33,865 nucleotides of DNA from a virus (IMGVR_UViG_3300023223_000247:1-33865), one strand, 5' to 3'. Numbered from the stretch's first letter, positions 1 to 33,865 are shown. Numbers and translations: made by a program. The notes: generated from the letters alone by a model not told the origin.

Positions 1-148
1 AAGCACCTTGAACGCCATCAAAAACACCCTCTGGTGATCCTGTGCCTGTAATCATTGCCAGATTGTTAATCTGATCCAGCCAGTTAAACATACGCTGAGT
101 GGAATTGCCGTTAGCGTCTACTATTTGTCTATCAGGGGTAGAGGTCAT
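1..148 (-). CDS. N-terminus of virion or tail-associated protein, cut by window edge
   Basis: Only the first 49 codons are in the window. The start ATG (146-148) overlaps the TGA of the gp10-like gene upstream as ATGA, so the two are translationally coupled. The visible part has the segment GTGSPEGV (residues 36-43), which resembles a turn seen in many phage tail-fibre and tail-needle proteins. In P22 the gene after gp10 is the tail needle gp26, so a needle- or fibre-like protein is the most likely role. That is inferred from position; the diagnostic coiled coil would lie outside the window. Confidence 0.6.
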   Translation of the reverse strand, partial: MTSTPDRQIVDANGNSTQRMFNWLDQINNLAMITGTGSPEGVFDGVQGA

Positions 149-1602
149 AATACTTTCGCCTCCAATTTAATAACAACGGGCTTGACTTTATCGCTAGTTG
201 TAAACCGGAAAACAGCCATTCTGGGGAAGCGCCCCCTTCTACGCCATATAGATCGGTGTGTGCTCTCTCCAACGCGGCCCATAGAGCGTGTGCTTTTATT
301 AGAGAACTTCTTACCGTCTTTGCTCCAGTCCATACTAATCTTGGGGTCAGGATCGGTTGAATTACCTACACCGCTTTCAATTGTTAATTCGAGGCGCGGA
401 ACACTAATGCTATCGCCTAAATTCGAAAACGGGATTGTAGAGAACAAACGAATGATGTTTTGACCGTACTCATCAAAGGTGTCTAGGTTTATCTCGCCTA
501 CTCTGCCGTCAAGCGAATCACCTACCAAGATACGCCCATACCCCTTCACAACGCTGTTAGCTCTCCAACGGAATTGGTTTGCAACATCGTCAATTATATC
601 AAAGCTTTTCCGCTCATGCCATCTTTGAGAAACAGTATCAAACACGATAGTCGTAGAGGGAAGCGTCCAACCAACAAATCTTGAACCGTCTTGAGAGTAA
701 GACCACGCGAAAACATTTGACAATTGTGCTTCTGTCAATTCACCTAACAATAAGTCAATGCCATCAGTTGAGATGATCGAAACGCCAGACCCTGTAAACA
801 CATAAACGCTTGGCTCATCATTCGCGCTGCCGCCAATGAAGAAAAACGGGTCTGACAATTGAGCTAAGGAGAATGCTGAGTTAACGCCGGTTCCAATACC
901 GCCGCCTTCAATACGAATAAATGGGAATCCTGTTCCGCCTTGATTGCGGAAAACCTCTATGGTCTCTGTTCCGCATATGTAAAGCTGGTTGTTACTCACG
1001 ATAGGCGCAACGATAGCATCAGGGTCAGCCTCCGCGCTTCCAAAGTCTAACGCATTATAATTAAGGCCATCGTTCAATGCAGACACAATGAATTTCTTGG
1101 TGTCTGTCGTAAACAGAAAGAAGCCATCAATAAAGACCACATGTTGCGGGTCACCGTTGGCTCTAAAATCACTGTCTGTAATCTCTTGGAACTGTGGAGC
1201 AGCGTCCTCATTAAATATGTACCCCTTACCACCGGGTACGAGAATGCACAACTGAGCGCCGTTGTCTGCCATGCTAACGCGCCCGCTGCCTTCTATTGTG
1301 CCGAGAGACTCTAAATCAAATGTCTCAACACCTAGGCCGCTAATGGTTTGGTTTAAACGATAGAGCTTATCACCGTTGACAAAATAAGGAATGCCACTTT
1401 TAACATGAGAGCCACGGTTAACTTGTTGGTCTATGCCGCTTGTCGCAAGTTGAGCAGAGCCGGGCGTTCCATATAAGGCCTCGTCCGTAAGTCCACCGCC
1501 TTGGTTAACATGAACATAGTAATTGCTGCACTGCTGAGCGGAAATAGGCAAGCTTCTGCTAACATAGAAACCGCCTGTTATTGGAAACGGTGTTAATGGC
1601 AT
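145..1602 (-). CDS. P22 gp10-like tail hub / packaged-DNA stabilization protein
   Basis: The 485-residue product matches the P22 gp10 family in length (P22 gp10 is about 470 aa) and in several blocks: GSGRVSMA near residue 105, an EPSVYVFTGSGVSII block in the middle, and a basic WRRRGRFPR stretch near the C-terminus that parallels WKRVGRIRR in P22. The family forms the hexameric hub under the gp4 ring, closes the portal channel after packaging and anchors needle and tailspikes. The gene lies after the gp4-like gene and an extra beta-rich gene, 2 nt beyond the latter's stop, and overlaps the next start by 4 nt. Confidence 0.85.
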   Translation of the reverse strand: MPLTPFPITGGFYVSRSLPISAQQCSNYYVHVNQGGGLTDEALYGTPGSAQLATSGIDQQVNRGSHVKSGIPYFVNGDKLYRLNQTISGLGVETFDLESLGTIEGSGRVSMADNGAQLCILVPGGKGYIFNEDAAPQFQEITDSDFRANGDPQHVVFIDGFFLFTTDTKKFIVSALNDGLNYNALDFGSAEADPDAIVAPIVSNNQLYICGTETIEVFRNQGGTGFPFIRIEGGGIGTGVNSAFSLAQLSDPFFFIGGSANDEPSVYVFTGSGVSIISTDGIDLLLGELTEAQLSNVFAWSYSQDGSRFVGWTLPSTTIVFDTVSQRWHERKSFDIIDDVANQFRWRANSVVKGYGRILVGDSLDGRVGEINLDTFDEYGQNIIRLFSTIPFSNLGDSISVPRLELTIESGVGNSTDPDPKISMDWSKDGKKFSNKSTRSMGRVGESTHRSIWRRRGRFPRMAVFRFTTSDKVKPVVIKLEAKVL

Positions 1603-1604
1603 AT

Positions 1605-3200
1605 CTAAACCTTAAATATTTCGCCGGAGTAACTCGCTACGCTAATATCATTAGTCCCGCTTGTTGTCTCAACCCAAAGCTCGTAATAATCGTTTTCTAT
1701 TGAAAGCGCATCAAAAGTTGTCACGATAAAGGTAACATCGGTGGTTGTTTTAACCTCTACGCCTGTTTCTTCGAAAATTGGGTTGCTATCATCGCCATTC
1801 TTGACAATTAGGAAGTTCATCGTATTTGTACCGCCTGTTGTCTGCCCTTTCATAATGAACTCAACACGAAGTTTCTCTGGCCTGCGCCCTGTTTTTCTGA
1901 TTCTACCATTAAATGGGCTGTCTGTTCTTTCGTTAGCTCCTAAAGTCGTGGTTGGTTCAACCAGTTGCGGGGTATCCAAAACCAATCCTGTTATAGTGGA
2001 GCTACCAGCAGAAATTTGACCGAATACGGTACTATCAGCAATATCGGCGTTTGTCGTAAACACCCACCCGCTATCAGCGTCGGTAATAGTCGCGACCTCT
2101 GTTCCGCCAACGCCGTTAAATATATTATCAACGTAAATACCCTCGCCAATAATTGAACCATTTGAGATGTTAGCGCCATTAGTGGCACCATCTAAGAATG
2201 TCGCGTTAGGTAGATTGTTCTTGTTGTCTCTAATTGAGATGCGACCCCAATCGCCTGTTCCCAAATCAAAGCACGTTGATGCCGCTGTAGCAGCGAACGC
2301 CCCGCCCCGCATCATGTCTAACGTTCCTCCAGAACCGTCTAGCGCTAGCCCCGCTCCATAGCTAAAGAAATTCCACCCGTCTAAGACCAACGTACCCGCT
2401 CCAGTATCGACCGTTCCTAACGACCCAAAGCTAGAGGCGAGAAAATTAGTGCATAATACAAAATTAACCCCAGAGGTGTTACTAACATCAAACAATTGCC
2501 CAGTGCTTGAGCTTGGGCCTGTAATCTGAATATTATTTATAACAAACCCCTTGTTTGTGATCTGGAAGAACGGGTCGGTGGTGGTAACGCTTATCCTGCC
2601 GTTGTTTAAATTCGGAGAGAAAAAAGAATTGTTGTCGCCGGGTATTACAGGTTTATCCACGACTATAGGAGCGCTGTCTGTCCCCGTAAATTCATAGTCA
2701 GTGTCATCATCCAATTGGTATGCCGTGCCTGTGTCTGTCCCTAAATCAGTGACGTCTGTAACCACAACGACGTTAGGATTGATGTTAGCCGGAGACGTGT
2801 TGATTATGTCAATAACATTATTCGTCTTTACTATGCTCATTCCTGCGCCAGCACGAAGAGATGCAATCGTAGGGCTTTCCTGCGCCAAGTTATCGAACAG
2901 AGCAAACGCGGTCCCGTCCTGTAAGATGCCACTTTCAATTGTAGCGCCGTTCTGAGCGCTTACAGAGGTCTTAATCCCATTACCAGCCTCTAGGTTACGA
3001 ATGCCATTAACAGAGCCTTGGACGTCTAGTATGGGCGTGCCTAGGGGGTCTCCGACCTGTACGATAGTCCCTGTTGCACCTAGTGCGGCAATAAGGTCAT
3101 CTTCATTAATTTTAAAGTTCGTCCCGGTCGAAACAAAATCAAACGTAGCACCCGAAGGGACTGTTGTATCTGCGGGGAACTCTGACTTTTTAACACTCAC
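1605..3200 (-). CDS. Putative beta-helical virion protein inserted between gp4 and gp10
   Basis: The 531-residue protein is rich in Gly, Thr, Asn and Asp and in short hydrophobic beta repeats. A segment near residues 80-130 (LRAGAGMSIV...VIDI) resembles tail-fibre beta-prism repeats. The middle (about 200-370) alternates N-x-hydrophobic-x-G rungs as in right-handed beta-helices, and the last 130 residues look like a beta-sandwich. The start is a GTG overlapping the gp4-like stop as GTGA. P22 has no gene here, so this is an added virion component, perhaps a fibre, decoration or receptor-binding protein. No enzymatic motif was recognised. Structural reading is by eye. Confidence 0.6.
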   Translation of the reverse strand: MSVKKSEFPADTTVPSGATFDFVSTGTNFKINEDDLIAALGATGTIVQVGDPLGTPILDVQGSVNGIRNLEAGNGIKTSVSAQNGATIESGILQDGTAFALFDNLAQESPTIASLRAGAGMSIVKTNNVIDIINTSPANINPNVVVVTDVTDLGTDTGTAYQLDDDTDYEFTGTDSAPIVVDKPVIPGDNNSFFSPNLNNGRISVTTTDPFFQITNKGFVINNIQITGPSSSTGQLFDVSNTSGVNFVLCTNFLASSFGSLGTVDTGAGTLVLDGWNFFSYGAGLALDGSGGTLDMMRGGAFAATAASTCFDLGTGDWGRISIRDNKNNLPNATFLDGATNGANISNGSIIGEGIYVDNIFNGVGGTEVATITDADSGWVFTTNADIADSTVFGQISAGSSTITGLVLDTPQLVEPTTTLGANERTDSPFNGRIRKTGRRPEKLRVEFIMKGQTTGGTNTMNFLIVKNGDDSNPIFEETGVEVKTTTDVTFIVTTFDALSIENDYYELWVETTSGTNDISVASYSGEIFKV

Positions 3201-3685
3201 GATATTGCTTCCTCTGTCTCAGACTCTAACAAAATAGAACCTGTTGTTTCTGCCAGTATTTCCGCCTCCGTTCCGGGGTAGAAATGGCTTGTTAATCCGT
3301 TGTCATCCTCATTGCCCGAACCAATAGGTAGGGTTGAGGGGAATGCCGTTGGAATGATAGTGAGTCCTATCAATCTCATAGTGTCCAGACCTTGAGCCGC
3401 AGCCAACTGTAGGCCGGGCGATATAACGCCGTCATAGTCTGGGGAAATCTCAATAGCGACGTTCGCAATAAGTCCGCGTAATGCGCCTGTTGGAATGGTT
3501 ATCTCATCACCCAAGTCTGTGACGACAGTATAGCCTAATTTAATACCGTCTGCGTCATAGGCCAACATCAGGTTATTCATTGCGAAAATAGCGTCTTGGA
3601 ACTCATCAGGCTCTAAGTCAGCCTCAGAAGCTTGAACGAGTATTCTCTGTAACGATGCTTTTAAAACTTGAGCAGCGGTAGCCAT
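3197..3685 (-). CDS. P22 gp4-like tail accessory / head-completion protein
   Basis: 162 residues, close to P22 gp4 (166 aa). Diagnostic blocks match: an N-terminal helix, DEFQDAI and NLMLAYDADGI (residues 27-51), EISPDYDG, then PSTLPIGSGNE followed by HFYPG, which in P22 reads PSRMPTGSGN and HYFPG. Gp4 adaptors assemble on the portal and create the gp10 binding site; P22 gp4 also has muramidase activity, which cannot be confirmed here. The start ATG has AAGGA eight bases upstream. It lies just after the coat gene, in P22 order. Confidence 0.85.
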   Translation of the reverse strand: MATAAQVLKASLQRILVQASEADLEPDEFQDAIFAMNNLMLAYDADGIKLGYTVVTDLGDEITIPTGALRGLIANVAIEISPDYDGVISPGLQLAAAQGLDTMRLIGLTIIPTAFPSTLPIGSGNEDDNGLTSHFYPGTEAEILAETTGSILLESETEEAIS

Positions 3686-3707
3686 GATAAATCCTTCGAA
3701 GGGAGAA

Positions 3708-3727
3708 GGAGGGACCGAAGCCCCTCC
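3708..3727 (-). other. cUUCGg-capped RNA hairpin after the coat gene
   Basis: On the minus strand an 8-bp stem (GGAGGGGC with GUCCCUCC, one G-U pair) is closed by a C(UUCG)G tetraloop. It begins 6 nt beyond the coat stop codon, in the coat/gp4 gap. No U-run follows (UUCUCCC), so it is not a canonical rho-independent terminator. More likely roles are a 3' stability element for coat mRNA, a processing site or a weak attenuator. Confidence 0.75.
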
Positions 3728-3733
3728 ATCATA

Positions 3734-5041
3734 TTATGCTGATTGACCGAAGCTCTTGCCAGCGAAGAACGGATTGTAAACCGCCAAGGCCGGAAGGATG
3801 TCAACACGAAGGACTGTCTCGTTAGTGATGATGTCACTGTCGATCGCCATACGCATCGAAATGCCATCAACGTTAATCACTGAGTTGTCCATGCCGTGAA
3901 GCTTAGGAAGGTCAACAAAGCCAACCCCGAATGCATCAGGATGCCAGAACAAGTTAGGCTGGAACTTAGTACTCGCAGCACCCAACAGGTTGATAGTATC
4001 AGTGCCAACTGGAGCAGTCTCAACAGTGTTATAAGCGCCGTCAGCCTCGAAGATAGCCGGACCAGCGATGATAATATCACCTCCGCCTGCACCGCTCAAG
4101 ATGACTGTTTCTGTCACCACTGCCGTAAAGGTTACTTGCGCACCCAAATCGTCAATGATGGGGTCACGAGTTGACTTGTCCAGAGCAAACGTCGCGGGAA
4201 GCTCAATAACCTCACCCGCTCTAATCTCAAGATCAGCTTGGAACCCGATAACCGTTAGGGTTTGCTCCATAGTGTCTTTAGCAGCAAGGTAGGTCACGTC
4301 TGGATTTCCTACCAATGTACCAACGCGATCAGCACCAACCTGAGAAGAGTATGTAGGCAATGTGTTTGTTTTAAACACATCCATACCCGCCAAGTTGCTA
4401 GTAATCATTGCGCGTTCGTGCGCAGTATCCACTAGACTATCACTGCCAGAGCCAAGAGAGCGCTGGGAAGACGCAAGTTTACGTTGATTGAATGGGTTAA
4501 CAAAGTAATCCCACATCTTATCTGATGGAACACCGTTAGCCTCAAGGGTTGCCCCTGCCAAAGCCACATCGTCCCACGATTCCTGATTGGTACCAATTGC
4601 GGTACCGTACTCACCAGAGAGAAGACCAGCGCCTGCTGATGCAAACGTTGCAAAATCACGCTCGAAGTCTGTCGCGAGGCGTGTTGCCATAGGGCCGAGG
4701 ATTGATTGAAGTTGTCCGGGTTTGCCTAGTTGATCAAGCTCAATAGCTTCTTCAAGGCGGTTGTATTCAACACTTACTGTGCGGAAATCTTGGACTGTCG
4801 CAGTTGCCTTACCTGAGATGATAGCGCTACGGTTTGTAGACGTCAAATCACCAGTAGCGTTGGTTGTAGACACATAGTCATGTGGCCGCTTAACATCAAC
4901 CTTGTCGCCGGATGACGGATTAAATTCGTTGGAGATAATCTGTCGGTTTACGTTATTTGTAAGAACAAGTGAGCTTTTAAACCCGGGGAGAAATTTGCGA
5001 ATTAGCTTTCGCGTAATATTACTGTCTGTATTATTAGCCAT
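3734..5041 (-). CDS. Major capsid protein, P22 coat (gp5) family
   Basis: 435 residues (P22 coat 430 aa). Family features include NRLEEAIELDQL, a long spine-helix region, YFVNPFNQRKLA around residue 160-170 (P22: YFFNPQDYKKAG), an I-domain-like beta-rich insertion around 230-340, and NLFWHPDAFGVGFVDLPKL near the C-terminus (P22: NVFWADDAIRIVSQPI). Such HK97-fold subunits form a T=7 procapsid with scaffold. The start has AGGTG five bases upstream, 8 nt after the scaffold stop. Codon usage looks regular, as expected for a highly expressed gene. Confidence 0.9.
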   Translation of the reverse strand: MANNTDSNITRKLIRKFLPGFKSSLVLTNNVNRQIISNEFNPSSGDKVDVKRPHDYVSTTNATGDLTSTNRSAIISGKATATVQDFRTVSVEYNRLEEAIELDQLGKPGQLQSILGPMATRLATDFERDFATFASAGAGLLSGEYGTAIGTNQESWDDVALAGATLEANGVPSDKMWDYFVNPFNQRKLASSQRSLGSGSDSLVDTAHERAMITSNLAGMDVFKTNTLPTYSSQVGADRVGTLVGNPDVTYLAAKDTMEQTLTVIGFQADLEIRAGEVIELPATFALDKSTRDPIIDDLGAQVTFTAVVTETVILSGAGGGDIIIAGPAIFEADGAYNTVETAPVGTDTINLLGAASTKFQPNLFWHPDAFGVGFVDLPKLHGMDNSVINVDGISMRMAIDSDIITNETVLRVDILPALAVYNPFFAGKSFGQSA

Positions 5042-5049
5042 TAGAGCAC

Positions 5050-5868
5050 CTATTTAATAATAGCGTCCCTCAGCATTGGATGCTCCAACTCGGGAGCTGC
5101 TGTCCCGCCAATATGTTCGACGGGTCGGGGAGCTTTGGTTTCATTCCCCGTGCTTGCAAGGTTTGGCCTAATCTCTGTTGCAATAAATGCGGCTGCTTGA
5201 GGTGGTGACATTTGACGTATCTTGTCTAACATTACTACATCTTTAGCTAAATGGTTTGCGATCAATGGCCCTTGTGGGTCTGTCAAGATAAACTGTTGGG
5301 TTTCTACTGCTACACCGGCTTGGTGAAACGCAGCGCCGTCCTGTATAAGTTGGTCTTGGCTGATTCCAAAAGAGTTGGCATTAGTCGAATATCCATCCAT
5401 TGCCTTTTGCTGCTCCTGAGCTTGGGCCTGTGCTTGCTGTTGGGCCTGTGCCTGTTGCAGTCTTTCATTCTGCAAAGCATTGGCATCAAACCCCGCACGG
5501 TCCACGGTTGCCTGTTGCCAATTTGCCACATCGACCTTGTATTTCTCAGGGTCGTCGTAAATGGCGTCTGGATCAGGCATCGACGGAACATCGGGCGCAA
5601 CTTGTTGAGGAATCTTCGCTTCTAAATTAGCTATAGTTGCGTCTTTTTCTGTCAATTGACGTTCAAAGTCGCGGCGCTGCTCTATTCGCTTACCTCGTTG
5701 TTTCGCTCCAAAACGGTCAAAAACCGCCTGTGTAGCGTCATCAAACTTTGCTCTTTGTTCCTGTGAATCACCTTCGGCCTCTTGATTTGCATCAGTCTGG
5801 TTTTCGGTTACTTCACTCTCCGTGGGCGTAGCGGAATCTTCTAGCGCCTCTTGCTGGTCATCAACCAT
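5050..5868 (-). CDS. Capsid scaffolding protein (P22 gp8-like by position)
   Basis: The product is highly charged and helical: an acidic N-terminal third, a Gln/Ala-rich coiled-coil stretch around residues 135-160 with alternating Q and A, and a C-terminal part ending in basic and hydrophobic residues that may form the coat-binding helix-turn-helix. Between portal and coat this is where P22 encodes scaffold gp8 (303 aa). I chose the internal ATG at 5866-5868 because AAGAGGT lies just upstream; the longer reading from 5895 has no ribosome site. That gives 272 residues. Role is based on position and composition, as scaffold sequences diverge quickly. Confidence 0.75.
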   Translation of the reverse strand: MVDDQQEALEDSATPTESEVTENQTDANQEAEGDSQEQRAKFDDATQAVFDRFGAKQRGKRIEQRRDFERQLTEKDATIANLEAKIPQQVAPDVPSMPDPDAIYDDPEKYKVDVANWQQATVDRAGFDANALQNERLQQAQAQQQAQAQAQEQQKAMDGYSTNANSFGISQDQLIQDGAAFHQAGVAVETQQFILTDPQGPLIANHLAKDVVMLDKIRQMSPPQAAAFIATEIRPNLASTGNETKAPRPVEHIGGTAAPELEHPMLRDAIIK

Positions 5869-5949
5869 GCGTACCTCTTTGGTAAAATTAGCCATGCCAC
5901 AATTGCATGTGTGACATTATGGTAACAAAAAATATTAACTGTAGCAAGG

Positions 5950-8139
5950 TTAATTTGGGTCTTTGTCCTGAGCGCCTTGGACAATCTGTGCTTGCTCAAT
6001 GTAAGCTTCCGTATTGCCGGGGCCAACTATTGAATCAACGCCCATAGCTTCGCGGATGGTCTTGAGTGTGTTGGCTTCTTTATTCAGATTGTCAACAGCG
6101 TCATTAATCGCTTGCGCGTTCTGTTCCTGAATAGCCATGAGTTGATTAAATTGCTGGTCGCCTGCTTTCAATCCCAAGCCAGCCTCTTTCTCGGCAATCT
6201 TGAGGTCTTGCTCACGCGCCTTGAGTTGCAGTTCTTGTTGTTGTAATTGAATCTCGGCAGATTTAACTTGTAAGTCGTTCTGTGCCTTCTGCGCGTCCAA
6301 TTGATTGCGAGCGCCTTGGTTCTGAGCCTCTTGCAGTTTTGATTGAGCTAAGATTACTTCCGCGCTAGGCGGTTGTGGCTCTTGCGCCGCCTGCTCTGCT
6401 TGTGCTCTCTCTTCGTCTGTCATCTGTTCTGGTGGAATAGCGCCAACCTTCAACAGTTGCAGTCTCGCTCTCTCTGCTAGCTTGTCGGTTCCCGGTGAGT
6501 TCAAGTTGCTAAGAACAATATCTTGCCCTGTCTCCATGACGCCCGGAATAACTAACCCCATCTCCATTATCATAGCATTGGTTTCGCTTTGGCGACTACT
6601 GAACGAAGCTCCGGCCTTACAGGTCACATCATACCGGCCAGCCGATAAATCGTTAACAAGAACTTCCTCACCAGTTTGCTGGTCAATCATAATTTGATTA
6701 ATCTCTTTCATTTCGAAAGAACCATCTTCACCCATAATACGCATAGTCCGTTGAGTGTCGTAAACCTTGGGCAAAGCAGCGTTGATAACCGTGGCAGTTT
6801 CACAGACACCAACCTCAATCCCCTTCACATATTTGCTTACTACATTCCCGCCTTTTCTCTGAAGTTTCTCGATCGCTACACCAGACTGGAGACCGGGGTT
6901 GTCGCCCATGCTGGCCGCAAAGACACCTGCGCTCGCCCCCATCATGTTCTGCATACTTTCAGACATAACACGAAGTCCGGGGTTTATCTGCGCGCCACCT
7001 TGTTGTGTTGGTGGCGGAACTGTACCGTCTGCGTTGTATTCCTGTACAGGGTCAGCGTTTGTATTAAGAGTTCCTAAAGTCTTCTCATGCCCCACCATTT
7101 GTTTGCTGGTCATCCAATATTTAGCGCGGGGGGCTAGAGCGCCTTCTTCAAACTCTCTTGACAATGAGTAATTCAACAGCCGTTGAGGATCAATAAGCTT
7201 TAACACAGCGCCGCTATAGGTAGGCTTGTTCTCAATGACCTTGTAGTTACCATAAACAGGAATGATGGGAAGGTGACTAAATGGTGTTTCTTCTTCTTTT
7301 GCGAGCCATCCTTTACCGTCAAACTTGCGCATAAAGAAGATAGATTCTTTAACTGTTTTTCTATCGGCCTCAACCTCACCCAGAGTAGCGAGTTCGTCTT
7401 TAAGCTTTGTCCACGTCTCACCGTCTTCCCAGAACTCCCGCCCTAGACTTGTTTTAATAAGCACACGAGACGTTAGCTTTTGATAATACACATGACCGAT
7501 AATAACGTCGTCGGTTTTATCGAAGTAAGCGATTGATTCTGTATTGTCGTCAACACTTGACGGCATACGCCCGGGGAATAGTTCCTCAAACTCATCCTTA
7601 GGCATTGAATTGAGAAGAAAGCCGAACTTACGATTAGGACGTATCAGTCTATGAGTGCCACCGTCAACCCAAACTCGGTCATTCGCGTTCTCGATAGGCT
7701 CAATCAATATATCTGTATCAAAGCTAGAGTCTTCAATGAAGTCAGTCTTGACAAGCCATGCGTCAAAGCCAGCGGTTACTATGTTACGCCCCGACTCTGA
7801 GTAAATAGCTTGCGCACTTGATACAGTCTCGATGTTCCTAATCAGTCCATCACGAAGGATTGCCTCATCTTTCGACGCACCACTACCGGCAGGGGAAATT
7901 TTAATGTCAAAGTCTAATTCGTCTATCTCACCGCTTAACTGGTCAATAATGGGGGTGGTCTGGTCAAAGGTATAGCGAGGCTTGCCCCGGAACTGTGTGA
8001 CTATCAAAGGTTCCCATTGACCATCCTTCTTGGTGACGAACAAGTGAGCCTCTTTAGCTTGCTGGCGCTGGTCTTCTTCTGCTGATTGAAGGTTTTTAAG
8101 AAGGCGAGTGACCTCTGCATATCGTGTGAATTTAGTCAT
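5950..8139 (-). CDS. Portal protein, P22 gp1 family
   Basis: 729 residues, nearly the P22 portal length (725). The N-terminal two thirds contain the portal fold signatures (PIIDQLSGEIDELDFDI; GRNIVTAGFDAWLVKTDF; INPGLRVMSESMQNMMGASAGVFAASMG). The last ~200 residues are Gln-rich and coiled-coil, like the P22 barrel that reaches into the capsid. Twelve subunits form the packaging vertex and dock the large terminase, then gp4. The start ATG overlaps the terminase stop as TAATG. The next gene downstream is scaffold, as in P22. Confidence 0.9.
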   Translation of the reverse strand: MTKFTRYAEVTRLLKNLQSAEEDQRQQAKEAHLFVTKKDGQWEPLIVTQFRGKPRYTFDQTTPIIDQLSGEIDELDFDIKISPAGSGASKDEAILRDGLIRNIETVSSAQAIYSESGRNIVTAGFDAWLVKTDFIEDSSFDTDILIEPIENANDRVWVDGGTHRLIRPNRKFGFLLNSMPKDEFEELFPGRMPSSVDDNTESIAYFDKTDDVIIGHVYYQKLTSRVLIKTSLGREFWEDGETWTKLKDELATLGEVEADRKTVKESIFFMRKFDGKGWLAKEEETPFSHLPIIPVYGNYKVIENKPTYSGAVLKLIDPQRLLNYSLSREFEEGALAPRAKYWMTSKQMVGHEKTLGTLNTNADPVQEYNADGTVPPPTQQGGAQINPGLRVMSESMQNMMGASAGVFAASMGDNPGLQSGVAIEKLQRKGGNVVSKYVKGIEVGVCETATVINAALPKVYDTQRTMRIMGEDGSFEMKEINQIMIDQQTGEEVLVNDLSAGRYDVTCKAGASFSSRQSETNAMIMEMGLVIPGVMETGQDIVLSNLNSPGTDKLAERARLQLLKVGAIPPEQMTDEERAQAEQAAQEPQPPSAEVILAQSKLQEAQNQGARNQLDAQKAQNDLQVKSAEIQLQQQELQLKAREQDLKIAEKEAGLGLKAGDQQFNQLMAIQEQNAQAINDAVDNLNKEANTLKTIREAMGVDSIVGPGNTEAYIEQAQIVQGAQDKDPN

Positions 8140-9683
8140 TACCAGCCCTTATAATTGATCTTGAGAGGGCCTGAATGAGACGGCGGGGAATACATCGCCA
8201 TCATAACTGAATCCGCTTCATTGGGTGACTGAATGCCTAGCTTTTTCATTTCGTCTTTGCTCATGATTTGGATCAAGCCTCTAGGATTGTCCTTACTTGG
8301 TATTCTACACAATTGTGACCTTAATGCAACAATGTCGTCAATTCCGTCACTATCCAAACTTATCATGTCGTCGGGGTCAACGTACTTTCCACCCTCAACA
8401 CAGTCATATGTATTCTTAAATCTGCGTGCTAGCTCCATGTAATATTGAGCGCGGTTGTTCTTGAATGTGTCAGCGTAGGACATAGGAGTATCTGTGTCGT
8501 TATCGCCTGTCTCAGGCATGTAAAGCTCTAAGGCGTGGTCCTGACCAGAACCCGACAAGCTCCCTTTGAACATGTGATATTTGGTCTTAGTCCCTTTGAA
8601 TGCGTTCGACACCTGTCTTCGTAGCCCTGTCCCCATACCGTCGCCGTCCCATACAAACCAATCAACCCCGGCACGTGTGGCTAAACCTGTTGCCCAATCG
8701 CAACACTCGTCAACTTTACCTGTTTCCTTACAGTGAACTTGAGTGATGATTGAACCATGACGCGCAGCAAAGCCAGCAGCATCTCCGCCACCATCAAACG
8801 GATCATGAGCGCATATAACGGCCCCGGTGGGTTTGAATACACTCTCCAGTCTATCAAGCTTGTGTGCGTCTACAGCAGCGGTAAACCATTCCTGACGTAT
8901 GATTGTGTTCTCTACTTCGTCTAGGTACTCACCAAGCCATTTGTGCCGGTATTGAGCCTCAGACATGTTCTCTTTGTCATCAAGTCGCTCTTGTTCTAAA
9001 CCGGACGCGATAAACCATGACTTCGGCATATCGGTATAGTTCATTTGAACAACCATGATTGTATCGTCTTCATAGTATCCCGTTCTTGCGAGGTCCTTCT
9101 CGGCGCGAGCCAGCCATTTCTTTGCAATCGCCCCGTCTGTCGTGCCACGGTTCATTGTTACGATAATCTCAGGCATCTTGACGTTGCTGTCTTCAAGTAG
9201 GCTATCAAGGGCTTTAATGTCTGCCACGTCCTGACCGTCTAAGAGTTCCGCTGTGTCTGCCGCATTCAACCGCACAGAGGCCGTGAGAACCCGTAAAGTA
9301 TTGTCCGTTATGTCTTCACCCTCTTCTATCCATAAGCCGTCTACACCTGATAGCGTGGATTTAAGGGATGTAATGTTTCTATGAAGCCCCCGGTAGAAGC
9401 AGCGACCACCAGAGCCATGAGTGATTGAGGTCTTGGTTTCCTCAAACCCCTCAATCCCAAGACGGTTAATCTCATCCAACAATGTACGATGTACTGATTC
9501 TTCAATAGAGTTCTGGTTTTCACGAGCGCAGCACCAAAGCTCTCCGGTTGCCATCTTGGTTGCGACGTAATCCGCTATGCCTGTTGACTTGGTAGAGCCA
9601 CGGCCACCGACGATTATCTTTATCCGCTTCGGCTTGGTGAATATCGGATGGAGGTTCTTTACATAATCAATTTGTATGTTCAT
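8139..9683 (-). CDS. Terminase large subunit (packaging ATPase/nuclease)
   Basis: 514 residues. The ATPase half has a Walker A motif GGRGSTKST (residues 26-34) and Walker B GLWIEE with catalytic Glu (about 116-121). The C-terminal RNase-H-like nuclease half shows the acidic sites CAHDPFDGGGD, FVWDGDGMG and DGIDDIVAL. It translocates DNA into the procapsid through the portal and cuts concatemers, most likely headful style as in P22 relatives. Its small-subunit partner is not adjacent but about 3.2 kb upstream in the same direction. Confidence 0.93.
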   Translation of the reverse strand: MNIQIDYVKNLHPIFTKPKRIKIIVGGRGSTKSTGIADYVATKMATGELWCCARENQNSIEESVHRTLLDEINRLGIEGFEETKTSITHGSGGRCFYRGLHRNITSLKSTLSGVDGLWIEEGEDITDNTLRVLTASVRLNAADTAELLDGQDVADIKALDSLLEDSNVKMPEIIVTMNRGTTDGAIAKKWLARAEKDLARTGYYEDDTIMVVQMNYTDMPKSWFIASGLEQERLDDKENMSEAQYRHKWLGEYLDEVENTIIRQEWFTAAVDAHKLDRLESVFKPTGAVICAHDPFDGGGDAAGFAARHGSIITQVHCKETGKVDECCDWATGLATRAGVDWFVWDGDGMGTGLRRQVSNAFKGTKTKYHMFKGSLSGSGQDHALELYMPETGDNDTDTPMSYADTFKNNRAQYYMELARRFKNTYDCVEGGKYVDPDDMISLDSDGIDDIVALRSQLCRIPSKDNPRGLIQIMSKDEMKKLGIQSPNEADSVMMAMYSPPSHSGPLKINYKGW

Positions 9684-9692
9684 TCTCTGATA

Positions 9693-9884
9693 TTAACACC
9701 GCTTATCTAGGTGATCAAGCATGCGCTCTACCGTGCCTCTGAACTCTTCCCACTCCTTACGATTAATAGACGTGGGCGATTCAACCCCATGCGCGCTGTC
9801 AACCGTTCGGAACTTAATGGTTGTTTCTCCACCATCAACTCTGTCTATGCGGATTCCTATTTCGTCATGCATGGAGGTAATCAC
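9693..9884 (-). CDS. Small hypothetical protein upstream of the large terminase
   Basis: The reading frame can start at several sites. I prefer the GTG at 9882-9884 because it overlaps the stop of the preceding 19-codon peptide as GTGA, the arrangement used at 10534 and 3198; the product would be 63 residues. An ATG at 9915-9917 or 9870-9872 is also possible. The protein is charged with a basic N-terminal strand pattern (IGIRIDRVDGGETTIKF), ends in a helix, and has no recognised domain. It lies 9 nt before the terminase gene. Function unknown. Confidence 0.55.
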   Translation of the reverse strand: MITSMHDEIGIRIDRVDGGETTIKFRTVDSAHGVESPTSINRKEWEEFRGTVERMLDHLDKRC

Positions 9885-9940
9885 AACAACACCACGCAAA
9901 TAAAGAACACGATCCATGCCCAAGGTAGTTGGTTAGGCAT
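9881..9940 (-). CDS. 19-residue single-span membrane peptide
   Basis: The frame MPNQLPWAWIVFFICVVLL has an excellent ribosome site (AAAAGGAGAGAGAT) immediately before its ATG. It starts inside the last codons of the upstream gene (8-nt ATGCCTAA overlap) and ends in a GTGA overlap with the next gene. Residues 7-19 are almost wholly hydrophobic with two Trp, so it could insert in a membrane. It could also be only a leader that couples translation of the next gene. No family recognised. Confidence 0.5.
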   Translation of the reverse strand: MPNQLPWAWIVFFICVVLL

Positions 9941-10199
9941 TATCTCTCTCCTTTTGGTGGCGAATAAAATACTTCTCCCGCGCTTCAGGTCCGTCCTCTA
10001 GTCTCTTTTTCGCTATCACCATTCCCCGAACGATACCGTCCCATGCATCTATAGGGATGCTCACCCCGTTCTGAACCTTATCGTCAAGAACATCATCATA
10101 GATTGACACAGCTGATGCCGTCAAAACAAACGTCATTCCGTGGGTCAGGAACACAACATTGTCCGCTGTTTTGTTTAGGCAACCTTTATAATCAGTCAT
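9933..10199 (-). CDS. Small phage protein of unknown function
   Basis: 88 residues with a beta-rich first half (NVVFLTHGMTFVLTASAVSIYDD), which looks like a small single domain, and a charged helical tail. Its start overlaps the previous stop as ATGA, and its own 3' end holds both the ribosome site and start of the 19-residue peptide. It is one of about eleven short genes between the small and large terminase genes. No motif assigns a function. Confidence 0.7.
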   Translation of the reverse strand: MTDYKGCLNKTADNVVFLTHGMTFVLTASAVSIYDDVLDDKVQNGVSIPIDAWDGIVRGMVIAKKRLEDGPEAREKYFIRHQKERDNA

Positions 10200-10366
10200 T
10201 CAACGTTCCTATCGATAGAGTTGTCGGTGGGGAACGCGTCCCCAATCATTTTGGCAAGCCCTGTCAAACACTCCTTGTCTTTTCTGTCCCATTTTTCCTG
10301 CTCAAGAGCCGGGTCCATATAAGCTATGGCTGATTTAACATTATCCCTATGGTTTTTTTTGCTCAT
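10196..10366 (-). CDS. 56-residue hypothetical protein
   Basis: A short, charged, helical protein starting MSKKNHRDN and containing LEQEKWDRKDKECL. It is joined to both neighbours by 4-nt overlaps: its ATG overlaps the TGA of the ImmA-like gene and its own TGA overlaps the next ATG. The continuous overlap chain from 11071 to 9693 is the main evidence that it is translated. No domain recognised. Confidence 0.65.
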   Translation of the reverse strand: MSKKNHRDNVKSAIAYMDPALEQEKWDRKDKECLTGLAKMIGDAFPTDNSIDRNVE

Positions 10367-10536
10367 TCTATCAACATTCCTATTCTCATTACCATCACCT
10401 CCTCAGTGACTTTGAACTTGTCAGCCATTGCTTTAATCTCAGCCACAAGCTCGTCCTCTGGTATTAAAAGCTTCATAACGAACTCACTGGCTTCCACTGC
10501 GACGCGAGGTATTCTGCCGTTATAGTGGAGGCTCAC
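10363..10536 (-). CDS. Mini protein resembling the C-terminal part of ImmA/IrrE peptidases
   Basis: 57 residues from a GTG that overlaps the previous stop as GTGA. The segment from residue 15, EASEFVMKLLIPEDELV followed by a helix and MADKFKVTEEVMVMRIGML, follows the familiar C-terminal pattern of ImmA/IrrE (M78, DUF955) proteins: E-A-x-x-F-A-x-x-L-L-M-P, then A-x-x-F-x-V-S-x-x-A-M-x-x-R-L. E15 would be the third metal ligand. The HExxH helix that supplies the other ligands and catalytic Glu is absent here and from the neighbouring genes. It is therefore not expected to be a protease; it could be a binding remnant or regulator. Family assignment is by eye. Confidence 0.55.
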   Translation of the reverse strand: MSLHYNGRIPRVAVEASEFVMKLLIPEDELVAEIKAMADKFKVTEEVMVMRIGMLIE

Positions 10537-10868
10537 GAGCAATCATCTTCTCCCAAGAATCTCAAAACATACACCTTGTAGTTAATCTTAACAATCTCAG
10601 CGCGTTTAAATGTGGGCGTGTTTATATATTCATTGTACTTCTTATTCACGCCGAACCATAAATTCCACCAAGCCTTATTCTCCCTGACCTCGTATGGCTC
10701 TACACTGCGCTCTACAGAAAGGCAAACCACGTCTTTGTAAAAATGCACCTCGCAATCACCTGTAATCTCTATCCTACGAGGCTCTTCGTATTTTACCCAA
10801 GGATCGACAGAAGCGCCAACACCTCGCGGATGCGATGACGACACCCCAATAACCTCAAATACCCTCAT
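10533..10868 (-). CDS. Hypothetical protein, 111 residues
   Basis: The start MRVFEVIGV is chosen because its ATG overlaps the stop of the gene before it (ATGA) and GGAGAGAAAGA precedes it. A longer frame exists but would run back into the neighbour. The protein is mixed alpha/beta with many aromatic residues (WWNLWFGVNKKYNEYI near residue 65-80) and a C-terminal strand KINYKVYVLRFLG. Part of the terS-terL inter-region. No family recognised. Confidence 0.65.
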   Translation of the reverse strand: MRVFEVIGVSSSHPRGVGASVDPWVKYEEPRRIEITGDCEVHFYKDVVCLSVERSVEPYEVRENKAWWNLWFGVNKKYNEYINTPTFKRAEIVKINYKVYVLRFLGEDDCS

Positions 10869-11071
10869 TCTTTCTCTCCGAGAGAGTTCTTCGCGTCCAC
10901 TATCATTTGTTCGCAATGAATAAAAAGATCGTCAACCCAACCGTGCGGCATCTTGACATCTATAGTGTTGTTTCCGCGACTAAACTTTATCTTGCCGGAC
11001 ACATTCCCGATGCCGTCAACATACGTTATTTTAATGCTAATCTCTTTGAGTTTGATTTCTTGGTCACTCAT
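10865..11071 (-). CDS. Hypothetical protein, 68 residues
   Basis: A beta-rich first half with alternating hydrophobic and charged residues (ISIKITYVDGIGNVSGKIKFSRG) and an amphipathic C-terminal helix. The ATG lies inside the end of the HTH gene (8-nt ATGAGTGA overlap) behind the strong ribosome site AAGGAGAGAAAGA. It stops in a 4-nt overlap with the next gene. The fold may be a small beta-sheet domain. Function unknown. Confidence 0.65.
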   Translation of the reverse strand: MSDQEIKLKEISIKITYVDGIGNVSGKIKFSRGNNTIDVKMPHGWVDDLFIHCEQMIVDAKNSLGEKE

Positions 11072-11300
11072 TCTTTCTCTCCTTATTCAACATCAACAGC
11101 GCGCGCTTATCCTTACGTGATAGAGTCCGAGGCAAGTCACCCACCAACCACGGGGGCTTCTCCGCAAGCTTAGCCTTAAGCTCCTCATGAGCAGCGAACA
11201 ACTCAATATAAGCCACTGCATAACGAGGACGCTTCTTACCCCATCGTGATACCGTTGTGGGATGCAAGCCTAATGCTCGGGCTATTTGTGATGGTTTCAT
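11064..11300 (-). CDS. Small helix-turn-helix DNA-binding protein
   Basis: 78 residues. Residues 1-22 read as a helix-turn-helix, SQIARALGLHPTTVSRWGKK, of the Cro/YdaS kind, with recognition helix PTTVSRWG. The rest is basic and helical (RTLSRKDKRALLMLNKERK). It could be a late regulator or a DNA-binding partner of packaging, since it sits between the terminase subunits. The real small terminase is recognised elsewhere (12902), so this is not its replacement. No operator can be assigned. Confidence 0.7.
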   Translation of the reverse strand: MKPSQIARALGLHPTTVSRWGKKRPRYAVAYIELFAAHEELKAKLAEKPPWLVGDLPRTLSRKDKRALLMLNKERKNE

Positions 11301-11306
11301 ATGTCC

Positions 11307-11486
11307 TCATCCATTATATTTCCGATACTCTATCTTTCCACCCGGCGCAGGACACAAGAAGTCGTCTCGCGTTCGCCATACATTAGATAACCATATCAAT
11401 TCACCCTTTTGCGTCCGAACTGGTAGCCATGCAAAGCACAAGACTCCATGCCAGCAAGGTAGCGTATATGTGCGACTGTCAGTCAT
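11307..11486 (-). CDS. 59-residue Trp/Cys-containing hypothetical protein
   Basis: The frame opens with ATG at 11484-11486 behind GGGAGAGAG and closes 6 nt before the HTH gene, filling the gap there exactly. It contains five Trp and three Cys (PCWHGVLCFAWLP near the N-terminus, DDFLCPAPGG near the C-terminus). The regular Trp/Arg pattern (LIWLSNVWRTRDDF) suggests a compact small domain. No family recognised. Confidence 0.65.
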   Translation of the reverse strand: MTDSRTYTLPCWHGVLCFAWLPVRTQKGELIWLSNVWRTRDDFLCPAPGGKIEYRKYNG

Positions 11487-11510
11487 AATGCTCTCTCCCT
11501 TTCGTGGGTG

Positions 11511-11810
11511 TTAGTTAGATTTAACTCGAAGCGCGTTCATCTTCTTAGCCGCAGCCTCAAAAAACTCTGTGCCAGAAAGCACCTTTACAAGCTCATCTGC
11601 GACAGCTTTATGTGCAGCATCAGCAACGGCCCTACCAAGTTCACCATCTATCTGACTATTCGCATGGGCTTTAGCTTCTTTCAAAGGGTCAAAATCGTAC
11701 AAGGCGCGGCGAACCGATTCTATAGCCCACTCATGCGGCCCCCTATAACCAATGCGCTTATCAACTTCTTTCTCTATCATCTTGCCGATGAATTTATTTA
11801 TGCCGAACAT
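11511..11810 (-). CDS. Hypothetical helical protein, 99 residues
   Basis: Starts MFGINKFIGKMIEKEVDKRIG behind AAAGGAGAGAAG. It is Ala- and charge-rich and almost wholly helical, with amphipathic helices through residues 50-95 (AVADAAHKAVADELVKVL). There is no transmembrane segment or catalytic motif. It follows the larger 12275-11835 gene with a short gap and its own ribosome site. Function unknown. Confidence 0.65.
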   Translation of the reverse strand: MFGINKFIGKMIEKEVDKRIGYRGPHEWAIESVRRALYDFDPLKEAKAHANSQIDGELGRAVADAAHKAVADELVKVLSGTEFFEAAAKKMNALRVKSN

Positions 11811-11834
11811 CTTCTCTCTCCTTTGTTGGTGGTG

Positions 11835-12275
11835 TTAGGCTAGTCTCGCCTTAATGTCACTATAAAGCGGGACAAACCACGCCCTGTCTCTGTCTTCAAT
11901 AACATCATCCATGTAGTAAATATTGATATGACCGAGGCCCGCAGACGTGTCCACCTCAACGCCGCTCGGAACAATGATACTTATCGAACTTGCGCCGTAT
12001 AAAGGAACGGTAGAGCATCCTTTTTTGGCAGTATAGATGTCTGGCATGTTATAGTTATAGACATGGCTTATATCGCCGCCATCCTCTAAATGCTTCTTAA
12101 GCCACTTTGCATAAAGCTTTGCTCCTTTTTCTTTCAAGTACGGGAACATATCTTGCTTTGCAGCCTCCATTTGCCCACGGTGTTTAATTTCGTAAGCCTC
12201 TCTTTCCGCGTCCCATCTTATCTGCGATTGCGTCTCTTCGTGCTCTGCTGCCGCTATCTTGCTTGATACACTCAT
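11835..12275 (-). CDS. Hypothetical phage protein, 146 residues
   Basis: Of two in-frame ATGs six bases apart, the second (12273-12275) is better spaced from AGGGAGA. The N-terminal 70 residues form a charged coiled coil (KIAAAEHEETQSQIRWDAEREAYEIKHRGQ, in part), and the C-terminal half is beta-rich with GHINIYYMDDVIEDRDRAWFVPLY. No recognised family. It lies in the leftward operon between the two terminase genes. Confidence 0.65.
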   Translation of the reverse strand: MSVSSKIAAAEHEETQSQIRWDAEREAYEIKHRGQMEAAKQDMFPYLKEKGAKLYAKWLKKHLEDGGDISHVYNYNMPDIYTAKKGCSTVPLYGASSISIIVPSGVEVDTSAGLGHINIYYMDDVIEDRDRAWFVPLYSDIKARLA

Positions 12276-12298
12276 CCTCATTCTCCCTGTTGTTGATG

Positions 12299-12511
12299 TT
12301 AACCGTGTTTAAACTCAAGCTTGCCGATCATTGACGCAAGCACGTCATCCAAGCTGGCTTGCAGCATATCACCGCTCTCATTGTGGCGGACAATAACTGT
12401 CTCACCCGACATAAGCATAGAGTACCTGCCATCAGGCGTGATGTGTCCGTGGTCTGCCATCACAGTCTCGTCCGACACCTCAGTTATATTCGATCTGCAT
12501 TGTTCTTCCAT
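12299..12511 (-). CDS. Hypothetical protein, 70 residues
   Basis: I take the start at ATG 12509-12511 (MEEQCRSN) because AGGAGAGAG stands directly before it. A longer reading from 12565 would translate through a hairpin and lacks a ribosome site. The protein has a DGRYSMLMSGETVIVRHNESG beta-hairpin pattern and a C-terminal helix. It follows a gap of about 130 nt containing a terminator-like hairpin, so it may have its own expression level. Confidence 0.65.
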   Translation of the reverse strand: MEEQCRSNITEVSDETVMADHGHITPDGRYSMLMSGETVIVRHNESGDMLQASLDDVLASMIGKLEFKHG

Positions 12512-12548
12512 AATCTCTCTCCTCTGTTGATAAAACCAGTATACACAC

Positions 12549-12570
12549 AAAAAACGCCCAAACAAGCGTT
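12549..12570 (-). terminator. Short hairpin with U-run (weak terminator)
   Basis: On the minus strand AACGC / GCGTT pair across an 8-nt loop, followed by TTTTTTG. The 5-bp stem is weak, so termination would be partial. It lies in the 131-nt non-coding gap 12512-12642. A TATACT box follows at about 17 nt, but no good -35 was found. On the plus strand the same sequence begins AAAACGCCC, like the leaders of the rightward operon. Confidence 0.45.
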
Positions 12571-12642
12571 AAATTAGCATATTGCATATATAATTGGGGG
12601 AGGGTCGGTCACCCGTCGGTGGCAACATTAGCCTTTTGCATA

Positions 12643-12909
12643 TTATTTGTCGGCCATTCCTTGCGACACAAGGCGTCCAAAGAGCTTTGCGGCAGCCGGG
12701 AAAGGTGGCTCGTGATGTTTGTCGGCAGGAATCGTGATAACCATGCTGGGACGGCCTCCTGCAAAGCGCCTTTCGGACTTCCAAGGTATCCCGTAATGCT
12801 TACATAAGCCATAGAGAGTGTTGCCTATGTCCTCAAATTCGTACTCCAAACCAACCTCAACCCGCATAGATCCATCTTTCCGTAAGGTTTCCTTGTAATA
12901 TCTACTCAT
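12643..12909 (-). CDS. Hypothetical protein after terS, 88 residues
   Basis: Start MSRYYKE is taken at the ATG nested in the terS stop region (ATGAGTAG overlap), with GGGG well spaced upstream. The protein is alpha/beta with YEFEDIGNTLYGLCKHYGIP and a C-terminal Pro- and Ala-rich helix. No domain recognised. It is followed by a gap of 131 nt that contains a weak terminator, a short direct repeat and no convincing gene. Confidence 0.65.
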   Translation of the reverse strand: MSRYYKETLRKDGSMRVEVGLEYEFEDIGNTLYGLCKHYGIPWKSERRFAGGRPSMVITIPADKHHEPPFPAAAKLFGRLVSQGMADK

Positions 12910-13312
12910 GTTCATTCCCCACTGGGGTGAAGATAAACGTTGCAGGAGCGCCGTTCTTGCCTGTTATCTCTGTTTTATTCACGTCTAGCCCGTGTAGTTT
13001 GGCTTGTCCCATAGTTGCTGCGGTCATTGCGGCGGGTTGCTTGGTCTTCTTGGCTAAATCATATGTCACGTCTAGCTTTTTGGTGAGGGATTCTACGGTA
13101 ACTTTGGTGCGCTCACTGGCTTCTAGTTGCAATTCAATCACCCTCGCGTTTACATCGGGCTTAAGCATTTGCTTGTATGCGTCGTTCCAAATTGTCTCAG
13201 GTTTAGTGTCTTCCCCTACGTCATAGGCTGTTCTGTAGGCTTCTGAGGCGTTTCCACACTCTACGTATTTGCGCGCGAAGTTCTCTTGTTTGGCAGTAAG
13301 TTTGTTAGTCAT
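12902..13312 (-). CDS. Terminase small subunit
   Basis: 136 residues. The N-terminus LTAKQENFARKYVECG followed by NASEAYRTAYD is the signature of the Terminase_2 (XtmA-like) small-subunit family; the core is helical and the tail beta/Gly-rich. Small terminases recognise the packaging site and load the large subunit. Start ATG 13310-13312 is nested in the previous stop (ATGACTAA); a further upstream TTG is possible but less likely. In P22-type phages pac lies within this gene, but I cannot point to it here. It is separated from the large subunit gene by about 3.2 kb. Confidence 0.85.
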   Translation of the reverse strand: MTNKLTAKQENFARKYVECGNASEAYRTAYDVGEDTKPETIWNDAYKQMLKPDVNARVIELQLEASERTKVTVESLTKKLDVTYDLAKKTKQPAAMTAATMGQAKLHGLDVNKTEITGKNGAPATFIFTPVGNEHE

Positions 13313-13538
13313 GGTCGTAGCTCTCAATGTCTATCATGAATTGCTTGGCGCGGTCTAAGAGCATGTTTGCCTCGCACGGGCCACCTTCTGACCCTCGACA
13401 GTCAATGTCTCCAGTCTCCTTGTGTATGCCTATCACCAGAACTGTTTTATACTCGCCCTTAGCGCGGTCTAACACTTGATCCGGGTCAATCGGTAGTGAC
13501 GTTGTGCCAGTAAATTCTACAACAGTTGGATTACTCAT
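13305..13538 (-). CDS. Small hypothetical phage protein with VIGIHKETGDI motif
   Basis: 77 residues, starting MSNPTVVEF. The central segment VLVIGIHKETGDIDCRGSEGG is a beta-hairpin seen in assorted short phage proteins of unknown role, and the C-terminal half is an amphipathic helix (ANMLLDRAKQFMIDIESY). It belongs to a run of three genes that start with Met-Ser-Asn and whose junctions are near-identical (ATGAGTAA overlap). Function unknown. Confidence 0.65.
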   Translation of the reverse strand: MSNPTVVEFTGTTSLPIDPDQVLDRAKGEYKTVLVIGIHKETGDIDCRGSEGGPCEANMLLDRAKQFMIDIESYDHD

Positions 13539-13707
13539 GGTCGCCGCCTAGCATCATTCCGCTATTAACCTGCGCGGCGTCTATTTGTTTGGCAAGAGCA
13601 TTCTGGTCGAGACCAGCCCAATATTTATCACGCACTTGGTTACATTCTTTCGTCACTCTTGCGATCCATGAATCATACTCGTCCTTTGTCATAAGTGTAT
13701 TACTCAT
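13531..13707 (-). CDS. Small hypothetical protein, C-terminal NSGMMLGGDHE
   Basis: 58 residues from ATG 13705-13707 (MSNTLMTKDEYDS). The body is helical and the last 11 residues nearly repeat the end of the upstream protein (NSTMMLGEDNE). The start is nested 8 nt inside the upstream gene and the stop overlaps the downstream gene by the same 8-nt pattern. The shared 3' segment suggests duplication or recombination at gene ends. Function unknown. Confidence 0.65.
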   Translation of the reverse strand: MSNTLMTKDEYDSWIARVTKECNQVRDKYWAGLDQNALAKQIDAAQVNSGMMLGGDHE

Positions 13708-13867
13708 TATCCTCACCTAACATCATTGTGCTATTACATGGCGCGTCTTCCATAGCCTTCCCAGCTTTGCGCATATCATCCCAGAAACTTTCAGGCAACA
13801 GACGAACCGGGGAATTAATCTCCGTTGTTACTATCTTCTTTGTGTAGCTGTCTTTTGGATTACTCAT
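13700..13867 (-). CDS. Small hypothetical protein, first gene after the promoter at 13907
   Basis: 55 residues starting MSNPKDSYTKK behind AAAGGGAG. It ends NSTMMLGEDNE, nearly the same C-terminus as the next gene. It is the first gene downstream of the moron's terminator and of the predicted promoter 13935-13907, so it probably opens the packaging/virion transcript. No domain recognised. Confidence 0.65.
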   Translation of the reverse strand: MSNPKDSYTKKIVTTEINSPVRLLPESFWDDMRKAGKAMEDAPCNSTMMLGEDNE

Positions 13868-13906
13868 TTAACTCCCTTTCCAGTTCTTCATATCTGCCAT
13901 TTGCTT

Positions 13907-13935
13907 ATTGTAAACCATTATAAGGTTGTTTGCAA
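13907..13935 (-). promoter_or_regulatory. Predicted sigma70-type promoter for packaging/virion genes
   Basis: On the minus strand TTGCAA (13930-13935), a 17-nt spacer and TACAAT (13907-13912). The -35 box lies in the U-tract of the moron terminator. It would restart leftward transcription toward terS and the virion genes. Box matches are 4/6 and 5/6. Confidence 0.5.
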
Positions 13936-13965
13936 AAGAAACCCCGCAGCTTTTACACTGCGGGG
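13934..13965 (-). terminator. Rho-independent terminator of the outer-membrane moron
   Basis: An 8-bp GC-rich stem (CCCCGCAG with CTGCGGGG, loop of 8) is followed on the minus strand by TTTCTTTT. It lies about 45 nt beyond the stop codon of the outer-membrane gene. The 13868-14009 gap otherwise holds only the promoter and no gene. Confidence 0.85.
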
Positions 13966-14009
13966 CGGAGGGAGAGGGCCATAAAAGGGGGAAGGCGGCC
14001 CATCGGAAA

Positions 14010-14450
14010 CTAAAAACTCATACCAATACCAATAGAGATTACCTCATTGTCAAACGCATTACCAGACAATTTATAATCGCCGAATAGATAAGCCTTGCCA
14101 ATGTTATACTTCGCACCGGCTGCGGCGTACATTGAATCATCATTGAACTCATCGTAATGAGTATATTGCCATCCGCCTTCTAGGTAAACAGAAACTTTTG
14201 AACCGTATTCTGCAACGAGCGCGGCTTCACCCTGATAGGCCAGTGGACCTTCGAGCAACTTGCCCTCATCAATGAGGTTAATGCCTACCTGAGGTCCTAC
14301 ACGAAGCTTGGAACCAACTGAATAGCCAGCGAATAGGCCGACCGATGTTGAATCAGGTTCTATAGCGTATGAAACGTCACCGCCTACATAGAAGTCACCA
14401 GCGACAGCCGGGGTAGACATGGCTAATGCCACGATTAGATATTTAAACAT
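14010..14450 (-). CDS. Outer-membrane beta-barrel protein (moron; lysogenic-conversion candidate)
   Basis: 146 residues with an N-terminal signal peptide (MFKYLIVALAMSTPAVA, cleavage after AVA). Alternating amphipathic strands follow (FYVGGDVSYAIE, VGLFAGYSVG, VSVYLEGGWQYTHY, KAYLFGDYKLSG), ending in Phe (SIGIGMSF) as outer-membrane barrels do. Length and pattern fit a small 8-stranded barrel of the OmpX/Lom/opacity type. It has a strong ribosome site (AAAGGAGAGAA), its own promoter and terminator, and unlike its neighbours is not overlapped. In phages such genes alter the lysogen surface, causing adhesion, serum resistance or superinfection exclusion; which applies here is unknown. Confidence 0.8.
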   Translation of the reverse strand: MFKYLIVALAMSTPAVAGDFYVGGDVSYAIEPDSTSVGLFAGYSVGSKLRVGPQVGINLIDEGKLLEGPLAYQGEAALVAEYGSKVSVYLEGGWQYTHYDEFNDDSMYAAAGAKYNIGKAYLFGDYKLSGNAFDNEVISIGIGMSF

Positions 14451-14474
14451 ATTTCTCTCCTTTGATTAAAGTGC

Positions 14475-14502
14475 AGTATACGACTTTGGTTAGTTATTGC
14501 AA
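14475..14502 (-). promoter_or_regulatory. Predicted promoter of the outer-membrane moron
   Basis: Minus strand TTGCAA (14497-14502), 16-nt spacer, TATACT (14475-14480), about 25 nt before the start codon. With the terminator at 13934-13965 it makes the gene an independent unit. Confidence 0.6.
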
Positions 14503-14524
14503 ATCTGATTATGTTGTATATTTG

Positions 14525-14653
14525 TCACGCTTTAGGCGCTTGATAAAACACACCTTTGGAGTAAGTCGGGTCAAGGTCTACGCGTCCTCCGCAGTGTAAG
14601 TGTACCGCGTCCTGTAATATTTGTTGTTGATCTCCAGATACTGTCTTAATCAT
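14525..14653 (-). pseudogene. N-terminal remnant of a DNA methyltransferase-like gene
   Basis: A 42-codon frame, coupled by ATGA to the gene before it. Its text (MIKTVSGDQQQILQDAV, then HLHCGG and VDLDPTYSKGVFY) resembles the first 40 residues of phage SAM-dependent DNA methyltransferases, which begin with a similar D-x-D-P-T-Y-S-K-G-x-F-Y block. The conserved catalytic DPP-type motif and the rest of the domain are missing. The stop lies about 20 nt before the moron promoter, so the gene seems truncated where the moron begins. Identification rests on memory of the family; the short frame may still be translated. Confidence 0.5.
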
Positions 14654-14829
14654 TTCATTAGCCTTCCGTGTGCCAAACCGTCACCGCGCTCGAATTCAAC
14701 TTGTATACAAGCTATTCTGTTGCCGTGATCCGCTGCTTTATCTGCCTTTTCCCTAGTGTTGAATGGGTAATTATACGTACAGTTTTTGTCGTAGAAATTA
14801 ACCCACATAATGTTCTTTTTCTTGCTCAT
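14650..14829 (-). CDS. 59-residue hypothetical protein
   Basis: Starts MSKKKNIMWVNFYDKN with ATG overlapping the upstream stop (ATGA), and ends overlapping the methyltransferase-like remnant (ATGA). It has a strand-helix-strand pattern with NTREKADKAADHGNRIACIQVEF, like many small phage proteins that accompany early genes. No defined family. The continuous overlap chain from 16438 to 14525 supports translation. Confidence 0.65.
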   Translation of the reverse strand: MSKKKNIMWVNFYDKNCTYNYPFNTREKADKAADHGNRIACIQVEFERGDGLAHGRLMK

Positions 14830-14984
14830 TGGTTTGTTTCACTTCTATCTTCTTCAATTGATTCCTCAAGGTATTCGATGCACTGAACCTTTGCGTCCTT
14901 AATCCCCCGAAGATAACCACCTACCCATAGGCAAACGATTCCAAAAACCATAATGAAAAATCTGCTCGTTTGATTATTGCTCAT
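14826..14984 (-). CDS. Small single-span membrane protein
   Basis: 52 residues: a short polar N-terminus, a hydrophobic helix at residues 9-25 (FFIMVFGIVCLWVGGYL) and a charged cytoplasmic-like tail with two Cys-flanked acidic stretches. It overlaps both neighbours by 4 nt. It is an inner-membrane candidate; whether it acts in host exclusion or elsewhere cannot be told. Confidence 0.65.
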   Translation of the reverse strand: MSNNQTSRFFIMVFGIVCLWVGGYLRGIKDAKVQCIEYLEESIEEDRSETNQ

Positions 14985-15217
14985 GGTTTTGAAACCTTAC
15001 TTGGTGGGCGGGGTAATTCCTGCCAATGGGTCGGAGCGCCTTCGCCTCCAATGCGATAAGAGCTACCTCCTCTACCTCCGTGGCATATTACATCCTTATG
15101 TCCGTTGTAGCTTTTTGGCGCTAAACCAATAGCGCATGAACGGAACCGAATAACGTCACCCCACACAAGAATCATAACATCCTTTGGAGCTGTCTCAATT
15201 GGTTGCCAATCGCTCAT
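14981..15217 (-). CDS. DUF551-like phage protein
   Basis: 78 residues starting MSDWQPIETAPKDVMILVWGD and ending in PTHWQELPRPP. This frame of WQPIETAPKDxxxILVW...THWxxLPxPP is the hallmark of DUF551-type proteins common in temperate phages, whose role is unknown. It is directly adjacent to the upstream stop (TAAATG) and overlaps the next gene by ATGA. Confidence 0.75.
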   Translation of the reverse strand: MSDWQPIETAPKDVMILVWGDVIRFRSCAIGLAPKSYNGHKDVICHGGRGGSSYRIGGEGAPTHWQELPRPPSKVSKP

Positions 15218-15397
15218 TTAATCAGCCCTTTGAGTTTTGGCATCGATAGCATCACCGAAGCGCATAATGTCCATTGCAATCAACTTCGTTTCAGCTTCAA
15301 GAAGCCGGATTGCAAGGCCCTCTTTCGTGTGCATGCGACATAGTTTTTTAATGTCGGCTTCATCTACGGGTACGCTCGTTTGTTTTTTATCGGTCAT
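15218..15397 (-). CDS. Hypothetical helical protein, 59 residues
   Basis: Start MTDKKQTS is chosen because its ATG overlaps the upstream stop (ATGA). A longer frame to 15415 is less likely. The product is helical and charged (LCRMHTKEGLAIRLLEAETKLIAMDIM). No recognised domain. It sits between two DUF551-like genes in the leftward accessory operon. Confidence 0.65.
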   Translation of the reverse strand: MTDKKQTSVPVDEADIKKLCRMHTKEGLAIRLLEAETKLIAMDIMRFGDAIDAKTQRAD

Positions 15398-15708
15398 TCT
15401 GGAATCTCCATCCATTTTTTCACTTTTTTAATCCCGCAGCCTTCCAAAAGGGCGAAAGTTTTTCCGTCCCAATAAGCAACAGAGCGGACTTCGCCCCCAT
15501 CACTCACTAGGTATCTTTTGTGACGGTAGGGCATGACAGGAAGCTCAAACCAAATTGGCCGTTTCAGCTCGTCAATATATTCATAGGCGTCTGCAAGCTC
15601 GCCCGCGTACTCATCACCAAGCCCTGCCGAATGTCTTAACCGTTCAACGCAAAACCACTTCATGGCGCGGGTTTCTTTTATTTTCTCTGCAATGCTCGTT
15701 TGTGTCAT
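15394..15708 (-). CDS. Hypothetical phage protein with DUF551-like C-terminus
   Basis: 104 residues: an N-terminal helical half (KIKETRAMKWFCVERLRHSAGLGDEYAGELADAYEYID, in part), then a beta-rich half (KRYLVSDGGEVRSVAYWDGKTF) ending in VKKWMEIPE, like the closing WMxxPE of DUF551 proteins. It may be a fusion or distant member. ATGA overlaps at both ends. Function unknown. Confidence 0.65.
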   Translation of the reverse strand: MTQTSIAEKIKETRAMKWFCVERLRHSAGLGDEYAGELADAYEYIDELKRPIWFELPVMPYRHKRYLVSDGGEVRSVAYWDGKTFALLEGCGIKKVKKWMEIPE

Positions 15709-15908
15709 TTCACATCCTCCATGTTTGGTATGAGTTCGTCTTGCGATATGTATGCCAACACTTCTTCGGGCATAAGGTTCCAGCTACCACCGGAAAGATA
15801 ATTTCTGTCGAGGTATTCTTGCCCTCCCATTACGCTGTAAGTAATATAAAAACCATTATCTGGGAACGTGATTTTGTCACGAGGATCAAACCTTTTCCAA
15901 CCGCTCAT
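15705..15908 (-). CDS. Hypothetical protein, 67 residues
   Basis: Starts MSGWKRFDPRDKITFPDNGFYITYS and continues with a beta-rich segment GGQEYLDRNYLSGGSWNLMP. The opening resembles DUF551-like proteins (a Trp, then D-x-x-x-x-P-x-x-G). ATGA-coupled to the HTH gene upstream and to the next gene. No defined function. Confidence 0.6.
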   Translation of the reverse strand: MSGWKRFDPRDKITFPDNGFYITYSVMGGQEYLDRNYLSGGSWNLMPEEVLAYISQDELIPNMEDVK

Positions 15909-16438
15909 TTTAATATCCGATCAATTGTGGAACGGCTTACACCATAGTCTATAGCCAAGTCGGCAGGGTGCTTACCTTTGTTGTGTAAGTGTATGATATG
16001 GTCTTGATGCTCCCAAGCATCAGAAGGGGGTTTACCAGACTTGCCAGCGCTATTTTCAGCACGTACCTTGCTGTTAGCCTTTACGATAGCTGCACGAGCG
16101 CGAGCATGTTTTTTGTCTGCTACCTCGTGGCATGGATAAAATGCTTTGTCTTTAATATCATAGATACCCTCACCCCCAAGCTTACCTATCTCGACAAACG
16201 CCTTGTTGATGTTGCCTAGCCCGATGATAGCCAACTCCCACACATGCAGCCTGTCGCCCTTCCTAATGGTTAGGGGGTGGAACACCTCATCGAGAGTGTC
16301 GTATATGGGTGTATCTTTTGGGTTGCTATGTTCGACCACGCCCGACTTGATAATCTCTACCCGCTGCTCGTTAGGCGTAAGGCTTCCAGCACGTCTTTGA
16401 ATATATCCAGATAATTGTGTCATAAAACTATTTTCCAT
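15905..16438 (-). CDS. DNA-binding protein with C-terminal resolvase-type HTH
   Basis: The first gene behind the leftward promoter. I take ATG 16436-16438 (MENSFMTQLSGYIQ) as start because the promoter's -10 box lies inside the upstream part of the longer frame and TTAGGGA precedes this ATG. The 177-residue protein has a central helical region and ends in HNKGKHPADLAIDYGVSRSTIDRILK (in part), a helix-turn-helix of the resolvase/HTH_7 type. The catalytic Ser-recombinase domain is absent. It could regulate its own promoter. Role inferred. Confidence 0.65.
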   Translation of the reverse strand: MENSFMTQLSGYIQRRAGSLTPNEQRVEIIKSGVVEHSNPKDTPIYDTLDEVFHPLTIRKGDRLHVWELAIIGLGNINKAFVEIGKLGGEGIYDIKDKAFYPCHEVADKKHARARAAIVKANSKVRAENSAGKSGKPPSDAWEHQDHIIHLHNKGKHPADLAIDYGVSRSTIDRILK

Positions 16439-16463
16439 AATCCCTAAGTTTTGAATTGACATC

Positions 16464-16492
16464 ACTATATTGGAATGGTAGAAGTTAGTCAA
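16464..16492 (-). promoter_or_regulatory. Strong predicted leftward promoter
   Basis: Minus strand TTGACT (16487-16492), 17-nt spacer, TATAGT (16464-16469): 5/6 matches in each box with ideal spacing. It should drive the leftward accessory operon starting at 16438. On the plus strand a TATGAT (16495-16500) faces right, with only a poor TTGGAA -35 at a 19-nt distance; the rightward promoter is therefore less certain. Region 16439-16552 holds no gene. Confidence 0.75.
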
Positions 16493-16513
16493 GATATGAT
16501 TTGAAATATTAAA

Positions 16514-16535
16514 ACGCCCATCAATCACGATGGCG
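16514..16535 (+). repeat. ACGCC leader element 1 (hairpin)
   Basis: AAAACGCCC opens a hairpin: CGCC and ATC pair with GAT and GGCG around a 6-nt loop, with one C bulge. It ends just before AAGGAGAGAG and the start of the first rightward gene. Confidence 0.7.
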
Positions 16536-16552
16536 TAACAAGGAGAGAGAAT

Positions 16553-16795
16553 ATGACTGATAATAAAAATGAACTGCCAACAGTAAGGACATCATTGGGG
16601 CTTCGCGATGCGCTATTTGACGAGCTTGATGCTTTGCGTGACGGCACCAGTAACCCACAGAAGTCACAAGCGACAGCCAAGCTTGCGGTGCAGATTATCA
16701 ATTCTGTTAAGATGGAAATTGATTACAATCTTGCGGAAACACAAACAGCCATTGCCATTGAAAACACAAGCAATATTCAGCTAGGCTCATGTTGA
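16553..16795 (+). CDS. First gene of rightward accessory operon; small phage protein
   Basis: 80 residues behind a leader hairpin and AAGGAGAGAG. It is helical and charged, with TSLGLRDALFDELDALRDGTSNPQKSQATAKLAVQIINSVKMEIDY (in part). This layout of a DALRDG turn followed by an A-x-x-A-x-L-A-x-x-I helix is found in small phage proteins next to early regulators. Their function is unknown. The stop overlaps the next start. Confidence 0.7.
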   Translation: MTDNKNELPTVRTSLGLRDALFDELDALRDGTSNPQKSQATAKLAVQIINSVKMEIDYNLAETQTAIAIENTSNIQLGSC

Positions 16796-17196
16796 AAATA
16801 ACCACTACCATAAAAGCGCACCTTTGCGTATCAAGAGCGTTGAGCGTTCTGTCAGCGCCGTTTACTGCTAGAAAATGCTCGTTGTGCAGTGGGGTGGTTA
16901 GGGATTTACCTGTTCCTAAAAATTCGCGGCGTTGGATAGAGGCTGCTGGGATTCTCGTTTTAGAGGCATCTATTTGTGGGTGTTGCTACTCTAAGTTCGC
17001 CCATTGGTTCACCAGAGTTAAGTCGCGGGGTTCTAATAGCTACACAAAATCATTTGAGGAGTACCAAGCGCAGGGAGATTCCTGTGCTGATATAAAGGAT
17101 GCTCGACACATAGATATAGTTGAATATATCGCGCATCTGGTTGGCTTGAGAAATAAACCTAAGTGGCTATTAAGCGGTCATGGAACACGACCATGA
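16789..17196 (+). CDS. Cys-rich, probably zinc-binding small protein
   Basis: 135 residues. Two Cys pairs, CSLC (residues 31-34) and CGCC (around 64-67), suggest one zinc site; a basic C-terminal half (NKPKWLLSGHGTRP at the end) could bind nucleic acid. The ATG overlaps the upstream stop by 7 nt and the stop overlaps the next ATG by 4, so it is translationally coupled. It is not preceded by the ACGCC leader. No family recognised. Confidence 0.6.
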   Translation: MLKITTTIKAHLCVSRALSVLSAPFTARKCSLCSGVVRDLPVPKNSRRWIEAAGILVLEASICGCCYSKFAHWFTRVKSRGSNSYTKSFEEYQAQGDSCADIKDARHIDIVEYIAHLVGLRNKPKWLLSGHGTRP

Positions 17197-17330
17197 GGAA
17201 GCCCAAGCGCCCCCCCAAAAAGGGAGGAAAAAAGAAAGGCGAACGCAAAACCTTTCTCGGCTTCAGTCTTGGGCATATTGGGATGGCCGTTGTGGCTGGA
17301 AGGGCTTTGAGAAAAGGACGGAAGAAATGA
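17193..17330 (+). CDS. 45-residue polybasic peptide with hydrophobic segment
   Basis: The frame starts in ATGA overlap with the previous gene and ends in ATGA overlap with the next, which strongly supports it over a longer frame through the same bases. The first 19 residues contain 12 Lys/Arg and three Pro; a hydrophobic stretch (FLGFSLGHIGMAVVAGRAL) follows and the end is RKGRKK. It could bind RNA/DNA or a membrane. No family recognised. Confidence 0.6.
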   Translation: MRKPKRPPKKGGKKKGERKTFLGFSLGHIGMAVVAGRALRKGRKK

Positions 17331-17560
17331 CCGATATTTGTAAATGGCATCTTGAGTTCTCGTTTAAAGAAAAAGAACGAGTTGTTGAGTTTCTTAGGAT
17401 ATTAATGGATCAGGATATTGATTTTCCTTTTTCGTACCAAACAGTATTTGACGAAACAGTTGAAAGGCATGTGGTGATGATCGATGACATGTCTTGGGCT
17501 GGCAACCTAACCACAGCCGCAAAAATATTAGAGGGTGTGGATTTTAAAGAAGATGAATAA
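17327..17560 (+). CDS. Hypothetical protein, 77 residues
   Basis: Starts MTDICKWHLEFSFKEKERVVEF with an ATG overlapping the previous stop (ATGA) and GGACGGAAGAA upstream. A longer frame from 17180 exists but would run through two other genes. Alpha/beta with an acidic C-terminus (FKEDE). No recognised family. The next gene is separated by a gap containing leader element 2. Confidence 0.65.
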   Translation: MTDICKWHLEFSFKEKERVVEFLRILMDQDIDFPFSYQTVFDETVERHVVMIDDMSWAGNLTTAAKILEGVDFKEDE

Positions 17561-17567
17561 ACTAAAC

Positions 17568-17580
17568 AAACGCCCAAGGA
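17568..17580 (+). repeat. ACGCC leader element 2 (short form)
   Basis: AAACGCCCAAGGAATTACAG immediately before the ATG at 17588. Here the element has no real stem; CGCCC is fused to the ribosome site AAGGA. Confidence 0.65.
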
Positions 17581-17587
17581 ATTACAG

Positions 17588-18067
17588 ATGACTACTTACT
17601 ATGCATCAGACTGGACAGGCATGATGGACGAAGACGAAGCAGTGTTCTGGTTCCAGTGGGATATTGACGGTGATGTCCCAACGCCCTACGAAGCCAATAA
17701 AATATCTATGGCGAATGATTGGATGTTTGCTGGTGATTATAGGGAGTCATGGGGCGCTAAGTTTTCCGCGATTAAAGCTGTGATAAAGGGCGATGCCGAA
17801 ATAGACTTCTCTTTTGGGTGGCTAGAAGAAACCGAGAACCTACCCGATTGGATGTATTCAGCAGACCGCAAAATAGACAGGTTTTTTATTAGGGCGCTGT
17901 GTCTGCTTTTGCTGATTATTGGTAGAGATGGTTCGCGCTCTGGCATGGACTGTTCTTTTCATTGGGGCTACCAGCCAAGTTATGCAGGGTGGGATGCTTG
18001 GTTTATAGATTTTGATTTGAAAAATTTACGATACGATATTTACACAGACGGTGAATGGAATATGTAA
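17588..18067 (+). CDS. Hypothetical Trp/Asp-rich protein, 159 residues
   Basis: The product has 11 Trp and many Asp/Glu, with YASDWTGMMDEDEAVFWFQWD at the start, a hydrophobic stretch (RALCLLLLIIG) around residue 103-113, and a C-terminal aromatic domain. The hydrophobic stretch is too short and charged at the edges to be sure of a membrane span. No family recognised. It stands between leader elements 2 and 3, as a single-gene cassette. Confidence 0.6.
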   Translation: MTTYYASDWTGMMDEDEAVFWFQWDIDGDVPTPYEANKISMANDWMFAGDYRESWGAKFSAIKAVIKGDAEIDFSFGWLEETENLPDWMYSADRKIDRFFIRALCLLLLIIGRDGSRSGMDCSFHWGYQPSYAGWDAWFIDFDLKNLRYDIYTDGEWNM

Positions 18068-18084
18068 CGCAACAATAGTTACAC

Positions 18085-18103
18085 AAACGCCCGATTGTCG
18101 GGC
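18085..18103 (+). repeat. ACGCC leader element 3 (perfect hairpin)
   Basis: AAACGCCC with GCCCGA pairing perfectly to TCGGGC over a 3-nt loop (18089-18103), then AAGGAGAG. This is the most stable member of the family. Confidence 0.75.
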
Positions 18104-18116
18104 AAGGAGAGATATA

Positions 18117-18482
18117 ATGGTAGAGACTAACCCGGACTTCCCCGCACAGCGCCCTAATGCTTGGGGCCGCGCAAATGATTATCAGATCAAAGCGGCGAAA
18201 CTCAACGCATTGTCGGAGATCGAGATTAAAATGCGTGGAGTCGATGACTGGTATGTTCATCAGTCTGTTGAAGTTAAAAAAGGTGGATTCCTTAAAAGTG
18301 CTTACGGTAACGGCGCAACGCCAGAGGAGGCTATCAATAGCCACTGGAAACATCTGGTTGAAGACCTGCCATCTGATGAATATTTGGTGACCAACGCCTA
18401 CGATGACGGCAACCGAAAAGCTGTTCGGTGGAATGGATTTATGTGGGAAGAAGTCAGAGAAAAAACAACGGCAACCGAATAG
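18117..18482 (+). CDS. Hypothetical phage protein, 121 residues
   Basis: Start MVETNPDFPAQ is set by the AAGGAGAG and leader hairpin just upstream; a longer frame would read through the hairpin. The fold looks alpha/beta with a TPEEAINSHWKHLVE segment typical of short phage proteins that keep a domain with conserved A-I-x-x-x-W, and a final RWNGFMWEEV strand. Function unknown. Confidence 0.65.
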   Translation: MVETNPDFPAQRPNAWGRANDYQIKAAKLNALSEIEIKMRGVDDWYVHQSVEVKKGGFLKSAYGNGATPEEAINSHWKHLVEDLPSDEYLVTNAYDDGNRKAVRWNGFMWEEVREKTTATE

Positions 18483-18489
18483 TTGCACA

Positions 18490-18503
18490 AACGCCCGAAA
18501 GGC
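18490..18503 (+). repeat. ACGCC leader element 4 (mini hairpin)
   Basis: AAACGCCCGAAAGGC: GCC pairs with GGC over a CGAAA loop. It is followed by ACACAAC and the start ATG at 18511, so the ribosome site here is weak; AAAGG of the hairpin loop may serve. Confidence 0.6.
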
Positions 18504-18510
18504 ACACAAC

Positions 18511-18783
18511 ATGGGACAACACACATCACATAAGGGCCTAAGCCCGATAGGTAAGCTCTTGTCGCATTGGATGATTGAAGAAGAGTTGAGTCGCCGTGGC
18601 TTTGCCGCGTTGATCGGGTGCAGTGATCCTTTCGTTTCTAAGGTTTTTAAAGGTGACTGCGAACCCCCCGTGTCTTGGGTTGGCAAGCTAACCGGTGAAG
18701 CAAAAAATGCAGTGCTAGATCATTTGATCGCTAAATACGAAAACAAGATTGAAGAGTTGCGCGGCTTTGATAACCGCGATTAA
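18511..18783 (+). CDS. Helix-turn-helix regulator (XRE/Cro-like)
   Basis: 90 residues. Residues 13-48 read as an HTH domain: LLSHWMIEEELSRRGFAALIGCSDPFVSKVFKG (in part), with recognition helix DPFVSKVFKGDCEPP like that of many XRE proteins. The N-terminal region is short and there is no dimerization domain of the CI type, so Cro-like function is more likely than repressor. ATG at 18511 is preferred over an upstream one because of the leader. Targets unknown. Confidence 0.7.
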   Translation: MGQHTSHKGLSPIGKLLSHWMIEEELSRRGFAALIGCSDPFVSKVFKGDCEPPVSWVGKLTGEAKNAVLDHLIAKYENKIEELRGFDNRD

Positions 18784-18794
18784 AGATAACTTTT

Positions 18795-18808
18795 AAACGC
18801 CCAAGGAA
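18795..18808 (+). repeat. ACGCC leader element 5 (short form)
   Basis: AAACGCCCAAGGAATTAAGAAG directly before the ATG at 18817 (first 14 bases marked). Identical over its first 17 bases to element 2, so the two gene starts share a recent origin or strong constraint. Confidence 0.7.
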
Positions 18809-18816
18809 TTAAGAAG

Positions 18817-19032
18817 ATGAATGATAAAACGCTGGACCTACTAAAAATCACCCTCATCAAAGCGATGAACGAGTCTGTGACCCATCTAGAGCACTTGGGG
18901 CGTATAAGAGATATTGCGCTTGAGGCCGACTTTGTTCCTGATGCTACCAAAGAGCTATTTAAAGTGATGGACCCTGTGGCCCTTCAATTCCAAATTGAAG
19001 AGGCTTTAGGTGACATCGAAGAAAACAATTAA
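18817..19032 (+). CDS. Hypothetical helical protein, 71 residues
   Basis: All-helical, acidic protein (LLKITLIKAMNESVTHLEHLGRIRDIALEADF in part). No membrane segment or cysteine. It begins 22 nt after the core of leader element 5 and its stop TAA is the start of element 6, showing that the leader abuts gene ends. Function unknown. Confidence 0.65.
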   Translation: MNDKTLDLLKITLIKAMNESVTHLEHLGRIRDIALEADFVPDATKELFKVMDPVALQFQIEEALGDIEENN

Positions 19033-19048
19033 ACGCCCACTTACGGGC
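19031..19048 (+). repeat. ACGCC leader element 6 (hairpin)
   Basis: AAACGCCC: GCCC pairs with GGGC over ACTTAC (19035-19048), then AACAAGGAGAG. The bases AACGCCCACTTACGGGCA are identical to element 7, about 135 nt downstream. Confidence 0.75.
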
Positions 19049-19060
19049 ATAACAAGGAGA

Positions 19061-19153
19061 GTGATTACTTGGATTGTGGGCTGTATTAAGCAATACCCCT
19101 CTGAAACTGTCGCGGCTATTACGGTGAAGTTTGAGCAACTACAATCCTACTAA
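19061..19153 (+). CDS. Possible 30-residue peptide gene
   Basis: Behind leader element 6 and AAGGAGA there is a GTG-initiated frame of 30 codons ending at TAA 19151-19153. Spacing to this GTG is too short, and a second in-frame GTG at 19076 is also possible, so the start is unsure. The peptide would begin with a hydrophobic segment (VITWIVGCIKQYP). It fills the interval between two nearly identical leaders. Confidence 0.4.
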   Translation: MITWIVGCIKQYPSETVAAITVKFEQLQSY

Positions 19154-19167
19154 TCGCTTTTCACAAC

Positions 19168-19185
19168 TAACGCCCACTTACGGGC
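19168..19185 (+). repeat. ACGCC leader element 7 (hairpin)
   Basis: TAACGCCCACTTACGGGC: GCCC and GGGC pair over ACTTAC (19172-19185), then AAGCAGGAGAAAC before ATG 19202. It is a near-copy of element 6. Confidence 0.75.
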
Positions 19186-19201
19186 AAGCAGGAGAAACAA
19201 G

Positions 19202-19414
19202 ATGAAGATGTCGATCATAGACGGTGTGCTAACGGTTACCCCAGACACAGAAACCGAGGAGCTTGAGGTGATGCGCGTGTATAAGCATCACGTACGCGGA
19301 ATAAAGCTCTTAGATGCAATTCAAGGCTTGTGCGAAGCGTACCCAGAAGATGCAGAATTGGGTGAGCTATATCAAACGGCTGGCGCTTACGTTGACCGTC
19401 CATTTTCGAGTTAA
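19202..19414 (+). CDS. Hypothetical protein, 70 residues
   Basis: Starts MKMSIIDGVLTVTPDTETEELEVM with a beta-hairpin followed by helical HHVRGIKLLDAIQGLCEAYPEDAEL (in part). The protein is acidic. Single-gene cassette between leader elements 7 and 8. No family recognised. Confidence 0.65.
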   Translation: MKMSIIDGVLTVTPDTETEELEVMRVYKHHVRGIKLLDAIQGLCEAYPEDAELGELYQTAGAYVDRPFSS

Positions 19415-19419
19415 CAAAC

Positions 19420-19433
19420 AGACGCCCAAGGAA
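19420..19433 (+). repeat. ACGCC leader element 8 (short form)
   Basis: AGACGCCCAAGGAAGGGGAGAGAG before ATG 19445. No stem; it resembles elements 2 and 5 with an enriched purine ribosome site. Confidence 0.6.
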
Positions 19434-19444
19434 GGGGAGAGAGT

Positions 19445-19690
19445 ATGACTATTGAAGTGGGACAAGAATTAAAGGTGTTTCTCAAGGGCGAAAGCCCGTG
19501 GATCGTTGTAACAGAGGTTATCAGTGATACCGTTGTGAAAGGAACCATCAACAATGACTTGATGTTCCCAGACATGCACGGCTATCAGTGTGGCGATGAA
19601 GTTACCGTAAATTGGCATCCTGTGCGATCATGGGTGCCAGTGGAGAAACAAGAAGCCAACAACGATAGATCGGTTGGTGAGGTTAACTAA
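19445..19690 (+). CDS. Hypothetical beta-rich protein, 81 residues
   Basis: A small beta-barrel pattern (VGQELKVFLKGESPWIVVTEV, then VVKGTINNDL, CGDEVTVNWHPV), with hydrophobic positions alternating, suggests an SH3-like or OB-like fold that may bind nucleic acid or protein. The C-terminal tail is polar. It stands between leader 8 and an 86-nt non-coding segment. Function unknown. Confidence 0.65.
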   Translation: MTIEVGQELKVFLKGESPWIVVTEVISDTVVKGTINNDLMFPDMHGYQCGDEVTVNWHPVRSWVPVEKQEANNDRSVGEVN

Positions 19691-19699
19691 ATTGACAAG

Positions 19700-19751
19700 C
19701 GCGTATGGGTACGCGGTATGTGTGGCGCTGGGCCGTCTTGTCGAACCCAGC
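19700..19751 (+). other. Two adjacent hairpins in non-coding segment
   Basis: CGCGTA-TGGG-TACGCG forms a perfect 6-bp hairpin (19700-19715). GCTGGG and CCCAGC (19727-19732, 19746-19751) form a second, 6-bp stem with a 13-nt loop. A TTGACA (19692-19697) stands just before, but no good -10 follows. Neither hairpin is followed by a long U-run (ATCTTTA). It could be a regulatory or processing structure. Confidence 0.5.
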
Positions 19752-19763
19752 ATCTTTATAAAC

Positions 19764-19777
19764 AAACGCCCGAGGAA
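19764..19777 (+). repeat. ACGCC leader element 9 (short form)
   Basis: AAACGCCCGAGGA, immediately before ATGATGATGG. The ribosome site GAGGA is fused to the CGCCC core. The third ATG (19783) has the best spacing. Confidence 0.65.
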
Positions 19778-19782
19778 TGATG

Positions 19783-20028
19783 ATGGACCCTGAAGAAGCA
19801 GAACAATTGAAGAAAGCGGCTATTCAAATACAAAAGGATAGCCACAAAATATCTAGCATAGAGCGGTTCCTTTCATCTATGGGTGCTGAGGCGGAAATTT
19901 CTTTGGGCGGCATTGGAAGTGTGACTATCCCCAAGCCGATTGAAATTGAAGTTTTGAGCCTTTTAATGAAAGACTTTGAAAAGTCAGTTGAGCGGCAAAA
20001 AGGCAAGATTAAAGATTTAATAAACTAA
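19783..20028 (+). CDS. Hypothetical helical protein, 81 residues
   Basis: Three ATGs in a row start the frame; the third (19783) is best placed relative to GAGGA. The protein is charged and helical with a Gly-rich turn (AEISLGGIGSVTIPKPIEIE) between two helical halves, the C-terminal one a likely coiled coil (LLMKDFEKSVERQKGKIKD). No family recognised. Its stop is followed directly by leader element 10. Confidence 0.65.
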   Translation: MDPEEAEQLKKAAIQIQKDSHKISSIERFLSSMGAEAEISLGGIGSVTIPKPIEIEVLSLLMKDFEKSVERQKGKIKDLIN

Positions 20029-20040
20029 CGCCTGAAAGGA
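20026..20040 (+). repeat. ACGCC leader element 10 (mini hairpin)
   Basis: TAACGCCTGAAAGGAATTGAG before ATG 20047 (first 15 bases marked). CCT pairs with AGG over GAA; the TAA is the stop of the gene before it. Confidence 0.6.
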
Positions 20041-20046
20041 ATTGAG

Positions 20047-20151
20047 ATGGAATGGTTTAATGAGAACATAGGACTGCTCGCGTTTATTGCTGTTGTGATT
20101 GTTGCCGTTGTGCTGGTGGCTATGGTTGCCCTTGGTGCGTGGCTTTTCTAA
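20047..20151 (+). CDS. 34-residue single-span membrane peptide
   Basis: The peptide has a short polar start (MEWFNENIG) and a hydrophobic helix of about 24 residues rich in Val and Ala (LLAFIAVVIVAVVLVAM and on to GAWLF). It has leader element 10 and AAAGGA upstream. Last gene of the rightward accessory operon; its stop codon is 3 bp from the stop of the convergent gene. Small holin-like or regulatory roles are possible, unproven. Confidence 0.6.
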   Translation: MEWFNENIGLLAFIAVVIVAVVLVAMVALGAWLF

Positions 20152-20154
20152 CAC

Positions 20155-20565
20155 TTAACCAAACGCTATAATTTCACGTTCAAGGTCTGCCTTCTCCATA
20201 GGTATGATCTTGAGCGTTACGTCTATGGTCTTGTTGTAAACAGCCTCGAAGTCTTGTTGTGACATGCTGTTGAATGCGTATGACTTAGGGCGGTACATTA
20301 ATTCCCCGTTGGATCGGATCAACTCAGTACACCAGCCTGTCGCGACTTTCATTGCAAACTTATAATCCTCAAAGTCTGTATATCTCTCTTGGTTATCATG
20401 GCCTATGTGGAGTAATGCAAAAAACTTCTTGTGCCATTGTAGATTGCGCTCGCGCTTAACCTCCATAGTCACCAATTGCCCCGGCTTGGTTTTACCCCAT
20501 AGCTCTTGAGCCTCGTGTGAGTCTGGTGTGAATCCTGTATCAGTCCTCTTGAATATGGGTTTCAT
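20155..20565 (-). CDS. DUF1367 phage protein (recombination module)
   Basis: Start MKPIFKRTDTGFTPDSHEA is taken from ATG 20563-20565 behind AAGGAGTGGAAAG; a longer frame is unlikely. Hallmark segments are ERNLQWHKKFFALLHIGHDN, FEDYKFAMKVATGWCTELI and KSYAFNSMSQQDFEAVYNKTIDVTLKIIP (in part), typical of DUF1367 proteins found in phage recombination/replication operons, where their role is unknown. It overlaps the HNH-like gene upstream by 26 nt and ends 3 bp from the convergent operon. No terminator is visible between them. Confidence 0.75.
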   Translation of the reverse strand: MKPIFKRTDTGFTPDSHEAQELWGKTKPGQLVTMEVKRERNLQWHKKFFALLHIGHDNQERYTDFEDYKFAMKVATGWCTELIRSNGELMYRPKSYAFNSMSQQDFEAVYNKTIDVTLKIIPMEKADLEREIIAFG

Positions 20566-20851
20566 CTTTCCACTCCTTGTAAACTTGCCTCGCATAAGCC
20601 CTGAGACAAAGGCGCAACAAATGCGGGTCGTTCTCAAAAACCCTCGTCCAGTAAGTCACATCGCCTGCGTGAGACTTCATATGCTCTGAGTGTAGCATTG
20701 GCAAGACCTCATCGTCAGGCGACTTAATACCCCGCCCCGCCGTTCCTATGTGAGCAGGATCAATGGCGTCATCATAACGACTAAGGGAGCCAGTGACTAT
20801 GCACCGCTCACCCTTTAGCCATTCAAGATATTCTCTGTCGCGGAGTATCAA
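20540..20851 (-). CDS. HNH/DUF968-like protein
   Basis: 103 residues, translation from TTG 20849-20851 with AAGGAG at ideal distance and a TTGA overlap with the previous stop. The core CIVTG, then D-P-A-H-I-G (around residues 31-36), PDDEVLPMLHSEHMKSHAG, is the Cys/His pattern of DUF968-type HNH proteins that accompany phage recombination genes (NinG/Rap-like in role). The second Cys pair is not present, so zinc binding is incomplete. It could process branched DNA. Inferred. Confidence 0.6.
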   Translation of the reverse strand: MILRDREYLEWLKGERCIVTGSLSRYDDAIDPAHIGTAGRGIKSPDDEVLPMLHSEHMKSHAGDVTYWTRVFENDPHLLRLCLRAYARQVYKEWKDETHIQED

Positions 20852-21147
20852 GCGAACTCCTTTGCATTTAGCCCGTCTGCGAGCTTTATAAGGCGTTCCT
20901 CAGAGGATTTAAGCAAATTTGCGATAGGACGCACCTCGGATATATCAACGTCCATGTTGACGTTGTACAACCCATCCCTTGCGATAGCACATAGAAGCGT
21001 GTCAAGGTTCTGAAAGTATCCCTTGACCTTCCATGCTGGCTCTTTGCCTGCGTCTATGCTCTCTTGTGTTTGGCTCCTCTTCTGCTTCCACATGAAGTTT
21101 AAGGGAATCCACTCAACATAGTTGTTTTCGTCTATTGTAATTTTCAT
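20848..21147 (-). CDS. Small protein of recombination operon, 99 residues
   Basis: Starts MKITIDENNYVEWIPLNFMWKQK, with the pattern of short phage proteins that begin M-K-x-x-I-D-E-x-Y and carry KGYFQNLDTLLCAIARDGL; these are found beside RecT/Rad52-type annealing genes, without known function. It is ATGA-coupled to the Rad52-like gene upstream and TTGA-coupled to the HNH-like gene downstream. Family name not assigned with confidence. Confidence 0.6.
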   Translation of the reverse strand: MKITIDENNYVEWIPLNFMWKQKRSQTQESIDAGKEPAWKVKGYFQNLDTLLCAIARDGLYNVNMDVDISEVRPIANLLKSSEERLIKLADGLNAKEFA

Positions 21148-21830
21148 CCTGTAAATCCTATTTTCTTAGCGTGAGCCGCGCAGTGTTCGCGGAATAAATG
21201 CACATAATCTTGACTCTCTGGTGGTGCCTTTACTTGCATAGCCTCAAGTTTTTTGTATGCAAGGGACAGGTGGCGCTTTGCGTCTCCGTATTCGTCATGA
21301 TTGCTCGCGTCTATGATAACAACCATCTTGTCAAACAGTTCTTCTATGTCCTCAACGTCTTCAAAGGTTGGCTTGTCTTTGTTGGCCTTCTTGCGGTTCA
21401 GGGTTTCAATGTATTTGTTATCGTCGAACTTGCCTAAGAACACATCAGCATTAAATCCAAGATACGATAGACACTTTGTCAAACCATCAGTGACAGCCTT
21501 TTTAAACGCGTCCTCGTCGGGGCTTTCATTATCTTTACCAAAGTTCTTGTTTAAGAGCTTCTGCCCAAACTGCGTAACCGTTTGCTCTTTGCGGGTATAC
21601 CAGAGAGTGACCTTGACAACGATTGTATCGTTTGGGGGATACACAAGATCAACGTCCCAGCCCCAGCCAACACCAACAGGTCCGAATTGCTCGGTTGCTG
21701 CCATGATTTGAGAGTGAGCGTCAATAGCAGTAAACCCACCACGTTGATTTACTTTCTTTGTGGCTTCGGGGTCTGTCTCGCAGACACTGTTCCACAACTC
21801 CATGTTTTTCTTTTTATCAGTGAGTTTCAT
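21144..21830 (-). CDS. Rad52-like single-strand annealing protein
   Basis: 228 residues. The N-terminus follows the pattern W-N-x-V-C-x-T-D-P-x-x-T-K-x-V then GGFTAIDAHSQIMAATEQFGPVGVGWGWDV. The middle has DEDAFKKAVTDGLTKCLSYLGFNADVFLGKFDDNKY (in part), the conserved block of phage Rad52/Sak-type annealing proteins. Such proteins pair complementary single strands and form rings. The C-terminal third is helical and variable. It lies in an operon with DUF1367 and HNH-like proteins, and opposite the replication operon. Family is assigned by memory; ERF-type or RecT-type are less likely. Confidence 0.65.
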   Translation of the reverse strand: MKLTDKKKNMELWNSVCETDPEATKKVNQRGGFTAIDAHSQIMAATEQFGPVGVGWGWDVDLVYPPNDTIVVKVTLWYTRKEQTVTQFGQKLLNKNFGKDNESPDEDAFKKAVTDGLTKCLSYLGFNADVFLGKFDDNKYIETLNRKKANKDKPTFEDVEDIEELFDKMVVIIDASNHDEYGDAKRHLSLAYKKLEAMQVKAPPESQDYVHLFREHCAAHAKKIGFTG

Positions 21831-22066
21831 TGTTTTTTCTCCATCGCTTCAAAGCTCATTATTCCATCTAGAAGGCTGAAAAGGTCATCTTGGCTGAGTT
21901 GCGTCGTGCGGAACAGGTCTATTCTAATCTCACCTTGTTCACGCGAGACAACAGCTATGCGGCCCTCTTCGTCGTAGTTGTCAGGCAAATGAACGTGTTT
22001 TGTTGGCGCTGGCTCGACCTTTGCAGGGCCGTATATATCGTTTAACATGTCCTCTTCGTAAGTCAT
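21827..22066 (-). CDS. Hypothetical acidic protein, 79 residues
   Basis: Acidic, with a disordered-looking N-terminal half (MLNDIYGPAKVEPAPTK) and a C-terminal strand-helix pattern (EIRIDLFRTTQLSQDDLFSLLDGIMSF). It is ATGA-coupled to the Rad52-like gene, so it may be a partner such as a modulator or SSB-like tail-binding protein, though nothing proves this. AGGAGAGATAAG precedes the start. Confidence 0.6.
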   Translation of the reverse strand: MTYEEDMLNDIYGPAKVEPAPTKHVHLPDNYDEEGRIAVVSREQGEIRIDLFRTTQLSQDDLFSLLDGIMSFEAMEKKQ

Positions 22067-22077
22067 CTTATCTCTCC

Positions 22078-22374
22078 TTACCCGAAATCTGCGGGGTGTA
22101 AATTGTATTCAACATCTTCAATCATTTGCTTCATGTATTGAGTGTCAAACAAGCTTTTATAGTTTTCGTATTCGCCGTATTCATCGCCCTCTTGATCAAT
22201 CACGAACAGCGCGGGATTAGCAAAGCCTACAACAACTTGCTCACCCTCTACCTTGTCATGTATTAATTCCAGAGTTCCTTCGGCTTGTGACCATAACGGC
22301 TCCAGCTCGTTAACCTCTACAGTTACATCTACAGTGACACTGTGCTCGCCGTGGTTGTCATTAAACTGTTTCAT
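22078..22374 (-). CDS. First gene of recombination operon, 98 residues
   Basis: Start MKQFNDNHGEHSV at ATG 22372-22374 behind AAAGGAGAACGG; a longer frame runs into the promoter. The protein is beta-rich in its first half (VTVDVTVEVNELEPLWSQAEGTLEL) and acidic. No recognised family. It is directly controlled by the leftward member of the divergent promoter pair. It may be an early phage protein without known function. Confidence 0.65.
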   Translation of the reverse strand: MKQFNDNHGEHSVTVDVTVEVNELEPLWSQAEGTLELIHDKVEGEQVVVGFANPALFVIDQEGDEYGEYENYKSLFDTQYMKQMIEDVEYNLHPADFG

Positions 22375-22396
22375 TTCCCGTTCTCCTTTAACCACC

Positions 22397-22424
22397 ATAA
22401 TAAACAGATATTTATGCAATGCAA
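22397..22424 (-). promoter_or_regulatory. Leftward promoter of recombination operon
   Basis: Minus strand TTGCAT (22419-22424), 16-nt spacer, TATTAT (22397-22402). The -35 lies in the left arm of the shared inverted repeat. Region 22375-22489 contains only these control elements. Confidence 0.55.
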
Positions 22425-22440
22425 GAAGAAAATGCTTGCA
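22420..22440. promoter_or_regulatory. Inverted repeat (operator candidate) over both -35 boxes
   Basis: TGCAAG (22420-22425) and CTTGCA (22435-22440) form a perfect 6-bp inverted repeat with a 9-nt AT-rich spacer. Each arm overlaps one -35 box. A dimer binding here would control both operons at once. The small HTH protein encoded just to the right is one candidate. Confidence 0.55.
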
Positions 22441-22463
22441 AAGGGAAGATAGTTGCGTATGAT
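22436..22463 (+). promoter_or_regulatory. Rightward promoter of replication operon
   Basis: TTGCAA (22436-22441), 16-nt spacer, TATGAT (22458-22463), followed 27 nt later by ATG 22490. Box matches are 4/6 and 5/6. Confidence 0.6.
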
Positions 22464-22489
22464 GGGCATATCAACAATAAGGAAAAGTG

Positions 22490-22696
22490 ATGATTGATTC
22501 AAAAGATTACATTAAACGAGTGCAGCACGGGTGTGTAGACGCAGGCATGAAAGAGACCCGCTTATGCGAGCAAGCTGGTGTGTCCTATTCAACATGGGCC
22601 AGCATGAAAGACCGTGTAAACAAGGGCGGCGAAATCACGCTTACCGTTATCAACCCATTGATAGCCCGCCTCAGTGAGTTGGGAGTGTGGAAATGA
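22490..22696 (+). CDS. Small HTH protein, first gene of replication operon
   Basis: 68 residues from ATG 22490 (a GTG three bases earlier is also possible) behind AAGGAAAAG. A helix-turn-helix is seen at about residues 21-48: KETRLCEQAGVSYSTWASMKDRV (in part), similar to XRE/Cro proteins with A-G-V-S-x-S-T-W. A C-terminal segment of INPLIARLSELG follows. Its position directly after the rightward promoter fits a Cro-like regulator of the operator at 22420-22440. Role inferred. Confidence 0.7.
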   Translation: MIDSKDYIKRVQHGCVDAGMKETRLCEQAGVSYSTWASMKDRVNKGGEITLTVINPLIARLSELGVWK

Positions 22697-23079
22697 CCAG
22701 AGAGATTAAATTTAGAGCTTGGTATGACGGACACATGGTTTCGCCTGATCACATTGACCGAGAAGGTTACGGCTGGTGGACAGAGAATAGTATTCCGGTA
22801 CGGAGTAACAACATTATGCAGTTCACAGGCTTGCAGGACAAGAACGGTGGTGATATTTACGAGGGCGATATAATAGCTCTTGACCCCGATTACGCCCGCA
22901 GCATTTGCGCTGACCAGAACCCTTGTCTCGTAGGGTTTAATGATAGTTGCTGGTGTTATGGCCGTCGAAAATACGATGCGCGCCTAATGAACTCGTACTT
23001 ATGGATGAGCGTTGAGCGCTGCAAAGTCATCGGTAACATTCACGAAAACCCCGAACTATTGGAGACAAACAATGACTAA
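22693..23079 (+). CDS. YopX family protein
   Basis: 128 residues from ATG 22693, ATGA-coupled to the HTH gene. The pattern REIKFRAWYDGHMV, then MQFTGLQDKNGGDIYEGDII, and later VIGNIHENPELLE is the recognised signature of the YopX family, common in temperate phages of many bacteria. The molecular role is unknown. The central segment with CADQNPCLVGFNDSCWCYG is Cys-rich and less conserved. Confidence 0.85.
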   Translation: MTREIKFRAWYDGHMVSPDHIDREGYGWWTENSIPVRSNNIMQFTGLQDKNGGDIYEGDIIALDPDYARSICADQNPCLVGFNDSCWCYGRRKYDARLMNSYLWMSVERCKVIGNIHENPELLETNND

Positions 23080-23185
23080 CAAAATCTTACTCTTGGCGTT
23101 TGGCGCTTTTATTATGTGCGTTGGTTATAAATCAGCAGTGTCTCTCAATGAGTATTTGGCTGATGCACAACGGTATTGGGAGTGA
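23072..23185 (+). CDS. 37-residue membrane peptide
   Basis: Starts MTNKILLLAFGAFIMCVGY with the ATG nested in the YopX stop (ATGACTAA, 8-nt overlap) and GGAGACAAAC upstream. A hydrophobic N-terminal helix of about 15 residues is followed by a charged tail (SLNEYLADAQRYWE). This might be a signal anchor. Function unknown. Confidence 0.6.
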   Translation: MTNKILLLAFGAFIMCVGYKSAVSLNEYLADAQRYWE

Positions 23186-23189
23186 TGTG

Positions 23190-23387
23190 ATGAGCGGATT
23201 AGCTGACAAGTTAGAGTCCAGCAAAAAGCTGTGCTTAAACCAAGCCTTATTTATGGACGAGAAAAAGGACGCCGCGCTTGTTCTTGGTATGGATGACTTA
23301 GCCAAAAACTATGAAGTGATGGCCCACACCATGCGGCTTGTTAGCTGCAACATAGATAGCGTCATAATGGACGAGGTAAGCAAATGA
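23190..23387 (+). CDS. Hypothetical helical protein, 65 residues
   Basis: Start MSGLADKLESSKKLC at ATG 23190 behind GGGAGTGATGTG. Helical, with LNQALFMDEKKDAALVLGMDDLAKNYEVMAHTMRLV (in part). Its stop overlaps the RusA-like gene start by 4 nt (ATGA). No family assigned; a helical early phage protein. Confidence 0.6.
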   Translation: MSGLADKLESSKKLCLNQALFMDEKKDAALVLGMDDLAKNYEVMAHTMRLVSCNIDSVIMDEVSK

Positions 23388-23866
23388 TAGCTTTTACCAT
23401 AGTAGGTTTCCACTCATCACAGACTGCGCGCAGAATCGGGCGTGGCCGCATGTATACAAATGACGCAGGGAAGAACTATCGCCATATGGTGCAAACGCTG
23501 GCTCGTGTTAAATGCAAAGAGCCTTACGATTGTCCTGTCAAGGTAGAGCTTCAAGTTCGTTACGCCGCCCCGAAGCGCCCCAAATGGTTGCGTGAGGCCT
23601 GTTTATCTGGTCACATATTACCAACAACAAAGCCGGACGCGCAAAATATGGGCAAGGAAATATATGATTCCCTGGAGGGCATAGTATACCACAATGACTC
23701 GTACATATGCCAAGAAACAATGAGCGCATATTACCACGACGGCGAGAATGAGGTTATCGTTATCATTGAGCCATTGCCGCATCTTGGCAGACAGGGCGCA
23801 ACGAAAGTCGGCTATCAGAAATGGATTGAACAAGGCGGAATAGAGAGAATAGGAGAGCTATCATGA
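23384..23866 (+). CDS. RusA-like Holliday junction resolvase
   Basis: 160 residues. The block TTKPDAQNMGKEIYDSLEGI, followed by VYHNDSYI (together residues 81-108), aligns column by column with the RusA signature K-P-D-x-D-N-x-x-K-x-x-x-D-x-L-x-G-x-x-x-x-D-D. RusA dimers cut four-way junctions symmetrically with three Asp residues. Two of these columns differ: the second Asp of DxD is Gln (Q87), and the first Asp of the DD pair is Asn (N104), while D85 and D105 remain. The extended C-terminus (about 30 residues after the strand) is unusual. Activity is uncertain. Confidence 0.75.
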   Translation: MIAFTIVGFHSSQTARRIGRGRMYTNDAGKNYRHMVQTLARVKCKEPYDCPVKVELQVRYAAPKRPKWLREACLSGHILPTTKPDAQNMGKEIYDSLEGIVYHNDSYICQETMSAYYHDGENEVIVIIEPLPHLGRQGATKVGYQKWIEQGGIERIGELS

Positions 23867-24069
23867 GCCAGAACCAACAAATATTAGCAGCTTTACAATC
23901 AGGTATGAAGATAACACCCATGACGGCGCTAAGGTTATACGGTTGTTTTCGATTGGCTGCGCGCATCTTGGACTTACGCAATGATGGTCACGACATTAAA
24001 ACCGATATGGTTTGGATAAAGAAGGGTGAGAAGCGTGTTGCGCGATATTCCTTGGAGGCTGGTACATGA
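23863..24069 (+). CDS. Winged-helix phage regulator (HTH_39-like)
   Basis: 68 residues. SQNQQILAALQSGMKITPMTALRLYGCFRLAARILDLRNDGHDI (in part) then RVARYSLE is the typical text of HTH_39 phage proteins: an N-terminal helix, I-T-P-x-x-A-L-x-x-Y-G-C-x-R-L-A-A-R-I-x-D-L, and a wing of V-A-R-Y. Role unknown; likely DNA-binding. ATGA-coupled at both ends. Confidence 0.8.
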   Translation: MSQNQQILAALQSGMKITPMTALRLYGCFRLAARILDLRNDGHDIKTDMVWIKKGEKRVARYSLEAGT

Positions 24070-24359
24070 CTCCGTGTGAACAATCACTTTATGACCACCT
24101 CAGGACTGCTGGGGCGACGTCTTATGAAGAATGCGCCAATGCAGTATGGGTTAAAGAATGGCGCTGGCCTGCGTCTTGGAAGATGATGTTAGGCGTAATG
24201 GTTAGCAGATTAAGGAAGAAACAGGATGCCACTATTATCAATTTTAACAGTTACGGATACCAAATGCAAACACTGCGAAGCCAAACTGATTCCGCTTTCA
24301 GTCGCTTATCACGGCAAGCCAAAGCCTCAAACCGTTTGGGTTTGTCCTTCGTGGCCTAG
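24066..24359 (+). CDS. Winged-helix-like protein with overlapped 3' half
   Basis: 97 residues, ATGA-coupled to the previous gene. Residues 1-66 look like a winged-helix DNA-binding domain: SLYDHLRTAGATSYEECANAVW, then VMVSRLRKKQDATIINFNSYGYQM (recognition and wing). After GYQM the sequence becomes Ser/Arg-rich and less protein-like, and its last 134 bases also encode another gene in a different frame. Either the true C-terminus is short or the overlap is real. A frameshift cannot be excluded. Confidence 0.6.
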   Translation: MTPCEQSLYDHLRTAGATSYEECANAVWVKEWRWPASWKMMLGVMVSRLRKKQDATIINFNSYGYQMQTLRSQTDSAFSRLSRQAKASNRLGLSFVA

Positions 24360-24426
24360 CGTTCCTGCGGATGAAGAGGGGCAAGATAACTGTCCTCATA
24401 CTGTGCTTGATTCACCCACAGAATAA
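24226..24426 (+). CDS. Zinc-ribbon-like small protein in overlapping frame
   Basis: 66 residues from ATG 24226 behind AAGGAAGAAACAGG. It contains CKHC (residues 14-17), a later VCPSW and NCPH near the end, spacing that fits a four-Cys zinc ribbon (C-x2-C...C...C). The frame runs past the end of the overlapped gene by 67 bases. Cys spacing and codon quality make it the more convincing of the two frames in the overlap. Confidence 0.6.
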   Translation: MPLLSILTVTDTKCKHCEAKLIPLSVAYHGKPKPQTVWVCPSWPSVPADEEGQDNCPHTVLDSPTE

Positions 24427-24435
24427 CACTATACT
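24407..24435 (+). promoter_or_regulatory. Predicted promoter before replication initiator
   Basis: TTGATT (24407-24412), 17-nt spacer, TATACT (24430-24435). Transcription would start near 24441-24443, at the first base of the structured leader. It lies in the last codons of the preceding gene. Confidence 0.55.
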
Positions 24436-24442
24436 AATCAAT

Positions 24443-24501
24443 GAGGGGCCAGCGTAGCTCGCTGTTCCGGCTTAAATCCTTTCTCTGGAATTTAGCCCCT
24501 C
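24443..24501 (+). ncRNA. Structured RNA leader (three-way-junction candidate)
   Basis: GAGGGGC (24443-24449) pairs perfectly with GCCCCTC (24495-24501) and encloses two further helices: CAGCG/CGCTG with loop TAGCT (24450-24464) and TAAAT/ATTTA extended by CC/GG with loop TTTCTCT (24473-24494). The fold begins at the predicted transcript start and ends some 30 nt before the initiator start. The strand could also form an alternative longer hairpin (GGC with GCC, 24469-24497) that would break the closing stem. This is a candidate cis-acting regulator; the base pairing is by eye. Confidence 0.5.
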
Positions 24502-24533
24502 CCGCTATCTTGAAAGGAATGAAAGGATACCCC

Positions 24534-25475
24534 GTGGCAATAGAGGTCATAGATGCAGTTTTCAAGAAGAAGATAAAGCCTTCTGGGGCTAAGCTTGTGG
24601 CTATCTGCTTGGCAAATTATGCGAGCAAGAACGACGATGGAAGTTACCATTCATGGCCCTCGTATAATACAATTTGCGCAGTGACAAGTCTATCCAAAGC
24701 ATCTGTTTCAAAGCACTTAAAGACATTACAAGAACAAGGCATCATTAAGATGTCCAAGCGGCACGAATCGTCAACAGGATACAAGAAGCCAAACACATAC
24801 GAGTGGAACCTATCGGAATTGTCCAAAGTTCAACAGGTAGACTTAGGCCAAAGTTCATCTGGGAAACGCCAAAGTTCATCTGGGAAACGCCAAAGTTCAA
24901 CAGGTAGACCCGATACGTTACCTAAACCGTTATCTGATCCGTTAGATTCCCCCTATAGTCCCCCAGGGGACGATCCTGAAAAGGGTTTTAATGAATTTTG
25001 GAAAGTGTTTGATTACGAACTAGGTGAAGACTTGGCGCTGAGCGTATGGACGAAGAAAGGGCTTAGCAAAAAAGTAGATGAGATTATGGAGGGTGCGCAG
25101 GCCTACGTCAAATCACGCGATCCTGATAACAAAGCATTTTGGAAACAAGCGCCCGGCTGGTTACGTGATGGACGATGGAAAGACAAAGTGGAACCGGCAA
25201 AGGATGTTGTTTACAAATTAAACGGGCCTACTCGGTTTTGGTTTTCATACCCTCGCATTGATGATTACGAGAGAGCACAGAAGGTCCACGATGAAATCAC
25301 AGTTGACAATACAGAAGAGGATTTAAAGGCTGCATACAAATTACTGATGTGGTTGCGGACAGACAAGAACGACGATATATGCACCATGCTTTACGATCTG
25401 CCAAACCATATCGACAAGGGACGAGAGTTCGCCATTAAGGGCGTTAGCATGTTTATGAAAGGGAATAAGCGATGA
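24534..25475 (+). CDS. Replication initiator / replisome organizer (lambda O-like by layout)
   Basis: The GTG at 24534 is preferred: AAAGGA lies six bases upstream and the N-terminus VAIEVIDAVFKKKIKPSGAKLVAICLA is the usual start of this type of protein. The 313-residue product has a winged-helix N-terminal domain (residues 15-90, with WPSYNTICAVTSLSKASVSKHLKTLQEQGIIK in part). A low-complexity linker comes from repeated DNA (RQSSSGK twice), and a C-terminal domain with GFNEFWKVFD, WLRDGRWKDK and a final helical part should recruit host or phage helicase. Origin iterons lie inside the gene. It is ATGA-coupled to the next gene. Confidence 0.8.
   Translation: MAIEVIDAVFKKKIKPSGAKLVAICLANYASKNDDGSYHSWPSYNTICAVTSLSKASVSKHLKTLQEQGIIKMSKRHESSTGYKKPNTYEWNLSELSKVQQVDLGQSSSGKRQSSSGKRQSSTGRPDTLPKPLSDPLDSPYSPPGDDPEKGFNEFWKVFDYELGEDLALSVWTKKGLSKKVDEIMEGAQAYVKSRDPDNKAFWKQAPGWLRDGRWKDKVEPAKDVVYKLNGPTRFWFSYPRIDDYERAQKVHDEITVDNTEEDLKAAYKLLMWLRTDKNDDICTMLYDLPNHIDKGREFAIKGVSMFMKGNKR
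24823..24909 (+). repeat. Origin iterons inside the initiator gene
   Basis: Four copies of CCAAAGTTCA(A/T)C(A/T)GG start at 24823, 24848, 24869 and 24890 (spacing 25, 21, 21). The outer two end GTAGAC and the inner two GAAAC. As in lambda-type origins, the initiator presumably binds these repeats in its own coding sequence. Confidence 0.8.
24916..24944 (+). repeat. CGTTA direct repeats beside the iterons
   Basis: CGTTA occurs at 24916, 24928 and 24940, exactly 12 bp apart, in a moderately AT-rich stretch following the iterons. It may be a second binding or unwinding element of the origin. Confidence 0.55.
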
Positions 25476-25834
25476 GTGATTTAACAGACGCGCAAGTGAT
25501 GGAAGCCTTGGGGTATTTAATTGAAAAAGGCGTGATTTTGTATTCGCGGCAAGACGTGCCATCGTATGAGGGAGACTGTTACATTAAAAAAGATGGTTTT
25601 ATGTTTCGCTGCGATACGTTCTCACCAACCACCGTGACAGACGATGCCCTTGCGCTGGTTCCAGACTATCTATTAAAAATTGACGACGCCGTAATAATCA
25701 AAAACTGTGATGATGGCACATGGTATGCGTCTATTCTTAACCTAGAGTATAGCTGGTCAGAAAATGATTTTATTGGCACCGGACCGACGGCAGCCGCCGC
25801 CCTATCAGAGGCACTTATGGAGTTAGCAAAATGA
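25472..25834 (+). CDS. Hypothetical phage protein, 120 residues
   Basis: Acidic alpha/beta protein starting MSDLTDAQVMEALGYLIEKG. The last third, YSWSENDFIGTGPTAAAALSEALMELAK (in part), resembles small phage proteins with a conserved G-x-x-P-x-x-A-A-x-x-A segment that accompany replication genes. Function unknown. It is ATGA-coupled to the initiator and to the next gene. Confidence 0.65.
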   Translation: MSDLTDAQVMEALGYLIEKGVILYSRQDVPSYEGDCYIKKDGFMFRCDTFSPTTVTDDALALVPDYLLKIDDAVIIKNCDDGTWYASILNLEYSWSENDFIGTGPTAAAALSEALMELAK

Positions 25835-26016
25835 CATGGGAAGAAGCATTCAGCGACGCAGCGGAAATAGTTGAACGCATGCACAATGACGGTCTATCGT
25901 TTCAAGACATAGCTGTATACCACGACTATCCGCGCTGGCACATAACCCGAGGCACCAGCAAAGGAACTCTAATCCACGATGTAGCAACCAAAATAAGACA
26001 TGGAGAGATGGGATGA
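25831..26016 (+). CDS. 61-residue hypothetical protein
   Basis: Starts MTWEEAFSDAAEIVERMHNDGLSFQDIAVYHDYPRWHITRGTSKGT (in part), a pattern of N-terminal helix then a possible short HTH (FQDIAVYHDYPRWHI). ATGA-coupled both ways. No specific function. Confidence 0.65.
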   Translation: MTWEEAFSDAAEIVERMHNDGLSFQDIAVYHDYPRWHITRGTSKGTLIHDVATKIRHGEMG

Positions 26017-26261
26017 GGAAAGATACAATCTGTTGTGTTGATTGCCAGCACGTCACGCTAGGGACAAGTTATGGACTAAACGGCGAGAGCGTACCCAAGT
26101 GTGATTTGTTAAACCTTGACACTGGCACAGCCCGCATGAAAAACGGGAAATGTGGGAGAGATGCAAAGTATTTCGAACAATTGGTTAAAATTATACCCGT
26201 AGGAGCCACACAGAGCGTCGCTGGTGGCATAAACGATACCAAGATAGGCGAGGGTACCTGA
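26013..26261 (+). CDS. Cys-rich, zinc-binding candidate, 82 residues
   Basis: Starts MRKDTICCVDCQHV; C7, C8, C11 and later KCDLL and GKCGRDAKYFE give four to five Cys in the right order for a small treble-clef or ribbon, with PKC matching typical phage proteins whose text is CxxC-x(n)-C...C-x-x-D-A-x-x-F. The C-terminal tail is polar. ATGA-coupled to the gene before it. Function unknown. Confidence 0.65.
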   Translation: MRKDTICCVDCQHVTLGTSYGLNGESVPKCDLLNLDTGTARMKNGKCGRDAKYFEQLVKIIPVGATQSVAGGINDTKIGEGT

Positions 26262-26267
26262 AACATT

Positions 26268-26286
26268 AAACGCCTCTGTATGGGGC
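26268..26286 (+). repeat. ACGCC leader element 11 (hairpin)
   Basis: AAACGCCTC: GCCTC and GGGGC pair over TGTAT with one G-T pair (26272-26286), then TATGAGGAGAGAG before ATG 26303. It is the only member outside the 16.5-20.1 kb operon. Confidence 0.65.
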
Positions 26287-26302
26287 TATGAGGAGAGAGA
26301 AG

Positions 26303-26572
26303 ATGAGCGACACAATTAACGAATTTGGGACTCCTGTTTCAAATCATGTATGCGCGACTTGTGGCGTTGAATTTACGATATGTCCCGCGATACCTGATGG
26401 TGAGACGGGATGGGAGAACTGTCTAGCCCCCGAATGTGACAGTTATGATTCGCATAGAGACGCAGAGGTTTTATTTAAAACAGATAGTGAACTAGCGCAG
26501 GACGACAAGCCCGTTAGCCTTAAAATGCTACGCGCGCGCAAAACATTTCAAGAAACTGGAAAAATAACATGA
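26303..26572 (+). CDS. Zinc-ribbon-like hypothetical protein, 89 residues
   Basis: Start MSDTINEFGTPVSNHV is set by GAGGAGAGAG and the leader hairpin. VCATCGVEFTICPAIPDGETGW followed by ENCLAPECDSYD gives a CxxC...C...C-x4-C cluster typical of a small zinc protein. The C-terminal part is helical and charged. No family assigned. It overlaps the next start (ATGA). Confidence 0.65.
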   Translation: MSDTINEFGTPVSNHVCATCGVEFTICPAIPDGETGWENCLAPECDSYDSHRDAEVLFKTDSELAQDDKPVSLKMLRARKTFQETGKIT

Positions 26573-26748
26573 AACACGTATACATATCAGATGATTTATT
26601 TTGGAGACAGTGGCAAGCGATTAACAGATGGTGTGACGTGAGTCTCGCCCGAGATGAGTTGTATTCGTATTTTAAAGAGTTTAGAGAGGATGAGGTAAAC
26701 CGGCGCTTAAACTATATTGCGCTTCAAAGGTGCGGCGCTGTGGCTTAG
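26569..26748 (+). CDS. 59-residue hypothetical protein, last of rightward operon
   Basis: ATGA-coupled to the gene before it. Starts MKHVYISDDLFWRQWQAINRWCDVSL, a helical protein with three Trp. No recognised domain. Behind its stop a TGCTAGAAT box (26759-26767) and an AAGGAG (26772-26777) have no gene following, just before the convergent HNH gene. Confidence 0.6.
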   Translation: MKHVYISDDLFWRQWQAINRWCDVSLARDELYSYFKEFREDEVNRRLNYIALQRCGAVA

Positions 26749-26796
26749 CCTCGTTATGTGCTAGAATAAGTAAGGAGACGATACTAACACTAAGCT

Positions 26797-27384
26797 TTAT
26801 ACGCCTTCATGATTTTCTTTCCAAGACATCATGGAGAGAACCTTCTTGATTGTGGCCAGAGAGACATTGTATTTTCCCGCTATTTCTAGGCGTGTCATTC
26901 CGGGGCCGCGACCATTTTTTCCTCGTCTCTTTTCGGCTCTAATCATTCTCGCCTGATCGAGATCAAGCTTACAAAACTTTCTATTACGAGATTGTTGCGT
27001 GGGGGACGCCCACCGGCAATTATCTTTGCAATACCCCTTGTCTCCATCTATTCTATCTATGCTCTGCCCTGTTCTTTTGTGGCCCATATCCTCTATAAAT
27101 GAATTTATATCGTGCCACCTGCTGCAAACCTTAATTCCTCTCCCGCCATAATTATTCCATGCTTTATTTTTGTTGTTCTCACACCTATCAATCATATTTG
27201 TCCACGTCTTATAAAGCGGGTGATTCCATTTTCCATGCTTGTATAGATGGCTTTCTTTACCCCTTTTAGCTAAAGGCTTCTTCTTGATGTACGGACTTCC
27301 ATGTTTATACTGTCGAAGATAATGCTTCCGACAATAACTTTTAGCCAATACTGGGGATACACAATCGTGAATAATGCAAATCAT
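26797..27384 (-). CDS. HNH homing-type endonuclease
   Basis: 195 residues. The N-terminal C-x4-C...AKSYCRKHYLRQYKHG is a zinc-binding segment. The middle HPLYKTWTNMIDRCENN, YGGRGIKVCSRW, then SIDRIDGDKGYCKDNCRWAS with NRK is the HNH core of phage-borne homing nucleases. The C-terminus RLEIAGKYNVSLATIKKVLS is a helix-turn-helix that would direct binding. AGGAAGCG precedes the ATG. It is located between lysis genes and the early operon, oriented like the lysis genes, and is likely a free-standing mobile element. Confidence 0.85.
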   Translation of the reverse strand: MICIIHDCVSPVLAKSYCRKHYLRQYKHGSPYIKKKPLAKRGKESHLYKHGKWNHPLYKTWTNMIDRCENNKNKAWNNYGGRGIKVCSRWHDINSFIEDMGHKRTGQSIDRIDGDKGYCKDNCRWASPTQQSRNRKFCKLDLDQARMIRAEKRRGKNGRGPGMTRLEIAGKYNVSLATIKKVLSMMSWKENHEGV

Positions 27385-27427
27385 AACGCTTCCTAATTAT
27401 TTCTCAGGCAAGCGTACCATTAGCCAC

Positions 27428-27850
27428 CTACTTTGTCAAACCTTTCGCTTTCTCAATGGTTCGCAGAACCCCGAGTCCCAAAAGGGCTATGACAAGCTCT
27501 ATTAAACCATCAGCAGAAACGGGGTAGGCCACAAGCTCACCGCTTTCTAAACATTGCGCAGTCCATATATAAGCCGCCATAGCGTATTGGGGGATATAAA
27601 AGAAGGCTAAACTTATGCCTGCGACCCAGAGAATGAAAGGCCGTGCGCCAGCAACAAAGACGGATCGATGAGAGGCGTGCACCTTAGAAATCTCACCAGC
27701 GAGCAGGGCTGGTTGCTGTTTGAGCTTTTCCATAACAGCCTCAGCATGTCTCTTTTCCTCATCTGAGGTGAAAAGCTTATCAAACACATTACCAATTGCC
27801 TCTATCGGCTCTTTTGCGGCGCTACCAAGTATAGTTGATAGAAATCCCAT
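27428..27850 (-). CDS. Holin (3-TM/GTA type)
   Basis: 140 residues from ATG 27848-27850 (TGATG overlap with the gene before it; a second ATG 3 nt earlier also exists). After an N-terminal amphipathic helix region (EPIEAIGNVFDKLFTSDEEKRHAEAVMEKL in part) it carries an RPFILWVAGISLAFFYIPQYAMAAYIW segment, then a final LIELVIALLGLGVLRTIEKAKG. This order of soluble coiled coil, ARPFIxW and two TM helices matches the Holin_3TM family of phages and gene-transfer agents. It permeabilises the inner membrane for lysis. The HNH gene interrupts the operon downstream. Confidence 0.8.
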   Translation of the reverse strand: MGFLSTILGSAAKEPIEAIGNVFDKLFTSDEEKRHAEAVMEKLKQQPALLAGEISKVHASHRSVFVAGARPFILWVAGISLAFFYIPQYAMAAYIWTAQCLESGELVAYPVSADGLIELVIALLGLGVLRTIEKAKGLTK

Positions 27851-28299
27851 CACACTTTCTCCGTTTTGTCGTCTCTCACTATTAAATAAGGTTGCTCGTC
27901 TAAATTAAACGCGCCTCTAATCTTTGAATAAAGTTTCTCATAAGCAGTTCTGCTGCCAGAAACAGTATCACCTAATGTTAACTCACTTCCGGTTAATATG
28001 CATCCAGAAGTATCATCATGGCTATTGCCTGTATGAATGCGGATATTTGTAAAGCCCGGTACGTCGTCAACTCCGATTGCATACTCATGGCCCCAGCGTT
28101 CTTTATAAGCTTCATAATATCGTCCTGCTGTTATTTTACGTAAAGGATAGCGTCCAGCCGGAATGCGTGTACGGCCTTCAATCTTTGAATCACGGTGCAC
28201 GTCTTCGATCGACCAGCATATTGACCAGTCATCAAGAGTAAAACGTCCCACAGTCGTTTCTCCGCGCTCGTAGAGCCTGTCTAGCACAAAGTCTACCAT
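27850..28299 (-). CDS. DUF5675 protein, candidate endolysin-associated enzyme
   Basis: 149 residues from ATG 28297-28299 (GGTGGG before it, overlap with the upstream stop). The text RLYERGETTVGRFTLDDWSICWSIEDVHRDSKIEGRTRIPAGRYPL (in part), followed by VPGFTNIRIHTGNSHDDTSGCILTG, is the DUF5675 pattern with conserved H and C in IHxGNxxxDTxGCIL, reminiscent of L,D-transpeptidase-type folds. Located beside the holin it could be the lysin or a cell-wall enzyme; catalytic function is not proven. Confidence 0.7.
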   Translation of the reverse strand: MVDFVLDRLYERGETTVGRFTLDDWSICWSIEDVHRDSKIEGRTRIPAGRYPLRKITAGRYYEAYKERWGHEYAIGVDDVPGFTNIRIHTGNSHDDTSGCILTGSELTLGDTVSGSRTAYEKLYSKIRGAFNLDEQPYLIVRDDKTEKV

Positions 28300-28559
28300 A
28301 ATACCCACCACGCTATCAAAACAGCCACACAGGGGCTTAAACAGTCGAACAGCTCAAAGCCCTTCATAGCTCGCCAGCCTCGTTCTTTAATCTCTTTGTA
28401 AACGTACTGACCACCAAACACCAAACCCGAACCGATTAAGAACCCGTGATTAAGGACTGTTGCCAAAATACCACACAAGGCAAAGTAACAAAATACGATC
28501 AAGGCATGATGAAGACCGAAGGCCTTAAACCATCCCTTCTCGCTGATTTTAATAAGCAT
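28293..28559 (-). CDS. Small membrane protein of lysis cassette
   Basis: 88 residues with three hydrophobic segments: ALIVFCYFALCGILATVL (about 19-36), FLIGSGLVFGGQYVY (about 40-54) and a C-terminal CVAVLIAWWVLW. Topology would be three TM segments, consistent with an accessory holin or a membrane-anchored lysis factor. One-base TAATG-type junction with the gene before it; overlaps the DUF5675 start by 7 nt. Confidence 0.65.
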   Translation of the reverse strand: MLIKISEKGWFKAFGLHHALIVFCYFALCGILATVLNHGFLIGSGLVFGGQYVYKEIKERGWRAMKGFELFDCLSPCVAVLIAWWVLW

Positions 28560-28873
28560 TAGCCGTACTCTTTAAATAGCTTCTGAGCGATGTTACCAAA
28601 GAAGGGGCCTAGCGAACTACCGATTGCATAGTAGACCATTGCGAGGGAGAATGTAGCCCCGGCCAGCCAAGCCTTGCCTTTACCAAAGAGAGCGTGATTA
28701 TCCTCAATAGCTTTAAACCGTGCGTCATTTTCCTCTTCTGTTTTAGCGGCAGCTTTTTTTGAGGAGACTTGATAGGCTTTCAATTCCTTTAAGAGGGCTT
28801 TTTGTCCGGCAACAATATGTTTAACAGATACAGTAAGCTCACCGACCTCTCTGTTTAGCTTTGAATCGGTCAT
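28559..28873 (-). CDS. Coiled-coil membrane protein of lysis cassette
   Basis: 104 residues: an N-terminal coiled coil (residues 1-65, with VSVKHIVAGQKALLKELKAY in part), then one TM helix WLAGATFSLAMVYYAIGSSLG and a short tail. The arrangement resembles XhlA-type or spanin-partner proteins of phage lysis modules. The ATG overlaps the previous stop (ATGA). Confidence 0.6.
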   Translation of the reverse strand: MTDSKLNREVGELTVSVKHIVAGQKALLKELKAYQVSSKKAAAKTEEENDARFKAIEDNHALFGKGKAWLAGATFSLAMVYYAIGSSLGPFFGNIAQKLFKEYG

Positions 28874-29385
28874 GTTTTTTCCTGATCCACTGTGCGATGC
28901 GTATGAGAAGAATGCGAAATATCAAAGCTATTGCCCCTCCAAATATTAACCAGATAACTCCTAATTCTTTCATAATGCGGCCCTATAAATAAGCTTGCTG
29001 CCCAAGCAATGACTAAAGACGTCCATAGAACAGTGTAGTTGTCCTCTATGAAGTTGTGCGACCAAATACCGGAATCGTCATAGTAGTCCAGACTATCCAG
29101 CGCGAATAAGGCAAAAAACAAACCCTGTATTGTGATTTGTGTCCATTTGCCTCCATCGCCGTATTTAAACAACACGCTCGCCGCCGCTAGTGCGAGCATC
29201 ATATGGGTGTAGAGAATATATATAAATAAATCTGGGGTGCTTACGGTGTTTTGAACGGGAATCAAGAGGAGATTCAACACACACACTGACAACACGATAG
29301 ACGCAGTGTTCACGTACTTATCATGTATAAGCGAATACCCGGCCCCGGTCATTACCAGCAATGTGTATATGTAGTCTTCTAACAT
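28870..29385 (-). CDS. Multi-spanning membrane protein
   Basis: 171 residues with about five hydrophobic segments (YIYTLLVMTGAGYSLI; ASIVLSVCVLNLLLIPV; LFIYILYTHMMLALAAASVLF; GLFFALFALDSL; VLWTSLVIAWAASLFIG), then a charged His/Ser-rich tail. No family recognised. It follows the 27-residue basic peptide directly (TAA then ATG) and overlaps the coiled-coil gene. A membrane role during lysis or ejection is possible. Confidence 0.6.
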   Translation of the reverse strand: MLEDYIYTLLVMTGAGYSLIHDKYVNTASIVLSVCVLNLLLIPVQNTVSTPDLFIYILYTHMMLALAAASVLFKYGDGGKWTQITIQGLFFALFALDSLDYYDDSGIWSHNFIEDNYTVLWTSLVIAWAASLFIGPHYERIRSYLVNIWRGNSFDISHSSHTHRTVDQEKT

Positions 29386-29469
29386 TTATTTCTTCTTTGT
29401 CTTTTTGCGTGGGTTTCTACGTGGACCGTGTGAACTGCTGCCTTTGGGTTTTGAAGGTTTCTTAGCCAT
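29386..29469 (-). CDS. 27-residue polybasic peptide
   Basis: Starts MAKKPSKPKGSSSHGPRR and ends KKTKKK; 14 of 27 residues are Lys or Arg, with several Pro and Ser and no hydrophobic stretch. AAGGAAG stands in ideal position, and the stop abuts the next ATG. It lies between the tailspike and the membrane gene. Such a peptide could bind DNA or RNA; no function can be assigned. Confidence 0.6.
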   Translation of the reverse strand: MAKKPSKPKGSSSHGPRRNPRKKTKKK

Positions 29470-29514
29470 TGTACTTCCTTAAAAGTTTAATAATTACACA
29501 TATCAGCCATTTTA

Positions 29515-31836
29515 TCAAACGGTAGCGAACTGTCTGAAAAAATTGCTATCAAGATTGTTTGTAAGATTCAGCGGAGTTGTTGTAAATCCTGACATGGCAA
29601 ACGTCTGAATTGGAACTGTAAAGCTACGTCCAGCGTCCGTTAAATCCACACCCGCAAAAGTCTGTCTAGTATTGTCATCAGGGATAAACACGCCACGTTG
29701 AAAGAATATTGTTACTGTGGAATCTATAACCTCATCAAGACTTAAAAGGATTGTGCTTGTATTAACACCAACCTGAGCGTCAGTTACTACTAGAGGATTG
29801 CCGGATGATTGCTCAGCTTCAAACCCTGTAATGGTGCCGGTTCCTGTTTTGGACATATCAACGTCGTTTCCGTCAATATCCTTAAACCCTACCACGATTT
29901 GATTAGAGTTAATCAGGATAGATGAAGCCAATGGACCCTCTGCGGATACGAGACTAAAGCCAGCATGAAACAGATATTGCTGAGCAAACCGCTCTGCGTT
30001 ACGTTGATTGCTAGCTTCATTAGGGTGCACATCATCAGCAATGTTGATCGAATCATAAGTAGCTCCACCGTACTCTGCCAGAGTGTAGAAATCAATCTCT
30101 TGGGTTTGCTGCAATCCTGCTAATGTAATGCGATCAGCCACGCTCAAACCCGCCGCTTGGCTCATTTGATATGTTGGACACCTTAAAAGTCTGGTCGTTG
30201 CATTTAAGTCACCACCAGTTCTGTCAATCATCTGGGCCAGCCAGATAGGGAATTTTGTATTAACATACGTGTCGAAATAAGACGACGGAGAAGCGTTTAA
30301 AATCTCATCCTGTCCATCATCAACCAGATAGACATTTGGACCTGTTTTACTGAAAGCGTGATCCGCTGAAAACGCTACAGACTGACTCCATGTGTTTTCC
30401 TGTAATCGGTTAACCGCGGTTGTTTCGTCTGGCGTTCTTATATCCAATGGAAGCCCGCTAGAACACGCGTTCATAAAGCCTACATAGAGGTCAGTGTCTT
30501 CTTGAAGAATGTTAGCCATTCTGCGAGCGCCGGACCCTGTATAGGTAGACGTCCAGCCTATTTTCATATTGTCTGTAAAGCCAGCAAAGCTTAGGCCTGA
30601 GAAACAAGCACTAACAAAGACATTTTGAGGGTCAGAGCCGCTGTCTGTGTTTAAGAATAGTTGATCAATGATTGACTGTCCCCAGAACGCCCATTGAATG
30701 CCCACAGCGAAATCTTCGTTAGGCTCAAACGCTACTGTAGAACCGCCATCTGTTGAATATTGCATGCGGTACCTATTGGCAACCCATGAGTTTCCTGAGC
30801 TTGGACGGTTGGCAGGAATGTCTAAATCAACAAACCTTTTATCGCCATCAATGCCAGTCATTTCAGTCCAGCCTTTAATCTCCTCATTATCACCGGGGGA
30901 AGGGCTGGTTCCTGTCTCAATAACGCGACAATGAACAGTTGGGAGGGACACAGGATCAACGAAAACCTCACGCCTTACGTCTCCGATTAAATTGTTCTCA
31001 ACAACAGGGGTTACAGACAGGTCGCCATCAAACACAGGGGCCACGTCTAAGATTCCATAGTGTGCGACTTCTGCCGCGAGAGCCGTATTAATCATTTCAT
31101 CAGAAAGATAGCCGTTCCAAATAGTCATGCTTGCCAAATTGAAAGCCCCCACAGGGAAATCATTCGCCGGTAGCCCATTAGCATTAAGGTTGACGCCGCC
31201 AAGAAGAATAACAGTAGGGTCATTCTGCGCGTTGCTATCAGTTAGGGCGAGTTCCAATCCGTTAGCGTCTAGGTTCTCATTGAAGCTAGCAAAGTCATTA
31301 CGGTCCATTTGGATACGATAGGCAATGGCAGTGTAATTACTCGTATCAATAATATTGGCACTGACAATCAAAGTATTGTCCGCGTATCTCATTGTCTGCT
31401 TTCTTGGATTCATCCCGTCAATGCTGCGAGTATAATCCATTTGAAGGTTGCCTTCAGGGGGAAACGTCCCTTGTCCGTTATGTGACAGGAAAGTAGAGTT
31501 TTCAGCTTCGTCAGTAATTTTCACAACAGCAAGAACAGTAATTGCTTGATTACCAGAACCATAATCAAACAAGGTTAAATCGTCAATGTTGACAATAGTA
31601 TCACCGCTCGTAAACTCCATAACATCAAAGCCGTTCACATCACCAGCAATGCGCGGGGGAATGCCCACACCTACTTTTCGCACTTTAATATCTCGCGACG
31701 TATCGCCTAGAATATTGGTTAGGATAACATCACCAACATTAGTCGCTGATTCATTGTAGTTCTCCGCCGTGACTTCGTAAGCAGCCGCAACAGAGTTCTC
31801 ACTAACGTTTCTTGCCCTTTGTCCTGATCTAATCAT
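29515..31836 (-). CDS. Tailspike with SGNH/sialate-esterase-type domain
   Basis: 773 residues. The N-terminal third (about 60-270) looks like a concanavalin/LamG-type beta-sandwich (GFDVMEFTSGDTIVNIDDL...AITVLAVVKI...). A hydrolase part follows: WGQSIID with Ser388 as the block I nucleophile (GQS, as in sialate O-acetylesterases) and ADDVHPN with Asp601 and His604 as block V (DxxH). The C-terminal 150 residues are beta-rich. A tail protein of this kind would remove O-acetyl groups from capsule or O-antigen. The usual P22 endorhamnosidase beta-helix is absent. Lies directly after the head-binding tail protein gene. Confidence 0.75.
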   Translation of the reverse strand: MIRSGQRARNVSENSVAAAYEVTAENYNESATNVGDVILTNILGDTSRDIKVRKVGVGIPPRIAGDVNGFDVMEFTSGDTIVNIDDLTLFDYGSGNQAITVLAVVKITDEAENSTFLSHNGQGTFPPEGNLQMDYTRSIDGMNPRKQTMRYADNTLIVSANIIDTSNYTAIAYRIQMDRNDFASFNENLDANGLELALTDSNAQNDPTVILLGGVNLNANGLPANDFPVGAFNLASMTIWNGYLSDEMINTALAAEVAHYGILDVAPVFDGDLSVTPVVENNLIGDVRREVFVDPVSLPTVHCRVIETGTSPSPGDNEEIKGWTEMTGIDGDKRFVDLDIPANRPSSGNSWVANRYRMQYSTDGGSTVAFEPNEDFAVGIQWAFWGQSIIDQLFLNTDSGSDPQNVFVSACFSGLSFAGFTDNMKIGWTSTYTGSGARRMANILQEDTDLYVGFMNACSSGLPLDIRTPDETTAVNRLQENTWSQSVAFSADHAFSKTGPNVYLVDDGQDEILNASPSSYFDTYVNTKFPIWLAQMIDRTGGDLNATTRLLRCPTYQMSQAAGLSVADRITLAGLQQTQEIDFYTLAEYGGATYDSINIADDVHPNEASNQRNAERFAQQYLFHAGFSLVSAEGPLASSILINSNQIVVGFKDIDGNDVDMSKTGTGTITGFEAEQSSGNPLVVTDAQVGVNTSTILLSLDEVIDSTVTIFFQRGVFIPDDNTRQTFAGVDLTDAGRSFTVPIQTFAMSGFTTTPLNLTNNLDSNFFRQFATV

Positions 31837-31848
31837 TGTCGTTCTCTC

Positions 31849-32811
31849 TTAAACTGCTTTGTAGGAAAAATCGAAAGCCAGTAGTGTGGTTGCTTGTATG
31901 AAGCCAGAAGCTGCCACGGCGTCAGAGCCATCGAATGCATCAATACGCATTGAAGTAGTTCCCGGTTCCGTAGCGGCCTGTAAATTGGCGACGGTTCCAT
32001 TTAATTGATCTGCCCAAACATAAGTCCCGATAAGATTATCAGCACCAGTCGCGGCGGTAAATGGAAGCCCTGTCAAGTCCAAATCACCAACGGGCGAAGA
32101 AACACTATCGACGCTCAAAAGGCCCTTAATGGTAACATCGTCTCCTAGTTTAGAAAACGCTAGAGTTGCGAGGGTTAGAGTTATGGTGCCGGATGTCTGC
32201 GGTACAAGGGCGGCGGTAAACGTTCCTGAGCTTGCAGAAACCGCAGCATTCCACTCTGTTGGTGATGAAATAGGGTCATTATTCAGATTGCTACTAACCC
32301 GCGATTTATAAATATTCCCATCGGACCCTTTAGCTGTATCCAAGATAGCGTAAGTTACATTTGCATTCCATGTGCGGAGAAACTCTACTCTCTCCCAAAA
32401 AGTGGGAGACGTGAGCGGATCGTTGCCAACATTATTGTTTTGCAGTGAGCGATAGTTTGACCCATCGGAGGCCACAACCAGAGAGCCAAGAGCGTACTCA
32501 GTAATGCTATTCCAATCATCGAGAGCATCGCCACTACCAGAATCACCAACGCTTGACACATCCCATATCTGACCAGTACCAACGTTAGTTAGGATAACCC
32601 GCGCCGTTCCGTTGTAAAACACGTTAGGCGTGCGACCAGAAGCAAACAAAGGCAGAGGGTTCTCGTTCTTTGTTTCGTTTAAGTTCGCATCGGGGAAGGT
32701 GTCTTTAGGCGTAGTGGTGCCGTTCTCGAAAAACGTCAAAGTTCCGTTAACAATCGGATCACCAGCGTCATCAAGAAATTGTGGTCGTGGGTTTATAAAT
32801 CTATTTGCCAT
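31849..32811 (-). CDS. Tail protein: P22-type head-binding domain plus two ChiC-like modules
   Basis: 320 residues. The first 80 residues, MANRFINPRPQFLDDAGDPI then GTLTFFENGTTTPKDTF and FYNGTARVILT, follow the P22 tailspike head-binding domain pattern. Two tandem modules follow, DDWNSITEYALGSLVVASDG with YRSLQNNNVGNDP...FW and WNANVTYAILDTAKGSDG with YKSRVSSNLNNDP...W, which are CBM5/12 (ChiC-like) type repeats of about 45 residues. The rest is beta-rich. It probably anchors to the tail hub and holds, or acts beside, the esterase tailspike encoded next. Confidence 0.75.
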   Translation of the reverse strand: MANRFINPRPQFLDDAGDPIVNGTLTFFENGTTTPKDTFPDANLNETKNENPLPLFASGRTPNVFYNGTARVILTNVGTGQIWDVSSVGDSGSGDALDDWNSITEYALGSLVVASDGSNYRSLQNNNVGNDPLTSPTFWERVEFLRTWNANVTYAILDTAKGSDGNIYKSRVSSNLNNDPISSPTEWNAAVSASSGTFTAALVPQTSGTITLTLATLAFSKLGDDVTIKGLLSVDSVSSPVGDLDLTGLPFTAATGADNLIGTYVWADQLNGTVANLQAATEPGTTSMRIDAFDGSDAVAASGFIQATTLLAFDFSYKAV

Positions 32812-32814
32812 CGT

Positions 32815-32889
32815 CTATCCTAATATCAAATATACAAAATACGCTATTACAAGCGTTAAAACAACTGCGTCAAATCTACCGACTATCAT
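32815..32889 (-). CDS. 24-residue single-span membrane peptide
   Basis: The frame begins MIVGRFDAVVLTLVI and is hydrophobic to its end. Its ATG sits 10 nt inside the end of the ejection protein gene, with GGAGGGGCAG directly before it, and its stop lies 3 nt before the tail protein ATG. Such gap-filling with a strong ribosome site supports translation. A role in DNA ejection or lysis is possible; no family recognised. Confidence 0.55.
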   Translation of the reverse strand: MIVGRFDAVVLTLVIAYFVYLILG

Positions 32890-33865
32890 CTGCCCCTCCT
32901 ACACCAGCGGAGCGAACTATAGCGCGAAACAGCGTTTCATCCTCTCCCGCTGCTAAAAGTCTCTCTGTTATTTTGCTTATCTGTCCTTGAGGACTTCCTG
33001 AGCGAACCATAGCGCCGAGCAATTGAGCGTTACGAGCTTGCGCAGCGTTAGACAAAACCCTAGCGGCAGTGCCGCCACCCAATACAGCGGCTGCACCGGC
33101 GGGACCGCCAGCAGCAAAACCAGAGCCGAAGCCAATTCCGCCGCCCACAATGTTTGCTGTAGTTTGCTGTGGAGAAAATCCCAGCTTGCCGACGTTCCTT
33201 AAAATATTAGAAGTTGTGGTCCCGTTCACTATCTGTTTGATGGCCTTCTTTTCAGTCTCGGAAAATCCTCTAATCTTCTTATTGTTTCGTAATATTTTGC
33301 CCAACTCGACACGAATGCCTTGATCAAATCCAGACCTGCTATTCTTCGCACCTTCAATTGCCCCAGCAATCAACTCATCACGGCGGACCTTACCCCAAAG
33401 CCTACGAGCCTTCTTAGCTGTATCACCCAGCGATGTGCTAGCGTCCTCAATAAAGTCATCTATAGAATCAATAATCATTGACCCAAGACGCCTCTCCGCA
33501 GGGTCTATAGAACCAGCAGCCCCTTGAGCGACACGACGCAAAGTATCTGCGTCAGTAAAATCTAGCTCTTGGCCTACCTTTTGGCGCATAAAATTGAGAA
33601 CACCCTCTGTCTTATCGGTAACGCCGGGGGCTGAGCCTGCTTCTCGTATTTCAGTATCCAAATTGTCCATAAAGTCTGAAAACGCTTTTTTGCTGAACTT
33701 AACACCGGAGCGCTTGGCCTGATCGTAAAGCTTGGTAGTCTTTTGCCGTAAGGCTTGAGCCGTTGGTGATTTAGCCAACAAATCAGAGCCGCGAGCAAAG
33801 TCACGAACGCCACCAGCAACCGATTCAACGCCCCTCGCAAGAAGTCCACCACCAGCACCAAAAGC
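32876..33865 (-). CDS. C-terminal part of virion/ejection protein, cut by window edge
   Basis: 330 codons visible; the frame is open through the right edge, so the start is missing. The protein is Ala/Gly- and Lys/Arg-rich and helical, with a glycine-rich hydrophobic stretch (NIVGGGIGFGSGFAAGGPAGAAAVLGGGTAARVL in part) near residue 230-260 of the visible part. Such Gly/Ala-rich hydrophobic segments are typical for internal virion proteins that cross the host envelope during DNA ejection (P22 gp7/gp16/gp20). The tail protein genes follow it directly. Confidence 0.65.
   Translation of the reverse strand, partial: AFGAGGGLLARGVESVAGGVRDFARGSDLLAKSPTAQALRQKTTKLYDQAKRSGVKFSKKAFSDFMDNLDTEIREAGSAPGVTDKTEGVLNFMRQKVGQELDFTDADTLRRVAQGAAGSIDPAERRLGSMIIDSIDDFIEDASTSLGDTAKKARRLWGKVRRDELIAGAIEGAKNSRSGFDQGIRVELGKILRNNKKIRGFSETEKKAIKQIVNGTTTSNILRNVGKLGFSPQQTTANIVGGGIGFGSGFAAGGPAGAAAVLGGGTAARVLSNAAQARNAQLLGAMVRSGSPQGQISKITERLLAAGEDETLFRAIVRSAGVGGADDSR

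Follow-up and report, generated by a model that had tools for sequence, protein, structure and literature searches.

A short leader with the core ACGCC stands before nearly all independent genes of a rightward accessory operon (16.4–20.15 kb; 16424–20151) in an IMG/VR virus record (G000), the 33,865 bases of which are referred to here as the window. Copies of it are also present in three further metagenomic phages (G008, G061 and G069). We infer that it acts at the RNA level as a 5′ leader of each cistron, mainly in translation initiation and also as a joint for gene exchange, a reading to which we give about an even chance. In the proposed mechanism, a divergent resolvase-like regulator would control an early accessory operon carrying the repeated "start-associated" leader. 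The A/U-rich, almost G-free single strand of the leader would provide an unstructured landing pad, and the optional short GC hairpin would be a small insulator between ACGCC(C) and the AAGGA(G) Shine–Dalgarno (SD) sequence, so that every non-overlapping cistron would receive a standard initiation site, independent of the preceding gene. Because every cistron begins with the same 15–35 nt, this common stretch could also be a joint for gene exchange between phages.

The accessory operon and its repeated leader

The leftward virion genes of the window (portal, major head protein, head closure and terminase) are P22-like, and the 20–26-kb region contains replication and recombination genes (an O-like replication initiator, NinB and RusA). 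By portal, the nearest annotated phages are Pseudoalteromonas phage H6/1 and Vibrio phages; identity to these is only 40%, which points to a marine gammaproteobacterium as the probable host. Almost no family matches were obtained for the proteins of the accessory operon.

For enumeration of the leader, WAACGCCY was counted on both strands of the window, giving 14 sites against 4.0 ± 2.1 in dinucleotide shuffles, none of 100 of which reached 14; ten of these sites are leaders (nine operon copies and the copy at 26268). When each intergenic gap was shuffled separately (20000 shuffles), the expected mean number of gaps with ACGCC between non-overlapping genes of 16424–20151 was 0.43, whereas eight of the nine gaps contain it (0/20000). 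No leader copy was present at the overlapping genes (16789, 17163 and 17327). These counts bear out the repeated ACGCC leader before independent genes that a sequence-only reading had proposed. The copy coordinates of that reading were correct to 1–2 bases. Nine of its ten operon copies of (A/T)AACGCC(C/T) are exact; copy 8 instead reads AGACGCCC, with one mismatch. The shared stretches it described were also recovered, AACGCCCACTTACGGGCA (18 nt) in copies 6 and 7 and AAACGCCCAAGGAATTA (17 nt) in copies 2 and 5, and the leader is indeed not the general style of the window, the rightward operon at 22.5–26.2 kb being without it until 26268.

The distance from the previous stop to the start of a copy is mostly 0–20 nt; the leader then runs into AAGGA or GGAG, with the ACGCCC core roughly 10–40 nt from the start codon. 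A promoter before each gene was considered and rejected, as promoter-like sites numbered 7 against 6.1 ± 2.6 in shuffles and the SD, 0–20 nt after the motif, leaves no room for a sigma-70 or phage promoter per gene.

Table 1. Positions of the regulator, control region, leader copies and putative RNA in the window
Feature	Position	Strand	Description
Divergent regulator	15905..16423	-	Resolvase/DNA-invertase-like, C-terminal HTH
Operon control region (promoter/operator and start of 5′ UTR)	16424..16511	+	Four-phage multiple alignment, conserved up to ACGCCC
Leader copy 1	16512..16545	+	Hairpin form; 5′ UTR of first gene, ATG 16553
Leader copy 2	17568..17581	+	Compact form AAACGCCCAAGGAA; ATG 17588
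Leader copy 3	18085..18111	+	Hairpin GCCCGA-TTG-TCGGGC; ATG 18117
Leader copy 4	18489..18503	+	Mini-hairpin GCC-CGAAA-GGC; ATG 18511
Leader copy 5	18795..18808	+	Compact form; ATG 18817
Leader copy 6	19031..19061	+	Hairpin GCCC-ACTTAC-GGGC; structured RNA follows, no clear gene
Putative structured non-coding RNA	19054..19165	+	Between copies 6 and 7; copy 6 GGAG within terminal stem
Leader copy 7	19168..19194	+	Hairpin identical to copy 6; ATG 19202
Leader copy 8	19420..19439	+	AGACGCCCAAGGAAGGGGAG, one mismatch to (A/T)AACGCC(C/T); ATG 19445
Leader copy 9	19764..19776	+	Compact form; start 19777 or later in-frame ATG
Leader copy 10	20026..20041	+	Compact form; overlaps stop of preceding gene; ATG 20047
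Leader copy 11	26268..26297	+	Hairpin GCCUC-UGUAU-GGGGC, outside array; ATG 26303

Anatomy and folding of the leader

A consensus was built on 24 copies from the four phages. ACGCC is kept in 24/24 and is followed by C in 21. The 15-nt 5′ flank comprises 49% A, 30% T, 14% C and 7% G, and the subtypes ACAAACG, ACTAACG and TTAAACG recur. Together with the occupancy of the gaps, these values give the strand and positional specificity of the leader as counts.

Folding of copies 1, 3, 6, 7 and 11, which had been named as hairpins, gave −7.6 to −10.4 kcal/mol. Among the mini and short forms described alongside them, copy 4 stood as a 3-bp mini-hairpin, and no fold was obtained for copies 2, 5 and 9. 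A GC-rich stem of at least four pairs lies 5′ of the SD in ~10 of the 22 gene leaders. With only the sequence 3′ of ACGCCC shuffled, the mean folding z over these 22 leaders was −0.70, significant in sum. Stem arms are 4–8 bp and loops vary freely. The hairpin is optional, being absent in about half of the copies, which speaks against the initiation reading, and the covariation looked for beyond the ribosome site is for the same reason modest only. An extra inner Watson–Crick pair was found in 7/15 AAC leaders, 20/40 other leaders and 5/21 non-leaders, which points to a hairpin in this small sample. Predicted SD accessibility was only slightly higher for leader genes (0.57) than for neighboring genes (0.47), and no complementarity to the anti-Shine–Dalgarno sequence exists in the conserved core; both points likewise weigh against a leader acting in initiation.

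Antisense termination had also been suggested as a possible role. In this explanation, hairpin copies with GTTT tails on the opposite strand would stop leftward transcription into the operon. Copies 1, 3, 6 and 7 do score as minus-strand terminator-like sites, and the AAAC 5′ flank reads as GUUU on the other strand. The total of such sites was, however, not above chance (6 against 3.8 ± 1.9 in shuffles), the T-runs are short, and the compact copies, most of those of G069 included, have no stem able to terminate. Termination fits the hairpin copies only, and this explanation is extremely improbable.

The control region and its regulator in four phages

G008, a 48-kb metagenomic phage with leader copies before six genes, was found by a pattern scan, and two further scans yielded G061 (35 kb), in which there are two copies, and G069 (37 kb), in which there are five. 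Eight of the 11 contigs with TTTGAAATAWNNARACGCCC were rejected, as the control region is missing from them and their matches seem to be coincidental or to lie in coding sequence; only these three are real.

The regulator of the window gave a Pfam HTH_7 match just below the cut-off (E 7e-5), and a profile of four homologues matched Gin invertase along its length at the limit of detection (E 0.0017). The catalytic Ser/Asp/Arg positions are apparently replaced, and the alignment retains neither the LDRLGR motif nor the catalytic serine. Homologues lie at the equivalent site in G008, G061 and G069 and are 16–36% identical to the regulator of the window (G061, 36%). None was found in annotated phages, and a protein scan of viral contigs returned none, although the 36% identical G061 homologue was reached via DNA patterns.

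The control regions of the four phages (TTTGAAATATTAAAACGCCC) align over ~75 nt, and this homology extends no further than ACGCCC in the first copy. In G061, a promoter (TTGACT-17-TATAAC) is evident by eye. G061 and G069 are 97% identical over 39 nt and then diverge immediately. As the first copy is downstream of the conserved promoter region, in the expected 5′ UTR, the leader most likely acts in the transcribed RNA. The first genes behind the control regions are unrelated, with a SpoU-type methylase in G061 and no such family in the others, and of 27 cassette proteins downstream of the control regions, none is common to any two of the four phages. One recombination gene apart, significant DNA similarity of G008 to the window is confined to the leaders themselves; copy 3, for instance, is 91% identical to G008:2914–2945 over 33 nt. 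A standard 5′ leader on unrelated genes, as the sequence-only reading had envisaged, is supported by these comparisons. Phage variable blocks of small early genes are a main reservoir of unknown anti-host functions, and the stop of homology at a common leader in four otherwise different phages shows where such genes are joined.

These data also bear on a pure recombination joint, in which exchange at short homologies would copy the leader along and its function would be only that of an ordinary Shine–Dalgarno region. The break at ACGCCC would be expected of such a joint, RusA, a NinB-like mediator and a protein of phage recombination families are encoded in the window, and the array proteins are mostly orphans in family searches. 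Neutral homology would nevertheless decay evenly, whereas ACGCC is invariant among copies while the adjoining sequence varies freely; moreover, the hairpin tendency is above that of shuffles, and unrelated phages carry similar AACGCCC-hairpin-SD leaders, once each. We consider a pure joint of this kind quite unlikely.

Putative non-coding RNAs between leader copies

For the stretch between copies 6 and 7 (19054–19165), folding predicted a long imperfect stem (MFE −38.8 kcal/mol, z −4.71, 0/200 shuffles), the lowest z of 130 windows across the operon; no match to this RNA was found in annotated phages. Copy 6 had been assigned to a gene, which is not convincing, as the sole ORF is a 30-codon GTG ORF one base after GGAG. 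The second copy of G061 (30737) abuts a tRNA-like fold (L258:9442–9527, z −3.24), which scored as tRNA-Sec with 27.9 bits (E 0.0036), short of the 47 set as gathering score, and is followed by another element, GCCC-ACTA-GGGC. In G069, L276:7960–8160 is structured and without an ORF (z −2.58), with copy 7963 before it and copy 8167 at its end. Neither the operon of the window nor the array of G069 gave an Rfam match above the gathering score. By predicted folding, three of the four arrays apparently bracket a structured, non-coding putative RNA gene between two copies.

Because window copy 6, G069 7963 and G061 30737 precede structured or tRNA-like stretches with no clear ORF, a role purely in translation is weakened, and RNA processing has to be weighed. 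The element would then be a cut or protection site that frees cistrons and non-coding RNAs and leaves a hairpin-protected 5′ end. The three bracketed stretches and the position of leader copies close behind stops are consistent with processing, but the compact copies lack a hairpin, no RNase III or tRNA-end signature was recognized, and an RNase gene was not found among the tested cassettes; on balance, we regard processing as unlikely. A wider, speculative view is that the leader is portable cistron punctuation, with one RNA element at the 5′ border of each cassette, coding or non-coding, under a catalytically dead serine-recombinase-like repressor. Cassettes would work instantly by insulated initiation or processing, and the element would supply homology for swapping anti-host cassettes between phages with unrelated virion genes. 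As a whole, this view is unlikely.

Comparison with known systems

Lambda nut boxB is a GCCC/GGGC-type stem in early RNA with a fixed pentaloop and a boxA, present in one or two copies per genome. The leader has a stem of the same type, but with loops that differ freely between copies, and no boxA was noted.

Among described elements, the start-associated sequence (SAS) of cluster K mycobacteriophages comes nearest, so that the claim of no described system was too strong; SAS and the accompanying ESAS are the same kind of thing, not the same element (PMC3203893). SAS is repeated 11–19 times per genome before the starts of non-structural genes (PMC3203893; survey PMC12699233), nearly always in one orientation and on genes of different families, and a role in translation has been proposed and is unproven (PMC3203893; PMC12699233). 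The leader resembles it in its many copies, its single orientation, its association with non-structural genes and its attachment to unrelated genes in related phages. SAS is, however, a 13-bp consensus (GGGATAGGAGCCC) that includes the Shine–Dalgarno sequence and lies 3–7 nt from the start (PMC3203893), whereas the leader consists of an A/U-rich flank and AACGCCC, with its core 5′ of the SD and at the greater distance from the start given above. ESAS, upstream of SAS, consists of imperfect 17-bp inverted repeats with a 4–13-bp spacer that its authors do not regard as RNA hairpins (PMC3203893), whereas the shorter arms of the leader behave as an optional RNA hairpin. The host group is also different. 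The logic is the same, but the leader differs in sequence, in structure and in where it lies with respect to the SD, and is therefore not filed as SAS.

A general standby-site model with hairpins (PMC3936740) has the same order of unstructured upstream region, short hairpin and SD; it is general and biophysical rather than a repeated natural element, and it leaves the conservation of ACGCCC unexplained.

In T4, RegB/RegA control likewise relies on one signal shared by the initiation regions of numerous early genes (PMC3014915), and the leader could by analogy be a regulator site, either for RegA-/RegB-like translational shut-off or as a DNA operator, through which all cistrons would be controlled together. 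One sequence before many early genes is reminiscent of T4 RegB sites (PMC3014915), and several copies, of the hairpin form, combine GGAGAGA with A-rich sequence. The SD contains the RegB consensus (GG*AGRAYARAA), however, and the signal, within and after the SD, needs only GGAG and A-rich 3′ sequence, with no requirement for ACGCCC or a hairpin (PMC3014915). GGAG is absent from the compact copies, and neither a RegB-like match among the cassette proteins scanned nor a RegA/RegB-like gene among the tested cassettes was found. If the site were a DNA operator, copies in one orientation only and the lost symmetry of the compact copies would be unexpected. Control through such a site is very unlikely, and a leader acting mainly in translation initiation remains the preferred reading.

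Searches beyond the four phages

Relatives of the window were collected as 87 loci, 80 by terminase and 7 by recombination-gene homology. AACGCCC was not enriched before starts in these loci (3/104, the base rate of same-letter permutations, 3.1%), compared with 7/16 in the window and 8/19 in the arrays of G008 and G069. It is thus not a general trait of relatives chosen by virion genes, and this lack of enrichment suggests that the leader travels with the regulatory/accessory module rather than with the virion lineage. CCCACGA, which is enriched near starts of the virion relatives, was rejected as a leader, as it belongs to one orthologous gene.

Among 50,697 annotated phages, no convincing match of the leader or of the two putative RNAs searched was found. 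AACGCCC-n-GGGC-n-AAGGAGAG was present in 27 IMG/VR contigs, from phages of 43–68% GC, and 22 of 23 distinct matches lay directly before an ORF, against 66/106 when AAC was omitted from the pattern (p = 0.001), a form that has much background. The strict hairpin-leader pattern gave 13 matches in 84,980 bacterial genomes, estimated to be near chance and rarely in leader context. The leader is a DNA handle for finding more arrays, with their small genes and RNAs, and could be tested as an insulated initiation module of natural origin.

Other genomes (L146, L147, L110, L097, L253 and L198) were observed to repeat a GC hairpin of their own before the SD, and hairpin-before-SD leaders are therefore a broader, partly convergent habit. 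A single copy resembling copy 11 was also seen at L087:7230 (AAACGCCCCTCTATGGGGCTAGGAG).

Putative structured RNAs and regulators of the leader arrays

Three arrays carry one putative structured non-coding RNA each, with a leader copy on either side. That of phage G061 is tRNA-Sec-like, and a SpoU-type RNA methylase gene stands ahead of it. The repressor position is occupied in four phages by a family of resolvase/invertase-like regulators, which seem to be without catalytic residues and for which no homologue was found in annotated phages.

Coordinates of putative RNAs and regulators (L, viral DNA stretches)
Feature	Location	Strand	Context
Putative structured non-coding RNA	window 19054-19165		between two leader copies
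Putative structured non-coding RNA	L258:9442-9527 (G061)		between two leader copies
Putative structured non-coding RNA	L276:7960-8160		between two leader copies
Resolvase/invertase-like regulator	window 15905-16423	(-)	
Resolvase/invertase-like regulator	L265:9665-10204	(-)	
Resolvase/invertase-like regulator	L276:6183-6737	(-)	
Resolvase/invertase-like regulator	L245:780-1328	(-)	

Other elements in the window and in unrelated phages

On the leftward strand of the window, TAACACCCACGAAAGGGAG, TAACACCACCAACAAAGGAG and TTAACATCAACAACAGGGAG (11307-12281) lie ahead of small genes and resemble the leader with G changed to A. The same strand has a hairpin leader of related type, ACACCCCGCAGATTTCGGGTAAGGAGAGATAAG (22063-22105; CCCG/CGGG), in front of the leftward gene that starts at 22066. 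Within the replication initiator gene, tandem 21-bp repeats (CAAAGTTCATCTGGGAAACGC; window 24850-24900) may form a lambda O-type origin.

Unrelated phages (L146, L147, L110, L097, L253, L198 and L116/L117/L139/L164/L173) repeat a GC hairpin of their own directly 5' of the Shine-Dalgarno sequence; one example, ACAGCGCCCCACTGGGCACAAGGAGAGCTG, is found ahead of different genes in five contigs.
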